DNA of 64,000 nt from Spirochaeta cellobiosiphila DSM 17781. Its GTDB lineage: Bacteria; Spirochaetota; Spirochaetia; DSM-17781. The stretch covers positions 62,001-126,000 of the forward strand of contig NZ_KE384558.1 in NCBI RefSeq assembly GCF_000426705.1, written 5' to 3'. This document shows, in pieces, positions 1 through 64,000 of this stretch. The position numbers and the translations under genes were made by a program. The notes beneath the pieces were generated by a model. It was not told the DNA's origin. It searched no databases and worked only from the letters and a program-made list of their open reading frames with translations. Position 1 is the first letter of the stretch. Each line of letters begins with the position of its first letter.

Positions 1-450
1 TAAGATAGACACTGTAAGAAATATACCATCAGTTGCTGCGACAACAGCCATTCCTGTTGCCATCCGTACTGAGTTCATATCATTGGTAGCCCTAGCCATA
101 AGATCACCTGCTTTATTTTGACCATAAAACTTGGGCCCCAACTTCATCAGGTGATTAAAAAGTCGAGAAGTTAACTCCTTGACGATACTTCGGGAGACCC
201 CATGTATAAAAAAACGCCAACCAAAGCGGCCTATAGCAATGACTATGGCGACGATTACTAGATAAAACAAATTATGTAGAACAAATTCTTTGTCCCATCC
301 ACTTGATTCTAACTTGTTTATTACCTTTTTTAGTATTTGGGGAATTATCATTTGGCCTGTATTGGTCAAGATAAGTAATAAAAACCCCAATATATATCTG
401 TATGCCCATTTTTTAAAATAGGGAAAAAGCGTTTTATACTGTTGTAACAT
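1..450 (-). CDS. ABC exporter membrane domain (partial, N-terminal 150 residues)
   Basis: The reading frame opens at an ATG at 450, with a purine-rich AGGAAGGTGGG ribosome site directly before it, and stays open to the left edge, so the ATP-binding half lies outside the window. Translation shows at least two hydrophobic helices (about residues 18-35 and 62-80). These are followed by the segment FYGQNKAGDLMARATNDMNS, typical of the first cytoplasmic coupling region of type I ABC exporters of the MdlA/YheI multidrug group. By family it would be a half-transporter moving lipids, drugs or peptides out of the cell, but the substrate cannot be told. It is divergent from rpsT across a 168-base gap. 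Confidence 0.8.
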   Translation of the reverse strand, partial: MLQQYKTLFPYFKKWAYRYILGFLLLILTNTGQMIIPQILKKVINKLESSGWDKEFVLHNLFYLVIVAIVIAIGRFGWRFFIHGVSRSIVKELTSRLFNHLMKLGPKFYGQNKAGDLMARATNDMNSVRMATGMAVVAATDGIFLTVSIL

Positions 451-543
451 CCCACCTTCCTTGTTGTGTTCTAAAATATATACAAGGATCACAATAAAAA
501 GAAATCCTTTTATTAAAAATAATTAGCTATGTTATATGACTGC

Positions 544-572
544 TTGACATGAACTTGCAATTTTGTTAGTTT
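544..572 (+). promoter_or_regulatory. Possible promoter for rpsT
   Basis: A perfect TTGACA lies at 544-549. Seventeen bases further on is only a poor -10 match (TAGTTT, 567-572). The -35 is convincing and the -10 is not; the position in the divergent gap before rpsT is right. Confidence 0.3.
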
Positions 573-618
573 TGGTCATTGCAATTTCAATTGGAAATTT
601 GAATGGAGGTGAATACCC

Positions 619-882
619 TTGGCAAATAGTCTTTCAGCAGAAAAGCGAAATCGACAAAACACTACAAGAAGACTTCGAAACAGAGCTGATAAAAGCACTG
701 TGAGAACTTCAGTGAAAGCTTTTGAATCTGCAGTAAAAGCTGGTGATAAAACTCAAGCTGAAACTGCTTTTAGAGCTTTTGTAAAATTGATGGATACAGC
801 ACAAAGAAAAGGTATCTATCATGTAAATACTGCAGCTCGAAAGAAGTCCAGATTACACAAACAACTAAACGCAATGGCATAA
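619..882 (+). CDS. rpsT: 30S ribosomal protein bS20
   Basis: Small basic protein of 87 residues with the bS20 pattern: N-terminal AEKRNRQNTTRRLRNRADKS, a long helical middle, and C-terminal GIYHVNTAARKKSRLHKQL. bS20 binds 16S rRNA in the body of the small subunit. The start is TTG at 619, fixed by GGAGG at 605-609 (9 bases away) and by the family N-terminus MANSLSAEKR. It heads a run of same-strand genes and is followed 48 bases later by an HU gene. Confidence 0.97.
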   Translation: MANSLSAEKRNRQNTTRRLRNRADKSTVRTSVKAFESAVKAGDKTQAETAFRAFVKLMDTAQRKGIYHVNTAARKKSRLHKQLNAMA

Positions 883-930
883 TAGCGCTGCTTTTTTCGA
901 CTTAAGATCACATCTTTGTGGGGGAGAATA

Positions 931-1233
931 TTGGCTAGCGCAAAACTGACAAAAGCGGAAATTATTGAAGAAATATTTAATGAACACGGGGTGAATAGAA
1001 AAGATATTCACGCTGTGATCGATGCATTTTTCGATGAAATTAAAAAAGCCTTGGAAGAAGACAGAATTGTCGAACTTCGAGGATTCGGAACCTTTGAGAT
1101 TCGTACCCGTAAGGGACGTGAAAAGGCTCGTAATCCTAAAACGGGAGATATTGTCCCTGTTGATAACCATGGTGTTTGTGTTTTCCGTCCTGGAAAGGAA
1201 TTAAAGACATTAGCTTGGCCATTGAGGAAATAA
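931..1233 (+). CDS. HU/IHF family DNA-binding protein
   Basis: 100 residues starting at TTG 931, chosen because GGGGGAG at 920-926 precedes it and the protein then begins ASAKLTKAEIIEEIF, the usual HU opening. The frame also extends back to a TTG at 916, which would swallow the ribosome site. The beta-arm signature reads GFGTFEIRTRKGREKARNPK, then KTGDIVPVDNHGVCVFRPGK. The RNPKTG that carries the DNA-intercalating proline is intact. The segment VPVDNHGVCVF differs from the common IPASKVPAF. HU-type proteins bend and compact DNA as dimers. It sits two bases before lnt and is probably co-transcribed with it. Confidence 0.93.
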   Translation: MASAKLTKAEIIEEIFNEHGVNRKDIHAVIDAFFDEIKKALEEDRIVELRGFGTFEIRTRKGREKARNPKTGDIVPVDNHGVCVFRPGKELKTLAWPLRK

Positions 1234-1235
1234 TC

Positions 1236-2840
1236 ATGGCCAAGGAACAAAACCTAAAAAGGGCCGTTTCGCTAATCTTAGTGGAAGTGGCCCTTCTTTC
1301 ATTATCAGCATTATTATTTGCATTAAGCTTTCCCAGTTTTTTAAGCCTGGAAGGTTGGGGATTTTTGGGGTTCTTTGCATTAATACCTCTTGTCCCTGTT
1401 ATTAAAAGATCCGGATGGATTAAGGCCTTTTTATATGGCCCACTTTATGCATTAATCACCTATTCTATTTTTAATTATTGGCTAACCAATTTTCATCCTG
1501 TTGCAGGACTTGTTGTTAATGTCATATATATGTTTTATTTTTTCTTTCTTTTTCCTGCCTTAAAGGCTGTCGATGTGTTATGGAAAGACTGGGCCTTCTT
1601 ACCACAGTGTTTGTTGTGGATGGCTTACGAATATATAAGAACCAAAGGCTTTGTTGGATATCCTTATGGTATAATGGCTTATAGCCAATATAAGTTTATC
1701 CCTTTTATACAAAGCGCTTCCTTTTGGGGAATCTGGGGTGTCAGTCTCTTAGTTATCTTTCCTTCTTTTTATATTGGCCGCTTGTTATCAAGACCGCGAA
1801 GGGAATATAAAGAGTTTTGGTTAAAATCTAAATGGTGGGCTTTTGGATACGCGATCGTCTTTTTAGGAAATGTTGTTTTTGGTTTGATCAGTCAAGTGGA
1901 CTATTCTCAGAGTCCAACAAAACGCATATCTCTTATTCAGCATGATATAGATCCTTGGAAAGGGGGCATATCAGCATATAAGAAAGGTTTGGATCGTTTG
2001 ATTGATGAAAGCAAAAAAGCTGTAAAAGATAATCCTGATTTAGTTGTATGGTCAGAGACGGCTTTTGTCCCTCCTGTCTTTTATCACACCCAATATCGGG
2101 AGAATCAACAATCCTATGAGTTAGTCAAAGAGCTTAATGATTTCTTATCAACTCAACAGATTCCCTACTTATTTGGTAATGACCATGCTGAGAAGCATAA
2201 GAACTCAAATAATCAGATGGAAAGGATTGATTATAATGCTGCCTTACTGTGGGATAAGGGGGATTATCAGCAAATCTATAAAAAGATTCATTTAGTGCCC
2301 TTTACGGAGCATTTCCCCTATGAAAAAAGCTTGCCTTTCCTGTATAATTTTTTAAAAACACAAGATGTTCACTGGTGGGGCAGCGGTACAGAATACACAG
2401 TTTTTGAGGCTGCAGGTCTTAAGTTCGCCGCCACAATATGTTTTGAAGATGTTTTTGGATATCTATCACGTAATTTTGTACGTCAGGGCGCTGATGTTAT
2501 CGTGAATATAACCAATGATTCTTGGGCTTTTAGTGTTGTAAGTATGATGCAGCATCTTTCTATATCAACATTTAGGGCTGTGGAAAACAGAAGGAGCTTA
2601 GTCCGGTCTGCTAATGGGGGAATGACGGCTGTCGTTGATCCTAATGGTAGAATCTTAGCTGAAGCCGAGCCTTTCACCAAAACCCATTTGACCTATGATG
2701 TTCCTGTATACACGGATAGTCTTTCTGTTTATACAAAATTTGGCGATTGGAGTGGAATCTTATTTATGATTCTTGGTTTAGCCTCTCTGATTGTTGGCCT
2801 TTGTAAAAGTCAATTGACAAGGGCTAAAAGCGATAGCTAG
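1236..2840 (+). CDS. lnt: Apolipoprotein N-acyltransferase
   Basis: 534 residues from ATG 1236, preceded by GAGGAAA at 1224-1230. The N-terminal 240 residues hold about six membrane helices. The rest is a periplasmic nitrilase-type domain whose catalytic triad is visible: Glu274 in VVWSETAF, Lys350 in YKKIHLVPF and Cys402 in ATICFEDVFG. A last membrane helix follows near 510-528. Lnt adds the third acyl chain to the N-terminal cysteine of mature lipoproteins, which fits the many lipoproteins in this window. An in-frame start upstream at 1176 would overlap HU and has no ribosome site, so I reject it. Confidence 0.95.
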   Translation: MAKEQNLKRAVSLILVEVALLSLSALLFALSFPSFLSLEGWGFLGFFALIPLVPVIKRSGWIKAFLYGPLYALITYSIFNYWLTNFHPVAGLVVNVIYMFYFFFLFPALKAVDVLWKDWAFLPQCLLWMAYEYIRTKGFVGYPYGIMAYSQYKFIPFIQSASFWGIWGVSLLVIFPSFYIGRLLSRPRREYKEFWLKSKWWAFGYAIVFLGNVVFGLISQVDYSQSPTKRISLIQHDIDPWKGGISAYKKGLDRLIDESKKAVKDNPDLVVWSETAFVPPVFYHTQYRENQQSYELVKELNDFLSTQQIPYLFGNDHAEKHKNSNNQMERIDYNAALLWDKGDYQQIYKKIHLVPFTEHFPYEKSLPFLYNFLKTQDVHWWGSGTEYTVFEAAGLKFAATICFEDVFGYLSRNFVRQGADVIVNITNDSWAFSVVSMMQHLSISTFRAVENRRSLVRSANGGMTAVVDPNGRILAEAEPFTKTHLTYDVPVYTDSLSVYTKFGDWSGILFMILGLASLIVGLCKSQLTRAKSDS

Positions 2841-2861
2841 AATATAAGAGAGGGGATAATA

Positions 2862-3596
2862 ATGAACCAAAAGATTTTAATAGTAGATGATGAACCAATA
2901 AATTTAGAGTTCTTTGAAGTTATGCTAACCAAACTAGGGTTCACTGTTGCCCTGGCTCATGATGGTGAAGAGGCCTTGGACAAGGTTCGAGAAGTTAATC
3001 CTGAATTAATAATTCTTGATAACATAATGCCTAAGTTAACAGGTTGGGAAGTAACGAGATTAATAAAAAAGGATCCTCGATATACTGATTATAAGGATAT
3101 TCCTATTATCATGTTCTCAGCATTAGATGCGGCAAAAGATAAAATTGAGGGTTTTGAGTTAGGAATAGAAGATTATATAACAAAACCTTTTAATTTTTCA
3201 GAAGTCCTTGCGAGGATACGTGCTGTTCTAAGACATAGAGAATTATCCAAATCAATTGTTCATAAAGAAAGACGTATTACTTTAATCGAATCCTTTAATA
3301 AATCCTTAACCTATTTCACCCAGGCCCTGCGAGAGCCTGTAGAATCCTTATTACAAGGGGCTAACAATCTGGATACTTCCAATTTAAGTGACGTAGAGCA
3401 ATATGTCTCACAGGTTAAAGATGAGTGTAAGAGAGCCGTAGCGGCTTTAGAAGGCCTAGATGAAGAAATCTCTGATCTAAAAAGTCAGGGGGATAAGCTA
3501 AAGGAAAATGAGATATCTGTTGAAGAATTAGAACGCAGATTTCAAAAACACCTAAATGGTCTTAAAGAAGGCCAGGAAAACATAAGTGTTTCCTGA
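2862..3596 (+). CDS. Response regulator, REC domain with coiled-coil tail
   Basis: 244 residues, start after GAGAGGGG. Residues 1-125 are a complete receiver domain: acidic pair Asp9-Asp10, phospho-acceptor Asp53 (LIILDNIMP), Ser86 and the conserved Lys108 in ITKPF. Residues 130-244 contain no recognisable DNA-binding or enzymatic output. They are predicted helical, rich in Glu and Lys, and look like a coiled coil (for example EEISDLKSQGDKLKENE). It therefore probably acts by protein contact. It is followed closely by a small TPR protein and a bactofilin. No partner kinase is adjacent. Confidence 0.85.
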   Translation: MNQKILIVDDEPINLEFFEVMLTKLGFTVALAHDGEEALDKVREVNPELIILDNIMPKLTGWEVTRLIKKDPRYTDYKDIPIIMFSALDAAKDKIEGFELGIEDYITKPFNFSEVLARIRAVLRHRELSKSIVHKERRITLIESFNKSLTYFTQALREPVESLLQGANNLDTSNLSDVEQYVSQVKDECKRAVAALEGLDEEISDLKSQGDKLKENEISVEELERRFQKHLNGLKEGQENISVS

Positions 3597-3611
3597 TATA
3601 AGGTAAGGTTT

Positions 3612-3833
3612 ATGTTATCTGAAAGCAAAAAAAAAGTTCTACAGTATTTTGCTGATGGACGAAAATATTATAAATTAATGCAGTTTGAAGAGGCAAAGCG
3701 CAGTTTTGCTGAGGCTTTAAAGATTGATTCTGATGATGGCCCCAGTAAAGTGTATTTTGCGCGATGCAAGCATTATTTGCAAAATCCTCCTCCTGATGAT
3801 TGGGATGGGGTTTTTGTAATGACAACAAAATAG
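3612..3833 (+). CDS. Small TPR-like protein resembling the C-terminal tail of class III adenylate cyclases
   Basis: 73 residues, good ribosome site AAGGTAAGG. One TPR-like helix pair (about residues 8-41, with FADGRKYYKLMQFEEAKRSF and ALKID) is followed by DGPSKVYFARCKHYLQNPPP and DDWDGVFVMTTK. That last stretch is the tail commonly found after the catalytic domain of class III adenylate/guanylate cyclases. Here it stands alone with its own start and stop and no cyclase domain in any upstream frame. It could be a free regulatory module or a domain remnant that stayed useful. It lies 15 bases after the response regulator and 7 before the bactofilin, so it is almost surely in the same operon. 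Confidence 0.75.
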   Translation: MLSESKKKVLQYFADGRKYYKLMQFEEAKRSFAEALKIDSDDGPSKVYFARCKHYLQNPPPDDWDGVFVMTTK

Positions 3834-3840
3834 GAATACA

Positions 3841-4254
3841 ATGGCAAAACAACCTAATCATTCTCAGATCTATGACATAAAAACGACTTTGGGTAGTACA
3901 ACTGGATTTAATGGTACTATGCGTTTTTCTTCATCACTTCAAATTAATGGTCGCTTTGAAGGTCGTATTGAATCCCCTGGTTTCTTATATATCCATGAGG
4001 GGGCAGAAGTGATAGCTGACATTAAAGTCGGTTCTATCTTGATAGGGGGGCTGGTTCGAGGGAATGTCGAAGCCTCACAAGAATTAGAAATTGTGGAAAC
4101 AGGTCAAGTATACGGCAATTTGAAGGCCAATGTCTTAAAGATTGCTGATGGCGTTATTTTTGAAGGAAAAGTAGAAATGATTGGAGATCCTCAGGGCCTC
4201 GATATATTTAGTGCTTCTGCTAATCAATTAAAACAATCACTTCAAGGTGAATAG
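3841..4254 (+). CDS. Bactofilin (polymer-forming cytoskeletal protein)
   Basis: 137 residues. The core (about 25-120) is a run of short beta repeats rich in Gly, Ile and Val with the bactofilin pattern: LQINGRFEGRIESPGFLYI, GAEVIADIKVGSILIGGLV, GNVEASQELEIVETGQVYGN and LKIADGVIFEGKVEM. Bactofilins self-assemble into filaments at the membrane and help shape cells, position motility machinery or guide wall synthesis. The short N- and C-terminal tails are polar, as usual. No M23 peptidase is adjacent, although bactofilins often pair with one; the nearest is at 44006. The stop overlaps the cinA start by 8 nt. Confidence 0.92.
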   Translation: MAKQPNHSQIYDIKTTLGSTTGFNGTMRFSSSLQINGRFEGRIESPGFLYIHEGAEVIADIKVGSILIGGLVRGNVEASQELEIVETGQVYGNLKANVLKIADGVIFEGKVEMIGDPQGLDIFSASANQLKQSLQGE

Positions 4255-5506
4255 CATTAAGAACGCATTACTTCTTTTAATGGGAACAGAGCTTGTCACT
4301 GGACAAGTTCAAGATCTCCATACAATGTATGTGGGAAGATATTTTAAGAGTATGGGGATTCAATTAGCAAAAGTTGTATTACTGCCAGATTGTTCTGAAG
4401 ATATTAAAAGAGTTCTGAATGACGCTATAGAAGACAAGTATAATATCATTCTAACATTGGGAGGTTTAGGCCCAACCTCTGATGATTTGACAAGAGACAT
4501 TATAAGTGAAGTTACTTCCAGCCCCTTAGTCTGGCATGAACAAAGCTGGAATGATATCCAAAAGCGATTAAAGGGCAGGGCCAGTGAAAGCAATAGAAAT
4601 CAAGCTTTTTACCCTGATGGTTTTACTGTTGTAAGCAATGAATGGGGAACTGCACCGGGATTTCATCGTTATCATAGTGACCAACTTCTTATAAGCCTTC
4701 CAGGACCGCCCAGTGAGTTTCACCCTCTTTTTGAAGGGCAGATTATGCCACTAATAACAAAGTTATGGCCCAAAAACGATGCAAAAAGCGACTTCCCCTT
4801 TTCATGCTTTTTAATACCAGAGTCCGAAGTTGAAGATAGTCTAAAAGAGATGGTTACTTCTCTTATGACTTGGTCAACTATTGCAAGTGAAGGTCATATT
4901 AAAGTAACACTTCATGGTGAATATGATAATTGTAACAAGGTGTTTGAACTTCTAAAGGATAAATACGGAAGTTCTTGTGTTCGGAAGGGCCATGACACTA
5001 TAATCAATCAAGTTTTTAATTTATGCCTTGCTAATAAGATTGTATTAGCAGGAGCGGAATCCTGTACAGGGGGGCTCGTTGCCAAAGAGATTACAGACCT
5101 GCCAGGATCCTCTCAAATACTAAGTTCTTCACAAGTAGTGTATAGTAATGAAGCTAAAAACAAATTATTGGGAGTTCCCTTCCCCATCCTTGATAAATTC
5201 GGTGCCGTGTCGGAAGAAACAATTATAGCTCTATTGAATGGATTAAAAGAGCAAGGATTGGGTAATTGTTTTTATGCCGTTAGCGGAATTGCTGGTCCGG
5301 GAGGGGCCACAGAGAATAAACCTGTTGGTACCGTCTTTATCGGTGTTATGAGTAGTACAGGTGCGCCTATGGTTTATAGGTTTCAGTTCTCTGGTGATAG
5401 AGGATATGTTAGAAAAAAAACGGCAATTACCTTATATTTTATGATTGAAAACTTAATTTCCGGGAAAAATAGTATTGACAGGCTCATGGAGAGACCCTAT
5501 ATTTGA
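4247..5506 (+). CDS. cinA: CinA: competence/damage-inducible protein, nicotinamide-nucleotide amidase
   Basis: 419 residues. The N-terminal molybdopterin-binding-like (COG1058) domain shows LLMGTELVTGQVQD and TLGGLGPTSDDLTRD. The C-terminal CinA domain (about 255-410) shows AGAESCTGGLVAKEITDLPG and FYAVSGIAGPGGATENKPVG, the residues of the NMN deamidase site. The family cleaves damaged or spent pyridine nucleotides, and the C-terminal enzyme turns NMN into nicotinate mononucleotide. The start is GTG 4247, overlapping the bactofilin stop by 8 nt, which implies translational coupling; there is no strong ribosome site of its own. Confidence 0.93.
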   Translation: MNSIKNALLLLMGTELVTGQVQDLHTMYVGRYFKSMGIQLAKVVLLPDCSEDIKRVLNDAIEDKYNIILTLGGLGPTSDDLTRDIISEVTSSPLVWHEQSWNDIQKRLKGRASESNRNQAFYPDGFTVVSNEWGTAPGFHRYHSDQLLISLPGPPSEFHPLFEGQIMPLITKLWPKNDAKSDFPFSCFLIPESEVEDSLKEMVTSLMTWSTIASEGHIKVTLHGEYDNCNKVFELLKDKYGSSCVRKGHDTIINQVFNLCLANKIVLAGAESCTGGLVAKEITDLPGSSQILSSSQVVYSNEAKNKLLGVPFPILDKFGAVSEETIIALLNGLKEQGLGNCFYAVSGIAGPGGATENKPVGTVFIGVMSSTGAPMVYRFQFSGDRGYVRKKTAITLYFMIENLISGKNSIDRLMERPYI

Positions 5507-5598
5507 TAACAAAAGCCCAATCTGCTTTTAATTAACCCGCTAATTACGATTCATATTCGTCATGATATAAATAATGCATATATTTTATTGGAGTTATT

Positions 5599-7281
5599 AT
5601 GAAAACCAATTCGGATCAAGATTCCTCACTTGAGCAGGAAGAAACTCTGGATTTGACAAACCAGGAGACTGAAGAGTCTACAAAAGAGACCGTTTCTGAG
5701 GAATCCACTGAACCTAAAAAAGCTGTACGAAAGGCAGTTAGACGAGTAAAAGTCGAAACGAGCGAAAGCAAAGAAACTCAAGATTCACAGGAATCTGGAG
5801 ATAGCGAAAAGTCCAAGGAAGAGACTCCTAATGCTATTGTCGATGCACCCAAGAAGAAAAGTCGTCGTAAAAAGATAAGGGTAGAGCTGGTGAAAGATGC
5901 TTTGGGAGATAATGGTTCTACCCAGGGTAGTCAGAAAAATCGTAGAAACAATAAAAAGAATTATAATTCTACCAGTAACAAAGAACCAATCCAGTTTGAT
6001 GAAAACAACAAAATTAGCATCAATGAATTAACCAGAAAGAATATGCCTGAGTTGAGAAGCATTGCCGTTGACTTGGGTGTTAACAAAGACGATATCCTGA
6101 CCATGAAGAAGCAGGAGGTTATCTTTAACATTCTAAAAGGCCATACCAATCAATCAGGGGTTATTTTTGCTTATGGTGTTTTAGAAATCCTTCCTGATGG
6201 CTATGGTTTTCTTCGAAGCCCTCAGAATTCTTATCTACCTGGACAGGATGATATTTATATCTCTCCCAGCCAGATACGATTATTCAATCTAAAGACTGGT
6301 GATACCGTATATGGTCAGATAAGACCTCCTAAAGAGGGGGAAAGATTTTTTGCCATGCTTCGAGTGGAATCTGTTAACTTTGATGATCCTTCTGTGGCTC
6401 AAAACAGAGTTCCCTTTGATAATTTAACTCCACTTTATCCTAACGAGCGCTTAGAGCTTGATGGAAAATCTGATGATGTCTCTACTAGAATCATTAATTT
6501 ATTCTGTCCCATTGGAAAAGGGCAGAGAGGTTTAATTGTATCCCCCCCCAGAACTGGTAAAACGACTTTGCTGCAACAGGTAGCTAATGCAATCACAACT
6601 AATCACCCAGAGGTTTATTTAATTGTATTGCTTATAGATGAGCGACCTGAAGAGGTAACGGACATGGAAAGAAATGTTCAGGGTGAGGTTGTCGCTTCTA
6701 CTTTTGATGAGCAAGCCACTAGGCATGTTCAAGTAGCTGAAATGGTTTTGGAAAAGGCTCGTAGACTGGTAGAGCATAAGAAGGATGTTGTGATCCTATT
6801 AGACTCTATTACCCGTCTTGCTAGAGCTTATAACCAAACCGTTCCTACTTCTGGTAAAATCCTTTCTGGTGGTGTCGATTCTAACGCCTTACATAAACCT
6901 AAAAGATTTTTTGGTGCTGCCCGTAATATTGAAGATGGGGGTAGCTTAACTATCGTAGCAACAGCCCTTGTTGAGACTGGTAGCCGAATGGATGAAGTAA
7001 TCTTTGAAGAGTTCAAAGGTACAGGTAATATGGAAATACATCTGGATAGAAGATTGTCTGACAGACGACTCTTTCCAGCTATGAATATTAAGAAGTCAGG
7101 TACCCGTAAAGAGGACTTACTGCTAAAACAGGAAGAACTTGCCAAAATGTGGATATTGAGGAAGGTTCTTAATCCTATGGATGATATCGAGATCGTGGAA
7201 CTGCTCATTGACAAAATGAGTAAAACTAAGAATAATGATGTCTTCTTAAGGTCAATGAACACATCTGGTGTGGGAATGTGA
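5599..7281 (+). CDS. rho: Transcription termination factor Rho with long charged N-terminal extension
   Basis: 560 residues, start ATG 5599 after GGAG. Residues 1-130 are low-complexity and very rich in Glu, Lys, Ser and Asn (clusters such as [10 protein letters not shown]). Then come a Rho N-terminal helical domain (about 138-180, [15 protein letters not shown]), the RNA-binding cold-shock fold (about 187-262, [20 protein letters not shown]) and the ATPase core. The P-loop SPPRTGKTT spans 315-323 with Lys321; DERPEEV and [13 protein letters not shown] follow. Rho is a hexameric RNA helicase that releases transcripts. The extension is longer than in enteric Rho (about 420 residues) but such inserts are common outside enterics. 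rpmE follows at once. Confidence 0.97.
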
Positions 7282-7304
7282 CTTCCGATTTTGGAGGAGA
7301 AACG

Positions 7305-7508
7305 ATGAAGGACGGAATTCATCCTAACTATGTAGTTAGCAAGATAAAATGTGCTTGCGGTAACGTAATTGAAACCCGATCTACAGCTGGTGATATTGAA
7401 GTGGAAATCTGCTCAGAATGTCACCCCTTTTATACTGGTAAACAAAAGCTTGTTGATACTGCTGGTAGGGTAGAAAGATTCAAGAAAAAGTACGGTATTT
7501 CCGGCTAA
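7305..7508 (+). CDS. rpmE: 50S ribosomal protein bL31, zinc-binding type
   Basis: 67 residues from ATG 7305, fixed by GGAGGAGA at 7293-7300. The protein begins [20 protein letters not shown], the standard bL31 start. Zinc ligands are CAC near residue 16 and CSEC near residue 36, so this is the C+ (zinc-containing) form; [20 protein letters not shown] is the family signature. A start at 7278 would include the ribosome site and is rejected. A strong terminator follows. Confidence 0.96.
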
Positions 7509-7514
7509 GAAGAG

Positions 7515-7540
7515 CGGCCTATGGGCCGTTTTTCTTTTTT
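7515..7540 (+). terminator. Intrinsic terminator after rpmE
   Basis: Stem CGGCC (7515-7519) pairs with GGCCG (7524-7528) around a 4-base loop. A T-rich run (7529-7540, one C) follows at once. It begins 6 bases after the rpmE stop and is one of the few classical U-tract terminators in the window. Confidence 0.88.
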
Positions 7541-7705
7541 ATAAGCTCACTTGTAATAGCCCAATGAGGGCTAAAAAAGCCCCCCATATAATTAATTGCC
7601 CTAATGGAATGTCCTCAAACCTCACTCGTTAAATTATGTCTAAATGAATTCTGTCGGTAGGATTTCTCAGCCACTTTTAAATATATAAGTCCTATGTAGC
7701 AAGAT

Positions 7706-7735
7706 TTGAAAAAAAGTAATAGAATCTTATATAAT
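7706..7735 (+). promoter_or_regulatory. Sigma-70-type promoter of the three-lipoprotein operon
   Basis: TTGAAA at 7706-7711 and a perfect TATAAT at 7730-7735 are separated by 18 bases, 56 bases before the first lipoprotein start. The rest of the 283-base gap 7509-7791 holds the rpmE terminator and a 6-bp inverted repeat (TAGCCC/GGGCTA, 7557-7573) with no U-tract on either strand. Confidence 0.7.
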
Positions 7736-7791
7736 ATTGTTTAAAAGTATAAAGATACGTAATACTTTATATAATAAAAAGGAGTCATGGA

Positions 7792-8391
7792 ATGAAGAAA
7801 TTATTCCTTCTATTAATTTTGCCAGCGTTTATAATGAGCTGTAATTCAACATCAAGAACTGTACAAAGAACCTCTGCTGATACGGTAACAGATTTAAGTG
7901 GTCGATGGAACGATACTGACTCTCGTTTGGTTGCAGAGGAAATGGTCTCTGATTCGTTGAGTTTCCCTTGGGTAAATGATTTTGCTACTCAAGAAGGTAG
8001 AAAACCTGTTGTAATAGTTGGTTCCATAAGTAATAGATCTAGTGAACACATAGATACAAGGGTTTTTACCAAAGATATTGAAAGAGAATTAATTAAGAGT
8101 GGTACAGTCAAATTTGTTGCCTCCAGTGATGAACGACTTCAATTGCGAGACGAAAAAACTGATCAACAATCTCAATCAAGTCTTGATACAATGAAAAGAA
8201 TTGGTCAAGAAACAGGAGCTGATTTTATGCTGATAGGTAATATATCATCCATAACTGATGCCATTGATAATAGAAAGGTTGTGTTTTACCAGGTGGATAT
8301 GGAGCTGATCAATATTGAAACTAATGAAAAAGTATGGATCGGTTCTAAAGAAATCAAGAAAGAAATAGAGCAACGTAAATCAAAATTCTAA
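7792..8391 (+). CDS. LpoB-like lipoprotein (penicillin-binding protein activator family)
   Basis: 199 residues, start after AAGGAG. Signal peptide MKKLFLLLILPAFIMSC ends in lipobox IMSC, so Cys17 should be lipidated. The rest fits the LpoB/COG3417 fold: WNDTDSRLVAEEMVSDSL, then RKPVVIVGSISNRSSEHIDT, VFTKDIERELIKSGTVKFV, a TGADFMLIGNISS strand and NIETNEKVWIGSKEIKKEI. In enterobacteria LpoB is an outer-membrane lipoprotein that activates PBP1b; whether it does so here is not shown by sequence. It is first in an operon with two more lipoproteins and overlaps the next gene by one base (TAATG). Confidence 0.85.
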   Translation: MKKLFLLLILPAFIMSCNSTSRTVQRTSADTVTDLSGRWNDTDSRLVAEEMVSDSLSFPWVNDFATQEGRKPVVIVGSISNRSSEHIDTRVFTKDIERELIKSGTVKFVASSDERLQLRDEKTDQQSQSSLDTMKRIGQETGADFMLIGNISSITDAIDNRKVVFYQVDMELINIETNEKVWIGSKEIKKEIEQRKSKF

Positions 8392-9821
8392 TGAGACGAA
8401 ATATGTCAAAAAAGTCTAGCTATCTTTTAATTACCTTGGTAGTTCTGACCACTATGGGTTGTGCCACCTCTCGTAATGAAAGATATGCGCAACTTGATAA
8501 TTATGTTAGAGCAGGCGATTACAATGCTGCTTTAGCTATATATGAAGATAAAAATGAATTAAGTGAATTATATAATGCTAATAAAGATCTTGTCCTCTAT
8601 CATTTAGATAGAGGCATGATTGCCTATTATGCTAATAAATATGATCTATCAATTAGTGAGCTTGAAATGGGTGAACGTCTTATTGAGGAGTACTTCACTA
8701 AATCTGTATCTCAAGCTGCTGCTTCCTACTTGTTAAATGACAATGTCATTGAATACCAAGGGGAGGTCCATGAAGATCTCTATGTTAATCTGTTCAAGTC
8801 TCTTTCCTATCTAGAGGAGAGGGATTTTGATGGGGCTTATGTTGAAGTACACAGATTAACAGATAAACTTAATTATCTTAATGATAAGTATGCTTCTCTG
8901 GCACAGGAATATAATAGTTCTGAAGATGAAGAGATTCCCATTACGTTAGAGGAAATCCGCTTTCATAATTCTGCTTTGGCCAGGTATCTGAGTATGTTGA
9001 TCTATCGAGGTGACAACAATTGGGACAGCGCTCGTATTGACCGTGACCAAATCAAAATGGCCTTTGCTTCTCAGAGTCAAATTTATGATTTTCCCCAACC
9101 TGATCTAGAGCCTTACTTGAGTAACACCGACAAAGGACGTTTGGACTTTATCGGGTTCGCAGGTCAAGCTCCTGTCAAGAAAGCTAATACTTTATATATC
9201 AAAACCATTAAGGATCAAATCATTATACTTCTACAGGAAGAGGGTGATGATGGTCAGATTCATAATAAGGAAGTCGATAGTTTTTACTGGAATGGAATGA
9301 ATAGCGGGTATTTCTTTAAATTCCAGTTACCTTACATGAAAAAACAAGGTAGCTCTGTTGACCGCATTAGAGTAAAAGTGGACGGTGAATATGCTGGTGA
9401 CTTAGAGCTAACAGAAAGTATGGAAAATGTAGCCTTCGAAACTTTTAAGTTAAAAGAGCCCATCATATATATCAAGACAATAACACGAACGATCGTAAAA
9501 GGCTTGATAGCTGAAGAAGCTAAAAAAGTCGCCAAGGATCAGGCACAAAAACAAATAGATGGTTTTGCTGGTTTATTAACCGGTATTGTCGCAGAAGTGG
9601 CCGCTGATATTGCCGTGGATGCTAGTGAAAAGGCTGATTTACGTTCTGGTCGATATTTCCCTTCCCATGCCTATACCGGTGAAATCTGGCTTGATCCAGG
9701 GACTCATAATATTCAGGTTGAATATTGGTCCAAGGATACATTGGTTAGTGAAAAATCCTATCCAGAATATAATGTGTCATCAAATGGACTTAATTTAATA
9801 ACAACCTACACTCCGGAATAA
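8391..9821 (+). CDS. COG3014-like lipoprotein with TPR-like helical region
   Basis: 476 residues. The signal peptide ends in lipobox TMGC (Cys24), then CATSRNERYAQLDNYVRAGD. About residues 35-200 are helical with TPR-like spacing (GDYNAALAIYED, AYYANKYDLSISELEMGERL). The C-terminal half is predicted beta plus a small Gly/Ala-rich segment (GLLTGIVAEVAADIAVDASE) and ends GTHNIQVEYWSKD. This resembles the uncharacterised COG3014 family, often found between LpoB-like and LPP20-like genes. ATG 8391 shares its A with the upstream stop; ATG 8403 (MSKKSS) is an equally good start. Molecular function is unknown. Confidence 0.78.
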   Translation: MRRNMSKKSSYLLITLVVLTTMGCATSRNERYAQLDNYVRAGDYNAALAIYEDKNELSELYNANKDLVLYHLDRGMIAYYANKYDLSISELEMGERLIEEYFTKSVSQAAASYLLNDNVIEYQGEVHEDLYVNLFKSLSYLEERDFDGAYVEVHRLTDKLNYLNDKYASLAQEYNSSEDEEIPITLEEIRFHNSALARYLSMLIYRGDNNWDSARIDRDQIKMAFASQSQIYDFPQPDLEPYLSNTDKGRLDFIGFAGQAPVKKANTLYIKTIKDQIIILLQEEGDDGQIHNKEVDSFYWNGMNSGYFFKFQLPYMKKQGSSVDRIRVKVDGEYAGDLELTESMENVAFETFKLKEPIIYIKTITRTIVKGLIAEEAKKVAKDQAQKQIDGFAGLLTGIVAEVAADIAVDASEKADLRSGRYFPSHAYTGEIWLDPGTHNIQVEYWSKDTLVSEKSYPEYNVSSNGLNLITTYTPE

Positions 9822-9833
9822 AAGGATGGTTAT

Positions 9834-10880
9834 ATGAAGAAATTATTATTATTGTTGATGCCATTGTTAATGTTTAGTTGTGCTTCCCAATCTGGAAGTA
9901 GTTCTGATAGCAATAATTCTTTGTCCAAGGATGAAGCTGCCAAGTTGTTTACAGATCCTGAAAGTGTCTATCCTGATGAGGATTATCTCTTTGCTGTGGG
10001 AACAGGTGATACTCGAAGAGATGCTGAGAATGATGCGATGGGTGCTTTAGCAAGAATCTTTCGTTCCGACATTTCTATGAGTAGTGAAGGGGTGAAACAG
10101 TATAGAGAGCTAATTAGTGGAGATGATTCTCAACTAAGCGAGGTTGAAAAGAATTTGGTTCAAACTACAACTGTAACAGCTCAGCAGGATCTTTTAGGGA
10201 TTAAGTACAGTCCTTCTTATACTGATGATCGCGGGGTCGTACATATTCTGGCCATTTTAGATCGAAAAGCTGTAGGAAAATTATATAGAGGTTTGATCCA
10301 GAAGAATGAAGAACGTGTTAACTCCTTGTTGGAATTAGCAGACAGTACTGATTCTGTAGCTCGTAAATATGCCTATACTCAAGGAGCCTATACCGTCGCT
10401 CAGGGTAATCAAATATATTTGGATCAGCTAAAAGTAATCAATCCTGCTTATGAAAGACTCAGTCAGCCTGAGGTTGGACTTAATGAACTTGAACAAATGG
10501 TTCAAAAAGTTCAAAGCAATATGTCTTTCCAAGTTCGAGTAGAAGGTGACTATGCAGATTCTTTAACTGAAGTTATCAAACAAGAGCTGGGTAAAAGTAA
10601 TTTAGCCGTATCTGATGATGGACCTATGGTCGTTACTGGATCCGTTCGTTTTTCTCCCTTACCTAAATCAGGTCAATATGAAGTTGTTCAGTGGCAGGTA
10701 TCATTTAATTTAGTTGATAATCAAGGTACTGTGTTAGCTTCTTTTGAAAAAATAGACAGAGAAAACAGCATAAGTCAGGATCAAGCAAAGCTTTTGGCAA
10801 TAAAATCTATTGAAAAGATTGTTAAACGGGAGTTTATTCCAGATGTCATGGATTACTTCCAAAGCTTAATTGTTCAATAA
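9834..10880 (+). CDS. LPP20-family lipoprotein
   Basis: 348 residues with signal peptide and lipobox MFSC (Cys16), followed by a Ser/Asn-rich linker. Residues about 50-160 match the LPP20 pattern, VGTGDTRRDAENDAMGALARIF and a following beta segment ending in HILAILDRKAVGKLYRGLI. The C-terminal part (235-348) has VEGDYADSLTEVIKQELGKS and MVVTGSVRFSPLP, resembling the nucleotide-free folds of FlgT/LPP20 proteins. It is the third gene of the lipoprotein operon, 12 bases after the second, start after AAGGATG. It is probably in the outer membrane; role unknown, plausibly envelope or wall related by its LpoB-like neighbour. Confidence 0.8.
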   Translation: MKKLLLLLMPLLMFSCASQSGSSSDSNNSLSKDEAAKLFTDPESVYPDEDYLFAVGTGDTRRDAENDAMGALARIFRSDISMSSEGVKQYRELISGDDSQLSEVEKNLVQTTTVTAQQDLLGIKYSPSYTDDRGVVHILAILDRKAVGKLYRGLIQKNEERVNSLLELADSTDSVARKYAYTQGAYTVAQGNQIYLDQLKVINPAYERLSQPEVGLNELEQMVQKVQSNMSFQVRVEGDYADSLTEVIKQELGKSNLAVSDDGPMVVTGSVRFSPLPKSGQYEVVQWQVSFNLVDNQGTVLASFEKIDRENSISQDQAKLLAIKSIEKIVKREFIPDVMDYFQSLIVQ

Positions 10881-10881
10881 C

Positions 10882-13506
10882 TTAGGGAATGGTAGGATAT
10901 TTGACACTTATTGTTGTCATTGTCCTATCATCACTTGTTTCCATTTTAATGGAACCACCTGTATTTTCTATCAATAACTTCGCACTGTAAGTTCCCAGTC
11001 CTGTTCCTTTTTCCTTTCCTTGGGTTACATACTTGTCAAAAAAGTTCTCTCTTAGTTCTTTGGGGACAATTCCATAATTAATAAAGTTAATCCCAACAAT
11101 CTTCGCTTCCCATTGAATATTAATCATAACAGGCTTTTGTTCTGGTGATGCTTCTATGGCATTCTTTAGAATATTGGATAAGGACGCATAGACAAGGGAG
11201 GCTTCCCCATTCAAGTATATGGGGGTAGGTTCTCCCAAGGGTAGACCATTAATGGTTGTTAGTAGTGGTATTTCCTTTTGATCAGCTAAATCTTTTAAAT
11301 CATTTATGACATACACAAGCTGTTCCGTAAGATTAATCTTTGTTTTTTGTCGATTAAAAGTTCCAGACTCTATTTTTGATAAATCCAGGTACAGGTTTAT
11401 CATGTCCATCATCTTCTTCGCCGCGATTTCGATGGAACTAACCATTTTACGTTGTTTTTCTGTCAGATTAGTGGATTTATTTAATATTTGAGGAAAACCA
11501 ATAAGACTATTCAAGGGCGTACGTAAGTCATGTCTCATTAGTCGTTCCATATCATCTTTTGTTTTTTCTACCTCCTTACGAATAGTTACATCACGGCTGA
11601 TACCACGGTATCCTATTAAATGATTATTGCTATCAAACATTGGTATCCCATTTGTTTCTAAGGTGACGAGATAATTGTTCTTGTGTTTGTTAATATTTTC
11701 AAAACTGGTCATTTCTTTCTTCTGAATAACAATATCGAGAAGTTGCCTTCTGATTCTTGTTACTTCATTATGAGGCATATGCATATATATGGATTGTCCT
11801 GTTAATTCTTCCGGTGTATACCCTAGTATGTTATAACAGCCTTTGCTGACATAAGTATACTTACCTTCCCGATCAACTTCCCATATCCAATCACTCGAGT
11901 TTTCCACCAGTTCTTTATAACGATCTTCACTTCTGATCAGGTTATCTTGGGCCTCAATTCTCGATTTGATCAATGAATAAAGTTTACAGAACCGATTTAG
12001 AGCCACTTGGTATTGATGGTCATAATCGTTCTTTTTTTGTCCAATAGCAATGATTCCAATAATCTTTTCATTAACTGTTAAAGGAATGCTTAGGCCGTGA
12101 CATATCCCTCGGGCTTCCTCTATCCCCCAATCCAAAGAACATGATGAAATATTATTAGTTAAAAACCTTTTACCTTCATCAATTGTATAGCCAATTATTG
12201 TATTTAAGCGATCTTCCGCACCAGACTCTATGAGGTGTTTAATGATCTTGTTCTTATGGTCTATCGTCTGTAATATGGTTAATTGTAGATTAGACTCTTC
12301 ATCTAGCAATCCTATAATGGCCACTTCACTCTTTGTTAGGCTTTGAATTTGTTCCAAGGTGATTTTGTTGAGTTCTTCCAGGGTGGCCTGGGGATTTAAC
12401 ATTTCTTCCATAATATTACTAAGACTTGTATTTAATTGTAGATGCCATTCAATAGAATCTTGATAAAACTTAATTTTAGTAATGTCCTGTAAGGTACCCA
12501 CCAAGGCATTGAAATGGTGCTCTGCATCATAGCGGAGATGTATCCGTATTTGACACCATCTGTTTTGATTCTTTAATTTCACGCGAAGTGAAGCTTTTGG
12601 ATTACTCCTGTCTAAACTGTCAATTGTCTCTTCCAGTCTCTTACGATCCTCTGGTAGTAAGTGTATTTTGAGATTTTCCAGGGAAGGTTTTATTTCCTCA
12701 GGTTGGTAGCCTAAGATTTTATATAACTGAAGTGACCAGAACTCCTTATTATCTGAATAATCGTACTCAAAGCTTCCTAGCTGAGCGATTTCCTGTGCAA
12801 AGTTGATGCGACTTTCATAGTTTTTGGTTTCTGTTATATCTCTTACCATACCTAAACAATAAGTATGGCCTCTTACATTAATCTTAGACAGATGGAGAGT
12901 CGCATAGCGGTCTTTATTACTATGATTCCAAAGCTGAATGACATATTCTCTATTGGATTGGTTATTATTCTTGTAATGGTGGTATTCATTGCTTAATCCC
13001 AACTGAGATAAGCTTACGCTTTTTTTGTTACCTTTTACATTGGTCAAATCCATAAGGGATTGATTGGCTTGAATAACTTGATCATTGTCCATTCTAACAA
13101 CAAATACTCCATCCTCCAAACTATCAAATAATCCATAGAAGAACTCTCGGCCCTCTAATAGTTGGGATTCGGTATATTTATGGTTGGTTATGTCTTTTCC
13201 TATGCTCAGAATTTCTTTAAGCTCTTCCTGTTCATAAATCCCCTGGTTCGTCCAGCTAATCCAAACATGACGTCCATCTTTGCAGATATTTTCATTTTCA
13301 TTGATCTGGAAGTGGTCTGGCTGATCAATCAGATCTTGAATTATTTTCTCATAACCTGTTGGTATAATCGTATCTATTAATTTTTGTCCTGGTAATTCTC
13401 CTCTTTGATATCCAAAGAACTCTTCACCATAGGAATTACAATAGGTTATAACGCCTGTTATATCCATTTTGATTAAAATAATAGAGGCCTTATCAAACAA
13501 TTCCAT
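10882..13506 (-). CDS. Multi-PAS/GAF sensor histidine kinase
   Basis: 874 residues with no signal peptide or membrane helix, so probably cytoplasmic. In order: PAS (1-115, ITGVITYCNSYGEEFFGYQ), PAS (about 120-230), PAS (about 232-345, LGSFEYDYSDNKEFWSLQLY), GAF (about 350-515), PAS (about 525-645, DRYKELVENSSDWIWEVDRE), HisKA with His659 in MRHDLRTPLN, and HATPase with N-box NILKNAIEASPEQ and G-box GKEKGTGLGTYSAKLLIENT. The ATG overlaps the cheD stop by one base (TAATG), so the two are translationally coupled and may act together in taxis. No receiver domain or partner regulator is adjacent. It is convergent with the lipoprotein operon, 1 base apart. Confidence 0.93.
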   Translation of the reverse strand: MELFDKASIILIKMDITGVITYCNSYGEEFFGYQRGELPGQKLIDTIIPTGYEKIIQDLIDQPDHFQINENENICKDGRHVWISWTNQGIYEQEELKEILSIGKDITNHKYTESQLLEGREFFYGLFDSLEDGVFVVRMDNDQVIQANQSLMDLTNVKGNKKSVSLSQLGLSNEYHHYKNNNQSNREYVIQLWNHSNKDRYATLHLSKINVRGHTYCLGMVRDITETKNYESRINFAQEIAQLGSFEYDYSDNKEFWSLQLYKILGYQPEEIKPSLENLKIHLLPEDRKRLEETIDSLDRSNPKASLRVKLKNQNRWCQIRIHLRYDAEHHFNALVGTLQDITKIKFYQDSIEWHLQLNTSLSNIMEEMLNPQATLEELNKITLEQIQSLTKSEVAIIGLLDEESNLQLTILQTIDHKNKIIKHLIESGAEDRLNTIIGYTIDEGKRFLTNNISSCSLDWGIEEARGICHGLSIPLTVNEKIIGIIAIGQKKNDYDHQYQVALNRFCKLYSLIKSRIEAQDNLIRSEDRYKELVENSSDWIWEVDREGKYTYVSKGCYNILGYTPEELTGQSIYMHMPHNEVTRIRRQLLDIVIQKKEMTSFENINKHKNNYLVTLETNGIPMFDSNNHLIGYRGISRDVTIRKEVEKTKDDMERLMRHDLRTPLNSLIGFPQILNKSTNLTEKQRKMVSSIEIAAKKMMDMINLYLDLSKIESGTFNRQKTKINLTEQLVYVINDLKDLADQKEIPLLTTINGLPLGEPTPIYLNGEASLVYASLSNILKNAIEASPEQKPVMINIQWEAKIVGINFINYGIVPKELRENFFDKYVTQGKEKGTGLGTYSAKLLIENTGGSIKMETSDDRTMTTISVKYPTIP

Positions 13507-14012
13507 TATCTATTCTTTGAAGTATTCGGACAGCCTGTATCTGTTTTACAGTGCATGAGACAGGTATTAAGGTATCGCCACTCTAATTTATCTTCTCCTG
13601 TATGATAGAGGAGTTCACGACCTTTACAGCCTTCTGTGTCCTGTTCGATAACGGTAATCCCCCTTTCTTTGAGAAGTTGAAAAGCGATTTGAGCATTTTT
13701 TAGACCAACGCAAAGTGATTCATTCATATCTGGTCTATTAGATCCACCAAAAACTCTCGCCTCTATGTTATATAAAGAGGATCCTGATTGTGAAAATCTG
13801 TTAATGAGTTCAGGTATCGATAAATTGCCATATCTTAAAGGGTTAGGTACATCTCTATTTCCCAATGGGGAAACAAAATGATTAATACCTGATGTTCCTG
13901 TCTGGTTATCATGAAGAATCACAGAAACACAAGATCCTAATATAATGCGAATGAGTTCATCATTATGGGTGATATATATCTCACCCCCAAGAACATTTAC
14001 CTTACCTACCAT
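13506..14012 (-). CDS. cheD: CheD chemoreceptor glutamine deamidase
   Basis: 168 residues from ATG 14012. The family core is intact: GEIYITHNDELIRIILGSCV with catalytic Cys28, then GINHFVSPLG with catalytic His45, and later a Thr/Ser-rich stretch ahead of RVFGGSN. CheD deamidates or demethylates receptor glutamines and in some species couples to CheC; two MCP targets lie at 21291 and 39045. An in-frame ATG at 14048 would add 12 residues unlike CheD and would sit in the loop of the glyA terminator, so I prefer 14012. That start has no ribosome site but has TATAAT six bases upstream. Confidence 0.92.
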   Translation of the reverse strand: MVGKVNVLGGEIYITHNDELIRIILGSCVSVILHDNQTGTSGINHFVSPLGNRDVPNPLRYGNLSIPELINRFSQSGSSLYNIEARVFGGSNRPDMNESLCVGLKNAQIAFQLLKERGITVIEQDTEGCKGRELLYHTGEDKLEWRYLNTCLMHCKTDTGCPNTSKNR

Positions 14013-14018
14013 AATACT

Positions 14019-14024
14019 ATTATA
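14019..14024 (-). promoter_or_regulatory. -10 element for a possibly leaderless cheD mRNA
   Basis: Perfect TATAAT on the minus strand at 14024-14019, exactly 6 bases before the ATG at 14012. The T-run of the glyA terminator runs into it. The -35 region (near 14042-14047) is a poor match. Confidence 0.4.
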
Positions 14025-14062
14025 AAAAAGAAAGCAGCTCTTTGCCATGAAAGAACTGCTTT
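14024..14062 (-). terminator. Intrinsic terminator of glyA
   Basis: On the minus strand, arm AAAGCAGTTCTTT (14062-14050) pairs with AAAGAGCTGCTTT (14043-14031) over 13 bp with one G-U pair. The loop is 6 bases and is followed by C and six T (14030-14024). It lies 28 bases past the glyA stop and overlaps the cheD start region. Confidence 0.85.
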
Positions 14063-14089
14063 TTTATTAATTCAACAATATATCAGTTA

Positions 14090-15331
14090 CTAGAACATTT
14101 CAGGTACTGGTTTCTTGTTGCATAACTCTTTGACTTCCTTTGCTATCTGATCTAATACCTCTTCTTTATCCCAGTTGGTCACTACTTTGTCTATCCAAAG
14201 AGCCACTTGAGTCATCTCTTCCTCTTTAAAGCCTCTCGTTGTCAAAGTAGCTGTTCCCATTCTGATACCGGATGGATCAAAAGCTTTTCTATCATCCTTG
14301 GGGACTGTGTTATAGTTACAAACAATACCGGCTCGGTCTAAAGCCTTAGCCGCCTGCTTTCCTGTCACATCTTTGTTACGTAAATCAATTAGTATTAAAT
14401 GATTATCAGTTCCATCTGTTACTAATTTGAATCCTTTTTCCATAAGAACCTTGGCTAAGGTCTGAGAGTTCTTAACAATCTGTGCCGCATAATCTTTGAA
14501 TTTAGGTGATAATGCTTCTTTAAGAGCTACTGCAATTCCTGCTGTGGTGTGATTATGAGGTCCCCCTTGAATACCAGGGAAAACAGCTTTATCAATGGCT
14601 TTTGCATACTCTTCTTTACACAGAATCATTCCCCCTCTGGGACCTCTTAAGGTCTTATGAGTTGTTGTGGTAACAACATCTGCATAAGGAATGGGAGAAG
14701 GATGAGCTCCTCCTGCAACTAAACCGGCAAAGTGGGCCATATCCACAAATAAGATAGCTCCTACTTTATCTGCGATCTCTCTGAATCTTTTAAAGTCCAA
14801 TTGTCTAGGGTAGGCAGAGTGACCAGCGACTATGATTTTAGGTTTATGTTGAAGGGCCAATTCTTCAATACGATCATAGCTAATTAGACCAGTATTTTCA
14901 TCGAGTTCATAGGACACGGCATTAAAGTACTTACCTGAAATGCTGGCACGTGAACCATGGGTCAAGTGACCTCCATGGGGTAGGGCCATACCTAGGATGG
15001 TATCTCCTGGTTTGATAAAAGCCAGGTAAACCGCCAGGTTAGCAGGTGAGCCAGAATAGGGCTGTACATTAACATGATCAGCACCAAATAATTCTTTAGC
15101 TCTACTTATGGCAAGGTCTTCGATCTTATCGATAACCTGTTGACCTTCATAATAGCGCTTACCTGTGTACCCTTCAGAGTATTTATTCGTTAGGATACTT
15201 CCTGTGGCTTCCATAACTGCTTTTGATACACTGTTTTCACTAGCGATCATTCTAATCTTGTCATGTTGACGAGTCTCTTCTTCCTTTATATAGGAAGCGA
15301 CTTCGGGATCAAACTGTGATAACACACTCAT
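14090..15331 (-). CDS. glyA: Serine hydroxymethyltransferase
   Basis: 413 residues from ATG 15331, preceded by AGGAGA (15347-15342). The PLP lysine motif [14 protein letters not shown] is intact, as are [49 protein letters not shown] and [11 protein letters not shown]. It interconverts serine plus tetrahydrofolate with glycine plus methylene-tetrahydrofolate, the main source of one-carbon units for purines, thymidylate and methionine. A longer start at 15370 would read through the upstream riboswitch and is rejected. It has its own promoter, a ZTP riboswitch and its own terminator, so it is probably mostly monocistronic. Confidence 0.97.
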
Positions 15332-15355
15332 ATATTGATTTCTCCTGGATAGATT

Positions 15356-15436
15356 GCAGCCCAGGCGCACGGCATGATTACACTGTTATCTGCACTTCCT
15401 CGGGGTAAGTCCCCTTACTGCGCCAGTAATGCAGAT
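15356..15436 (-). promoter_or_regulatory. ZTP (pfl) riboswitch controlling glyA
   Basis: Minus-strand leader between the glyA promoter and start. P1 is ATCTGCA (15436-15430) paired with TGCAGAT (15394-15388), 7 bp. Inside are ACTGGCG (15427-15421), a GGGG/CCCC hairpin (15414-15402) and GAGGAAG, matching the conserved ACUGGCG and GGGGAGCG-type core. After a linker comes CGCCTGGGC (15367-15359), the hallmark CCGCCUGGGC-type 3' element. ZTP riboswitches sense the purine intermediate ZMP/ZTP, which builds up when 10-formyl-tetrahydrofolate is short, and are known before glyA, folD and pfl. CCTGG of the aptamer can also pair with CCAGG at 15348-15344 beside the glyA ribosome site, suggesting a translational ON switch. 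Confidence 0.88.
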
Positions 15437-15442
15437 GGGTCA

Positions 15443-15471
15443 AGAATAAACTGAAGTAAGACTCAAGTCAA
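15443..15471 (-). promoter_or_regulatory. Promoter of glyA
   Basis: Minus strand TTGACT (15471-15466), 17-base spacer, TATTCT (15448-15443). The expected transcript start, about 7 bases on, coincides with the first base of the riboswitch P1 stem. Confidence 0.7.
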
Positions 15472-15516
15472 GGTGAGAATATTTTACCGCGACATTTAAT
15501 TAAATCCTAACATGGG

Positions 15517-15546
15517 TTGAACATTCTATAACGCTGGGAGTTTAAT
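15517..15546 (+). promoter_or_regulatory. Possible promoter of the sugar-type ABC operon
   Basis: TTGAAC (15517-15522) and TTTAAT (15541-15546) with an 18-base spacer, 29 bases before the first permease gene. Each box has one or two mismatches to consensus. Confidence 0.35.
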
Positions 15547-15574
15547 AATAGTAAATGGATAAAATACCGGGAGG

Positions 15575-16705
15575 ATGGGAATTAAATTGAAGCTTAACAA
15601 AAAACACCTGACAGCTTACCTTTTTATAGGACCAGCGGTGTCCTTAATAGGGATATTTTATGTATTTCCCTTATTTTTTGCCCTTTTTGTCAGCCTATTT
15701 AAATGGCGAATCAAACCAGTAAAACTAATATACTGGGACAACTATCTACAGGCATTAGGCCCCATTTGGCTGCAATTACTGGCAGTTCTTGTGGGCATCG
15801 CCCTTTACTTAGGGTATAAGAAGATCCCTGAACAGAGAGGGTCAACTCCCAAAAGAGTTTTAAACCTAGTGACGGTCATAGCCGTTATTGTTTTTTTTAG
15901 TCTGTTTTCTGTATGGGGTGATCAAGATTTCTTTGCCAGTCTACGTGTTACCTTCTGGTATAGTTTAGGAACCGTTCCCGTACAAGTCGGGGCTGGATTC
16001 TTACTGGCTGTGATCTTAGATCAAAGGTTCAAGGGAAAGCAGATATTCCGTGTCTTCTTTCTTTTACCTTACATTGTTCCTTCTGTGGCAACAGCTGCTG
16101 TCTTTGAACGTATTTTTAGTTTGCGGCCTGAATCATTTGCCAATACGATTTTATCCTTATTTGGACTAGAGCCGCTTCAATGGCTTCAAGAAACAAAAGG
16201 TATTTTTGAGTTACTCCTCGGGTGGAGTGTCTCTACTTCAGAAGGCTGGTCAGGATACTGGCAGAGCTGGGCTTCCGGTCCCAGTCTGGCCTTGATCACT
16301 GTGATGATTTTTAATTGGTGGATCTTCACAGGGTACTATACCTTGATATATTCCAATGGCTTAGTTCAGATTCCCAGACAGCTGTATGAAGCGGCTGAAC
16401 TGGATGGTGCTTCTTTTTTTCAGAAGATTCGATACATCATGATTCCTCTTGTTAAACCTGTAACCCTATTTTTAACCATGTTAGGCATAATCGGAACCTT
16501 TAAGGCCTTCAATCATATCTATGTACTGAGAAGACCGGGGGTGCGTTCTGCTATTGATACTATGAGTATAAATATTTTCTTTACCTTCTTTAGAAAGAGC
16601 CGCTTTGGATATGCTGCTGCCTTATCCATGATATTGCTTTTAGTTGTGATTGGACTCACTAAACTTCAACAGAATTTGTTAGGAAAGGAATCTCGCCGTG
16701 GCTAA
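15575..16705 (+). CDS. Sugar-type ABC transporter permease (MalF/UgpA-like), enlarged
   Basis: 376 residues. The binding-protein-dependent permease core shows the EAA loop EAAELDGASFFQKIRYIMIP near residue 275. It is longer than the usual 290-320 residues. About 60 extra residues after the first helix form two more hydrophobic segments (LLAVLVGIALYLGY and LNLVTVIAVIVFFSLFSVWG), and a Trp-rich loop (near 210-235) sits before the core helices. The membrane topology is thus closer to long MalF than to UgpA. The start is uncertain: ATG 15575 directly abuts GGAGG, and TTG 15587 has a better distance. It overlaps the next gene by 8 nt. Substrate unknown, probably a carbohydrate. Confidence 0.88.
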   Translation: MGIKLKLNKKHLTAYLFIGPAVSLIGIFYVFPLFFALFVSLFKWRIKPVKLIYWDNYLQALGPIWLQLLAVLVGIALYLGYKKIPEQRGSTPKRVLNLVTVIAVIVFFSLFSVWGDQDFFASLRVTFWYSLGTVPVQVGAGFLLAVILDQRFKGKQIFRVFFLLPYIVPSVATAAVFERIFSLRPESFANTILSLFGLEPLQWLQETKGIFELLLGWSVSTSEGWSGYWQSWASGPSLALITVMIFNWWIFTGYYTLIYSNGLVQIPRQLYEAAELDGASFFQKIRYIMIPLVKPVTLFLTMLGIIGTFKAFNHIYVLRRPGVRSAIDTMSINIFFTFFRKSRFGYAAALSMILLLVVIGLTKLQQNLLGKESRRG

Positions 16706-17528
16706 GAAAATATCTTTTTATATACTTTTATCCCTAGGTGTTCTGATCGCTGTTATTCCCTTCCTGTATATGCTTGCTAATAGTCTAAAAACGTATTCCG
16801 AAACAGTAACCCGGGTTAGTCCTTTCTTCTGGGATCCCAGATTCTGGCCAAAGAGTCCCCAATGGAATAATTTCTTAACAGTTTTCCATGAAGATAATAT
16901 GGGACGGTATTTTCTCAATAGTCTTCTTATTGGAGCTGTAACCGTTGGGGGTACTTTAGTGTCCTCAAGCTTAGCCGCTTATGCCTTCGCCAAGATGGAG
17001 TTTCCCGGTAAGAAGATTATTTTCGCTGTTATATTGATCACTTTAATGATTCCCGAAACAGTTCTTCTCATTCCTAATTTTCTGACGATTTCCTTTTTAG
17101 GATGGATTGACAAGTTACCTGCTTTAACAGTCCCTTTTATGGGTAGTGCTTTCAATATCTTTCTTCTAAGGCAATTCTTCAGTCAAATTCCTGACTCATT
17201 AATCGATTCCGCTCATATTGATGGTGCAAGTGAGTTAAATGTCTTTTTAAGTATTGCCCTGCCCATTATGAAAGCCCCTCTTTTTACCGTCGCATTTTTG
17301 GCCTTCAATGCTTCATGGATGGCCTTACAATGGCCCATGGTTGTTACCCAGACAGATAGATTAAGGCCTATCACAGTAGGCTTGGCAAAGTTTTTGTCAG
17401 AAGCAGGTCCAGAGACTCAATTCCGCATGGCCGGAGCTCTGATTGCTTTGCTCCCTATTCTGATCATTTACATCATTACTCAAAAACATATTACCGAAGC
17501 TATTACCCAGTCGGGTATAAAAGAATAA
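16698..17528 (+). CDS. Sugar-type ABC transporter permease (MalG-like)
   Basis: 276 residues, start GTG 16698, overlapping the MalF-like gene by 8 nt. Six hydrophobic helices; N-terminal helix followed by the family segment NSLKTYSETV, FLNSLLIGAVTVGGTLVSSS and AAYAFAKMEFPGKK. The EAA loop reads DSAHIDGASELNVFLSIALP, contacting the ATPase. With its partner it forms the channel of a family 1 (carbohydrate) importer. No ATPase gene is in this cluster, so the pair probably shares an MsmK/UgpC-type ATPase encoded elsewhere. Confidence 0.9.
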   Translation: MAKKISFYILLSLGVLIAVIPFLYMLANSLKTYSETVTRVSPFFWDPRFWPKSPQWNNFLTVFHEDNMGRYFLNSLLIGAVTVGGTLVSSSLAAYAFAKMEFPGKKIIFAVILITLMIPETVLLIPNFLTISFLGWIDKLPALTVPFMGSAFNIFLLRQFFSQIPDSLIDSAHIDGASELNVFLSIALPIMKAPLFTVAFLAFNASWMALQWPMVVTQTDRLRPITVGLAKFLSEAGPETQFRMAGALIALLPILIIYIITQKHITEAITQSGIKE

Positions 17529-17548
17529 ACATTAAAAGGAGATGTGAG

Positions 17549-18856
17549 ATGAAAAAAGGTATGATCTTCATACTAATCGCTTTACTAGGAAGCTTCTCTG
17601 TAATGGCTGGTGGCCAGAATGAAAGCAAGCAGGTAGCCATTGAAAACGTTGATCCTTCAGGGACAAGGATCACCTACTGGTATCAACATAGTCGAAGTAG
17701 AGAGGATGCCATTCAGAAGCTTATTAAGGACTTTAATGAAACTAATGAATATGGAATTACGGTTCAAGGTGAATATGCCGGTAATTATGATGAAATATAC
17801 AATAAGATGATAACGGCCATAGCAGGTAATAGCACGCCCAATCTGGTTGTGGCTTATCAAAATCAAGCAGCAGCCTATCAAGTCAGTGATGCTCTTGTGG
17901 ATCTAAATCCTTATGTAACTGATTCAAAATGGGGTTTAGGCACTGAGAAAGAGGACTTTTTTAGTGGATTTTTGAATTCTGATGTGAATGCCATGTTTGA
18001 TGGGCAAAGACTTGGTTTTCCCCCTAACAGATCCATGGAAGTGCTTTATTACAATAAAACCTGGTTAAAAGAATTAGGATATGACCATGCTCCCAAGACT
18101 TGGGAAGAATTTGCTCAGATGTGTATGGCTGCCACCAAAGGCGATCAATACGGATATGCCCTTGCTACAGGAGCGTCTAATGTGTTCAGTCAAATTGTTA
18201 GTAGAGGGGGACAGTTGGAAATCAAAGGAGGGGGGTATAAATACGATTCTCCCGAAATGACCGCTGCTATGGAGATGATGAAAAAACTCTATGATGCGGG
18301 AGCTGTCCGTAAGATCGTCCAACAATATGGGGAACAAACTGATTTTGCTAACTCCATCTGTATGTTTACTATTGGATCTACTTCGGGGATGCCCTACTAT
18401 GCCAATGCTGTCAATGGTTCGGATAAACCTTTCGAATGGAGTGTCGCTCCTCTTCCTACTAATGGCAATAAGCCTGTAATGAACGTTTATGGGGCTTCCC
18501 TTTCTATTCCTAAATCAACACCGGAAAAGCAATTAGCCGCCTGGATATTCATCAAATACCTTACAGGAAAGGAAGAACAGGCCTATTGGGTTAGAGCCTC
18601 TAATTACTTTCCTGTTAGAAAGTCTGTTGCATCCGAATTAAGTGATTATTTTGTTGAAAATCCGCGTTATAAGGATGCCTTTGATATCTTAAACTCTGCT
18701 GAACTGACCGCAGAACCACCCTATGCCGGATATGATGAAGTCCGAGATTTAGTCTCTGGTGCCTTTAATGCCATTATGGATGGAGCTGACATCAAGTCAA
18801 CTCTTTCTAGCTTAGACAAGGATGCAAATGAAGTCTATGAGGATGCTAAACTTTAG
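17549..18856 (+). CDS. Extracellular sugar-binding protein, family 1
   Basis: 435 residues, start ATG 17549 after AAAGGAG. A signal peptide ends near SFSVMAGGQNESK; there is no lipobox cysteine. The mature part fits solute-binding family 1: ITYWYQHSRSREDAIQKL, PNLVVAYQNQAAAYQVSDAL, NRSMEVLYYNKTWLKELGYD and PKTWEEFAQMC, then AWIFIKYLTGKEEQAYW. It delivers the substrate (probably a sugar or sugar-phosphate) to the two permeases just upstream. The AGG end of the signal peptide is shared with the binding protein at 46492. A long hairpin follows the stop. Confidence 0.92.
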   Translation: MKKGMIFILIALLGSFSVMAGGQNESKQVAIENVDPSGTRITYWYQHSRSREDAIQKLIKDFNETNEYGITVQGEYAGNYDEIYNKMITAIAGNSTPNLVVAYQNQAAAYQVSDALVDLNPYVTDSKWGLGTEKEDFFSGFLNSDVNAMFDGQRLGFPPNRSMEVLYYNKTWLKELGYDHAPKTWEEFAQMCMAATKGDQYGYALATGASNVFSQIVSRGGQLEIKGGGYKYDSPEMTAAMEMMKKLYDAGAVRKIVQQYGEQTDFANSICMFTIGSTSGMPYYANAVNGSDKPFEWSVAPLPTNGNKPVMNVYGASLSIPKSTPEKQLAAWIFIKYLTGKEEQAYWVRASNYFPVRKSVASELSDYFVENPRYKDAFDILNSAELTAEPPYAGYDEVRDLVSGAFNAIMDGADIKSTLSSLDKDANEVYEDAKL

Positions 18857-18873
18857 TCCGTCTCATTAATCAT

Positions 18874-18909
18874 ATGAGGGAATAGACCTCAAAGGAGGTC
18901 TATTCTCAT
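18874..18909. terminator. Long hairpin between convergent genes, no U-tract
   Basis: ATGAG plus AATAGACCTC (18874-18890, two unpaired G between) pairs with GAGGTCTATT plus CTCAT (18895-18909) around AAAG: 15 bp in all. Placed 17 bases past the binding-protein stop and 8 before the end of the opposing lipoprotein gene, so it can serve both strands. Confidence 0.6.
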
Positions 18910-18917
18910 CCATTCAG

Positions 18918-19520
18918 TTACTCCGTATACACTGTGCCTGAATAATAAACTTTAAGTTCAAATACCCTATAACTACCTTCTATATAAGGAGCTTTTATCA
19001 CATCAAAATCATAACTAGCTAATGTTCCACTATAGCCATCGGAATCTGAATAGTTATACTTATAATAACCATCATAGATTTCATAAAAAATGGTGGAATC
19101 ATCTCCGATGTAATCTCTATAGGTTACATAATCTATGGCTTCAACCTCTTTTGTTTGGGGAGGTATTTGTTTATATACTGTGCCTGAATAATAAACTCTA
19201 AGTTCAAATACCCTATAACTACCTTCTATATAAGGAGCTTTTATCACATCAAAATCATAACTAGCTAATGTTCCACTATAGCCATCGGAATCTGAATAGT
19301 TATACTTATAATAACCATCATAGATTTCATCAAAAATGGTGGAATCATCTCCGATGTAATCTCTATAGGTCACATAGTCCGTTTTTTGAACATTCTTGCT
19401 CACTTGGGATCTTGAGTCTTCATTGTCGATTGTTTCTACTGATGTAAAGCCATTATCACAACTAAGGATCAACCCACTCCACATAATGGCGATTAATAGG
19501 AACCACACTTTTCTTTTCAT
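18918..19520 (-). CDS. Lipoprotein with two near-identical 70-residue repeats
   Basis: 200 residues from ATG 19520, six bases after AAAGGAAG; a GTG at 19526 abuts the ribosome site and is less likely. The signal peptide ends in lipobox ILSC. After a polar linker the protein is two copies of one module: DYVTYRDYIGDDSTIF, then EIYDGYYKYNYSDSDGYSG, LASYDFDVIKAPYIEGSYRV and FEL(R/K)VYYSGTVY, joined by KQIPPQTKEVEAI. The copies differ at only a few residues and are very rich in Tyr and Asp. I do not recognise the family. It is probably surface-exposed or periplasmic. Confidence 0.8.
   Translation of the reverse strand: MKRKVWFLLIAIMWSGLILSCDNGFTSVETIDNEDSRSQVSKNVQKTDYVTYRDYIGDDSTIFDEIYDGYYKYNYSDSDGYSGTLASYDFDVIKAPYIEGSYRVFELRVYYSGTVYKQIPPQTKEVEAIDYVTYRDYIGDDSTIFYEIYDGYYKYNYSDSDGYSGTLASYDFDVIKAPYIEGSYRVFELKVYYSGTVYTE
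18926..19379. repeat. Two direct repeats of 208 bp, period 246 bp
   Basis: 18926-19133 and 19172-19379 are nearly identical at base level; I count about five differences. They encode the two protein modules of the lipoprotein gene. Even third codon positions match, so the duplication is recent or is kept uniform by gene conversion. The period is 82 codons, which keeps the frame. Confidence 0.9.
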
Positions 19521-19559
19521 ATACACTTCCTTTAACTAATATCCACAAAGTCTATAGAT

Positions 19560-20561
19560 CTATTTAGTTAAATCAACAGAAGTTTGTCTTTCTAATTGTT
19601 TTTTTACATATTGGTCCATGTACATTTTGTAGTGGGATAGTAGAAAGTCCCATGCCTCCCTGCTTATAGGAATCTTTGGTGCCAGGGTTTCAAAACTATG
19701 AAAACATCCTTCAAAGATCTTAAATGCAGTGGGTACTCCCCCTTTATCCAGATTATGAACATAGTCCCTTGTCTCATCTAAAAAAGGTTCTTGATCTCCT
19801 ACAAAGGTAATCGTTGGGGGAAGATTCCTATAATCTGTTGCTCTGGCTGGTGCCGCGTAAATGGGTATTTGTTTTTCCTTTCCCATATCTCTTAAGTAGA
19901 TTCTCCAGGCAATCTTATTATTCCTGGTGTTCCAAACAGGGGCATTATTGTTTTGTGAAGATTTTGTCATTTGTCTATCATCTATCATCGGATAAATGGG
20001 CATCTGAAAGGCTACTCTTAAATCTTGTGTGTCACGTAACTTAAGACTTAAGGCTGCCGTCAGCCCCCCTCCTGCACTATGTCCTGCCAGAATATAGTCA
20101 TTGGAGTACATATTTAAGGATTGGCTGTTATCCCTCATCCAAAGTAGAGCAGAATAACAGTCCTTAAGGGCTGATGGATAAGGTGAATCCAGGGATTTAC
20201 TATAATCGGGAGCAACAATGATACAGGGCTCTGTCTCTATAAAACGTTTCATGATACCCAGACTAAGTTCTGGTAAACTAGTTAGGTATCCTCCTCCGTG
20301 AAGGTACAACATTCCTGGAAGGGAGGACTGGCTTGACCCTTTAGGTTTAAATATCCTGAGTCGTAATCTCTTTGTTCTATGGGGAAGGGGGATATAAACA
20401 GTACGGCATTCTAATCCTTTAATCTTGCGGCCCTTCAAAAGCTTGGCTTCCCAGTTGAGAAGCTTCACCATCCATGGGAGGGATAAGGCAACAGCACTAA
20501 GTTTGTAAAACCAATAGTAGGGACGCAGTTCTTTATTTAGGGAAGATAATTTGACTCTCAT
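19560..20561 (-). CDS. Alpha/beta hydrolase, hormone-sensitive-lipase-type esterase
   Basis: 333 residues. The HSL-family signatures are all present: oxyanion motif HGGG at 88-91, nucleophile Ser162 in LAGHSAGGG, acid Asp256 in FVGDQEPFLDE and His288 in GCFHSFE. No clear signal peptide, but a hydrophobic stretch near 21-33 could anchor it. The family hydrolyses short-chain acyl esters. It is the middle of three minus-strand genes with modest gaps; whether they form one unit is uncertain. The ribosome site is weak (GATGAA). Confidence 0.9.
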   Translation of the reverse strand: MRVKLSSLNKELRPYYWFYKLSAVALSLPWMVKLLNWEAKLLKGRKIKGLECRTVYIPLPHRTKRLRLRIFKPKGSSQSSLPGMLYLHGGGYLTSLPELSLGIMKRFIETEPCIIVAPDYSKSLDSPYPSALKDCYSALLWMRDNSQSLNMYSNDYILAGHSAGGGLTAALSLKLRDTQDLRVAFQMPIYPMIDDRQMTKSSQNNNAPVWNTRNNKIAWRIYLRDMGKEKQIPIYAAPARATDYRNLPPTITFVGDQEPFLDETRDYVHNLDKGGVPTAFKIFEGCFHSFETLAPKIPISREAWDFLLSHYKMYMDQYVKKQLERQTSVDLTK

Positions 20562-20586
20562 GTTTCATCTTATATTATTCATGGAT

Positions 20587-21108
20587 TCAATAAAAATCAA
20601 AGTTATCTGCAAGTAAAATGTAATAGTTCCAGGGAAGGGTCATATAATAGTTATAAGTATGATATCCATCTGGGAAAGGATAGGTATCATCAGAGGTCGG
20701 ATCATAATAGAAATCCTTATACCGTGGGCTTGCATGGTAGGGTTTTCCTTCTTCCTTGGGTTTTAAAATGCAAAGCTCCATTTCTATGGCAAATTGCTTA
20801 CGTACAATAGCAATTAATAAAGCCGCCATATCTTCACAATCTCCATAGCCATCAGCTAAAGTTCTTTTAGGGATTTTCCAGTCCTCTTCTGAATAAACAT
20901 CATCATCCTTATCCTGTTGATATTCAATATTCGTATGAACCCAGTGAAGCGCTTCCTTAATGGTCTTGAATTCGGGAATCCTGTCTGGTAGAGAATCATC
21001 GTACTTCAATAAAGGGTCCGGCAGGTGATCATAAAGCAAGGCCACAGGATATTGGCAAGAAGAGTTGGATAAAACAAATATGAACATAATAATCAGCTTT
21101 ATACTCAC
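20587..21108 (-). CDS. Transglutaminase-like cysteine peptidase, putative lipoprotein
   Basis: 173 residues from GTG 21108. Short signal peptide with lipobox-like NSSC (Cys18). A transglutaminase-like fold is indicated by the triad Cys91 (DGYGDCEDMAALLIAIV), His125 (YHASPRY) and Asp136 (FYYDPT). This is smaller than most family members, near the size of bacterial BTLCP-like proteins. By family it could be a peptidase or amidase acting in the periplasm. The start has no good ribosome site; ATG 21085 would shorten the signal peptide too much. It lies 26 bases upstream of the esterase gene. Confidence 0.72.
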   Translation of the reverse strand: MSIKLIIMFIFVLSNSSCQYPVALLYDHLPDPLLKYDDSLPDRIPEFKTIKEALHWVHTNIEYQQDKDDDVYSEEDWKIPKRTLADGYGDCEDMAALLIAIVRKQFAIEMELCILKPKEEGKPYHASPRYKDFYYDPTSDDTYPFPDGYHTYNYYMTLPWNYYILLADNFDFY

Positions 21109-21290
21109 GAGATAAAGTTTAGTTCTATAGCAATGGTAGTGCCAGAGGTATTTGAACTAAATATTATATTTCTGTATATTAATTGTGTACAATTCTTTAG
21201 AAGTTTATTCACCAACTAATGCTTACTTAAACATTTGCGTCAATATACTCTTTACTGGAATTATTCAAATCTTACACTATGGAGGACTCT

Positions 21291-23447
21291 GTGAAACCTA
21301 TGGGCATTCGAATGAAGCTGGTTGTGTATGTAGGTTGTACATTGCTTGTATTGTTAACAATCAATGGATACTTAACAAATCGATTAGTGGGAACAGAGGT
21401 AAAAAAACAAACCAATCAAAATTTGATGGAAAAATGTACGGAATATGTAAACAAAATTAATAGTTCATTAAAGCTAATGCAAGCTGATGGGGACTCCTTA
21501 GCTGCAGGCGCACGGGTGATTTATGAAAGGAATCAACAAGCATCTGATAGTGTTTATCGTAAGGACCTAGATGAGTTTCTTCTCTCTACAATGGACCATG
21601 AACAATCCGCTTATGGATTTGGTGTATGGTATGAGCCACAAAGTTTAGGAGCAGAGACTTATGTTGGGCCTTACGTTTATCGTGATGCAGGACAAGTTCA
21701 ATTGACCTATGATTATGAGGACCCTGATTATAACTTTCCCTCTTTAGACTGGTATCAGTTGTCTTTAGCAAGTCCAGATGATCAGTATATCTACACAACA
21801 CCCTATTATGATGAAGTCCTGGATCAAACCTTTATTACCATGGGACGAAGTATTCAAAACTATTCTGGGCAAACGGTGGGAGTGATTACAGCTGACTGGA
21901 CATTGGACTTCGTTAAGAATCTGTTTTCAGAATTAACACTAACTTCTCATTCTCTTCCCTTCCTGATAGACCCTCAGGACAATCAAGTTCTCTACTATCC
22001 TGATAAATCCATAGTCGCGAAGAAGGTGGACTCTTTAAGTTGGTGGAATACTTTTTCAAAAGATCTACAAACATCGGGAACTCATAGGGTCAGTGATATA
22101 AGAATCGATGGTGATTCCTATACAGGCTATTATTCCTTATTGATTACGGGATATGTTTTCGGTTTCCTCGTTCCGGATCAGGAAGCTTATAGTGCCGTTT
22201 ATGCCACTTTAGGAACTACGGTCTTACTTCTGGTCATCACTATTGTGGTCATGCTCCTGTTGATACGCATCATCACTGGACGAATTGTAAAACCCATTGT
22301 TGTCATGGGAAAACACATCAGAGATATTGGAGAAGGGGACGGGAATCTGAATGTCTCAGTTCCTGTGACGACAAAAGACGAAGTGGGCCAGCTAGGAGAA
22401 GGATTTAATCTTTTCGTCCAAAAACTAAAAGATATGGTTCTTACCATTAAAGCGACAACACAGGCGGTCATTGAACATAAGAATGATCTTGTGGCTAATG
22501 GGGAGGAAACGGCATCCTCTGCAGTACAAATCAGTGGGAATGTAAAGTCCATAAATCAACAGATTAATAATCTGAATCTGGAGATCCAAAGCATATCTTC
22601 CAGTATGAATCAGATTAAAAGTTCTATCTTGGCTCTCAAGGAGAAATCTTATGATCAGGTTAAAGCTGTAGAGGAGGCACAAGTTCCTATAGAGCAAATG
22701 CGTAGTCAGTTAGCTCATGTGGATCAATTAATCATGGATCGTAAAGAAGTGACTTCCACCTTAACAGCCCAGATTGAAAGTAATGATGTTATTATCAAGG
22801 AAGCAGCCAAATCCAATCATGAAGTGGCAGAGTTGGCAGGACAAATATCAGATATGTCCAAGGTGATCAGCAATATTGCTGCCCAGACGAATCTTCTCTC
22901 CATGAATGCCGCTATCGAAGCCGCCCATGCAGGGGATGCAGGACGAGGTTTTGCTGTTGTCGCAGAGGAAATCCGTAATTTAGCTGCTACATCCCAAAAT
23001 AATTCCAAGAACATTAGTCAGTCCATTAAGGATATCATTGGCAAAGTGAACTTGGCGAATTCTGCATCAAAGCGTAGTGAAGAGAATTTTACCTTCTTAA
23101 GGAATGAAGTGCAAGCTATTATCAAAGCGCTAGGTGAAGTGGAAGAAGCCACTTCCCAATTATCCTCAGGGGGACATGTTATCGCTCAATCCAACACGAG
23201 TTTAGATAGAATGGCCAGAGGTGTCAGTCAAGATGCCTCAGAAATGGAAGAAGCTATAGAGCTTATTAATAATTCTACCCATTCTGCTTATGGTATATCA
23301 TCACAGGTCGCCTCGGGTATGGCTGAGATCCAACAGGGTAGCAGTGAGATCGCCGAAGCTATGACCAATGTGCAGCAGATTACTCTGGAACTCAACCAAA
23401 GTACGGATGAGTTACAAGAGGAGATGGACTCGTTTAAGACAGAATAG
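21291..23447 (+). CDS. Methyl-accepting chemotaxis protein with periplasmic dCache sensor
   Basis: 718 residues from GTG 21291, chosen because GGAGG at 21281-21285 lies five bases before it; an ATG at 21279 overlaps that site. TM1 near residues 8-26. A dCache-type periplasmic domain (about 30-290) holds [30 protein letters not shown] and [16 protein letters not shown]2 near 298-325, then HAMP and the signalling helices. The CheA/CheW-binding tip is [20 protein letters not shown] and [20 protein letters not shown]. It senses small extracellular ligands and signals to CheA. Upstream, 21109-21290 has no clear promoter. Confidence 0.95.
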
Positions 23448-23460
23448 ATATTCTTTTATA

Positions 23461-23490
23461 CAAAACTGGACTCGTGGGAGTCCAGTTTTG
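23461..23490 (+). terminator. Perfect 13-bp hairpin after the MCP, no U-tract
   Basis: CAAAACTGGACTC (23461-23473), loop GTGG, GAGTCCAGTTTTG (23478-23490), starting 14 bases after the MCP stop. No T-run follows. It excludes the GTG at 23474 as a start for the next gene. Confidence 0.65.
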
Positions 23491-23596
23491 TGGCCAATAT
23501 GGGATCTTGTTTTTCGATAATAATGAGATACAATGGGCTCTGTATTCTAGATTTGGAAAAAGAATCTATATAAAAATTATCAAAAAGGATCCCCTA

Positions 23597-25297
23597 ATGA
23601 CTTCCGAAGAATTAAACTTCCTCATACAAGCGGCTGAACAATACTACCGAAAAGGTATGTATCGTAGTACTCGTAAGATATATGAAATCCTATTAGAGAA
23701 TGAACCACAGTCCCTGGATATCTTAAATCGTCTAGCCTCTCTTTATGACTCCGCTGGGTACTTAAAAGAATATTATGAACTTACATTACGTCAATTAGAA
23801 ATAAGTCCAAAGAAGGAAAATATCCTTGAAGACCTAATCCTAAATCTTAATGCAATGGTTATGGCTGAAGAGAGTTTCTTTTCTTCGTATGCCCCTGGAA
23901 GCTATAAGCAAATCTTTTCATCATATTCTGAGTTTCATAAAGAGTTATCTCTCCATCGGGAGGAATATCTCAAACTGGTCTCTGAAAAAGAGCTTACTAA
24001 AAATTATCAAATTAGTGATCGTATTCTATTCTTAGCCTCTCTATTGAATAACTACTATCATGCTGGAGAATATGAAAAATATCTAACGAAATTGGAAGAG
24101 TTCAATCCCTTTATAGAAAGCCTTATAAGTCATCCATCAAAATATCCTGGCTATATCATTTATAGGGATTGTGCAAAAGTCCTCATGGCCTTAGGTCGAG
24201 AAGAAGAAGCTCTCAGCTATATCAATAAGCTTGTAGAACCATCTTCCCATAACATTGATAACTTTATGTTAAGAATTGAAATACTGAACAGTCTAGGACG
24301 CAAAGAAGAGGTTCATAACTCATTGAATGACAAAATACAGGCTGTTGAGGCTAAGATAAAGGATAAGCCCCATTCTACAGATAATTATATTCTTAAACTT
24401 AATTTACTTAAGCTAAAAGGGGATGATCAGCTATATAAGGCTCTCTATGAAGAAATTATAAAGTTATTTCCCCATTTTCTAGCTTACTTGCGTCAAGAGA
24501 TCAAAGCTTTTAGCGATCAAAAGGAAGATTCCCAGGCTGAAAAAGATACATGGCGTCTCAGAAATTATGCAAGTTTTCATGAGTCCTTCAGTTTTGTTAC
24601 CAAATTTCCTTTCGGAATGAAAAGAAAGAAGGAAGAAATGAATCAACTTTTATCCAAGCTGGAGGATATGGATATAAATTTTAGCCGTCGTCAATATCCT
24701 ATTGCTCTTATCTATAAAGATAAGAAGATAGCCCATCAAGCAGGACAGATCCTAGACAAAATTGAGAGCTTATATGCTAAGATCAAGAAACAGGGAGCTA
24801 AGGCTTTTAAAATAAATACCCATCCCCTGCCTTACTTTGCCAGTCAGATGCTATATCCAGCACAATGGAATGACATTACAAAAGCTGATCCTGAAAAAGT
24901 GTACAATGTCCATCTTGGAGATATGGCAGAAGTTGACAATTCCACTATGCTCAAAAAACAACTCAACCATTTAAAACGAATGAGTCATATCCGCTCTCTT
25001 ACTTTATTCGGTAATGGCTTGAACAATGAAGATTTCTTTTCTGTTAATTTGGCACATCAACAAGAACTTCGTTATTTAGACTTAGCAGAGAACTCACTAA
25101 CCCTAATCCCTGATTGTCTTGTGGACTGTCCCAAACTTATGTATTTGAACGTTAGCCAGAATAGAATCTCTAGTCTCGAAGGCTTGGAACCTGTAATGAA
25201 ACATCTTAAGGTTCTGAACCTAAAAGGTAATCCTATCCCTTCCAAGCTTGTAGCTTCCTTAAAGGCTAAATATCCACGATGTATTATTGAACATTAG
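23597..25297 (+). CDS. TPR protein with C-terminal leucine-rich repeats
   Basis: 566 residues from ATG 23597, after AAAGGAT; the open frame reaches back to 23474 but that start lies in a terminator hairpin. Residues 1-90 contain TPR-like pairs (LIQAAEQYYRKGMYRSTRKI, LLENEPQSLDILNRLASLY), with more helical repeats to about 330. Residues about 480-560 are leucine-rich repeats: IRSLTLFGNGL, LRYLDLAENSLTLIP, LMYLNVSQNRISSLEGLE and LKVLNLKGNPIPS. No signal peptide, so cytoplasmic. Both repeat types are protein-binding scaffolds. Function unknown; it follows an MCP but is separated from it by a terminator. Confidence 0.82.
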   Translation: MTSEELNFLIQAAEQYYRKGMYRSTRKIYEILLENEPQSLDILNRLASLYDSAGYLKEYYELTLRQLEISPKKENILEDLILNLNAMVMAEESFFSSYAPGSYKQIFSSYSEFHKELSLHREEYLKLVSEKELTKNYQISDRILFLASLLNNYYHAGEYEKYLTKLEEFNPFIESLISHPSKYPGYIIYRDCAKVLMALGREEEALSYINKLVEPSSHNIDNFMLRIEILNSLGRKEEVHNSLNDKIQAVEAKIKDKPHSTDNYILKLNLLKLKGDDQLYKALYEEIIKLFPHFLAYLRQEIKAFSDQKEDSQAEKDTWRLRNYASFHESFSFVTKFPFGMKRKKEEMNQLLSKLEDMDINFSRRQYPIALIYKDKKIAHQAGQILDKIESLYAKIKKQGAKAFKINTHPLPYFASQMLYPAQWNDITKADPEKVYNVHLGDMAEVDNSTMLKKQLNHLKRMSHIRSLTLFGNGLNNEDFFSVNLAHQQELRYLDLAENSLTLIPDCLVDCPKLMYLNVSQNRISSLEGLEPVMKHLKVLNLKGNPIPSKLVASLKAKYPRCIIEH

Positions 25298-25344
25298 GAT
25301 TCTTTACTACTTCTTTCTGACTAGTTTTCCTGCTTATTCGAACG

Positions 25345-25427
25345 TTAGAAGGGCCTTCTAACTTTTTTAGAAGGCCCAGCTAAAACTTTTAGAAGGCCCT
25401 TCTAAAGTTCTTAGAAAACCCTTCTAA
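25345..25427. repeat. Four palindromic 17-mers at an exact 22-bp period
   Basis: Units start at 25345, 25367, 25389 and 25411: TTAGAAGGGCCTTCTAA, TTAGAAGGCCCAGCTAA, TTAGAAGGCCCTTCTAA and TTAGAAAACCCTTCTAA, with 5-bp spacers that differ. The first and third are near-perfect palindromes; the second is changed in its right arm and the fourth in its left. Unit 1 can fold as a 7-bp stem with loop GGC and is followed by C and six T, so it may also end the TPR-LRR transcript. The rest of the 283-base gap to the kinase gene shows no clear promoter. Confidence 0.9.
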
Positions 25428-25580
25428 CAGCACTTTGATGCTTTGGAAAGGGGTATTTCCCTGAGGCAATTGTCATTTTTACCCTATTTTCCTTACTGAA
25501 GTTGTTATTCCATGATTTTAAAAAACTGGAACTAATTGTAGAATGCTTGCTCAAAAGACTTTGCTCTTTGAGGTTAAATC

Positions 25581-27104
25581 ATGAAGATAATACAGAGTTT
25601 ATATAGGGTAGCCATTACCTCTGCCGGGGCATTTACATTTATTTCTCTCCTTTCCATCTATTTTGTTTCAGTCATCTTGGATTTTAAGGATCTATCCCTT
25701 CAGACATGGAAAGTGAGGACTGCATGGAATGAGCTGTCCCTCATAAATGATGATATTTTATATTTTCAATTAGATTCTATTAGCTATCTCAATAAACTTA
25801 GAGAGGACTGGTTGGTGAAGACCAAGAATTTGGACCAGTCTTTTCAGGATTTATATAATCATCCCCGTGCTAAGACTCTCTCTCCGGAACTGACTCGTGA
25901 ACTGATCCATGCTGATTATATATGGCGTTTTTCCAAAAAGCGTATCTATAATGCCCAGCAAATACTGAACAGCCTATCCGATAGACAGCAATTATTTGAT
26001 GTTATATTAGCCAGTGGTAACCCTAGTTTGTATGAAAATATTAAAGTTCTGAGCCTGGAAGGGGACTTAAGTTTTGAGGAGCGTCTGGTCTATAGAAGTT
26101 TTCTAGCTAATACAGCAGTCTTTTTTATGACGCGTAATGAATTCACAGATATTCTGAATGTCATTAATAATGAAATTCCCCCCCTCCTGGAACAGAGGAT
26201 TTTTGCCCTCTGCGGTATATCTTTTATTCTGTATATTCTGACTTTTACAGGCACATTGTTCTTCCTGGGTAAAACTTCAGCACCAATAAAACAGTTAGTT
26301 CAAACCATGAATGATATTGGTCAGATGGATTATTTATTGGTTTCTCCCAAACCGGCAATAGACCCGCATTTTGACGAGATAGCCCTGATACAACATGGTG
26401 TGTATGAGATGTGCCAAAAGATTAGTAGTCTCTATGAACAGAATTTGGAGATCGAAAAGGAGAAGCAGGAAGCCCGTCTTAAGGCTCTTCAGTATCAAAT
26501 TAACCCTCATTTTCTCTATAACACATTAGGTTCCATACAGATGGCGGCTCTGATAGAGCAACAACCAAGAATAGGTGCTGTTATTAAAAGTCTCTCCCAG
26601 CTCCTGCGAAAAACCATCAACATGACCGGTCATCAGATCACGGTCTATGAGGAGCTGGATATGCTTGACGACTATATCAATATTATGCAATTCCGTTATT
26701 TTGACAGAATAAGTGTTGTCAAAGAGATAGACCCGGAAGTATATAAAATGTACATTCCGAGCCAGATCCTTCAACCTTTGTTGGAAAATGCCATACAACA
26801 TGGAATCAATGAATACCTTAATCAAGAGGGAAAAGAAGCTTTTATTTATATCAGAGCCTATATTCAAAGTGATGTTTTATATCTGGAGGTGGAGGACAAT
26901 GGCACGGGTATGGATATCAGCCATAGGGATCTTAGCCTCCCTGTAAAAGACAACTTCTCCAGAACCCATTTGGGTTTAAGCAATATTGATGAAAGAATCA
27001 AAATCAACTTTGGCTTGTCCTATGGATTAACGGTTACAAGTCAAAAAGAGCAGGGAACGAAGATTCTTATTACCTTACCTATTCTCAGGAGTACCCATGA
27101 ATGA
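25581..27104 (+). CDS. Sensor histidine kinase, YesM type
   Basis: 507 residues, ribosome site GAGG. TM1 (about 12-32), an extracytoplasmic helical domain (about 33-205), TM2 (about 207-230), then a HAMP-like linker. The kinase is of the YesM/LytS class: LKALQYQINPHFLYNTLGSI with phospho-acceptor His310, then ATPase motifs LLENAIQHGINEYL, VEDNGTGMD and FSRTHLGLSNIDERIK. YesM kinases usually sense sugars or other nutrients and drive an AraC-type regulator. The gene overlaps the next by 8 nt, and the pair precedes a tricarboxylate-type transporter it probably controls. Confidence 0.93.
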   Translation: MKIIQSLYRVAITSAGAFTFISLLSIYFVSVILDFKDLSLQTWKVRTAWNELSLINDDILYFQLDSISYLNKLREDWLVKTKNLDQSFQDLYNHPRAKTLSPELTRELIHADYIWRFSKKRIYNAQQILNSLSDRQQLFDVILASGNPSLYENIKVLSLEGDLSFEERLVYRSFLANTAVFFMTRNEFTDILNVINNEIPPLLEQRIFALCGISFILYILTFTGTLFFLGKTSAPIKQLVQTMNDIGQMDYLLVSPKPAIDPHFDEIALIQHGVYEMCQKISSLYEQNLEIEKEKQEARLKALQYQINPHFLYNTLGSIQMAALIEQQPRIGAVIKSLSQLLRKTINMTGHQITVYEELDMLDDYINIMQFRYFDRISVVKEIDPEVYKMYIPSQILQPLLENAIQHGINEYLNQEGKEAFIYIRAYIQSDVLYLEVEDNGTGMDISHRDLSLPVKDNFSRTHLGLSNIDERIKINFGLSYGLTVTSQKEQGTKILITLPILRSTHE

Positions 27105-28644
27105 TCGATTATTGATAGTTGATGATGAACCTCTTTATCGTAAGGCGATAAAGGAGATCATAGATTGGAAGTCCTTAGGTTTTGATGAACCGGAAGAAGC
27201 CATTAATGGTGAGGATGCTCTATCACGGCTATCACAAAGCAACTTTGGTCTTGTTATTACAGACATCAAAATGCCTAAGATGGATGGATTGGAGTTGATT
27301 CGTGAAGCTCATCAACAAAAGATAGACAGTCATTTTATCGTTCTTAGTGCTTATGATGATTTTAAGCTAGTGAAGAAAGCTTTTCAGATAGGCTGTCTGG
27401 ATTACCTTTTAAAACATCAAATAAGCCAGGATGAAGTAAGTCGCATTATTAATAACTATCGAGATCGTCAAAAGGCACAGGATAGTTCTGATACTCAGAA
27501 AGAAAGGCTCTATCAAAGGGATTTTTTAGCTTCTCTTTTAAGAGAGGAGAAGGTAAAGGAGAGCGATGTCTGCCAGGTCATGGAAATCCCCAGTTTTAAA
27601 GAAGGAGGCCGTATTTATACGGCAAAAGGAAGAATCCATGTTGAACAGGATATTGATGGGGCCTATCTTTATCAACTTATTGAGGACATAGCCTATCAAA
27701 TTCCTTCCTTATATACCATTCAGCATAATCAGGATGTGACTTTTTTTTATGTTACAAAAAAGCCCTTGTCCTGGCGGGAACTGGATAGCTTCTGGTCCTT
27801 TGTGGGGAGCTTGTGGTCTGACGGGATTTCTTCCTATGGAGGAAGTCTCTCCATAGGTTTTCAAAATAAATATTCTGATATAAGCCAGATTCGGCAGACA
27901 ATAGAAGAGGGCAGCTCTTGTTTGGATTGGTACACTGTACGAGGTCAGGGTAGTATTATAAGTCCCCCTCGACTACAAATTAAGGCAAGCCCTGTTAGTC
28001 TTCCTGATGTGAAGAAGCTATCTCAGCAATTGATTCTGGCTACTACAGAGGAATCCATTGCTATTTTAGACAAGATTAAGTTGGATCCCTATACTTTTGG
28101 TTGGTTCTCCCCTTCACAGATCAGGTCTTATTTTCACAGCACAGCCTCCCATATCAAAGCTTCTTTAGAAGCCCTTGGGTTTAGTGATAATTCCCATTTA
28201 CTTGATATGTTCTATCAGTCTCAACGACAGATCAATGACTGGGATATTAAGCAATTCAATAGAACTGTTGACAAAATCATTGATTTCTATAAGACAACCA
28301 CCTCCTTACCGAATCGATTAGTAGGAGATATCGTTCAATACATCAAGGAACATTATAAAGAAGCTCTCACCTTAGGGGGCGTTGCAGAACATTTTGAACT
28401 CAATCCCAGTTATTTAAGTCGTCTTTTTAAGAAAGAAGTAGGGGGAGGGTTTGCCCAGTATTTGGCGGAAATCCGCATCAAATCTGCTGTATCCATAATG
28501 AATGCTCATAATCTGAGGATATCCGAATTAGCCGTTCTTGTGGGAATTCCCCAACCGGAGACCTTCTGCCGCGTTTTCAAAAGAGTCAAAGGTATGAGTC
28601 CAAAACAATATCTATTGTCTTTAGGTAAAAAAGTGACAGATTAA
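27097..28644 (+). CDS. Response regulator, YesN type (REC plus AraC DNA-binding domain)
   Basis: 515 residues. Receiver domain 1-125 with acidic pair Asp9-Asp10, phospho-acceptor Asp56 (LVITDIKMPKMDG), Ser84 and Lys106. A long central linker (about 130-400) follows, typical of YesN. A C-terminal AraC helix-turn-helix domain (about 410-510) has LTLGGVAEHFELNPSYLSRL and a second helix pair with ISELAVLVGIPQPETFCRVF and GMSPKQYLLSL. It probably activates the TctCBA genes 70 bases downstream. The start is inside the kinase gene (8-nt overlap). Confidence 0.93.
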   Translation: MNDRLLIVDDEPLYRKAIKEIIDWKSLGFDEPEEAINGEDALSRLSQSNFGLVITDIKMPKMDGLELIREAHQQKIDSHFIVLSAYDDFKLVKKAFQIGCLDYLLKHQISQDEVSRIINNYRDRQKAQDSSDTQKERLYQRDFLASLLREEKVKESDVCQVMEIPSFKEGGRIYTAKGRIHVEQDIDGAYLYQLIEDIAYQIPSLYTIQHNQDVTFFYVTKKPLSWRELDSFWSFVGSLWSDGISSYGGSLSIGFQNKYSDISQIRQTIEEGSSCLDWYTVRGQGSIISPPRLQIKASPVSLPDVKKLSQQLILATTEESIAILDKIKLDPYTFGWFSPSQIRSYFHSTASHIKASLEALGFSDNSHLLDMFYQSQRQINDWDIKQFNRTVDKIIDFYKTTTSLPNRLVGDIVQYIKEHYKEALTLGGVAEHFELNPSYLSRLFKKEVGGGFAQYLAEIRIKSAVSIMNAHNLRISELAVLVGIPQPETFCRVFKRVKGMSPKQYLLSLGKKVTD

Positions 28645-28650
28645 GTAAAA

Positions 28651-28679
28651 TTGCATCATGGACAGCTTCTTCATACTAG
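28651..28679 (+). promoter_or_regulatory. Possible promoter of tctC
   Basis: TTGCAT (28651-28656), 17-base spacer, TACTAG (28674-28679). Weak boxes would suit an activator-dependent promoter, for example driven by the YesN-type regulator just upstream. Confidence 0.3.
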
Positions 28680-28720
28680 AGTTAGCCTCTGTTTAGACTA
28701 AATAAATATAGGAGTTGAAT

Positions 28721-29665
28721 GTGAAAAGATTTTTGTCCATTCTATGTGTCTTGACTTTTTTTACGGGAATTCTTGTTGCTGAAGGTTCTCAAGAGGGATC
28801 TTACCCTACCAAAAGCATTAACCTCATAGTTCCTTTTTCTGCTGGTGGCGGTACAGATGCTGTTGCGAGAGCTTTGGCTAAATCAGCTGAGAAGTATCTA
28901 GGACAATCTGTTGTTGTATTGAATAAAACAGGTGGTTCCGGGGCTGTAGGAATGACGGCTGGTGCAACCGCTACTCCCGATGGTTATACCATCACTATGA
29001 TTACCCGGGAAATAGTTTCTCTACCATTAATGGGATTGGCTCAGATTTCTCCTGACGATTTTGATTTGGTTAGACTCGTTAACCTTGATCCTGCTCTATT
29101 GGCCGTTAAATCAGATTCTTCCTACGCTAACATAGATCAGATCATAGACGCTGCCAAAAAGAACCCAGGTAGCATCAAGTTCGCCAGTACAGCTAAACCA
29201 AATTTTTACATTTTAGCTTTGGAAAACAACCAAAATATTAAGTTTAACCAGATTCCTTTTAATGGAGCAGGGGAAGCTATTCCTTCTGTTATTGGTGGAC
29301 ATACTGACTTTACTATTGCCAGCCCAGGAGAATTGATTTCTCAGATCCAGGGTGACCAATTACGACCAGTAGCTATTATGGCACCTGAAAGAATTGATTC
29401 TATGCCTGAAGTCCCTACCTTTAGAGAACTTGGTTATGATGTTGTTTCAGGAACCTGGAGAGGTATTGCTGTTCCTAAGGGAACTCCTGAATCTATTCGA
29501 ACAGGATTAGAGGAAGCTTTTGCTAAAGCCGTAGCTGATCCTGATTTTGTTGCCTTTATGAAGAATGCCAAGTTAGGTATCTATGATCTTGATAGCGCTG
29601 CTTTCGCTCAGTACATCAAGGCTGATACTGATACCATTCAAGAGATCGTTTCTAAACTTAAATAA
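28721..29665 (+). CDS. tctC: Tripartite tricarboxylate transporter binding protein
   Basis: 314 residues from GTG 28721, six bases after AGGAG; a TTG at 28715 abuts that site. The signal peptide ends near GILVAEGSQEG. Mature TctC signatures: SINLIVPFSAGGGTDAVARA, VVVLNKTGGSGAVGMTAGAT, IKFASTAKPNF, HTDFTIASPGELISQI and FRELGYDVVSGTWRGIAVPK. TctC-type proteins bind carboxylates such as citrate, or terephthalate and related acids, in the periplasm and hand them to TctAB. Exact substrate unknown. A strong hairpin after the stop separates it from tctB, likely raising its expression above that of the membrane parts. Confidence 0.93.
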   Translation: MKRFLSILCVLTFFTGILVAEGSQEGSYPTKSINLIVPFSAGGGTDAVARALAKSAEKYLGQSVVVLNKTGGSGAVGMTAGATATPDGYTITMITREIVSLPLMGLAQISPDDFDLVRLVNLDPALLAVKSDSSYANIDQIIDAAKKNPGSIKFASTAKPNFYILALENNQNIKFNQIPFNGAGEAIPSVIGGHTDFTIASPGELISQIQGDQLRPVAIMAPERIDSMPEVPTFRELGYDVVSGTWRGIAVPKGTPESIRTGLEEAFAKAVADPDFVAFMKNAKLGIYDLDSAAFAQYIKADTDTIQEIVSKLK

Positions 29666-29673
29666 TTTTCTAT

Positions 29674-29697
29674 AGACTCTGGCTTAGGCCGGAGTCT
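29674..29697 (+). terminator. Intercistronic hairpin between tctC and tctB
   Basis: AGACTCTGGC (29674-29683) pairs with GCCGGAGTCT (29688-29697) over 10 bp with one G-U pair, loop TTAG. No U-tract follows. It probably stabilises the tctC mRNA end or partly terminates. Confidence 0.6.
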
Positions 29698-29724
29698 GTT
29701 CGTATCAATTAAATAGGAAGCTTC

Positions 29725-30201
29725 ATGAAAAAGATTAATATTGTGGTTGGTGGTTTATTCTTAATATTAGGAATATTCGTCTTTGCTATGTCCTTTACAT
29801 TCAAACAAACTCTGATATCAGACAATTATCTGGGAGCTGCTTTCTTCCCTCGTCTTGTGTCTGTCGTTTTAAGTGTATTGTCTATTGCATTGATCATATC
29901 CAGTGCAAAGGTTTATCTGGCTGATTCTGCAGGGGAGAATCAGGTTGCCAAAGATATTTTTCACCTTAGTAAGTTAAAAAATCCTTTAATAATTATGGCC
30001 TTCCTGATGGTCTATTATTTTCTTGTCAGGGTTACAGGATTTTGTATCACTTCAACTTTGCTCTTTACTGCCATTCTGTTCGTCATTGGCGTTAAAAAAG
30101 TCAGCTATTATATAAGTGCTCCTATTTTTGTTGGAGTAGTGTATTTTATCTTTCGATTCTTATTCCTTGTTCAATTACCAACAGGTTTTGTAGGATTTTA
30201 G
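29725..30201 (+). CDS. tctB: Tripartite tricarboxylate transporter small membrane subunit
   Basis: 158 residues with four hydrophobic helices (about 5-27, 40-60, 85-105, 118-150). N-terminal helix IVVGGLFLILGIFVFAMSF is followed by NYLGAAFFPRLVSVVLSVLS, the usual TctB feature of a small residue/FP pair in the loop. TctB is the poorly conserved small subunit, identified here mostly by size, topology and its place between tctC and tctA (10 bases before tctA). Confidence 0.88.
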   Translation: MKKINIVVGGLFLILGIFVFAMSFTFKQTLISDNYLGAAFFPRLVSVVLSVLSIALIISSAKVYLADSAGENQVAKDIFHLSKLKNPLIIMAFLMVYYFLVRVTGFCITSTLLFTAILFVIGVKKVSYYISAPIFVGVVYFIFRFLFLVQLPTGFVGF

Positions 30202-30210
30202 GAGTTAATT

Positions 30211-31701
30211 ATGTTTCATCTACTATTACAGGGATTTCAATCTGTTTTTTCCCTTAGTATATTTCCCCTTCTTGTTATTGGTGTAACAGGGGGAATTATC
30301 ATTGGATCTCTTCCTGGCTTAACAGCTACTATGGGAGTGGCTATCCTTCTTCCTTTTACCTTTGGTATGAGTCCTACGGCGGCTTTGGTTATGCTGGTGG
30401 GTATCTATATCGGTGCCATTTACGGGGGCTCTATTGCGGCTATTCTTTTGAGAACTCCTGGTACTCCTGCTGCGGCTGCGACTGTAGCTGATGGTAATGC
30501 ATTGGTGAAGAAGGGCAAAGCGGGTCAAGCTTTGAGTATGTCCGCTATTGCCAGTTTTTCCGGTGGTATGATTAGTACTATCATGCTCATCTCTTTGTCT
30601 CCTCTCTTGGCTAAGTTTGCCTTGAGATTCAGTGCGCCCGAATATTTTATGTTAGCTATATTTGGTCTGACCATTATTGCTTCCATATCTTCTAAAAATG
30701 TTCTTAAAGGTTTTATTGCAGGTTTCTTTGGATTGTTTTTAGCCACTATGGGAATGGATCCTGTTACCAGCTTTCCCCGTTTTACTTTTGGTAATATACA
30801 AATGCTTAACGGGCTCTCTATCATTCCTGTATTAATCGGTTTATTTGCTGTGGCAGAAGCCCTTGTTCAATTAGAAGATATCATCCTTAATAAGAAGGAA
30901 AAGTCCCCTGTGGCTAATAGGCAGATTGTGTCCATGAAGGATGTTGTTTCCAACCTTCCCACTATCATTAAGTCTGCACTTATGGGTACCTTTATCGGCG
31001 CTATCCCTGGGGCAGGCGCAGATATTGCTGCCTTTATTGCCTACAATGAAGCCAAAAGAAGTTCAAAGGAACCAGAAAAATTTGGTACAGGTCACCTCCC
31101 GGGAATTGCTGCTCCTGAAGCAGGAAATAACGGGGTAACAGGGGGAGCCCTGGTGCCCTTGCTTACCTTGGGGGTTCCCGGTGATGCTGTAGCCGCCATT
31201 CTTCTGGGTGCTTTGATAATTCAAGGTATTTCTCCCGGCCCTATGTTGTTCAAGAATAATCCTGAGATTGTATATGGCTTGTTTAGCTCTATGATTGTAG
31301 GGAATATTTTGATGCTTATCATTGGTTTGACTTGTATTCGCTTCTTTTCTCGCATTGTGGACATTCCTAAAACATTGATAGTTCCTATGATTCTTATTCT
31401 CTCCATTGTTGGTTCCTTTGCCATCAATAACAATATGTTTGATGTGTTGGTTACTATCCTGTTTGGTATCATTGGTTATCTAATGGTGAAGGTGGAAATC
31501 CCCCAATCTCCTATTGTTCTGGCTTTGATTCTGGGACCTATGGCTGAGACTAATTTGCGGAAAGCCATTCTTATGTATGAAGGGAGTTGGCGTTTCCTTT
31601 ATACAAGACCTATTACTGTTGCCTTCATTGTTTTAGCTGTCTTTTCACTCGTAACATCTATTCGTGTTAAGAGAAAAGCAGCAGCCAATAAAGCAGGTTA
31701 A
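30211..31701 (+). CDS. tctA: Tripartite tricarboxylate transporter large permease
   Basis: 496 residues, about 12 membrane helices. TctA motifs are clear: IIIGSLPGLTATMGVAILLP in the first helices, IYIGAIYGGSIAAILLRTPG, FIGAIPGAGADIAAFIAYNE and APEAGNNGVTGGALVPLLTL. The repeated Gly/Pro-rich reentrant signatures form the substrate path. Transport is sodium- or proton-driven, not by ATP. Ribosome site GGAG precedes the ATG. A terminator follows 4 bases after the stop, closing the tctCBA unit. Confidence 0.95.
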   Translation: MFHLLLQGFQSVFSLSIFPLLVIGVTGGIIIGSLPGLTATMGVAILLPFTFGMSPTAALVMLVGIYIGAIYGGSIAAILLRTPGTPAAAATVADGNALVKKGKAGQALSMSAIASFSGGMISTIMLISLSPLLAKFALRFSAPEYFMLAIFGLTIIASISSKNVLKGFIAGFFGLFLATMGMDPVTSFPRFTFGNIQMLNGLSIIPVLIGLFAVAEALVQLEDIILNKKEKSPVANRQIVSMKDVVSNLPTIIKSALMGTFIGAIPGAGADIAAFIAYNEAKRSSKEPEKFGTGHLPGIAAPEAGNNGVTGGALVPLLTLGVPGDAVAAILLGALIIQGISPGPMLFKNNPEIVYGLFSSMIVGNILMLIIGLTCIRFFSRIVDIPKTLIVPMILILSIVGSFAINNNMFDVLVTILFGIIGYLMVKVEIPQSPIVLALILGPMAETNLRKAILMYEGSWRFLYTRPITVAFIVLAVFSLVTSIRVKRKAAANKAG

Positions 31702-31704
31702 CAT

Positions 31705-31744
31705 AATGTTCTCAATCCTGTAACATCAGGGTTGAGAACATTTT
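31705..31744 (+). terminator. Terminator after tctA
   Basis: AATGTTCTCAATCCTG (31705-31720) pairs with CAGGGTTGAGAACATT (31727-31742): 16 bp with one G-U pair, 6-base loop, followed by only four T in total. Confidence 0.72.
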
Positions 31745-31756
31745 AAGGAAACTTAT

Positions 31757-32212
31757 ATGGCAGAGTATAAAGCTTTTATACATTGGACTGACACAGAAAA
31801 CAAATTTCATACGGGACGATACTCTCGAGCCCATTCTTGGGCCTTTGATGGAGGGATTACTGTTAAAGCCTCTTCTTCGCCTCATGTTGTTCGTCTTCCT
31901 TTTTCTGCAGAAGATGCCCTGGACCCAGAAGAAGCCCTGGTGGCTTCTGTATCCAGTTGTCATATGCTTACTTTTCTTTTCCTTGCAGGGAACGATGGTT
32001 GGGATATTGAATCCTACGAAGATAAGGCCCTTGGTTTTATGGAAAAGAATGAAAAGGGTATTCCCTGGATATCCCGTATTAAGCTGGAACCTAAGATCCG
32101 ATACAGAGGAGAGTCTCCTCAAAAATCACAATTAGAAGATCTTCACCATAGAGCTCATGACCAGTGTTATATTGCTAATACTATCAAATCAGAAGTTTTG
32201 GTAATTTTTTAA
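31757..32212 (+). CDS. OsmC family peroxidase-like protein
   Basis: 151 residues, ribosome site AAGGAA. The two catalytic cysteines of the OsmC/Ohr fold are visible: Cys68 in ALVASVSSCHMLTFLFLA and Cys137 in HDQCYIANTIKSEV. Other features are the N-terminal HSWAFDGGITVKASSSPH and DPEEALVAS segments. OsmC proteins reduce organic hydroperoxides; this one is of the COG1764 type that lacks the Ohr arginine context, so peroxide preference is unclear. It is probably monocistronic, between two terminator/leaderless boundaries. Confidence 0.9.
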   Translation: MAEYKAFIHWTDTENKFHTGRYSRAHSWAFDGGITVKASSSPHVVRLPFSAEDALDPEEALVASVSSCHMLTFLFLAGNDGWDIESYEDKALGFMEKNEKGIPWISRIKLEPKIRYRGESPQKSQLEDLHHRAHDQCYIANTIKSEVLVIF

Positions 32213-32258
32213 AAAAGTTATTCCCCCTTAGCCCCATTTACCCGGTATACTCATGAAT

Positions 32259-34814
32259 ATGAGAAGAATACCGGTATATTTGTTGCTGCTTTTCTTATGT
32301 CTTCCCTCGATGAATGTGAACAGTGATCCCATTGTGTACGGAATTGTTCCTGATGCTGCTCCCATGACTTATGTAGATGACGAAGGCAAGCCGACTGGTT
32401 TCTTTGTAGAACTGTTTGAACATATTATGTCTGACTTGGGGATTCCCTATCGTATTGAAGTAGGCATCTTCCCCCAACTTTATAAAGAACTTCTTATCGG
32501 TGATATTGATCTATTTACAACCATGATGAAGACTCCTGAACGGGAGAAGTTGCTCTATTATCCGGATACTCCCGCTTATTCGGGATGGGGGCAGCTTTTT
32601 GTTTCCGATGGTGCTGACTATAAAGACCTGCATTCCTTAAGTAGTCAATCTATTGGACTGGTGGCAGGGGATAGTAATGGTGTGAATTTTAGGAAATTCA
32701 TAAAAGACTTTGACATCCCATGTGACTTTAGATACTACTCCAGCTTTGCTAAACTTATGGAGGCTGTTAAGAATCAAGATATTTATGGGGGCGTCTGTTC
32801 TAATGTTATAAATATAAGAAGGAATGGAATTTCTCCCACAGCAACTGTTTTTTCCCCTGTCGCTGGTTATCCTGTTACTAATATAAACAATCCTTTTAAG
32901 AGTGATCTTGATAGAATCATGGATCGATATAAAGAACTAAAAACGGATACGAACAGTTATTATTATGATCTATGGGATAAATGGTTTTCTTTCTCTGCCT
33001 CCTCCAGAAAACAATTGTTTTGGCTGGTGGTGTTTTTTGCTAGTTCTCTGGGCATAGCTCTCAGTATCTTTTTTGGATTTTTATTTATTCTCCGTTATCA
33101 GGTTCGCAAGAAAACAGAAGAATTGACCCTTTCCCAATCCCTTGTAGAAAATGCCAGAGAGGGTATTGTGATCACCGATAAGAATTATAATATTCTAAAA
33201 ACCAACAGGGCTTTTTGTCAAATCCTGGGTATTGATAATCTATTGAGCTGTAATTTTTTTGATCTACCTTTCTGGAAAATAAATGATAGCCATCCTCCTC
33301 AGGACCAGATTAATGAAATATTGAAAGTTGAGGGACAATGGCAGAAAGATCTCGTAGGTCATCGTAAAGATGGTAGTGAGTACATCCAGCATACCAGACT
33401 TCAACCGATTTTGGATCAACAAGGTGTTCTCAAGAATTGGGTGGGCGTTATTGAGGATGTCACTAAAGAAAGAGAATTAGAGAGTGTTGCTATCTATCAG
33501 GCGAAGCATGACTCCCTGACTGATCTTCCTAACCGACGTTTTCTCCTGGAATATGTGGAGGAATATCTTAAGCAGGATCTCTTAAGGCCTTTTCAATTAG
33601 CCATCGTGGATATTGATCAGTTTAAAAACTACAATGATGCTTTTGGTTATTATGCTGGTGATAAGATATTAAGAACTGTGGTGGATAAGTTGAGAGAATT
33701 CGAATATGGACATAATCTGTTTATTGCCCGACTGGAGGGGGATGAATTTTGTATCGTCTATTGGAATCCTGTTGACCCAGAACTTTCAAGAGAGTTCTGG
33801 GATTCTATCATTAACGCATTTAAAGAGCCTTTGGTGATTCCCGATTTTAACCAGTTGGTTGTGAGATTATCTATGGGAGTGGCTTTGTATCCCGAAGATG
33901 GAGCTAGCTTGCTGGAGGTTGTAGATCGTGCCTATCTGGCTCTTCATCGAGGTAAAACCCATAGAATGGGACAGATCACCTATTATGAAGATCGTTTCAG
34001 TAATCCCATAAAATCCAGAATCCAAAGGGAATTGCTCCTGCGGGATAGTCTTAATAAAGGAGAAATCCATATCCTTTATCAACCTAAACTAAACCTGAAT
34101 CATCGTCGTATTACAGGAGTGGAAGCCTTGATTCGATGGGAATCTGAAGAAGGGTTGTTCTCACCCGAAGAATTCGTTCCTATTGCGGAAGATACAGGGT
34201 TGATCATTCCTATCGGAACCCATGTTCTTTTTAAGGCCTGCCAGGATATTGCTGATCTTAATAAAACTTTAGCTTATCCTATTTCTGTAGCTATCAATGT
34301 GTCAGGTGTTCAATTCAGTGATCCTTCTTTGTTTGATACTGTTAAACAGGCATTAAAATTATCTCAACTATCTCCTTCTCTGCTGGAACTGGAAATCACA
34401 GAGACTGTTGCCATGAATCACTTAAGTCAATCTACTAATGTGATTGATAAATTCCGAGCTATGGGAATCAGCATTGCCATGGATGATTTTGGTACGGGAT
34501 ATTCTTCCTTAGCCTATCTAAAGGATTACCCCTTGGATGTTCTCAAAATTGACAAATCTTTTATAGATTCTCTTCCTGATGTGGAACAGCATTCGGGTAT
34601 AGTGGAAACCATATTGCACTTGAGTCATCTATTAAATCTTAAGGTCGTAGCAGAAGGGGTCGAACGGTGGGAGCAACTTGCCTTCCTTGATGATACGGGC
34701 TGCCATGAAATCCAGGGGTATCTCATAAGTAAACCAATAAGCACAGAACAATTAGATGAACTTCTTATGAGCTTTGATTATGACCTTTGGTCATCAAAGT
34801 TCTTGGTGAGGTAA
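32259..34814 (+). CDS. Periplasmic-binding-domain PAS-GGDEF-EAL protein (c-di-GMP turnover)
   Basis: 851 residues from ATG 32259 (ATG 32253 is also in frame). Signal peptide; periplasmic solute-binding family 3 domain (about 23-240, GIVPDAAPMTYVDDEGKPTG); TM near 255-280; PAS (about 290-405); GGDEF (about 415-580); EAL (about 590-845). The GGDEF active loop reads RLEGDEF (Glu493 in place of Gly) and there is no RxxD inhibitory site, so cyclase activity is doubtful. EAL motifs GVEALIRW, ETVAMN and DDFGTGYSSLAYLKDYPLD are intact. It probably degrades c-di-GMP in response to an amino-acid-like ligand. No ribosome site; TATACT lies 7 bases before ATG 32259. Confidence 0.92.
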   Translation: MRRIPVYLLLLFLCLPSMNVNSDPIVYGIVPDAAPMTYVDDEGKPTGFFVELFEHIMSDLGIPYRIEVGIFPQLYKELLIGDIDLFTTMMKTPEREKLLYYPDTPAYSGWGQLFVSDGADYKDLHSLSSQSIGLVAGDSNGVNFRKFIKDFDIPCDFRYYSSFAKLMEAVKNQDIYGGVCSNVINIRRNGISPTATVFSPVAGYPVTNINNPFKSDLDRIMDRYKELKTDTNSYYYDLWDKWFSFSASSRKQLFWLVVFFASSLGIALSIFFGFLFILRYQVRKKTEELTLSQSLVENAREGIVITDKNYNILKTNRAFCQILGIDNLLSCNFFDLPFWKINDSHPPQDQINEILKVEGQWQKDLVGHRKDGSEYIQHTRLQPILDQQGVLKNWVGVIEDVTKERELESVAIYQAKHDSLTDLPNRRFLLEYVEEYLKQDLLRPFQLAIVDIDQFKNYNDAFGYYAGDKILRTVVDKLREFEYGHNLFIARLEGDEFCIVYWNPVDPELSREFWDSIINAFKEPLVIPDFNQLVVRLSMGVALYPEDGASLLEVVDRAYLALHRGKTHRMGQITYYEDRFSNPIKSRIQRELLLRDSLNKGEIHILYQPKLNLNHRRITGVEALIRWESEEGLFSPEEFVPIAEDTGLIIPIGTHVLFKACQDIADLNKTLAYPISVAINVSGVQFSDPSLFDTVKQALKLSQLSPSLLELEITETVAMNHLSQSTNVIDKFRAMGISIAMDDFGTGYSSLAYLKDYPLDVLKIDKSFIDSLPDVEQHSGIVETILHLSHLLNLKVVAEGVERWEQLAFLDDTGCHEIQGYLISKPISTEQLDELLMSFDYDLWSSKFLVR

Positions 34815-34843
34815 TTTACAAGACACCCATTGACAGCTATAAT
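34815..34843 (+). promoter_or_regulatory. Promoter of the gltX-glyS-tyrS operon
   Basis: TTTACA (34815-34820), 17-base spacer, perfect TATAAT (34838-34843), directly after the stop of the GGDEF-EAL gene. The 5' leader would be about 16 bases to the ATG at 34867. Confidence 0.72.
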
Positions 34844-34866
34844 CCTCCCCTATGGAAGGTAAACCT

Positions 34867-36354
34867 ATGAGTGTACGAGTACGTTATGCCCCTAGTCCAA
34901 CGGGCAAGCAGCATATCGGTGGTGTAAGAACTGCTTTATTTAATTATTTCTTTGCCAGAGCCCAGGGCGGGCAATTTATTCTTCGTATTGAAGATACGGA
35001 TCAGCAAAGGTTTAGTGAGGAGGCCTTACAGGATCTATATGATACTTTTGAGTGGTTAGACATTCATTGGGATGAAGGTCCAGATGTGGGCGGTCCCTAT
35101 GGTCCTTATATTCAATCCCAACGTTCTGATCTATATAAAAAGTATTGTGATCAGCTTATTGAAGAGGGCCATGCTTATCCTTGTTTCTGTAGTGCAGAAC
35201 GTTTGGATCAGGTGAGGGAAGAACAGAAGAAAGCAAAAAGCAAGATTCAAGGCTATGATCGACATTGTCGTGATTTAGATCCTGGAGAAGCAAAAAAAAG
35301 AATCGAAGAGGGTGAAGAACATGTCATCCGATTTAAGATACCTCTTGAAGGCAAGACTCATTTTGATGATTTGATCATGGGAACCATTAAACGGAAAAAT
35401 GAAGACATCAGTCCCGATCCGGTGATCATGAAATCTGATGGTCTGCCTACTTATCACCTGGCTAATATCATTGATGACCATCATATGAAAATAACTCATG
35501 TCCTAAGAGCTCAGGAGTGGATTCCCTCTGGTCCACTTCACGTTTTGTTATACAAGGCTTTTGGATGGGAGGCTCCTCAATTCTGTCATCTTCCTATGGT
35601 TATGGGTAAAGATGGTCAAAAGCTGTCTAAACGGCATGGGGCCACCTCTCTCATTCAATTCAGAGAAGGGGGATATCTTCCTGAAGCCATTATCAATTAT
35701 GTTGACTTGGTGGGATGGTCTTATGATGACAGTAGAGAGTTCTTTTCAAAAGAAGACCTGGAACAACTATTTACAATAGATAAAATAAACAAAGCCCCTG
35801 GGGTTTTTGATTATAAAAAACTGGATTGGTTTAACGGACAGTACATACGAAAAACACCAGAGTCAGAAGTTAAACCCCTGATTATGCCTTATCTACAAAA
35901 GGCAGGTATGGTCAGTAATCCTGTTACTTCTACTGAAGATCAGTTGATAGACTCCTGTATCCCTTTGATCCATGAAAGGATGAAGTTATTATCTGATTCT
36001 GTAAACCTTTTGAAATTCATTTTGACTGATGTCAACACTTGGACCATAGAAGATCTATTACCCAAAAAGGTTGAAGTTTCTGAGGTCATCACGATCCTTC
36101 AATCAGCAAAGGAAGCTTTGGCAGGATTCGAGAAGCGATCAGTAGAGGAAAATGAACAGGTATTTCATGATCTGGCCGAAGCCAAAGGGTGGAAGCTGGG
36201 CAACTTAATGATGCCTGTCCGTGTAGCAGTAACAGGTACCAAACAATCCCCTCCGCTTTTTGAAAGCATGATGCTCATTGGTTCTGATGTGACTATGAAA
36301 CGGATTGATGGGGCGCTAAAATTTTTACAAGATAATGAAAATGGAGATAACTAA
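34867..36354 (+). CDS. gltX: Glutamyl-tRNA synthetase
   Basis: 495 residues from ATG 34867, seven bases after GAAGG; an ATG at 34852 would include this site. Class I signatures: [20 protein letters not shown] (HIGH region) and [18 protein letters not shown] (KMSKS region). The zinc-binding cluster CFC then GYDRHC is present near residues 100-132. It charges tRNA-Glu (and possibly tRNA-Gln, depending on whether a GatCAB path exists, not visible here). First gene of a three-synthetase operon, 2 bases from glyS. Confidence 0.96.
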
Positions 36355-36356
36355 AT

Positions 36357-37709
36357 ATGGCAGATGGTAAAAACAATAAAGAAGTAACACTAGCCAAATT
36401 AACTTCTTTAAGTAAGAGACGCGGTTTTGTATTTCAATCGAGTGAAATCTATGGTGGTCTTAATGGCGCCTGGGATTACGGTCCCTTAGGTATAGCTCTT
36501 AAGAATAATATTCAGAAGTTCTGGTGGAAGGAAATGACCCAGCTTCATGATAATATTGTTGGATTAGATGCTGCCATCTTAATGCACCCACGAACTTGGG
36601 AAGCTTCTGGTCACGTGGAAGGATTTAATGATCCCATGGTTGACTGTAAGGAATGTAATGCGAGATTCCGAGCTGACCATATAGATTTAAGTGCTCCCTG
36701 TCCTAATTGTGGCAATAAGGATAGCTTCACCGAACCACGTGATTTTAACCTCATGCTTAGTACCAACTTAGGTCCTGTTCGTAATGAAAACTCTAAAGTG
36801 TATCTCAGGCCAGAAACAGCCCAAGGGATCTTTGTTAACTTCAAGAATGTGGAAAACACTAGCCGATTAAAACTTCCCTTTGGTATTGCCCAGGTAGGTA
36901 AGGCTTTTAGAAATGAAGTAACGACCAAATCTTTTATCTTCCGAACTTGTGAGTTCGAACAGATGGAAATGCAATATTTTGTTAAGCCAGGAACGGATGA
37001 AGAGTGGTTCCCTTATTGGAAAGAAAAAAGAATGGCTTACTATGATAAGTTAGGTATTAATAATAAAAAGCTTCGTTTCCATGAACATGGTCCCGATGAA
37101 TTAGCTCATTATGCTAAGGGTGCTTTTGATATTGAATATGAGTTCCCTATGGGATGGCAGGAATTAGAAGGGATTCACTCCCGAACAGACTTTGACCTTA
37201 GTCGTCATGCCGAGTTCTCTGGTAAGAAGAAAGACTGTACTTATCGGGATCCTGAGACTAATGAAGTCTTTATTCCTTATGTCATTGAGACTTCTGTTGG
37301 TTTGACTCGAACTGTTCTTATGTGTTTATCCGATGCTTATGAAGAAGAGGAAATCGCCGAAGGGGATGTGAGAACGGTACTTCACTTCCATCCTGCTATC
37401 GCGCCTTTAACCGTAGCGGTTCTTCCTCTTGTGAAGAAAGATGGATTAGCTGAACTGGCTAAGGAAATCGAATTGGAACTAAGAGAAGACTTTGCCACTT
37501 TCTATGATCAAAGCGGTGCCATTGGTAAGAGATATCGACGTCAAGATGAGATTGGTACTCCTTTCTGTCTTACTGTGGACTATGATACGAAGGAAGATCA
37601 GACCGTTACTCTTCGATTCAGAGATTCTATGGAACAGGTTCGTGTTCCTATTAGTGAATTATCTAATCGTATCAGAAGTGAAATCAAGAATTACAAGAGA
37701 GAATTTTAA
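36357..37709 (+). CDS. glyS: Glycyl-tRNA synthetase, single-chain alpha2 type
   Basis: 450 residues, class II. N-terminal [20 protein letters not shown] and [16 protein letters not shown] are the eukaryote-like GlyRS signature, not the bacterial alpha/beta heterotetramer. A zinc ribbon CKEC...CPNC spans about residues 97-120. Motif 2 and 3 regions are seen as [20 protein letters not shown] and [15 protein letters not shown]. The C-terminal anticodon domain begins near 345 ([11 protein letters not shown]-like stretch). It charges tRNA-Gly. Its stop overlaps the tyrS start by one base. Confidence 0.96.
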
Positions 37710-38983
37710 TGTCTGAATTATTAGAAAAAGCATCCCAATTGGATTTAGATCCAGGTTTGAAGAGTCTCCTGGAAAGGGGATTCCTCCAACAATGTACAGA
37801 TATTGAAGGATTGAACAAGAAGATGAAAGAAGGTCCTGTGACCTTCTATTCCGGCATTGATCCTACGGGTCCCAGTGCTCATGTGGGGCATATGGTTCCT
37901 ATTTTTGCCATGACTCATCTTAAGAATGCGGGACATAATCCTATCCTTCTTATAGGGGGAGGGACGGCCCGTTTAGGTGATCCTTCTGGTAAGACAGAAA
38001 TGCGTAAGATGCTTAGCTATGAGGATATAGCTAAGAATGGGGAAGCCCAAGCTGCCCAACTCAAGAACTTCATTAGCTTTGATGATGGTTCTGGTAAGTT
38101 GATGAATAATGCAGATTGGTTGGCGAATCTTAATTATATTGATTTCTTACGTGAGATTGGTAGTCAGTTCTCTGTTAACCGTATGTTGACTTTTGAAGCT
38201 TATAAACAACGAATGGAAACAGGTTTGTCCTTTGTGGAATTCAACTACCAATTGCTCCAGTCTTATGACTTCCTGGAATTAAATCGACAAGAAAATTGTC
38301 ATCTTCAGATTGGTGGTGATGATCAGTGGGGTAATATTGTTGCTGGTATTGATTTGATCAGACGAATGGAAAGTAAAGAAGTCTTTGGTCTTACCTTTCC
38401 TTTGATCACACGAGCTGATGGTAAGAAAATGGGTAAATCAGAGAAGGGCGCTATCTTCCTTAATCCTGATATGTGTCCCATCTTTGACTTCTTCCAATAC
38501 TGGCGTAATGTTGATGATAGAGATGTTAAGAAGTTCCTTAAATTATTCACCTTCTTGTCATTAGAAGAGATTGAAACTCTCACAGCTGGAACAGAAGCAA
38601 AGGATATTAATAGAGCCAAGGAAATCCTGGCTTTTGAATATACCAAATTGATCCACGGTGAGGAAGAAGCGCAAAAAGCCTTAGATGGTGCACGTGCTGC
38701 CTTTAGTCAAGGGGGCGCCGGTAGCAAGGAAGGTATGCCTTCTGGTGAATACTCCCAGGCTCAAATACAAGCCGGTATTAATATTATGGATCTATTCACA
38801 GAAGTGGGCTTATGCCAATCCAAGAGTGAAGCTAGACGTTTAGTACAACAGAACGGCGCTGCTATCAATGGAGAGAAGTATAACAATATTGATTATGTGG
38901 TGAATGATTCTCATATAGATGAAGAAGGGGATATCATTCTTAAAGCTGGTAAGAAACGTTTCTTTAGAATTATTGTTAAATAA
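37709..38983 (+). CDS. tyrS: Tyrosyl-tRNA synthetase
   Basis: 424 residues, class I. GIDPTGPSAHVGHMVP carries the HIGH-equivalent HVGH; the KMSKS loop is KKMGKSEKGAIFL. Tyr-binding segment FNYQLLQSYDFLELNRQE and QIGGDDQWGNIVAGIDLI are intact. A C-terminal S4 RNA-binding domain (about 355-420) has GLCQSKSEARRLVQQNGAAI. Start ATG 37709 overlaps the glyS stop (TAATG). A strong terminator follows. Confidence 0.96.
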   Translation: MSELLEKASQLDLDPGLKSLLERGFLQQCTDIEGLNKKMKEGPVTFYSGIDPTGPSAHVGHMVPIFAMTHLKNAGHNPILLIGGGTARLGDPSGKTEMRKMLSYEDIAKNGEAQAAQLKNFISFDDGSGKLMNNADWLANLNYIDFLREIGSQFSVNRMLTFEAYKQRMETGLSFVEFNYQLLQSYDFLELNRQENCHLQIGGDDQWGNIVAGIDLIRRMESKEVFGLTFPLITRADGKKMGKSEKGAIFLNPDMCPIFDFFQYWRNVDDRDVKKFLKLFTFLSLEEIETLTAGTEAKDINRAKEILAFEYTKLIHGEEEAQKALDGARAAFSQGGAGSKEGMPSGEYSQAQIQAGINIMDLFTEVGLCQSKSEARRLVQQNGAAINGEKYNNIDYVVNDSHIDEEGDIILKAGKKRFFRIIVK

Positions 38984-38990
38984 ATAAGAG

Positions 38991-39029
38991 AAAAGCTGTT
39001 ACAAGTATTAGATTGTAACAGCTTTTTTT
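38991..39029 (+). terminator. Intrinsic terminator after tyrS
   Basis: AAAAGCTGTTACAA (38991-39004) pairs perfectly with TTGTAACAGCTTTT (39013-39026) around 8 bases, and a run of seven T (39023-39029) follows. The A-rich foot may let it also serve the convergent MCP gene. Confidence 0.9.
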
Positions 39030-39044
39030 AGTATAGGCTGTGTC

Positions 39045-40877
39045 CTAATTTAGTTTAAATCCCCTAACGTCTGTATCCAAATGATTGATCTTTTCCTGGT
39101 TGGATATGTTAAGTTTCTTTATATTATTCATAGCATCGTTTATTTCTTGAACACCTAATTCTATTTCTTTTATTCCCAGTGTTGCCTCATCAGATATTTG
39201 ATCCAGTATACGCATGGTTTCTTGAATATCCTTACTTTGATCATCTATGGATTGGGATTCGTTACGAATGGCTTTTATCATCTCAGTGCCTTCGGAGGTA
39301 GATTTCAGTATTCTTTGACTTCCCTGGGATAGTTCAGACATGTTTTCAATGATCTCTGTTAAGGCTTCTGTTAGCTGATCGGCAGTCTCTTTGATTTGTT
39401 CAAACACATCGAAGCTTGTATGTGCTGCTTCTTGGGCCATTTTGATTTGTTCGATCATTCCTAATAGGGAATTATCTATTTGAACAGCATTCTCCGATGT
39501 GTTTTCTGCTAATTTACGGATTTCTTCAGCTACTACGCTAAATCCCCTTCCGGCTTCCCCTGCATGGGCGCTCTCTATTGCGGCATTCATGCTTAAGAGG
39601 TCTGTCTGCTGGCTTACGGCTTTTATCAAGCTAGTGATTTCGAGCAAACTGTCTATCTCTTTAGCAACATCAGTAATGATCTGATTTGTATTGGCTACTT
39701 TTTCACCGCCCAGATTTACTACGTTCTTTAACTCCATAGCCTGTTCTTTTCTTTCACTACCTAAACGGGCTATGCTTTTGATAGAGGCATCCATCTCTTC
39801 TATTGAGGCGGATGTATCATCATTTCGATTCGATTGTTCATAGGTTTTGTCACTAAGCCTGTCAATGTTAGTGGAGATTTGTTTGATAGAGGTGAAGTTG
39901 GATTTAACACTTACATGAATCCGTTCAATTAATGTTTTGATAGAGCTAATATTCTTCCCTATTTGATTAAGGGCTACGGATGTCTCCTCTGTGGCGCCAG
40001 ATATATCTTCCCCGTGAGATCTAATATCCGTACTGGCTATTTGGGTGGCTCCAAAGAAATCTTTCAGGGAACCAATGAGACTGTTTAAATCCTTGGCTGT
40101 ATTACTAACTTCATCCTTACCTTTCAATTCTATATCAAGAGCCAGATTTTTCGATGAGACTTCTTTCATAGCGTCTTCCATTAAACGTAGTCTTTGACTT
40201 AAGGAAGAGGCAAACCTTATTCCTGCCAGAATCGATAAAAAGGATAGAAAGATAAAAGAACCAACAGAAATATATAAGAATATCTGTTGTATCTTGTTGA
40301 TTTCAGTGTCTACATAGTTTCTTGTCTCCGTTACAATCTCGATTCCTGTTTCAAAGAAAACCAGGACAGATTGGATCTGATTATTAAGAACACTGAAAGA
40401 CAAAGCGGCCATAGTTCCTATGTCCTCATTCATTAGCAAGGTGACCGTTTTTAGGTCTGTAGTTTGCATTTTAAGTAACACGTCTGATGTTTCCAAATCA
40501 GCAAAATTGGTTTCGATTGTATCTAGTTTATTTTCAATGTTGCCATAAAGCCGGGGAATCCCTTCTAGTTTTTTTTGTGTTTCTTCTCTTAACAGTCTAC
40601 GCCCGGGATGAGTTTCCAGAATCAACAAACTGTTCTCCAAACGCTGACGTGCTTCCTTTTCACGTTCTTTTACTTTTACATAACCACTTCTACTGTTGAT
40701 CAAATCGTTAGTCGACATTCTTAGATTTTGCCAATCAGCTATGTTTTTACTTAATTCTAATTGGAAGTCTTTGAGTTGCCCAACCAAAACTTGATCCACT
40801 ATCTGTATCAAAGATATAACTAACATTCCAAATATAAATATGCTGGAAAAGCCGATGAGCTTTGATTTGATACGCAT
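39045..40877 (-). CDS. Methyl-accepting chemotaxis protein with helical periplasmic domain
   Basis: 610 residues, ATG 40877 after GGAGG. TM1 about 7-28, a helical periplasmic region (about 30-190) without cache motifs, TM2 about 195-220, HAMP (about 222-275), then signalling helices. The tip reads [20 protein letters not shown] and [20 protein letters not shown]. It differs from the MCP at 21291 in sensor type, so it should detect another cue. It is minus-strand, convergent with tyrS and divergent from the gene at 40976. Confidence 0.95.
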
Positions 40878-40975
40878 GATGCCTCCTCACTTTTCTGTAT
40901 ACAATATGATAGAGGGAAAATAGGAATATCACAATCAATTTGTTCTTTTGTCTTACTTAGGGTAATTTCTATAGT

Positions 40976-42106
40976 ATGGACATTAAACTATTTCATTCAA
41001 TTAACGACATTGATGAATCTGATTGGATTCTTCTCCAGAAAGAGGCGACCCCCTTCTTTCAGTATCACTGGCTTCACAAATTAGAGCAGGTAGGACTTCT
41101 TCATTTCCATAATGGATGGAAACCTATATTTGTAACAGCATGGGAGGATGATGTTCTTGTCGCTTGCCTCTGTCTTTATGAAAAAAAGCATAGCCAGGGA
41201 GAATTTGTTTGGGACTATGCCTGGGCAAATGTGGCTCAGCAGATAGGTGTGAGTTATTATCCCAAGCTGGTGGGAACCCAGGCTTTTACAGCTTCACCAG
41301 GAACTGCCATTCTTATTAAGTCACAGGAATATTCTGAGGTCAGGAATTTATTAATAGATAAGGCTAAGTCTCTGCTTACAGAGAGAGGATACCCTTCTCT
41401 TCATTTATTATGGTGGAAAGCTGATCAGGAACCACCTCAGGGTGACTTTGTGGAATGGACTCATCAGTATTTTCTATGGTCCAACCAGAACTATGGAAGT
41501 ATGGAAGATTTTCTATATAAGTTTAAAAAGAATCAAAGGCGTAATATTCAAAAAGAGTTGCGTACTGTTCAGGAGGCTGGTATTCAATTTCAAATCCTCA
41601 CTGAAGAAGATCTTACTCCTGAAATATTAGAGTTCATCTGGGACTGTTATTATATAACTAATGAAAAATTTGGTCCCTGGGGTGCCCTTTATTTAAGTAA
41701 AGAGTTTTTTATGAGCTTAGGTGATGGTTTAGTCAAAGGGATAAGAGTCTTCGTAGCTCAATTGGATGGTCGTAATATTGCTATGTCTCTGCTCTTTGAA
41801 GATAATAATTGTCTTTATGGTCGATATTGGGGGACTTTGGAATATCATGATTGTCTTCATTTCGTTCTCTGTTATTATGAACCTATTAGGTATTGTATCC
41901 AGAAGGGCATTTCTTCTTTTGATCCGGGAATGGGATCTCCCCATAAAGCACGTAGAGGTTTTTCCAGTCATCATGTATCAAGCTATCATTATTTTACTAA
42001 TCCTTTAATGCAGCAGATTATGGCTAAATACATACCTCAGATCAATGAAGAAACTGATGAGGAGATCCAGATTTTGAATAATCGAATTCCCTGGAAAGAA
42101 AAGTAA
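40976..42106 (+). CDS. COG3146/DUF482-like acyltransferase (GNAT/FemAB-like)
   Basis: 376 residues. Matches the COG3146 pattern: FFQYHWLHKLEQVGLLH, GWKPIFVTAWEDDVLVACLC, LYEKKHSQGEFVWDYAWANV and YYPKLVGTQAFTASPGTAIL. C-terminal Asp/Gly-rich signature is SFDPGMGSPHKARRGFSSHH. The family is predicted to have two GNAT-like folds as in peptidoglycan FemAB enzymes; no substrate is established. A TATAGT hexamer directly abuts the ATG and there is no ribosome site, so initiation here is unusual. Confidence 0.85.
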   Translation: MDIKLFHSINDIDESDWILLQKEATPFFQYHWLHKLEQVGLLHFHNGWKPIFVTAWEDDVLVACLCLYEKKHSQGEFVWDYAWANVAQQIGVSYYPKLVGTQAFTASPGTAILIKSQEYSEVRNLLIDKAKSLLTERGYPSLHLLWWKADQEPPQGDFVEWTHQYFLWSNQNYGSMEDFLYKFKKNQRRNIQKELRTVQEAGIQFQILTEEDLTPEILEFIWDCYYITNEKFGPWGALYLSKEFFMSLGDGLVKGIRVFVAQLDGRNIAMSLLFEDNNCLYGRYWGTLEYHDCLHFVLCYYEPIRYCIQKGISSFDPGMGSPHKARRGFSSHHVSSYHYFTNPLMQQIMAKYIPQINEETDEEIQILNNRIPWKEK

Positions 42107-42143
42107 ATTCTATTTGCTATCTGTCTTATAATTTCTTACCTTC

Positions 42144-43022
42144 ATGCTTATGAAATCAATAATGCGTGTTGAAAATTTAGTAAAGCGTTATCCCGGTGTG
42201 GATGCCGTTAAGGGAGTTAGTTTTGAGATTCCCGAGGGTATTTGTTTTGGTTTATTAGGTCCGAATGGAGCAGGCAAAACAACGACGATTGAAATGATGG
42301 AAGGAATACTTAGTCCTACAGAGGGGACTGTATTCTTTAGAGATAATCCTATTGGTCAGAGATTTAAGGAAAATGTGGGAATTCAATTCCAGAATACTGC
42401 TCTGCCCGAGTTTATTACGGTCAAAGAAACCATTGAGATGTTTAGAGCCTTCTATCCTCATCCTCGGTCCCTTGAGGAAATCATAGAGATTTGTTCATTG
42501 CAGGATATTTTGGATAGGGATAATCAAAAATTATCCGGAGGACAGCGTCAGCGTATGCTTCTTGGTTTAGCTCTTATCCCTCATCCTGAGATGATATTTT
42601 TAGATGAGCCCACCACAGGTTTAGATCCTGCCGCCAGACGTAATTTCTGGTCTCTAATCGAAAAGGTAAAAGCGGAAAAAACCTCAGTTCTTTTGACAAC
42701 TCATTATATGGATGAGGCTCAAGTCCTGTGTGACCAGATAGCCATTATGGACCATGGAACAATATTGGAAATTGATACGTCAGAGGCTCTATTGGATAAG
42801 TATTTCAAAGGGGCTCTTGTAAAGGTTCCCCATCAAGGGATAACCATTGATATTCCTAATGCCGAAATCAATGGAGATTATGTGGAAATCATTTCTAATA
42901 ATTTGGATGAAACCATGAAACAATTGCTGGGCCTCAACGTCAATTTGGAAGGCCTTAGTATTCACAAACCGAATTTAGAAGATCTTTTTATTAAATTAAC
43001 AGGGTCTTCTTTAAGAACATAA
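42144..43022 (+). CDS. ABC-2 type transporter ATP-binding protein
   Basis: 292 residues (internal ATGs at 42150 and 42162 possible). Walker A LLGPNGAGKTTTIEMM, signature KLSGGQRQRMLLGLALI, Walker B MIFLDEPTTGLDP and switch LLTTHYMDEAQ are complete. The C-terminal 80 residues resemble the regulatory tail of drug/polysaccharide exporters of the CcmA/NodI group. It powers the membrane protein encoded 11 bases downstream. No ribosome site; TATAAT lies at 42127-42132, 11 bases before the ATG. Confidence 0.93.
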   Translation: MLMKSIMRVENLVKRYPGVDAVKGVSFEIPEGICFGLLGPNGAGKTTTIEMMEGILSPTEGTVFFRDNPIGQRFKENVGIQFQNTALPEFITVKETIEMFRAFYPHPRSLEEIIEICSLQDILDRDNQKLSGGQRQRMLLGLALIPHPEMIFLDEPTTGLDPAARRNFWSLIEKVKAEKTSVLLTTHYMDEAQVLCDQIAIMDHGTILEIDTSEALLDKYFKGALVKVPHQGITIDIPNAEINGDYVEIISNNLDETMKQLLGLNVNLEGLSIHKPNLEDLFIKLTGSSLRT

Positions 43023-43033
43023 AGGGTAACGAT

Positions 43034-44041
43034 ATGAAGAAATTTTATGCCATATTCAAGGCACGAACTATGGAATATGTGAGAGATCGCGGCTCCCTTA
43101 TGTGGAATCTGGCCTTTCCTTTTTTATTGGTAATTGGTTTTGCTATAGCTTTTGGACGAGGTGATGATGCTCTTTTTAAAGTGGGTGTTATGCATGGAGT
43201 GTACTCCACCAGTTCCTATGAATTAGATACTATTTTGGATAACCCTGCCATGGAAGTTATTGACTACCATGAACCTGTTGATGTGGTTTTACGAAAATTA
43301 CAGCAACATCAGATTGATTTAATTATAGACTTTGATAACCAAATGTATTACTTGAATAATGAAGCCAATTCCTCTTTTATTTTGGAACCCCTTTTAGAGA
43401 AAGCTTATCCTTCATTTCATAGGGAGCAAGTGGCGGGAAAGGCTGTTCGTTATGTCGATTGGCTAGTGCCGGGAATCATTGCCATGAGTATGCTGTTTAG
43501 TTGTCTCTATGGTGTTGGATTTGTTATCGTCCGTTATCGTAAGAATGGTGTTCTTAAACGATTAAAGGCAAGTCCTATTAATCCTTTCACTTTTGTGTCA
43601 GCTCAGATGGCAAGCCGTTTTATTATTGTCTTTTTAACATCGGTGTTTGTCTTTGCTGGTACCAATTTATTCCTTCATTTTTCTGTGGTTGGATCTTACC
43701 TCTGGCTAGTTGTTGTTTTAAGTCTTGGCATTCTCTGTATGATTTCTATGGGACTTATTTTTGCAGCCCGAATTAAGAATGAAGAATTGGCCGGTGGTCT
43801 AATTAATTTGGTGACCTTCCCAATGATGATATTTTCCGGTGTATTCTTCTCCCTGGAAGGAACACCTGTCTTTATTCAGAAAGCGGCGCAATTTTTTCCT
43901 TTGACACATTTTCTGACAGCCACCCGTGCCGTCATGATTGACGGCGCAGGTTTCTATCAAATTTGGCCACAACTGCTTATCTTATCAATTATGACCTTGG
44001 TTTTCTTAGGAATTTCCTCCCTTTTCTTTCGTTGGGAGTGA
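43034..44041 (+). CDS. ABC-2 type transporter permease
   Basis: 335 residues. One N-terminal helix (about 22-42), a long extracytoplasmic loop (about 43-150), then five helices (from WLVPGIIAMSMLFSCLYGVG onward). The core motif RLKASPINPFTFVSAQMASR and NLVTFPMMIFSGVFFSLEG is typical of ABC-2 permeases. Partner of the ATPase just upstream; exports drugs, lipids or polysaccharide, substrate unknown. Its last 36 bases overlap the convergent M23 peptidase gene. Confidence 0.92.
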   Translation: MKKFYAIFKARTMEYVRDRGSLMWNLAFPFLLVIGFAIAFGRGDDALFKVGVMHGVYSTSSYELDTILDNPAMEVIDYHEPVDVVLRKLQQHQIDLIIDFDNQMYYLNNEANSSFILEPLLEKAYPSFHREQVAGKAVRYVDWLVPGIIAMSMLFSCLYGVGFVIVRYRKNGVLKRLKASPINPFTFVSAQMASRFIIVFLTSVFVFAGTNLFLHFSVVGSYLWLVVVLSLGILCMISMGLIFAARIKNEELAGGLINLVTFPMMIFSGVFFSLEGTPVFIQKAAQFFPLTHFLTATRAVMIDGAGFYQIWPQLLILSIMTLVFLGISSLFFRWE

Positions 44042-44509
44042 ACTTAGAAACTGAAGTGGATCTGTTAAATACTCAAAATGCAGGTGATCACCGGTAGCCA
44101 TACCGGTGGCTCCCTGTATTCCTATGACTTCACCGGCATCAACTTTTTGACCTTCTTTAACGAAGGTCTTTTTCATATGGGCATAGAGGCTAAGATGTCC
44201 ATTCCCGTGATCAATAACAACCATGCCTCCATAAGTAGGATGACCTTTGAAATACCCATTGGGAGCAGGCCAGTGTTCCACTACAACTCCTGGTAATACT
44301 GCCTTTATAGGGGCATTAGGTGGACCAACTATATCTATCCCTCTATGTAGTTTTAATCCTTCTCCTCTTCCTCCCATAACGGGTTCTCTGTAGCCAAAAT
44401 TACTGGAAATGACAAATTTGTCTAATGGAAAGGATGCTTCCTGAGCTTGAACGCTCAAAATTGTGAAAATAGTAAACAGCACTGCTGTTACGCTGATTCG
44501 TTTCAGCAT
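44006..44509 (-). CDS. M23-family peptidase (LytM-like endopeptidase)
   Basis: 167 residues with a signal peptide ending near SVQAQEASF. The LytM zinc site is complete: His and Asp in LKLHRGIDIVGP, then LYAHMKK and HLHFEYL. The family cleaves peptide cross-links in peptidoglycan, or acts as a scaffold when the site is lost; here it looks active. Short, with no LysM or coiled coil. Its gene end overlaps the permease gene by 36 bases in opposite orientation. By pathway it could work with the LpoB-like and bactofilin proteins, but that is only inference. Confidence 0.93.
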   Translation of the reverse strand: MLKRISVTAVLFTIFTILSVQAQEASFPLDKFVISSNFGYREPVMGGRGEGLKLHRGIDIVGPPNAPIKAVLPGVVVEHWPAPNGYFKGHPTYGGMVVIDHGNGHLSLYAHMKKTFVKEGQKVDAGEVIGIQGATGMATGDHLHFEYLTDPLQFLSSLPTKEKGGNS

Positions 44510-44679
44510 AAAGACTCCTCGAGTTGAATAAAAATTTGAGGTCTTTGTTTGTAAAGATTATTAAGACAAGAAGATGTGAGACCTGAGCTGGACTAATTTA
44601 ATAAAGTTGCAGGAAAAAAGCTAGTCATAAATCATGCAATCCTACTAAATTGTTCCTGTTAATGACGTAAATGCTGATA

Positions 44680-44685
44680 TATAAT
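44680..44685 (+). promoter_or_regulatory. -10 element, probable leaderless start of GH20 gene
   Basis: Perfect TATAAT followed by 6 bases and the ATG at 44692; no Shine-Dalgarno. The gap 44510-44691 otherwise shows no clear signal. Confidence 0.45.
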
Positions 44686-44691
44686 AGGCTC

Positions 44692-46191
44692 ATGAAATTA
44701 ATACCAACACCACAAAAGTGGCAAGAATTGAATGGAGAATTTATCCTTTCCGCCCAAACAAGATTTAAAGGGCCAGAGATTATTACTACTCTATTAAATG
44801 AAGATTATCCCAAATATCTTTTATTTCAGCCCATTATTGTATCAGAAAAGGCTGATATTGAGTTCAGAATCGATTCCGAATTAGGAATTAATGAATATCA
44901 GATAAGTATGTCCGACTCTCAAGTGATTATCAAAGGAGATAAGGATTTATCTCTTCTACATGGCTATCAGTCCTTTTTTCAAATCCTACTATCCCATTAT
45001 AACTACCAAAATGGCATAGCTAATATTCCTTGTGTTAATATAACGGATCAGCCAAAACTCGAGTGGCGAGGCATGCATCTAGACTCTTCAAGACATATGC
45101 AGAGTATTGCCTGGATTAAGAAGTTTATTGACATACTGGCCCTTCATCGTTTTAACCGTTTTCATTGGCATCTTACTGATGATCAGGGTTGGCGCATTGA
45201 GATTGATTCCTTTCCCAAACTTAATACGATAGCCGCTAATCGTCATAAAACACGAATTAGCCATCAGCTTAACGATCATGTGACTTATGATACTCAATCA
45301 TATGGTGGTTACTATGCTAAGGAGGAGATTCGATCAGTAGTGGCTCATGCTAAAAAGAGAGGCATTGAAGTTGTTCCAGAAGTTGATATGCCTGGACATA
45401 TGCAGGCTGCTATTACTGCTTATCCCGAATGGGGATGTCAAGTAGAACCAGCTATTGTTAAAGAGGATTGGGGGATTAGTGAGATTATTCTTAATCCTTG
45501 TCCAGAAGTTATCGCAGCGATGAAGATTATCCTTGATGAAGTTATGGAACTCTTTCCTTTTGAGTATATTCACTTAGGTGGCGATGAAGCTCTTAAGACC
45601 CAATGGGAGAAGCATGAGGGGATTCAGAGGCAAATGGCTGAATTAGGCATTGAAGATGTGGAAGAGCTCCAAGGTTGGTTTATGACGGAAGTAAGTAAAC
45701 ATCTTAATGGTAAAGGTCGTAAATTGGTAGCCTGGGATGAAATCCTTGATGGTAAAGCCCCTGATGATTGTTTGATCATGTCCTGGCAAAGTGATAAAGG
45801 AGCCGCCAAGGCCTTATCTCTAGAGCTACCTACTATTATTAATGATCAAAGATTCTTTTATTTTGATCATTATCAAGGTTCCCCTGATAATGATCCTCTG
45901 GCTTTTGGCGGTTTTACGTCCTGTCAAGCTTTATATAATCATGATCCCTTTCTTCCTTTAGGAGATAAACAAGACAAGATTTTGGGTATTCAAGGTCAGA
46001 TTTGGACAGAATATATGCGAAATGAACAGACTGTTGAACGAATGGCCTTTCCACGAGTTATTGCCTTTGCGGAAAAAGCCTGGCATGGTAAAGCTCCATT
46101 AACATGGGATGATTTTAAAGTCCTGTTAAAAAATCACTTTTTTGTTTTAGATAGGATTGGTGTCAACTACTATCATGGTTCGCTAGAGTAA
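44692..46191 (+). CDS. Beta-N-acetylhexosaminidase, GH20
   Basis: 499 residues from ATG 44692; the open frame extends to 44671 but that would place the -10 inside the gene. Residues 1-120 form the GH20b cap. The barrel carries WRGMHLDSSRHMQSIAWIKK, FHWHLTDDQGWRIEID and the catalytic pair Asp298-Glu299 in YIHLGGDEALKTQW, with DMPGHMQAAI. No signal peptide, so it probably acts in the cytoplasm, for example releasing GlcNAc from imported chitin or wall fragments. Mechanism is substrate-assisted with retention, by family knowledge. Confidence 0.94.
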   Translation: MKLIPTPQKWQELNGEFILSAQTRFKGPEIITTLLNEDYPKYLLFQPIIVSEKADIEFRIDSELGINEYQISMSDSQVIIKGDKDLSLLHGYQSFFQILLSHYNYQNGIANIPCVNITDQPKLEWRGMHLDSSRHMQSIAWIKKFIDILALHRFNRFHWHLTDDQGWRIEIDSFPKLNTIAANRHKTRISHQLNDHVTYDTQSYGGYYAKEEIRSVVAHAKKRGIEVVPEVDMPGHMQAAITAYPEWGCQVEPAIVKEDWGISEIILNPCPEVIAAMKIILDEVMELFPFEYIHLGGDEALKTQWEKHEGIQRQMAELGIEDVEELQGWFMTEVSKHLNGKGRKLVAWDEILDGKAPDDCLIMSWQSDKGAAKALSLELPTIINDQRFFYFDHYQGSPDNDPLAFGGFTSCQALYNHDPFLPLGDKQDKILGIQGQIWTEYMRNEQTVERMAFPRVIAFAEKAWHGKAPLTWDDFKVLLKNHFFVLDRIGVNYYHGSLE

Positions 46192-46281
46192 GTGAATGTG
46201 AAATAATTACGAATTAATGAGCATTTCCCTTAGGATTTATTTAAAATATAAGATAGATGAGTCCTATAGGGAGGTGCAGGT

Positions 46282-46482
46282 ATGTCTAGTGAAATATGGT
46301 TTATCCAGAACGATAATGATGAACCTTTAAGAGCCTTTATGACCAAACATGAAGCAGAACATGAATTAGAAAATCTAGTGAGTGAAGAAGAACGACACTT
46401 CTCACTGTATTCTATTGAAGTTGATGATATTGATGATTATCCAGAGGAAATGGCAGTTGCCACAGAAGAAGGCTTAGTGTAA
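46282..46482 (+). CDS. Small acidic protein of unknown function
   Basis: 66 residues, strong ribosome site GGGAGGTG. Sequence is very acidic in its second half (IEVDDIDDYPEEM) with an aromatic start SSEIWFIQNDNDEP. No signal peptide, no cysteine, no family I recognise. It precedes the binding protein at 46492 by 9 bases; an 8-bp inverted repeat (AGAAGAAG / CTTCTTCT) spans its stop codon. Confidence 0.7.
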   Translation: MSSEIWFIQNDNDEPLRAFMTKHEAEHELENLVSEEERHFSLYSIEVDDIDDYPEEMAVATEEGLV

Positions 46483-46491
46483 TCTTCTTCT

Positions 46492-47463
46492 ATGAAGAAA
46501 TATTTATCTATTACTATCCTTTTATTAAGTAGCCTTTGCTTATGGGCAGGTGGGGCTAAGGAAGAGAAATCCCTGCCTGTAGAAGAAGTTGTATCAATAA
46601 ACGCTGCTGCCTTAAAAGGGCCCACAGCTTTTAGTATGATTCAAATGTTCGAATCCCCCGGTACGGCAAACTTTGAGTTATTACCCAGCCCTGATGTCGC
46701 TGTTGCCAAATTGGCAAAAGGTGAGTTGGATGTGGCTGTTTTACCTCTTAATCTTGCGGCTGTACTTTACAATAAAGGGCTTCCTTATAAAATGGTAGCG
46801 ACAACAGGTTCGGGGGTTTTGTACTTGGTTACCTCTCGAACTGATATTAAAGATTGGACAGACTTAAAAGGTAAAACCGTCTATAGTCTCGGCAAAGGGG
46901 CTACTCCTGAGCTTGTTTTCAATTATTTATTAACCAAGCATAATCTGGAACCTAAAAAAGATGTTGAACTAGACTTTAGTTATAGCCAAACAGACTTAGC
47001 TGCAGCCTTAATCGGCGGTGTAGTAGACACAGCTTTAATTCCTGAACCTTTTGTGACTATGGTTACAACAAAGAATTCAGAACTAAAAGTAAGCTTGGAT
47101 TTACAGAAATCTTGGAAAGAGGTAAGTGAAGAAGGTAATACCTATCCTATGACTGGGTTAGTTATGAAGACCTCCTTGCTTGAACATCCGGAAGTTGTTT
47201 CTTCCTTTCTTCTCTCGTATAGCCAATCAGTTGATTATGTTGTCAGCCATCCGGTAGAAGCTGGTAAACTTGTAGAGAAATGGAAAGTGGGAGTTCCTGC
47301 TGCTATAGCAGCAAAGGCTATTCCCCGGCTAAATATCAGTCTGGTACCAGCCTTTGAATCAAAAAGAGCAGTTCTTGATTATTTAAAAGTTCTCTATGAT
47401 CAAAATCCTGCTAGTGTAGGAGGACAGATTCCTGATGAAGAGTTCTTCTATTTTGAACAATAG
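46492..47463 (+). CDS. ABC substrate-binding protein, NMT1/SsuA type
   Basis: 323 residues. Signal peptide ends near SLCLWAGGAKEEK. Mature domain fits the NMT1/taurine-binding group: LKGPTAFSMIQMFE, LAKGELDVAVLPLNLAAVLY, DWTDLKGKTVYSLGKGATPE and GVVDTALIPEPFVTMV. These proteins bind sulfonates, pyrimidine precursors of thiamine or similar small ions; the ligand is not clear. It is first of an importer trio with a permease (29-nt overlap) and ATPase. No ribosome site; initiation may be coupled to the upstream small gene. Confidence 0.9.
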   Translation: MKKYLSITILLLSSLCLWAGGAKEEKSLPVEEVVSINAAALKGPTAFSMIQMFESPGTANFELLPSPDVAVAKLAKGELDVAVLPLNLAAVLYNKGLPYKMVATTGSGVLYLVTSRTDIKDWTDLKGKTVYSLGKGATPELVFNYLLTKHNLEPKKDVELDFSYSQTDLAAALIGGVVDTALIPEPFVTMVTTKNSELKVSLDLQKSWKEVSEEGNTYPMTGLVMKTSLLEHPEVVSSFLLSYSQSVDYVVSHPVEAGKLVEKWKVGVPAAIAAKAIPRLNISLVPAFESKRAVLDYLKVLYDQNPASVGGQIPDEEFFYFEQ

Positions 47464-48181
47464 AAGAATAACTTTTCTATCCTGGATTGTTCTGATAATG
47501 GGTTGGTATGTCTTGTCCTTTCAAGTACATACCTCCCTTATTTTACCTTCTCCCCTGGCTGTAGCAAAGGCCTGGTTTCAACAGGCTTCCCAATTTGACA
47601 CTTATGTTCATATTTTTCATTCTCTTGTGAGATTGTTTATTGCTTATGGTTTGTCTTTATTGATAGCTCTCCCAATGGGTTTTTTTTCAGGAAAGCACGA
47701 ACCTGTACAAAGCTTTTTTGCTCTCTTTATAGGTTTTGTCAAGACAACTCCTGTTTTAGCCATTGTTGTTCTGGCTATTATCTGGCTTCCCTCTTATGGA
47801 GTCCCTATTTTTGTATCTCTTTTAGTAATGATACCTCTCATTGAAGGGGCCGTACGACAGGGGGTAAAGGATATGGATGGTAAATTATTAGAGATGTCCC
47901 ATATCTATGGTGTCTCCCGATTCAAACAATTCCAGTGTCTCTATCTTCCCTTCTTAAGCAATTATCTTAAAACAGGAAGCCTTATGGCTATAGGTATTGG
48001 TTTCAAAGCTATTATAGCCGCTGAGGTCCTAGCTAGTCCTGTACATGGTATTGGTACTGGATTATGGCAGCATAAGTTATATCTTGAAACTGATCATGTT
48101 ATGGCCTGGACTATTTGGGCTGTGTTTATCAGTTTGATTATAGATTATTGTTTTAAAACCGGGAGCCATAAACATGATTAA
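47435..48181 (+). CDS. ABC permease, SsuC/TauC type
   Basis: 248 residues, about six helices. N-terminal ILPSPLAVAKAWFQQ is the family mark; EAA-type loop is DGKLLEMSHIYGVSRFKQF, followed by YLKTGSLMAIGIGFKAIIAA and EVLASPVHGIGTGLW. Starts inside the binding-protein gene, 29 nt overlap, with AGGAGGA ten bases before. Channel of the importer. Confidence 0.92.
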   Translation: MKSSSILNNRRITFLSWIVLIMGWYVLSFQVHTSLILPSPLAVAKAWFQQASQFDTYVHIFHSLVRLFIAYGLSLLIALPMGFFSGKHEPVQSFFALFIGFVKTTPVLAIVVLAIIWLPSYGVPIFVSLLVMIPLIEGAVRQGVKDMDGKLLEMSHIYGVSRFKQFQCLYLPFLSNYLKTGSLMAIGIGFKAIIAAEVLASPVHGIGTGLWQHKLYLETDHVMAWTIWAVFISLIIDYCFKTGSHKHD

Positions 48182-48854
48182 GATTAATGGTCTTTCCTTT
48201 TCCTATGATGGAATAAACTCCCTCTTTGAAAACTTAAATGTACAATTTGGAAAGGAAAAAATTTCAGTAATCATCGGTTCTTCAGGAATAGGAAAAACAA
48301 CATTATTGAATCTAATAGGTGGCTTGTTAAAACCAGAAAAAGGACTTATTACCGGAGTACAAAGGGACAAAATCAGTTATCTGTTTCAAGAACCAAGATT
48401 AATTCCCTGGCTTTCTGTTAGTGAGAATATAAACTATGTGCTACCTCATAAAACTTCCATAGAGGATTTACTTACCAGATTTGAACTGAGTCCTGTACGT
48501 GATCAGAAAGCAGAAACCCTCTCTGGTGGGCAAAAACAAAGAGTCGCTATGGCAAGGGCTTTTGCTTACTCTTCTTCTTTACTTCTAATGGATGAACCCT
48601 TCCAGGGACTAGATTGGTTTCTGAAAAAGGAATTAATACAATACTTCAGATCTTTTTGGGATCAACACAGGATAACCACTTTACTGGTAACTCATGATAT
48701 AGATCTGGCGCTACTACTGGGGCACGATATTTATTACATAAATAAAGAAAGAGATATTCAATGTATAAAGTCTGATAAACCTTATTCCATTGAAGATATC
48801 TCCTCTAATTCATATCAGAAAAGTCGTAGAGAACTGTTAGGTCTCTGGAATTGA
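48174..48854 (+). CDS. ABC ATPase, SsuB/TauB type
   Basis: 226 residues, a bit shorter than usual. Walker A IGSSGIGKTTLLNLIGG, Q-loop YLFQEPRLIPWLSV, signature ETLSGGQKQRVAMARAFA, Walker B LLLMDEPFQGLD and switch LVTHDIDLALLL are all present. Overlaps the permease by 8 nt. Completes the importer. Its stop lies 6 bases from the convergent LysE gene. Confidence 0.93.
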   Translation: MIKINGLSFSYDGINSLFENLNVQFGKEKISVIIGSSGIGKTTLLNLIGGLLKPEKGLITGVQRDKISYLFQEPRLIPWLSVSENINYVLPHKTSIEDLLTRFELSPVRDQKAETLSGGQKQRVAMARAFAYSSSLLLMDEPFQGLDWFLKKELIQYFRSFWDQHRITTLLVTHDIDLALLLGHDIYYINKERDIQCIKSDKPYSIEDISSNSYQKSRRELLGLWN

Positions 48855-48860
48855 CACACT

Positions 48861-49478
48861 CTAAAAATAGTCTAGGGAAAAGATAAGTTTTGTGGCAATG
48901 ACCCACATTAAAATTCCAAGAATAATATCGAGTATCTGCCATGTTCGTTTCTTTTTAAATAAGGGAGCTAGTAATACGGCCCCAATAGATATTCCAAAAA
49001 ACCATACAAAGGACATGGTCATAGCACCTAATCCAAAGTAATAATTTCCAGGATGTTCATAGGTTGCACTCATGCTTCCTAAAAATATCATTGTGTCTAA
49101 ATACACCGAGGGATTGAGAAAGGTAATTCCCAAGGTAAAAAGGATCGTTTTGTAGATAGATTGTTGGGCATATTCTACTTCATGAAAGGCATTGTTGTTT
49201 TTCCATGCTGAGATAAAATTTCTAATCCCATAACAATATAAGAGTAGGGATCCTAATATTGTCGCAACGGTCAATAACCAGGGAATACTTTGTATCATTC
49301 GTCCCATTCCGAGAACTCCCAAGCCAATTAACACAACATCACTCAAACTGCAAAGGAAGGCCACCATTAAACTGTGTTGTTTTTTTAGACCCTGGGTAAT
49401 GACAAATGCATTCTGTGGCCCAATGGCTATAATAAGCCCAGCTCCTGTAAGGGCTCCTGTTAGGTATTCATTAATCAT
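48861..49478 (-). CDS. LysE-type amino-acid exporter
   Basis: 205 residues, six hydrophobic helices. N-terminal GALTGAGLIIAIGPQNAFVI with GPQNAFV is the LysE/ArgO signature, as is ITFLNPSVYLDTMIFLG. The family exports basic amino acids such as lysine or arginine. It is divergent from a LysR-type gene of the ArgP/LysG group, the classical regulator pairing. The ATG has only a short AGGA and a TATAGT six bases upstream. Confidence 0.93.
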   Translation of the reverse strand: MINEYLTGALTGAGLIIAIGPQNAFVITQGLKKQHSLMVAFLCSLSDVVLIGLGVLGMGRMIQSIPWLLTVATILGSLLLYCYGIRNFISAWKNNNAFHEVEYAQQSIYKTILFTLGITFLNPSVYLDTMIFLGSMSATYEHPGNYYFGLGAMTMSFVWFFGISIGAVLLAPLFKKKRTWQILDIILGILMWVIATKLIFSLDYF

Positions 49479-49556
49479 GGTCCTACTATAGAATAAAGAA
49501 AGATATAAGTATAATTAATAATTTTAATAAACAATAAGAAATGCTAATATTTACAT
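49479..49556. promoter_or_regulatory. Divergent control region of lysE and its LysR-type regulator
   Basis: 78 AT-rich bases. Minus strand TATAGT (49490-49485) is six bases before lysE ATG 49478. Plus strand TAATAT (49545-49550) is six bases before the regulator ATG 49557. LysR-type regulators usually bind such gaps; no clear T-N11-A repeat stands out beyond the AT richness. Confidence 0.5.
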
Positions 49557-50435
49557 ATGTATGACTACAAATTATTGGAAACTCTCCTAGCAGTTGTGGA
49601 AGAGGGTAGCTTTGAAGAAGCAGGGAACAGACTTTATATTACTCAATCTGCTGTAACGCAAAGGATTAAACTATTGGAAGAGCTTTCTGGCCAAATCCTT
49701 CTATCCAGAACTCAGCCTCCCACTCCTACCGAGTCTGGTCAAGTGTTGGTAGAACATTGTCGTAAGGTTAATTTATTAGAGAAAGAACTAAATAATCCCT
49801 TATCGAGGAATCATTCCCTTTCTAAAATCCCTTTGGCGGTCAACTCTGATAGTATAGCCACTTGGTTTGCCCCTGTGATTACTGAATACTACAAAAGAGG
49901 AAATGCCTATTTAGAAATAAGGAGAGAAGATCAGGATATGACACAGGATCTCCTTATGAAAGGGGAGGTTATGGGCGCTATCAGTTCCTACAGTGGTAAG
50001 ATCCGGGGATGTCGTTCCTGGTCATTAGGGGAAATGGTGTATCGTTTCTGTGCCACCAGGTCTTATGTTGACAGCTACATAAAAGGCTCTAATATATCGG
50101 ATGTTGTTTCCTCTATTCCTGTGCTTAACTTCTCACCTGAAGATACTTTGATTTTGCAATGGTTACGTCAAACTAATCCTAAAGCGGAGCCTCCTGTGTT
50201 AAGTCACTATTTACCTTCTTCAGATGGCTTTCCTCATGTCATTGGGGCAGGTTCTGTTAGTGGAATGCTAACGGAAAGTCAATTTCAAGAGTACAAAAAT
50301 CAGTATGATCTTGTTGATCTGTCAGAAGATAAGCCTATAGCCATTCCTTTATATTGGCATAGATGGTCTGTGGAATCGATAGAGCTTAATTTGTTAACAG
50401 AGTTGATATTGAAGTATAGTGAAGGGTTAAAATAA
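49557..50435 (+). CDS. LysR-family regulator, ArgP/LysG type
   Basis: 292 residues. N-terminal winged helix-turn-helix LLAVVEEGSFEEAGNRLYIT and SAVTQRIKLLEELSGQ. The ArgP group hallmark RTQPPTPTESGQVL follows. The C-terminal effector domain (about 90-290) would bind lysine or arginine and activate the divergent exporter. No ribosome site before the ATG. Overlaps the convergent polB end by 9 nt. Confidence 0.92.
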   Translation: MYDYKLLETLLAVVEEGSFEEAGNRLYITQSAVTQRIKLLEELSGQILLSRTQPPTPTESGQVLVEHCRKVNLLEKELNNPLSRNHSLSKIPLAVNSDSIATWFAPVITEYYKRGNAYLEIRREDQDMTQDLLMKGEVMGAISSYSGKIRGCRSWSLGEMVYRFCATRSYVDSYIKGSNISDVVSSIPVLNFSPEDTLILQWLRQTNPKAEPPVLSHYLPSSDGFPHVIGAGSVSGMLTESQFQEYKNQYDLVDLSEDKPIAIPLYWHRWSVESIELNLLTELILKYSEGLK

Positions 50436-52772
50436 ATCCAACTGTCCCGTACTGTCCAGGAAGGGAGTGATCTTAAAAGAGAGTACTCCTTCGATACTTT
50501 CAGCTATAGGAATAAGTTGTTTTTCAATATAATGATTGTAGTCAATCTGTCCCATCCCTACCGGCTGAGGACCTTCTGTTGTGATGCAATAACGTATTAG
50601 ACCTTGTTGCTTTTGGGGAGGTAGAAGGGCTGCGGCCTGAACATGGGGTGGTCTCGACTTTGTATAGGCCGCTACTGGTTTTCTTAGCATCTTTGTATAC
50701 TGACATTGTTCATCCTTCAAACCTTCTTTTAGATCTTTGACAAGAGCCTTTAAGTAGGAAGCAAAGCTTTCTTGCTTTTGTTCGGTGAATAAAAGGTCTA
50801 ATAATTCTAGCTGCATATCCTTCGCTAGTCTGGTCCAATCCCTTCTTACAGCTTCCATTCCCTTTATGATCAACTTACCCTTGTTCCATTGGTCATTATT
50901 CTTTCTCCAAGGTAATCCTGCATATCCTTTGGCTCGCCCTTGGGTAAGGTCCAGGGAATGTCTTAAGGTTGGAAGAAAAAAGTGAGCAAAGATCGTTTCA
51001 AATTCCAGATCCAAAACACTCTGGACGTTAAACTTTTCTTTGACATGTATATTAAGATCTGTATTAATCTGCCTGGTTAATAATTGTCCTTTGGAATAGA
51101 GTTCTTGAGGAGATAATTCTTCTGGAATGTGGACAAACACTGAATCAGTATCTCCATAGATGACGGGATGTCCCTGATCCAGGAACCATTGCTTACACCA
51201 ATTAAGCAAATAATGACCGAATCCTGTAATGGCTCCTGCTAAATCATTACCTGCCAAACGGCATCCAGGACTTCCTAAACATCCATATATGGAGTTCTGA
51301 ATAATCTTGTATACAAAGCTGGCAATATTGTCTTCATTTTGTTTGGCTTTTTCCCTGTAATTATGAAACTTTGTCAGAACTTCTGGTAGTATGGCCGGTT
51401 CTCTACTAAATAATTGCCCCCCTGGTGTTTCAATAAACTCTTCCCGTTTATGTGCAGGAAAAGTTTCAGGATAACGATACGGCGGCAGATAGCTCAGAGG
51501 GTCAATATTAAAACTTCTAATGATACTCGGGTAAAGACTTTTGAAATCAAAGGTCAAAACGTTTCTATATAAACCTGCTTTTGGGGTAATGATGGCCCCC
51601 CCTAAAGCATCTCCTGTTGGAAGGGTATCGACTCCATAATCGGGTAGTACATAAGCTCTCTTATGAAGTTCTACTCCATAGAGAAACTCAAAAGCTTGAA
51701 TACTGGTCCATGCTTTTGTTATCGAGATTCCTGTCAAAGCGGCTCTACGTATGGTCAATGCCATTAAGCCTGTTTTCTCTAAGATATCCCGGACTAAACG
51801 AGAATCTTCAAGACAATAGGATAGGAAGTCTTCTTTTCTATTAGTTCTTAAATCGATTAGTTTTTTGAGCTTATCAGTCCCTGCTTCTTCAATTTCTTTC
51901 CCTCTCCCCAAGACGGCTTGAGCTACTGTTTCTAATTTGTAATCATCGAATTGATCCGGTCCGGAACGAACTGCTCTTAAACCATCCAGAACTTGTCGAC
52001 CGGGGATTTGATAGCTGGGACCTTGTTTGCCTTCTGATGGAAAATACCTGGCTGGTTCCTTAGAACGTCCCCAATCAGAAGTCACACCGAGTTTTTTCAT
52101 TCTCTTAAATACATAAGGCAGATCAAAATCAATGATGTTCCAGCCCGTTATAATATCAGGATCCCACTCTTGGACCAAGGATCGAAAATGTGTGAGTAAC
52201 TCCTTTTCCCCTCCCAGATCACGTGAATCCCATACCCCTTCTTTGGATTCACTTGGCCCTTGTAGTACTGCTGAAAAAGCCCATATTTCATCTTCATAAG
52301 GATTTGTTTCTATATCGAAGACAAGATAAGATAATTGAGGCCATTCCTCCTGTCTCTTTATCTCAGGATTTCTGTATATTCTATCTACCCGATCCCCTTT
52401 GATCCAGGTTCCTTCTATAGATATTTGTCCTTTAATTCCTTTATCCATAAGAAAGGAGTCATGAAAGGCTATGTCTGATTCATATAAACGGATGCCCATA
52501 GCTTTCAAATGATTGACTTGTTTGTCATATTCTTGAGTATTAGGAAAAGAACACTTTTTTACAGGCTCTCCATCTATTGTTTTATACTCCGTATCTTGTG
52601 TGGGGATATCAATTAAAACACTCTGTGATTGACGAATATAAAAGCAAGGTTGTTCTGTGTTTATGATGATGGCAAAAGTTTGTCCTTGATTCAAACGCCC
52701 CAAAAAAACCAATTGAGGCTTGTTGTCCTGGTATAAATAAGTTCGGTGAACAATAAATCCTGTGTCAGCCAT
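50427..52772 (-). CDS. polB: DNA polymerase II (family B)
   Basis: 781 residues. 3'-5' exonuclease motif YLVFDIETNPYEDEIWAFS and the second exo motif GWNIIDFDLPYVFKRM are intact. Polymerase motifs: DFKSLYPSIIRSFNIDPL (A), IIQNSIYGCLGSPGCR (B) and VIYGDTDSVFVHI (C). In enterics Pol II is SOS-induced and restarts forks past damage; here no LexA box can be claimed. The ATG has no ribosome site, with TATTCT six bases upstream. It is divergent from rph. Confidence 0.95.
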   Translation of the reverse strand: MADTGFIVHRTYLYQDNKPQLVFLGRLNQGQTFAIIINTEQPCFYIRQSQSVLIDIPTQDTEYKTIDGEPVKKCSFPNTQEYDKQVNHLKAMGIRLYESDIAFHDSFLMDKGIKGQISIEGTWIKGDRVDRIYRNPEIKRQEEWPQLSYLVFDIETNPYEDEIWAFSAVLQGPSESKEGVWDSRDLGGEKELLTHFRSLVQEWDPDIITGWNIIDFDLPYVFKRMKKLGVTSDWGRSKEPARYFPSEGKQGPSYQIPGRQVLDGLRAVRSGPDQFDDYKLETVAQAVLGRGKEIEEAGTDKLKKLIDLRTNRKEDFLSYCLEDSRLVRDILEKTGLMALTIRRAALTGISITKAWTSIQAFEFLYGVELHKRAYVLPDYGVDTLPTGDALGGAIITPKAGLYRNVLTFDFKSLYPSIIRSFNIDPLSYLPPYRYPETFPAHKREEFIETPGGQLFSREPAILPEVLTKFHNYREKAKQNEDNIASFVYKIIQNSIYGCLGSPGCRLAGNDLAGAITGFGHYLLNWCKQWFLDQGHPVIYGDTDSVFVHIPEELSPQELYSKGQLLTRQINTDLNIHVKEKFNVQSVLDLEFETIFAHFFLPTLRHSLDLTQGRAKGYAGLPWRKNNDQWNKGKLIIKGMEAVRRDWTRLAKDMQLELLDLLFTEQKQESFASYLKALVKDLKEGLKDEQCQYTKMLRKPVAAYTKSRPPHVQAAALLPPQKQQGLIRYCITTEGPQPVGMGQIDYNHYIEKQLIPIAESIEGVLSFKITPFLDSTGQLDLF

Positions 52773-52800
52773 GCAGAAAGAATAGCATATTTGTGTGACT

Positions 52801-52829
52801 TTGACATTTCCCTTGATAAAAGGTTTAAT
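52801..52829 (+). promoter_or_regulatory. Promoter of the rph-hisI-cmoM cluster
   Basis: Perfect TTGACA (52801-52806), 17-base spacer, TTTAAT (52824-52829), 27 bases before the rph start. Confidence 0.72.
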
Positions 52830-52855
52830 AGGGGCATTGTTTACGAGGAGTTATT

Positions 52856-53545
52856 ATGCGAGCAATCTCATTTGAGACAAACTATATTTTACATCCTGCC
52901 GGATCCTGCTTGGTAAGCTTTGGAGATACCAAAGTGATTTGTACGGCGACTATTGAGGAGTCGGTTCCTCCCTTTTTAAGAAATAGTGGTAAAGGTTGGC
53001 TGACAGCAGAATATTCTATGCTTCCTGGTTCTACAGGGGGAGGGCGTAAACGAAGAGACGGCATTAAAAAAGACGGGCGAAGTACGGAGATTCAAAGACT
53101 CATCGGACGAAGCTTAAGAGCCGCTGTTGATCTGGAAAAGCTTGGAGAGGTTAGTATCACCATCGATTGTGATGTTATTCAAGCTGATGGAGGAACGAGA
53201 ACCGCTTCTATTACCGGTGGGTGGGTCGCTCTCTATGATGCCTTAAGAGTGTTAGCTAAAAAGCAGGGAGCCTCTGGTCCTGAGCATTATCTGTTAGGTC
53301 AGGTCGCCGCAGTTAGTGTTGGCAAGGTGGATGGTCAGATCATCTGTGACTTAGACTATGCCCACGACTCCATTGCAGAAGTCGATATGAACGTAGTAAT
53401 GCGTGATGGTAGCTTTGTAGAAATACAGGGCACAGGAGAAGAAGGAGTCTTTGATAGAAAAGAGCTTAATTCCCTACTCGATTCGGCAGAAGAAGGTTTG
53501 AAGATCATTCAGAAAGAACAACGTAATGTATTAGGACTAGACTAG
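52856..53545 (+). CDS. rph: Ribonuclease PH, short N-terminus
   Basis: 229 residues from ATG 52856 (GAGGAG). Core motifs fit: [73 protein letters not shown] and [13 protein letters not shown]. RNase PH trims tRNA 3' ends with phosphate. Compared with typical members (about 240-245 residues), the first ten residues including the usual DGR motif are missing; upstream codons in frame do not encode them. Activity is likely kept because the core site is intact. Confidence 0.94.
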
Positions 53546-53935
53546 ATGGAAGAGACTCTAAAATTCACTCCCCAGTTTGAAAAGAGGGGAGGTTTGATAC
53601 CCTGTGTCGCCCAGGAGGTTAGTACAGGAGAAATTCTAATGGTAGGCTCTGTCAATGAAGAAGCTCTTAAGAAAACCTTAAGTTCTGGTATGGCAACCTT
53701 TTACTCTACTTCAAGGCAAAAGTTGTGGACTAAAGGGGAAACCTCCGGAGAATATCTCAAAGTCCATACTATCTTAACCGACTGTGATCAAGATGCTCTG
53801 ATCTACCAAGTGGAATTAATGGGCTCCGGTGCCTGTCATACCCAAAACTCCCTGGGACAACCTCGTAAGTCCTGTTTCTATCGTAAATACAATGACAAAA
53901 CAGGATTGTTGGAATTCCTTTCAGGAAGGGAATAG
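53546..53935 (+). CDS. hisI: Phosphoribosyl-AMP cyclohydrolase
   Basis: 129 residues directly after the rph stop. Metal-binding motif DCDQDALIYQVELMG and the cysteine pair GACHTQNSLGQPRKSCFYRK are intact, with EILMVGSVNEEALKKTLSSG and FYSTSRQKLWTKGETSGEYL. It catalyses the third step of histidine synthesis, opening the adenine ring of PR-AMP. It is the stand-alone form, without the HisE domain, and is away from any other his gene in this window. Confidence 0.95.
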   Translation: MEETLKFTPQFEKRGGLIPCVAQEVSTGEILMVGSVNEEALKKTLSSGMATFYSTSRQKLWTKGETSGEYLKVHTILTDCDQDALIYQVELMGSGACHTQNSLGQPRKSCFYRKYNDKTGLLEFLSGRE

Positions 53936-54715
53936 TTGGGTGACAAAAATTTTGATGATCTAGCTCATAAACTTGATCATAACATCTATTCCACTCCCAA
54001 AGGGGCTGTGCGATTAGAAGTGCTGTATAAAGATCTATTGTCTACTTTGCCCCATTTGCATGATAAACCTTTACGAGTCCTTGATGCTGGTGGAGGTTTA
54101 GGTCAGTTTAGCCGTCTATTAGCAAAAGAGGGGGGACATCATATATTACATATTGATATTTCTTCAGAAATGCTTAAAAAAGCTGAACAGGAAGCTGATG
54201 TCCAGGGTTTAAAGGATCTTATAACTTTTAAGAAGATCAGTATTCAGGAATTGCCCTCTATTGTGGAAGAATCTTTTGATCTTATTTTGTTTCATGGTGT
54301 TATCGAGTGGATGGAAGAACAAGAGCAAAGTTTAGAAAATCTAAAGAAAGTTCTAAAGGATGATGGCCATTTGAGCCTTCTCTTCTATAATCGTGATCGT
54401 CTTATTCTAAAAAACGGTGTAAATGCTCATTTTAAAAGGATTCATACAGGAGATTATATTGGGAAAAGGACTGGTAATGTCCTAACCCCAACTCATCCTT
54501 TGAGAGAGTCGGAAGTAAAACTATGGCTAAGTGAGTTGAAATTTGATATATTAAGCAAGGGTGGTATAAGGATATTTTACGGCCTATTCAGCAATGGTGA
54601 TGAATTTGAAGATCGCATCGATCAACTCAAAATTGTTGAATGGACTTACTGTCGTATAGAACCTTATGCTTCTATAGCCCAACATATCCATTTCGTGTGT
54701 AAAGGACAATCTTAA
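53936..54715 (+). CDS. cmoM: tRNA 5-carboxymethoxyuridine methyltransferase
   Basis: 259 residues, TTG start one base after the hisI stop, ribosome site GGAAGGG. Aligns well by eye with the E. coli CmoM/SmtA sequence I recall: GDKNFDDLAHKLDHNIYSTP, RVLDAGGGLGQFSRLLAKEG (SAM motif), FDLILFHGVIEWMEEQEQSL, LSLLFYNRDRLILKNGVNAH and YCRIEPYASIAQHIHFVCKG. CmoM methylates cmo5U at tRNA position 34 to mcmo5U, helping decode. cmoA and cmoB are not in the window. Confidence 0.88.
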   Translation: MGDKNFDDLAHKLDHNIYSTPKGAVRLEVLYKDLLSTLPHLHDKPLRVLDAGGGLGQFSRLLAKEGGHHILHIDISSEMLKKAEQEADVQGLKDLITFKKISIQELPSIVEESFDLILFHGVIEWMEEQEQSLENLKKVLKDDGHLSLLFYNRDRLILKNGVNAHFKRIHTGDYIGKRTGNVLTPTHPLRESEVKLWLSELKFDILSKGGIRIFYGLFSNGDEFEDRIDQLKIVEWTYCRIEPYASIAQHIHFVCKGQS

Positions 54716-54722
54716 ATAATAA

Positions 54723-57700
54723 ATGGCTCACTCTTTAAGTATTGATCAGCTAAGGCAACAGTTAGATAAAATTAATTCCTTACGTATTCGTAATCTTATC
54801 AAAGATAAGCGTGTATTTAATACATTCCATGAAGCCTATTTCTGGAAAGGACTAGTCTTGACAGATAAGGTTCCCCAGTGGGTTCATATAAGATGGGATG
54901 AGCACCAGTTAAATATAGACTGTGAATGTGGAAAAAAAAGTCTCTGTGGGCATGCCACTGCTCTCTTGGTTCATCAGATGGAAGAGGGACATTTGCCTAT
55001 TGTCGATCTGATAGAGACTCTCAACATCTGGTATCGCAAAGACAGAGAATTACCGTCTGAAAAGGATTTACCTGAACAATTAGATCTTTTTGGTAATTTA
55101 CTTAATCCTTCTCCAAAGGATAATTCCCAATTCCAGAAGAATACTCTCTCTAAAGATGATCCGCAGGAAGTTAATGCCCCTCAAACTTTAGACCATAGAG
55201 AAACCCGTGATATTTATTACTTTTTGAAAATAGAAATACCTGGATCTCCTCTGTTGAGAATTGAACCGCTTATGTTGAACAAAGAGTTTGATCATCTTGT
55301 TCCCTTTGATGTTTCTTATGCAGGTAAAAAAGATAAAGAGTTTCTTGGTGGCTGTCTGGATACTTTTCTTTCCTATCCAGATCATCAAGTTCCTGTAGAA
55401 GCTTTACTAGATAAAAATTTTAAATGGCCTGTTCCTCTCTATTGGGGGCATAATCAAGACATTGTTAAAATCAAAAGCTTAGATTGTCTATCAATAAGAT
55501 TTAGAGAAACAGGTAGAAATCTCCAGGGAGCCATCGAATATGAGCCTTACTTCATCATAAAAGAAGAAGATAAAGAGTTCCTATGGGAATGGAAACGAAT
55601 ATTATTTCATAAGAAAGGACTGCTCTCTTTTATCCTGACAGAATTAACCCTATATCAGGCTGATTGGCCTCAATGGATCATTCAGCTAATGCATGAATTG
55701 AATGATCATCGAAAAGGAATGGATGCTCTGGAGATAAATGCCTTGGCCAATCATTATCCCATCAATAATGACAAACGTATTGACTTGGTATTTCAAGGAG
55801 AAAAGCTTGTTGTTCAAGAGATTAAACCCAAGCTCATCCTCGCCTTGAAAGCGTTAGCACAGGGAATGGAAATCTATTATCAGTTTCAATATGGGGAGGA
55901 ATTGGTCGCCTATAGATCTGATAGAGAAAGATGGGTCAAACAAAGTGCTGGAGATTATAAAATTGTTATTCCCAGAAATGATCAGGAAGAAAACAAGTCT
56001 ATGGGTGATTTAGCCAGAATCGCCATGGACAAATTGCGATATGAAAGGGGATACTACTCAACAGTAGTCGGATCTCACGAAGGTGGTGATATCCGTTTGG
56101 ATATGGACATTGGTGATTTTTTGTTGAGCTATGGGAAATCACTTTTGGAGAACTCCATTCAAGTTAGAGTCAATGAACTACCGGTCAAGCTGGAAGCCTC
56201 CTTAAAATTCTCTGTTAAAAGTGAAGTAGACTGGTTTGAAGTCAAAGCCGGTATTGAAGAAGAGGACTTTATTCCCATTGAGCTGGATGAACAGTATGAG
56301 GCTTATCAATTAGTAAGGGCTCGGAATGAATATGTGGTATTAAGCAATACTGATTTACGACGATTAGAGTTTCTAAGAAAACAAGGTCTGAATGATCAGG
56401 GATTGATGGATGTGCCTTCTGTTAATTTTAACTTGATTGATACCATATATGATGACATTTCTAATAAAGAAGAACAGCTTCTTCAAGAACGTAGAGAGAT
56501 CTATCACAAAATACAAACCTTTGAATCTATCCCCCAGCAAGAACCTCCAAAAGGTTTAAAAGCCAGCTTAAGAAGCTACCAACAATACGGATATAATTGG
56601 CTTTTATTCCTTCATGATTATGAACTTGGGGGATGTTTAGCTGATGATATGGGTCTGGGAAAAACTATACAGTCCTTAAGTCTTCTTCAAGGATTGCGAG
56701 AACGTGGACAATTAAAAACAAGTTTGCTTATCGCTCCTGTTGTTACCATGGCTAACTGGGAATCAGAAGCTGCTAAGTTTACTCCTGATCTTCGCATCTA
56801 TGTTCATGCAGGACAAAATCGGGTTAAAGAGGACTTAGCTTGGGAAGCTTATGATCTTGTTATTGTAAGTTACCATACTGTACGTAATGACCTGGACTTG
56901 TTTTTGACTCATGAGTTTTATTATATAATGCTCGATGAGGCCCATTACATTAAAAATGCTTCCAGCCAGATCTTTAAGGCCATCCGCTCCTTGAAAAGTC
57001 GCTATCGTTTAAGTATTACAGGAACTCCCATTGAAAATAATACATTAGAGTTATGGTCGCAAATGAGCTTCTTGAATCCTGGTTTATTAGGATCCCGTAG
57101 TGATTTTACCACTACCTATTCTAACCCTATAGAACGATATCAGGATGAGGAAGCTGCAGAAGCGTTACGTAAAACAGTCTTTCCTTTTATCCTAAGACGA
57201 AAAAAAGAGGATGTATTAGATGATCTTCCTCCCAAAGAAGTGATGGTTCATTACTCACAAATGTCAGAACGCCAAGAGGAATTGTATAATCAATACAAGG
57301 AATATTATAAACAACGACTACTGGGATTAATTGAAGAACAGGGGGTTCAAAAATCCCAAATGGAAATCTTTAAATCCCTTTTAAGACTACGTCAGATTGC
57401 CATTGATCCTGCTTTGGTCGATCCTAATTGGTCTCATTTGCCTTCGGCTAAGATGGAATCCTTGCATACCATTCTGGATGAAGTTCAGGAAGAAAACCAC
57501 AAGATTCTTATATTCAGCCAGTTCATAACGGCTCTTGATATTATTAAGGATTACTGTAAGCAACAGGGGTGGGATTATAGTTATTTGACTGGAAAAACAC
57601 ATGATCGAACCAAGGAAATCAAAAACTTTCAGGAAAATGACAATGTTAAAATCTTTCTATTGAGTCTAAAGGCTGGTGGTGTAGGAATAAACTTAACTGC

Positions 57701-57950
57701 TGCAGATTATGTTGTCATTCTTGATCCCTGGTGGAATCCTGCTGCGGAACGACAGGCCATTGACAGGGCCCATAGAATGGGACAGACAAAAAAAGTTCTG
57801 TCTTATAAGATGATTGTCAAAAACACAATAGAAGAAAAGATACTTCATCTTCAAGAAAAGAAAAATGCCCTTGTTGAAGAAATTATATCAGAAGAGGAGA
57901 GCCTCTTTAAACAACTTAACCGGGACGATATATTAGGATTGTTTGATTAA
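54723..57950 (+). CDS. SWIM zinc finger / SNF2 family helicase
   Basis: 1075 residues. N-terminal SWIM-type zinc site CECGKKSLCGHA (near residues 62-75). A long middle (about 120-600) matches the bacterial SNF2-associated region. The helicase part has ADDMGLGKTIQSLSL (Lys647), DEAHYIKNASSQ, RLSITGTPIENNTLELWSQM, IFSQFITALDII and the C-terminal signature SLKAGGVGINLTAADYVVIL and DPWWNPAAERQAIDRAHRMG. Bacterial members are linked to RNA polymerase recycling, DNA repair or defence; none is proven here. No ribosome site before the ATG; starts 8 bases after cmoM. Confidence 0.92.
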   Translation: MAHSLSIDQLRQQLDKINSLRIRNLIKDKRVFNTFHEAYFWKGLVLTDKVPQWVHIRWDEHQLNIDCECGKKSLCGHATALLVHQMEEGHLPIVDLIETLNIWYRKDRELPSEKDLPEQLDLFGNLLNPSPKDNSQFQKNTLSKDDPQEVNAPQTLDHRETRDIYYFLKIEIPGSPLLRIEPLMLNKEFDHLVPFDVSYAGKKDKEFLGGCLDTFLSYPDHQVPVEALLDKNFKWPVPLYWGHNQDIVKIKSLDCLSIRFRETGRNLQGAIEYEPYFIIKEEDKEFLWEWKRILFHKKGLLSFILTELTLYQADWPQWIIQLMHELNDHRKGMDALEINALANHYPINNDKRIDLVFQGEKLVVQEIKPKLILALKALAQGMEIYYQFQYGEELVAYRSDRERWVKQSAGDYKIVIPRNDQEENKSMGDLARIAMDKLRYERGYYSTVVGSHEGGDIRLDMDIGDFLLSYGKSLLENSIQVRVNELPVKLEASLKFSVKSEVDWFEVKAGIEEEDFIPIELDEQYEAYQLVRARNEYVVLSNTDLRRLEFLRKQGLNDQGLMDVPSVNFNLIDTIYDDISNKEEQLLQERREIYHKIQTFESIPQQEPPKGLKASLRSYQQYGYNWLLFLHDYELGGCLADDMGLGKTIQSLSLLQGLRERGQLKTSLLIAPVVTMANWESEAAKFTPDLRIYVHAGQNRVKEDLAWEAYDLVIVSYHTVRNDLDLFLTHEFYYIMLDEAHYIKNASSQIFKAIRSLKSRYRLSITGTPIENNTLELWSQMSFLNPGLLGSRSDFTTTYSNPIERYQDEEAAEALRKTVFPFILRRKKEDVLDDLPPKEVMVHYSQMSERQEELYNQYKEYYKQRLLGLIEEQGVQKSQMEIFKSLLRLRQIAIDPALVDPNWSHLPSAKMESLHTILDEVQEENHKILIFSQFITALDIIKDYCKQQGWDYSYLTGKTHDRTKEIKNFQENDNVKIFLLSLKAGGVGINLTAADYVVILDPWWNPAAERQAIDRAHRMGQTKKVLSYKMIVKNTIEEKILHLQEKKNALVEEIISEEESLFKQLNRDDILGLFD

Positions 57951-57972
57951 AATATATAGAGAGGAATACCTT

Positions 57973-58497
57973 ATGAACACAAAACAAGTAGAGTTTTATT
58001 CTCCCTTCGCCCATATTCCAGGTCGATACGAATGGTGCCGCATTCATAGTCCCAGTCATGGAAGCTTTGACACTTTTATCTACATTCATACTACGACAGA
58101 TCAACCTGTGACGGTCTATGTTAATGATTTGAAAGGCCAGTCTTTTATGAGGGATCGCTTTCCTGAAAGTGACTGTGTTCTGGTAAAGCCTGAGGATCTT
58201 GTTATCATGACTTCTTCTGAAGGCAAATACCTATGGGGTAAACTAATAAGCGACAAAGGTCCTGTAAAAAAAGCGATGATGAACTTTACTATAGATCTTG
58301 ATAGTCCTGTCGTTGAACAGGACTATGGTAGTGAAGCATTCATGGTATGGGGAAGCCAGTGGACTTGTACAGGAATCGACATGGAACAACAAGCCCATGT
58401 TCTTGGCTGGGTTGAAGAGGAAAAAGGCCTCATCTCACTGGACTGTGAAGGCATCCTTACTGCCGGTAGTCAGGGCCTCATTCAAAAGAAGGGATAG
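57973..58497 (+). CDS. Unknown protein, about 174 residues
   Basis: Start ATG 57973, chosen for GAGGA at 57961-57965; the frame extends to 57943, overlapping the helicase. No signal peptide or membrane helix. Predicted mixed beta: FYSPFAHIPGRYEWCRIHSP, TFIYIHTTTDQPVTVYVNDL, EGKYLWGKLISDKGPVKKAM and a Trp-rich stretch WGSQWTCTGIDMEQQAHVLG. No family recognised. It follows the SNF2 helicase by 22 bases and may share its transcript. Convergent with the next gene, 3 bases apart. Confidence 0.7.
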   Translation: MNTKQVEFYSPFAHIPGRYEWCRIHSPSHGSFDTFIYIHTTTDQPVTVYVNDLKGQSFMRDRFPESDCVLVKPEDLVIMTSSEGKYLWGKLISDKGPVKKAMMNFTIDLDSPVVEQDYGSEAFMVWGSQWTCTGIDMEQQAHVLGWVEEEKGLISLDCEGILTAGSQGLIQKKG

Positions 58498-58500
58498 AAT

Positions 58501-59013
58501 TTATAGTACATCCCTTCGTACTTCCCGGGGATAAAAAGCTATAAAGGCTTGATAATAAGCCTTTGCTACATTATGTGAGGCAGATTTTTCAAGTAGGTAA
58601 TATTTTCCTTTAATTTTAAAACCAAAGGACTGTCTCTTCCTGGGAAAAAGACTTCGTTGATTAGACAATTCATCTGAGAAGACTTTTTTAAAGATGACCG
58701 CTTCTAGATCATCAAAAGAGTGAGTTTTTATAATCGGACGGGGCCATATCCCCCTTTCTATGGAGATGGTTTCCTTGTCTTTGTTAAATACATAACGATC
58801 CTGGTACAGGCTTCCTATGACACTTAATCCAATCCATAGAAGTAAGCTTATCTTCCCTGCCCAAGTCAAATTAAGGAATTGCTCCCAGGAAAAGGTAAAG
58901 ACCAACATTCCTGATAGGCTAAATAAAATAAAGATAAGAGCACTCCTAATGGAGTGCTTCATCTTGAATATCAATTGTTTTTCATCTTTGCTTAATGCAG
59001 CAGAATAAAACAC
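58501..59013 (-). CDS. Small membrane protein with PH-like cytoplasmic domain
   Basis: 170 residues, GTG 59013 overlapping the oppF stop by one base (TAGTG). Two hydrophobic helices (about 24-44 and 52-70) followed by a beta-rich soluble part, RYVFNKDKETISIERGIWP, HSFDDLEAVIFKKVF and QSFGFKIKGKYYLLEKSASH, which looks like a bacterial PH domain. No function known. It is last in the opp operon. Confidence 0.72.
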   Translation of the reverse strand: MFYSAALSKDEKQLIFKMKHSIRSALIFILFSLSGMLVFTFSWEQFLNLTWAGKISLLLWIGLSVIGSLYQDRYVFNKDKETISIERGIWPRPIIKTHSFDDLEAVIFKKVFSDELSNQRSLFPRKRQSFGFKIKGKYYLLEKSASHNVAKAYYQAFIAFYPREVRRDVL

Positions 59014-60128
59014 TACTCTTTACTTCCCTTGTCTTCAGCATACAACCAGCAGTTCACCGTATGTCCGGGAGTCACTTGGATAGTAGGCGGAGCTTTCTTC
59101 TTACAGATTTCCATACACTGGGAACAACGGGGATGAAAGTGGCAACCTGAGGGAGGGGCTACAGGAGAGGGTACATCCCCTTCCAGAATAATACGTTGAC
59201 TTTTACGTTCTGGATCAGGAACGGGAACCGCGGATATTAACGCCTGAGTATAAGGGTGTAGCTTGTTGTTATAAAGCTCATTACGAGGAGCTTTTTCAAC
59301 AATCTTTCCTAAATACATGACCGCTACTTCATCACAAAAATATTCAACCACCGATAGGTCATGGGCTATAAACAAATAGGTTAGGTCAAAATCCGATTGT
59401 AGTTTTTCTAATAGTTCCAATATTTGTACCTGAATGGATACATCCAGGGCTGAGACAGGTTCATCCAGAACGATGAGTTTGGGATTGAGTGATAAGGCTC
59501 TTGCTATACCAATCCGTTGTCGTTGACCACCGGAAAATTCATGGGGATATCTATTAATATAAGAAGGATCAATACCTGATTTTGCCATCAGGTCCTGGAT
59601 ACGTTCTTTTCTTTCTGCTTTAGTTGAATACAGTTTGTGAATGTCCAGACCTTCTCCAATGATGTCACCTACAGGTATACGAGGATTCAAGGAACCATAA
59701 GGATCCTGGAATACCATTTGAAATTCTCTTCGCTTTTGATTCAACTTAGCCTTGGAAAAAGAAAACAAATCATATTGCTTTCTTAAAGCTTTTAGTTCTG
59801 CCACTTTCGCAAGAATTTGGGGATCTTTCTTTTGTCCCTTGGCTAATGCTTCTTGTACTTCCTGTTTGAGGCTGAGTACCTTCTCCACTATATCATGGGG
59901 GGTGTCAAAGAATAACTCTCCCTCTGTAGGTTGATAGAGGGCTGTAAGGGTCCGACCAGCCGTGGTTTTACCGCAACCAGATTCTCCCACCAATCCTAGA
60001 GTCTTTCCCTTTGGAATATTAAGACTGATACCATCAACAGCTTTAACATGTCCAATAGTACGTTTGAACACACCTGCTTTGATGGGGAAGTATTTTTTGA
60101 GGTCATGAACCTCTACTAAATTATCCAA
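59013..60128 (-). CDS. oppF: Oligopeptide ABC transporter ATPase F, with internal insert
   Basis: 371 residues, longer than the usual 320-330. TTG start directly after the oppD stop, with GGGAGG 8 bases before. Walker [18 protein letters not shown] (47-63), Q-loop [13 protein letters not shown] (near 141), signature [20 protein letters not shown], Walker [16 protein letters not shown]. Residues about 75-130, between Walker A and the Q-loop, are an extra charged helical insert ([33 protein letters not shown]). The C-terminal oligopeptide domain has [16 protein letters not shown], a cysteine cluster typical of the group. Confidence 0.93.
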
Positions 60129-61121
60129 TTATTGTTCCTCCCTTGTGTAGAGATGGCAGCGCACATAGTGATCCTCTGTAATCTGTGTTTTATCAGGCAT
60201 GCTTTGATCACAAAGCTCAAAAGCATGAGGACAGCGATTAAGGAAAGGGCAACCTTTAGGTAGATTGATTAAGCTTGGAACGCTACCTTTAATGGATTCC
60301 AATTTTTTATCGGGATCACCCAATACAGGTATCGATTTGAGCAAACCTTGTGTATAAGGGTGTTTGGCATTCTTGAATAGTTCATTTACTTGAGCCTGTT
60401 CAACAACACGCCCTGCATACATGACAATAACCCTGTCTGCGTTTTCTGCAATCACAGCCAAGTCATGGGTAATCAAGAGAACTGCTGAATGAAACTCTCT
60501 GCCTAGTTTTTGTATCAAGTCCATAATCTGAGCCTGAATAGTTACATCCAGAGCTGTTGTTGGTTCATCTGCAATCAGCAAGGAGGGATCATTAATGAGA
60601 GCCATAGCAATGATGATACGTTGACGCATTCCCCCGGACATTTCATGGGGAAAGGAGTCAGCCCTTTTTTCTGCTTCAGGAATTCCTACAAGCTTCATCA
60701 TTTCGACAGCTTTAGCCCATCGCTCTTTTTTGTTTAGATTTGTATGAACTTCAAGAACTTCTGATATTTGTGTTCCTATTTTAGCTACTGGATTAAGAGC
60801 TGTCATAGGTTCCTGAAAAATCATGGAAAAGTCTTTTCCACGCATTTTTTGCATAGACTTTTCAGGCAGTTGAAGGAGGTCTTTTCCTTTATACAGGATC
60901 TGACCTGACTCGATCTGTCCGGGAGGGCAGGGGAGTAACCCCATTATAGATAGACTCGTTACGGATTTTCCACAACCAGATTCTCCTACAAGTCCCAGGA
61001 TCTCATCTTCTCGAATATCAAATGAGACTCCATTGACTGCATGTACTTTACCTTCTTCTGTATTGAAGGAGGTTACTAGATCTTTGACTTCAACAATAAC
61101 GTTTTTTGTATTTGTAGACAT
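60129..61121 (-). CDS. oppD: Oligopeptide ABC transporter ATPase D
   Basis: 330 residues, start ATG after GAAGGGGG. Walker [22 protein letters not shown]-loop MIFQEPMTALNPV, signature HEMSGGMRQRIIIAMALIND, Walker B LLIADEPTTALDVT and switch LLITHDLAVIAE complete. C-terminal cysteines CPFLNRCPHAFELC mark the Opp/Dpp group. Pairs with OppF to power the OppBC channel. Gap of zero to oppF. Confidence 0.95.
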   Translation of the reverse strand: MSTNTKNVIVEVKDLVTSFNTEEGKVHAVNGVSFDIREDEILGLVGESGCGKSVTSLSIMGLLPCPPGQIESGQILYKGKDLLQLPEKSMQKMRGKDFSMIFQEPMTALNPVAKIGTQISEVLEVHTNLNKKERWAKAVEMMKLVGIPEAEKRADSFPHEMSGGMRQRIIIAMALINDPSLLIADEPTTALDVTIQAQIMDLIQKLGREFHSAVLLITHDLAVIAENADRVIVMYAGRVVEQAQVNELFKNAKHPYTQGLLKSIPVLGDPDKKLESIKGSVPSLINLPKGCPFLNRCPHAFELCDQSMPDKTQITEDHYVRCHLYTREEQ

Positions 61122-61132
61122 ATATCCCCCTT

Positions 61133-62029
61133 CTAATTCACATTCTTGAGTTTTGGATCCAAGGCATCCCTTACAGCATCACCAAAAATGTTGAGGCACA
61201 CAAGGAAGATAAACATAAAACCAGTAGCCGCAATCATGTTCTGCCAATTACCACTCATTAATTCCAGTTTGGCGTCATCCAGCATTGTCCCCCAGGTAGG
61301 AACACCGATAATGGACAACCCAATGTAAGCCAGGAATACTTCTGACTTGATAACACTTACAAAGTTAAGAACAAACTTAACAATGACAAAATGGAAGATA
61401 TTGGGAACAATATGGCGGAAGATGATTCGTGCATCACTAGCTCCCAGGTTCTTTGCTGCCAGGACATATTCAAATTCCTTGGATTGCATAAAAGAGCCCC
61501 GAATAATACGAGCTAATCCTACCCAGCCTGTGATCGCAAAGGCAAAGGCGATCGTAAAAAAGCTACGACCAACCACTTGTATCAAACTAAGAATAATCAA
61601 CATTTCCGGTATAGCAATGACAACACTCATAATATAGGTAGCAATGTCATCAATATAACCACTGTAATAACCAGCTATAGCTCCAATGACAATAGCAATA
61701 GGAATCATAATAAGACCAGAAAGAAATCCCAAGAAAAGAGAAATCTTCGTTCCCATAACAGCTCTGGCCATAACGTCTCTACCAAAGTTATCCGTTCCCA
61801 GAGGATGACTCCAGTTGGTGAAGGGCATTACATAACGATTGTCATAATTATTTTGTGTGGCAATATTATGTATGCCAAATAGGTTCAATTGAGAGGCAAT
61901 GGCCATGAGGATATAGAATACCACAACAGCAAAAGCCGCCATGGCTAATTTATTTCTTCCCAAACGTTTCATAGACAAGGCAAGGGGACTTTTTCCTTCT
62001 TTCAAAGGGGGTGTTTGTGTTTGTTCCAT
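61133..62029 (-). CDS. oppC: Oligopeptide ABC transporter permease C
   Basis: 298 residues, start after AAGGAGG. N-terminal cytoplasmic tail, then TM1 (about 28-50), the family periplasmic segment WSHPLGTDNFGRDVMARAVM and five more helices. EAA loop reads FEYVLAAKNLGASDARIIFR. Lies 11 bases upstream of oppD. Confidence 0.95.
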   Translation of the reverse strand: MEQTQTPPLKEGKSPLALSMKRLGRNKLAMAAFAVVVFYILMAIASQLNLFGIHNIATQNNYDNRYVMPFTNWSHPLGTDNFGRDVMARAVMGTKISLFLGFLSGLIMIPIAIVIGAIAGYYSGYIDDIATYIMSVVIAIPEMLIILSLIQVVGRSFFTIAFAFAITGWVGLARIIRGSFMQSKEFEYVLAAKNLGASDARIIFRHIVPNIFHFVIVKFVLNFVSVIKSEVFLAYIGLSIIGVPTWGTMLDDAKLELMSGNWQNMIAATGFMFIFLVCLNIFGDAVRDALDPKLKNVN

Positions 62030-62039
62030 AATAACCTCC

Positions 62040-62981
62040 TTAACTCAATCTAATTCGTGGATCGACTAGGGCATACAGAACGTCTGTAACCAAGGAAAAA
62101 ACCACAAAGAATAGGGTATAAACAAGCACAATAGCTTTAAGAACGGGCAGGTCATAATTAAAAATGGAATCAACCATGAGGCTACCGATTCCTGGAATGC
62201 TGAAGAATCGCTCCAACATAATCGAACCTGTTAAGAGAAAGGGTATTTGAATGACCACATAGGAAAGGATAGGAATCATGGCATTCATTAAAACATGGCG
62301 AAACATGATCTGAGTTTCACTCATCCCTTTTGCTTTTGAAGTCCGGACATAATCCTTATTGATCTCTTCCAGAAGGGCTGTTCTGAAGAACCTGATATCA
62401 TAACCGATTGATACAGTTACCCACAGAATCCAGGGAAGAATAAGGTATTGGATAGCTCCGAATCCCTTTTGCCACCCTGATATAGGAAAGAGATTCAATT
62501 TATAGGCTAATATATATTGTCCCAGCATAATTAATACCAGCATAGGAACAGACATTCCCAATACCGATAGAATTGTCAAAAATTTATCAAGAGTCCTTCC
62601 TCTGAAGAAAGCACAAAGTCCAGCTAATATCAGGGAAATAGCAATTTCCATTATAAAAGCAGGAAAAGTTAGAATCGCAGAAACGGGAACCATTCTTTTT
62701 ATCAAACGGTCAACGGGAAGTTTACGAGATTGGGAACGCCCAAAGTCAAAGGTTACCATTTGCTTGACGTATTCAAAGTATTGAACAATAAGGGGTCTAT
62801 CTAAACCATATTGATGTTTGTATCGTTCAATTTGCTCAAATGTTCTGGCCTTTTGGGGAAGTAGATTATAAAGGTATTTGTCCTGACCTCCCACAACATT
62901 GAAGATAAGAAAGAAAATTAACGCCGCCCCTAATAGAATGGGGACAAAATATAAAAGGCGTCGAATCATATAATTAATCAT
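62040..62981 (-). CDS. oppB: Oligopeptide ABC transporter permease B
   Basis: 313 residues, ATG 62981 after AGGTGA. Six helices; N-terminal MIRRLLYFVPILLGAALIFF, then RYKHQYGLDRPLIVQYFEYV and FDFGRSQSRKLPV. EAA loop is NKDYVRTSKAKGMSETQIMF and the end reads YALVDPRIRLS, classic OppB/DppB. Ten bases before oppC. Confidence 0.95.
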   Translation of the reverse strand: MINYMIRRLLYFVPILLGAALIFFLIFNVVGGQDKYLYNLLPQKARTFEQIERYKHQYGLDRPLIVQYFEYVKQMVTFDFGRSQSRKLPVDRLIKRMVPVSAILTFPAFIMEIAISLILAGLCAFFRGRTLDKFLTILSVLGMSVPMLVLIMLGQYILAYKLNLFPISGWQKGFGAIQYLILPWILWVTVSIGYDIRFFRTALLEEINKDYVRTSKAKGMSETQIMFRHVLMNAMIPILSYVVIQIPFLLTGSIMLERFFSIPGIGSLMVDSIFNYDLPVLKAIVLVYTLFFVVFSLVTDVLYALVDPRIRLS

Positions 62982-63000
62982 GTAGTCACCTAATTCAATA

Positions 63001-63033
63001 TAAAGACAGGAAGTATCATCCTTCCTGTCTTTA
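63001..63033 (-). terminator. Intercistronic hairpin between oppA and oppB
   Basis: A 13-bp stem: AAAGACAGGAAG and CTTCCTGTCTTT plus one more pair (63001-63013 with 63021-63033), 7-base loop. No T-run follows on the minus strand. Lies 12 bases after the oppA stop, so it probably protects or partly terminates the oppA message. Confidence 0.62.
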
Positions 63034-63044
63034 ATATAAGAGTA

Positions 63045-64000
63045 TTATTTAGAAGCTCTTTCAGCTTGATCGAAGTCAATATACTTAGAGTATCCCGCTC
63101 CGATGTCCTTATACATGTATGTCTTAGTCCATGGTTGGTCTAGGAAATATTGTAATCGGTGAACACCCATGATCCATGAAACGTCTTCTGCTGCTAGTTG
63201 AGCAGCTTCTTTGTATATTTCATCTCTTTCAGGAGATTGTTGCATGAAAGCTCCCTTTTCATAAAGAGAGTTGAAAGTAGGGTTGTTATAATTGGCTGAG
63301 TTAGGTCCGGGAGCAGAATTAGGTCCATAATTTAATTGTAGGAAGTTTTGTGCATCAGGATAGTCAGCACCCCAAGCGATACCACCTAATTGAACTTCCC
63401 CTCTATCAATGCGTTGGTTGAAAGTGGGCCAGTCACCAGGTACGGCTTCTACATTAACTCCAATAGCTTTCATACAGTCAATGAAGAATTCAACCATTTG
63501 TCTATGTGTCGTAGAAGCACTATACATTTGGTATTCTAAGGTAGGTAATCCTTCACCATTAGGATATCCCGCTTCTGCCAACAATTGCTTGGCTTTTTCT
63601 AAATCATAAGTGGCATAAGGGTTTTTGTAGTTAGGATCATATCCTCCAACACCAGGAGGTAATAAGGTTTGTGCTAATTTAGCTCGTCCATTGTAGAAAA
63701 GGTCCAGGGCTTTTTCATGGTTGTACGCAAGGGACATTGCCTGTCGTAACTTCTTGTTTTGTCCAAGAATAGGATCATTCATATTAAAGAAGTTGTATGT
63801 AACATCCAGAGATCCCCAAATATTCAATGTTATACCTTTGTCAATCATCTCTTGTGTTAACTTACCATCTTGGATGGTGGCATCATAATTGTCTTTGGGA
63901 ATGGCTGTGTAATCTAATTCCCCGTTCATGAATTTAAGCCATTGCACACTGCTTTCTTCTATAACGTACCACACAACTTCATCTGCGAAGGGAAGCTTTT
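63045..64000 (-). CDS. oppA: Oligopeptide-binding protein OppA (partial, C-terminal 317 residues)
   Basis: The frame is open to the right edge: KLPFADEVVWYVIEESSVQW continues the protein beyond a GTG at 63974, so the N-terminus with the signal peptide is outside the window. Family 5 binding-protein features: FMNGELDYTAIPKDNY, NDPILGQNKKLRQAMSLAYN and AKQLLAEAGYPNGEGLP, then DRGEVQLGGIAWGADYPDAQ. It captures peptides in the periplasm for OppBCDF. First of the five-gene opp operon; a hairpin follows. Confidence 0.94.
   Translation of the reverse strand, partial: KLPFADEVVWYVIEESSVQWLKFMNGELDYTAIPKDNYDATIQDGKLTQEMIDKGITLNIWGSLDVTYNFFNMNDPILGQNKKLRQAMSLAYNHEKALDLFYNGRAKLAQTLLPPGVGGYDPNYKNPYATYDLEKAKQLLAEAGYPNGEGLPTLEYQMYSASTTHRQMVEFFIDCMKAIGVNVEAVPGDWPTFNQRIDRGEVQLGGIAWGADYPDAQNFLQLNYGPNSAPGPNSANYNNPTFNSLYEKGAFMQQSPERDEIYKEAAQLAAEDVSWIMGVHRLQYFLDQPWTKTYMYKDIGAGYSKYIDFDQAERASK

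Follow-up and report, generated by a model that had tools for sequence, protein, structure and literature searches.

Organization of the Locus

The locus lies in a window of 64,000 nt (the whole stretch of DNA that was analysed, G000:C28:62001-126000), which is part of a 3.95-Mb genome. The features that matter here are the following:

2862..3596, + strand: gene for a REC-hairpin protein of 244 aa, with a receiver at residues 1-125, a hairpin at 112-242 and the phosphoacceptor D53 (from PF00072, orthologues and the AlphaFold2 model)
3612..3833, + strand: gene for a TPR protein of 73 aa, a stand-alone protein related to the C-terminal tail of class III cyclases, with the invariant C-terminal WDGV..M.TK
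3792..3830, + strand: codons 61-73 of the TPR protein, a nearly invariant C-terminal peptide that is extended in the model and is proposed as a docking motif
3841..4254, + strand: gene for a bactofilin of 137 aa, BbbA class (PF04519 at 88.0 bits; tree clade)
4247..5506, + strand: cinA, 419 aa (Pfam), which overlaps the bactofilin gene by 8 nt and is judged a neighbour, not a partner

These genes belong to a head-to-tail series in the order rpsT-hup-lnt-REC-TPR-bac-cinA-rho-rpmE. The stop of lnt at 2840 is separated by 21 nt from the REC start at 2862, and the spacing that follows is 15 nt for REC/TPR, 7 nt for TPR/bactofilin and −8 nt for bactofilin/cinA. The sites listed include no + strand terminator-like site between lnt and rho, while one with 13 pairs is found 3′ of rpmE at 7507-7536; promoter-like sites are not enriched (26 versus 22.5 in shuffles, sd 5.5). 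The preliminary description of this DNA was correct as to the packing, coordinates and identities of the four genes, including the 8-nt overlap, which can be read directly from the sequence. It called them an operon of four, and they are indeed tightly packed on the same strand, but they form part of a longer run from rpsT to rpmE and do not stand free.

Two other features of this neighbourhood can be mentioned. Rho carries a long N-terminal extension rich in Ser/Thr/Glu/Lys ahead of its Rho_N domain (window 5599-6000). Behind rpmE, a lipoprotein-like cluster at window 7792-10880 includes a match to LpoB, an activator of peptidoglycan synthase (152 bits), a 476-aa protein with no Pfam match and a weak LPP20 match; this cluster is possibly a further link to wall growth near the bactofilin.

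A Bactofilin of the BbbA Class

Bactofilins form filaments and polymerize without nucleotides. The protein encoded in the window is one of three in the genome, and it matches PF04519 with 88.0 bits (cut-off 27.9) over positions 1-97 of the 98 in the profile. We built a FastTree phylogeny from 30 bactofilins of the class loci, 45 chosen at random among 98 TPR-locus sequences, 7 from loci with REC only, 21 others and 28 presumed paralogues. One clade (support 0.934) contains 81 of the 82 linked bactofilins, as a check on the unrooted tree confirmed, and it also includes the hup-bac-rho bactofilin of a Borrelia-like locus (L195). The remaining one, L203_T_2724, is the second of two tandem bactofilins and lies behind the linked one. 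Among the presumed paralogues, 27 of 28 lie outside the clade, and the one inside (L330) sits between hup and rho. By tree and gene position, the linked bactofilins are assigned to the class of Borrelia BbbA, where L195 is presumed to be from Borrelia and none of the sequences in the tree was identified as a Leptospira LbbA.

Behind the bactofilin core, the class has a conserved C-terminal motif at about residues 113-131, with the consensus VDIFSA...LK, and the profile matches of many distant TPR-linked bactofilins end before it. A second bactofilin of this genome is encoded 3-7 kb before the window (L004 4813-8958, G000:C28:54812-58957), in a row with two M23 peptidase genes, DUF327 and PSP1. 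Several relatives likewise have a bactofilin gene upstream of rpsT, and thus there are two bactofilins in one conserved neighbourhood.

Conservation of the TPR–Bactofilin Pair

In a phylum sample of 198 genomes, the TPR profile matched 114 at E 1e-20. Three of these (G064, G226 and G129) match only in long frames of 584-884 aa, and the other 111 have a free-standing TPR gene. All 111 were inspected: 6 are in class loci, 5 correspond to L189, L190, L192, L193 and L194, and 100 are distant loci. A bactofilin gene lies directly behind the TPR gene in 108 of the 111, and the three exceptions (L168, L237 and L276) are contig ends. The gap between the two genes ranges from 11 to 201 nt, with a median of 56, in 97 distant loci. 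The surroundings of the pair outside the class are varied (10 neighbours scanned in 6 loci, 2 without any match), and it is kept beside genes as unrelated as those for an MscS-like channel, an aldo/keto reductase, a polyprenyl synthetase, ybbR/acpS and FliW.

The best-conserved member is the TPR protein, with a mean column identity of 75%, compared with 62% for REC and 57% for the bactofilin in the same 30 genomes. Distances between TPR proteins and between bactofilins show a moderate correlation (r = 0.56, 127 pairs), which shared descent alone could give. The core of the module is the TPR–bactofilin pair, for which gene order could hardly give stronger evidence of linkage. Support for a functional linkage within the module is strong; binding and mechanism are what we infer. 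The combinations found are REC with TPR and bactofilin, TPR with bactofilin, REC with bactofilin, and bactofilin alone, so that the bactofilin is common to all of them; it is found without REC and TPR in Borrelia-like and other loci (L195-L198, L200). In L203 (2300-3209), two tandem bactofilin genes follow the TPR gene, the second being outside the BbbA-class clade.

The TPR Protein and the Tails of Adenylate Cyclases

The only Pfam match of the TPR protein is PF00515, at 21.2 bits and under the cut-off of 27.8. Its model has a single pair of TPR helices and a capping helix, with an extended tail that is predicted at lower confidence; a Foldseek search with this model returned generic TPR structures, none at E under 0.001. 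Within 130 TPR sequences (30 of the class and 100 distant), D42, G43, P44, R51, P60, W64, D65 and G66 are invariant, and 129 of the sequences end in Lys, the remaining one being cut by a contig end. Of the 100 distant sequences, 98 have a length of exactly 73 residues, counted from model position 1 to the stop.

The TPR profile also matches the C-terminal ends of large proteins. Nine of these were scanned, and all nine have the PF00211 class III cyclase domain, together with CHASE2 in four, HAMP in three, dCache in one and neither in one. Seven of the nine align over most of the 73 residues and through the last one, while L078 aligns over the last 26 residues and L077 does not align to the end. 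What the small protein shares is the tail only, as Pfam finds no Guanylate_cyc catalytic domain in its 73 aa. The link extends outside the spirochaetes, as five plasmid records match (two from Leptospira, two from Rhizobium and one from Ruegeria), three of which are annotated as cyclases. On these alignments, the 73-aa protein is homologous to the C-terminal tail of class III adenylate cyclases but stands alone. The preliminary description was right that a small TPR protein is present and linked, but it missed this kinship. The exposed invariant C-terminal peptide, found in the free TPR proteins and in the cyclases, most plausibly represents a docking motif.

This homology gives rise to an alternative in which the TPR protein is chiefly a part of the cAMP pathway: it would mimic the cyclase tails and titrate their docking partner, and the bactofilin would serve to place cyclases and not to shape the wall. 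The homology is clear up to the last residue, and tail-bearing cyclases are frequent where the free gene is present: a hand count among 60 genomes, whose lineages are not independent, gives tail matches in frames of at least 400 aa in 33 of the 35 with a free TPR gene, in 4 of the 25 without and in 0 of 11 genomes without a bactofilin match. However, this co-occurrence is confounded by lineage and has exceptions in both directions, since G036 and G054 have a free TPR gene without a tail-cyclase, and G023 and G044 have tail-cyclases without a free TPR gene. In addition, the linked loci showed no cyclase gene. We regard this alternative as unlikely.

Distribution of the REC Gene

Full-length REC orthologues (at least 227 bits) are found in 33 of 60 genomes, counting the genome of the window, and the next matches score at most 98 bits. 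Conserved order across relatives had been set beforehand as a test, and the order REC-TPR-bactofilin is kept in 32 of these 33: in 30 of 30 returned class loci and in G042 and G021. The sole exception is G009 (L069), in which REC is followed directly by rho, without TPR, bactofilin or cinA. In the relatives G025, G046 and G036, the TPR–bactofilin pair is at the same place and REC is absent. Among the 80 named genome contigs that match the TPR protein best, REC lies ahead of TPR in 79 (not in L131), and the bactofilin follows in 79 (L135 ends there). These 80 loci overlap in part with the 30 class loci, and therefore the counts are not additive. In 36 of the 76 named loci that were measured, REC and TPR overlap by 4 nt.

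Farther away, a REC match lies upstream of TPR in only 9 of 100 distant TPR–bactofilin loci and is absent in 91. At E 1e-40, the REC profile matches 24 of the 198 genomes in the phylum sample. Eighteen REC-matching genomes are outside the set of 60, and in 17 of them, the bactofilin adjoins REC or is one gene further; in the remaining one (G181), the match is weaker and lies elsewhere, in a 371-aa frame. In seven genomes (L182-L188), REC and bactofilin occur without TPR, so that TPR is dispensable too; the gap between them is too small for a TPR gene in six of the seven, and that of L188, at 237 nt, could hide a diverged copy. No kinase gene was seen beside REC at the loci. Given the 9 in 100 distant loci, the seven genomes without TPR and the three relatives with the pair alone, REC is a widespread but optional addition. 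The very strong synteny thus supports the earlier proposal that a receiver and a TPR protein are linked to the bactofilin, with a change in emphasis, as the near-invariant ancient partner is the TPR protein and REC is dispensable.

Architecture of the REC-Hairpin Protein

The receiver matches PF00072 with 96.4 bits (cut-off 30.2), and it is a full one, as previously described: in 77 aligned orthologues, the acidic pair is conserved (D9 in 77, D10 in 76), as are D53 (77), S86 (76, plus one Thr) and K108 (73). No Pfam family scores above its cut-off after residue 120. The preliminary description had spoken of a coiled-coil as the only output; the region is better described as a long helical hairpin, since the AlphaFold2 model (mean pLDDT 84.5) places helices at 112-168, 175-215 and 220-242. 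We rejected the idea of a DNA-binding regulator, as Pfam found no output domain. Structure comparisons with the whole model were filled by receivers and are uninformative on the tail, and the tail alone gave weak matches among solved structures, the best at E 0.005, to coiled-coil-like proteins.

When compared by profile with 30 HisKA domains from this genome, the tail aligns in register with the DHp hairpin (P 0.0006, probability 28%), whereas the reversed tail gives 0.2% and 20 column shuffles give at most 0.1%. The phospho-His position is Gln in the window and His in only 1 of 77 orthologues; 40 of the 77 have a His one residue past it, the window not among them. An active DHp phosphotransfer domain was rejected because the His is not conserved. 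The resemblance in DHp register and the predicted long hairpin, together with the missing phospho-His, indicate that the tail may be a degenerate dimerization hairpin. One could go further and propose that such a hairpin acts as a decoy or partner for histidine kinases, binding them or their receivers and, through its place next to the bactofilin, tethering kinase signalling to the filament. The resemblance and the two long helices would fit this proposal, but the resemblance is under the usual thresholds, there is no Pfam HisKA match in the REC protein and the phosphorylatable residue is nearly always missing, so that we find it distinctly improbable.

Conserved Neighbourhood and cinA

Another alternative is that REC and TPR are hitch-hikers, sitting in a conserved housekeeping stretch from lnt to rho with no functional tie to the bactofilin. 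The series rpsT-hup-lnt...rho is conserved anyway, and cinA is an instance of an unrelated gene able to stay there. Nevertheless, TPR and bactofilin are together outside that stretch in most distant genomes, and REC remains with the bactofilin where TPR is gone. The distant loci refute pure hitch-hiking for the TPR–bactofilin pair, and as an account of the whole locus, we hold it to be very improbable.

CinA has the domains PF02464 (140.3 bits) and PF00994 (MoCF_biosynth, 86.8 bits), and it scores 297.6 on the NCBIfam equivalog PRK00549, under the cut-off of 379. It had been suggested that its presence may be due to chance, and the comparison bears this out. Among the 30 class loci, cinA has its N-terminal part in 16, is matched only in the C-terminal part in 11 and is lacking in 3; the corresponding numbers are 35, 27 and 18 for the 80 named loci, some of which are cut by locus ends, and it is absent from all 20 distant loci, of up to 10.5 kb, that keep TPR and bactofilin. 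The gene is truncated or absent in so many loci that we consider it a neighbour and rejected it as a module member. In the 11 class loci with a partial match, what is matched is the PncC amidase part, the N-terminal part being missing or unrecognized. That CinA, as an NMN deamidase, is a true fourth member linking NAD salvage to the filament finds some favour in the 8-nt overlap and in its presence, whole or in part, in 27 of 30 class loci, but its loss and reduction elsewhere make this extremely improbable.

A Possible Signalling Input to a Bactofilin Filament

The gene linkage, its conservation, the domain make-up, the homology of the tails and the completeness of the receiver are directly supported. 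The most likely reading is that the TPR protein is a docking adaptor of a BbbA-class filament to which REC adds a phosphorylation input. The BbbA-class bactofilin would form the filament. The 73-residue protein would be its dedicated adaptor, its TPR helices holding one partner and its exposed C-terminal peptide docking another. As many class III adenylate cyclases also end in this tail, their docking partner is probably one that the adaptor shares, through co-recruitment or competition, and the bactofilin scaffold may thereby come together with cAMP signalling at a single site. The co-occurrence of tail-cyclases with the free TPR gene counts in favour of this reading too, under the same limit of lineage. 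In many Spirochaetia, an unlinked kinase would phosphorylate D53 of REC, and the phosphorylated receiver would change the packing of its presumably dimeric hairpin. This, in turn, would alter how REC holds the TPR adaptor or the filament, with a possible change in where or whether the filament assembles. Every binding step is inferred, and for the complete explanation, a cytoskeletal module of filament, adaptor and REC-hairpin input, we see the chances as evenly balanced. Phosphorylation control of the filament and its tie to cAMP are hypotheses suggested by gene order and homology. It is rather doubtful that the TPR peptide is a docking signal common to spirochaete cyclases and the BbbA-class module, with receiver, cAMP synthesis and filament forming one scaffold; if it were so, this would be a bactofilin coupled to phosphorylation and cAMP, that is, a nucleotide-free filament within a signalling scaffold.

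To our knowledge, the control of bactofilin filaments is a largely open question. A near-constant TPR protein encoded just ahead of the bactofilin, in many lineages together with a phosphorylation switch, suggests an undescribed form of signal control of the bacterial skeleton. Should the receiver act on the filament, a cytoskeleton would be under two-component control through protein contact and not through transcription, which is rare. Moreover, a partner that is almost invariant throughout the phylum and ends in an invariant peptide provides a concrete handle for binding tests. Among the open-licence papers listed in the literature searches, none has a title or abstract opening that describes a spirochaete bactofilin with a TPR or receiver protein as its partner; the terms shared with PMC4546325 and PMC12364344 are a citation and the name of a two-hybrid method, respectively.

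Comparison with Known Systems

Among the Foldseek matches of the REC model are EutV and PorX, in which a receiver is likewise followed by long helices, although the matches are mainly on the receiver. EutV and PorX have an ANTAR or phosphatase function; unlike them, the REC-hairpin protein has no ANTAR or phosphatase domain. Another parallel is VemR of Xanthomonas, an orphan single-domain receiver that pulled down the bactofilin CcmA as one of many preys (PMC9218911). Both are receiver proteins with a link to a bactofilin, which for VemR is a reported physical one; VemR has a single domain, and the consulted part of that report states no gene linkage (PMC9218911).

For the filament itself, a close known system is that of Borrelia burgdorferi. 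Among its three bactofilins, BbbF and BbbG are reported to be essential organizers of peptidoglycan insertion, while BbbA (BB0231), kept for another study, is the one without a published function in the consulted part of that report (PMC13393453). By tree and by its hup-bac-rho position, the bactofilin of the window would belong to the same class as Borrelia BbbA and Leptospira LbbA (PMC13393453). The Borrelia-like locus L195, whose bactofilin corresponds by its place to BB0231, differs from the window in that REC, TPR, lnt and cinA are all missing between hup and rho, and the terms “TPR”, “tetratricopeptide”, “phosphorylat”, “cyclase” and “response regulator” are absent from the main text of that report (PMC13393453).

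The morphogenesis module of Hyphomonas, in which a bactofilin is coupled to an M23 peptidase, is likewise a case of a bactofilin with a partner gene (PMC10945521). In place of the peptidase of the M23 modules, the bactofilin of this locus has a TPR microprotein and a receiver protein as partners. An M23–bactofilin locus is also present in this genome, 8.8 kb upstream on the contig, and its bactofilin (L004) lies outside the clade. Finally, the tails of class III adenylate cyclases with CHASE2, HAMP or dCache domains are homologous to the TPR protein, which is here a separate gene without a cyclase domain, tied to a bactofilin.
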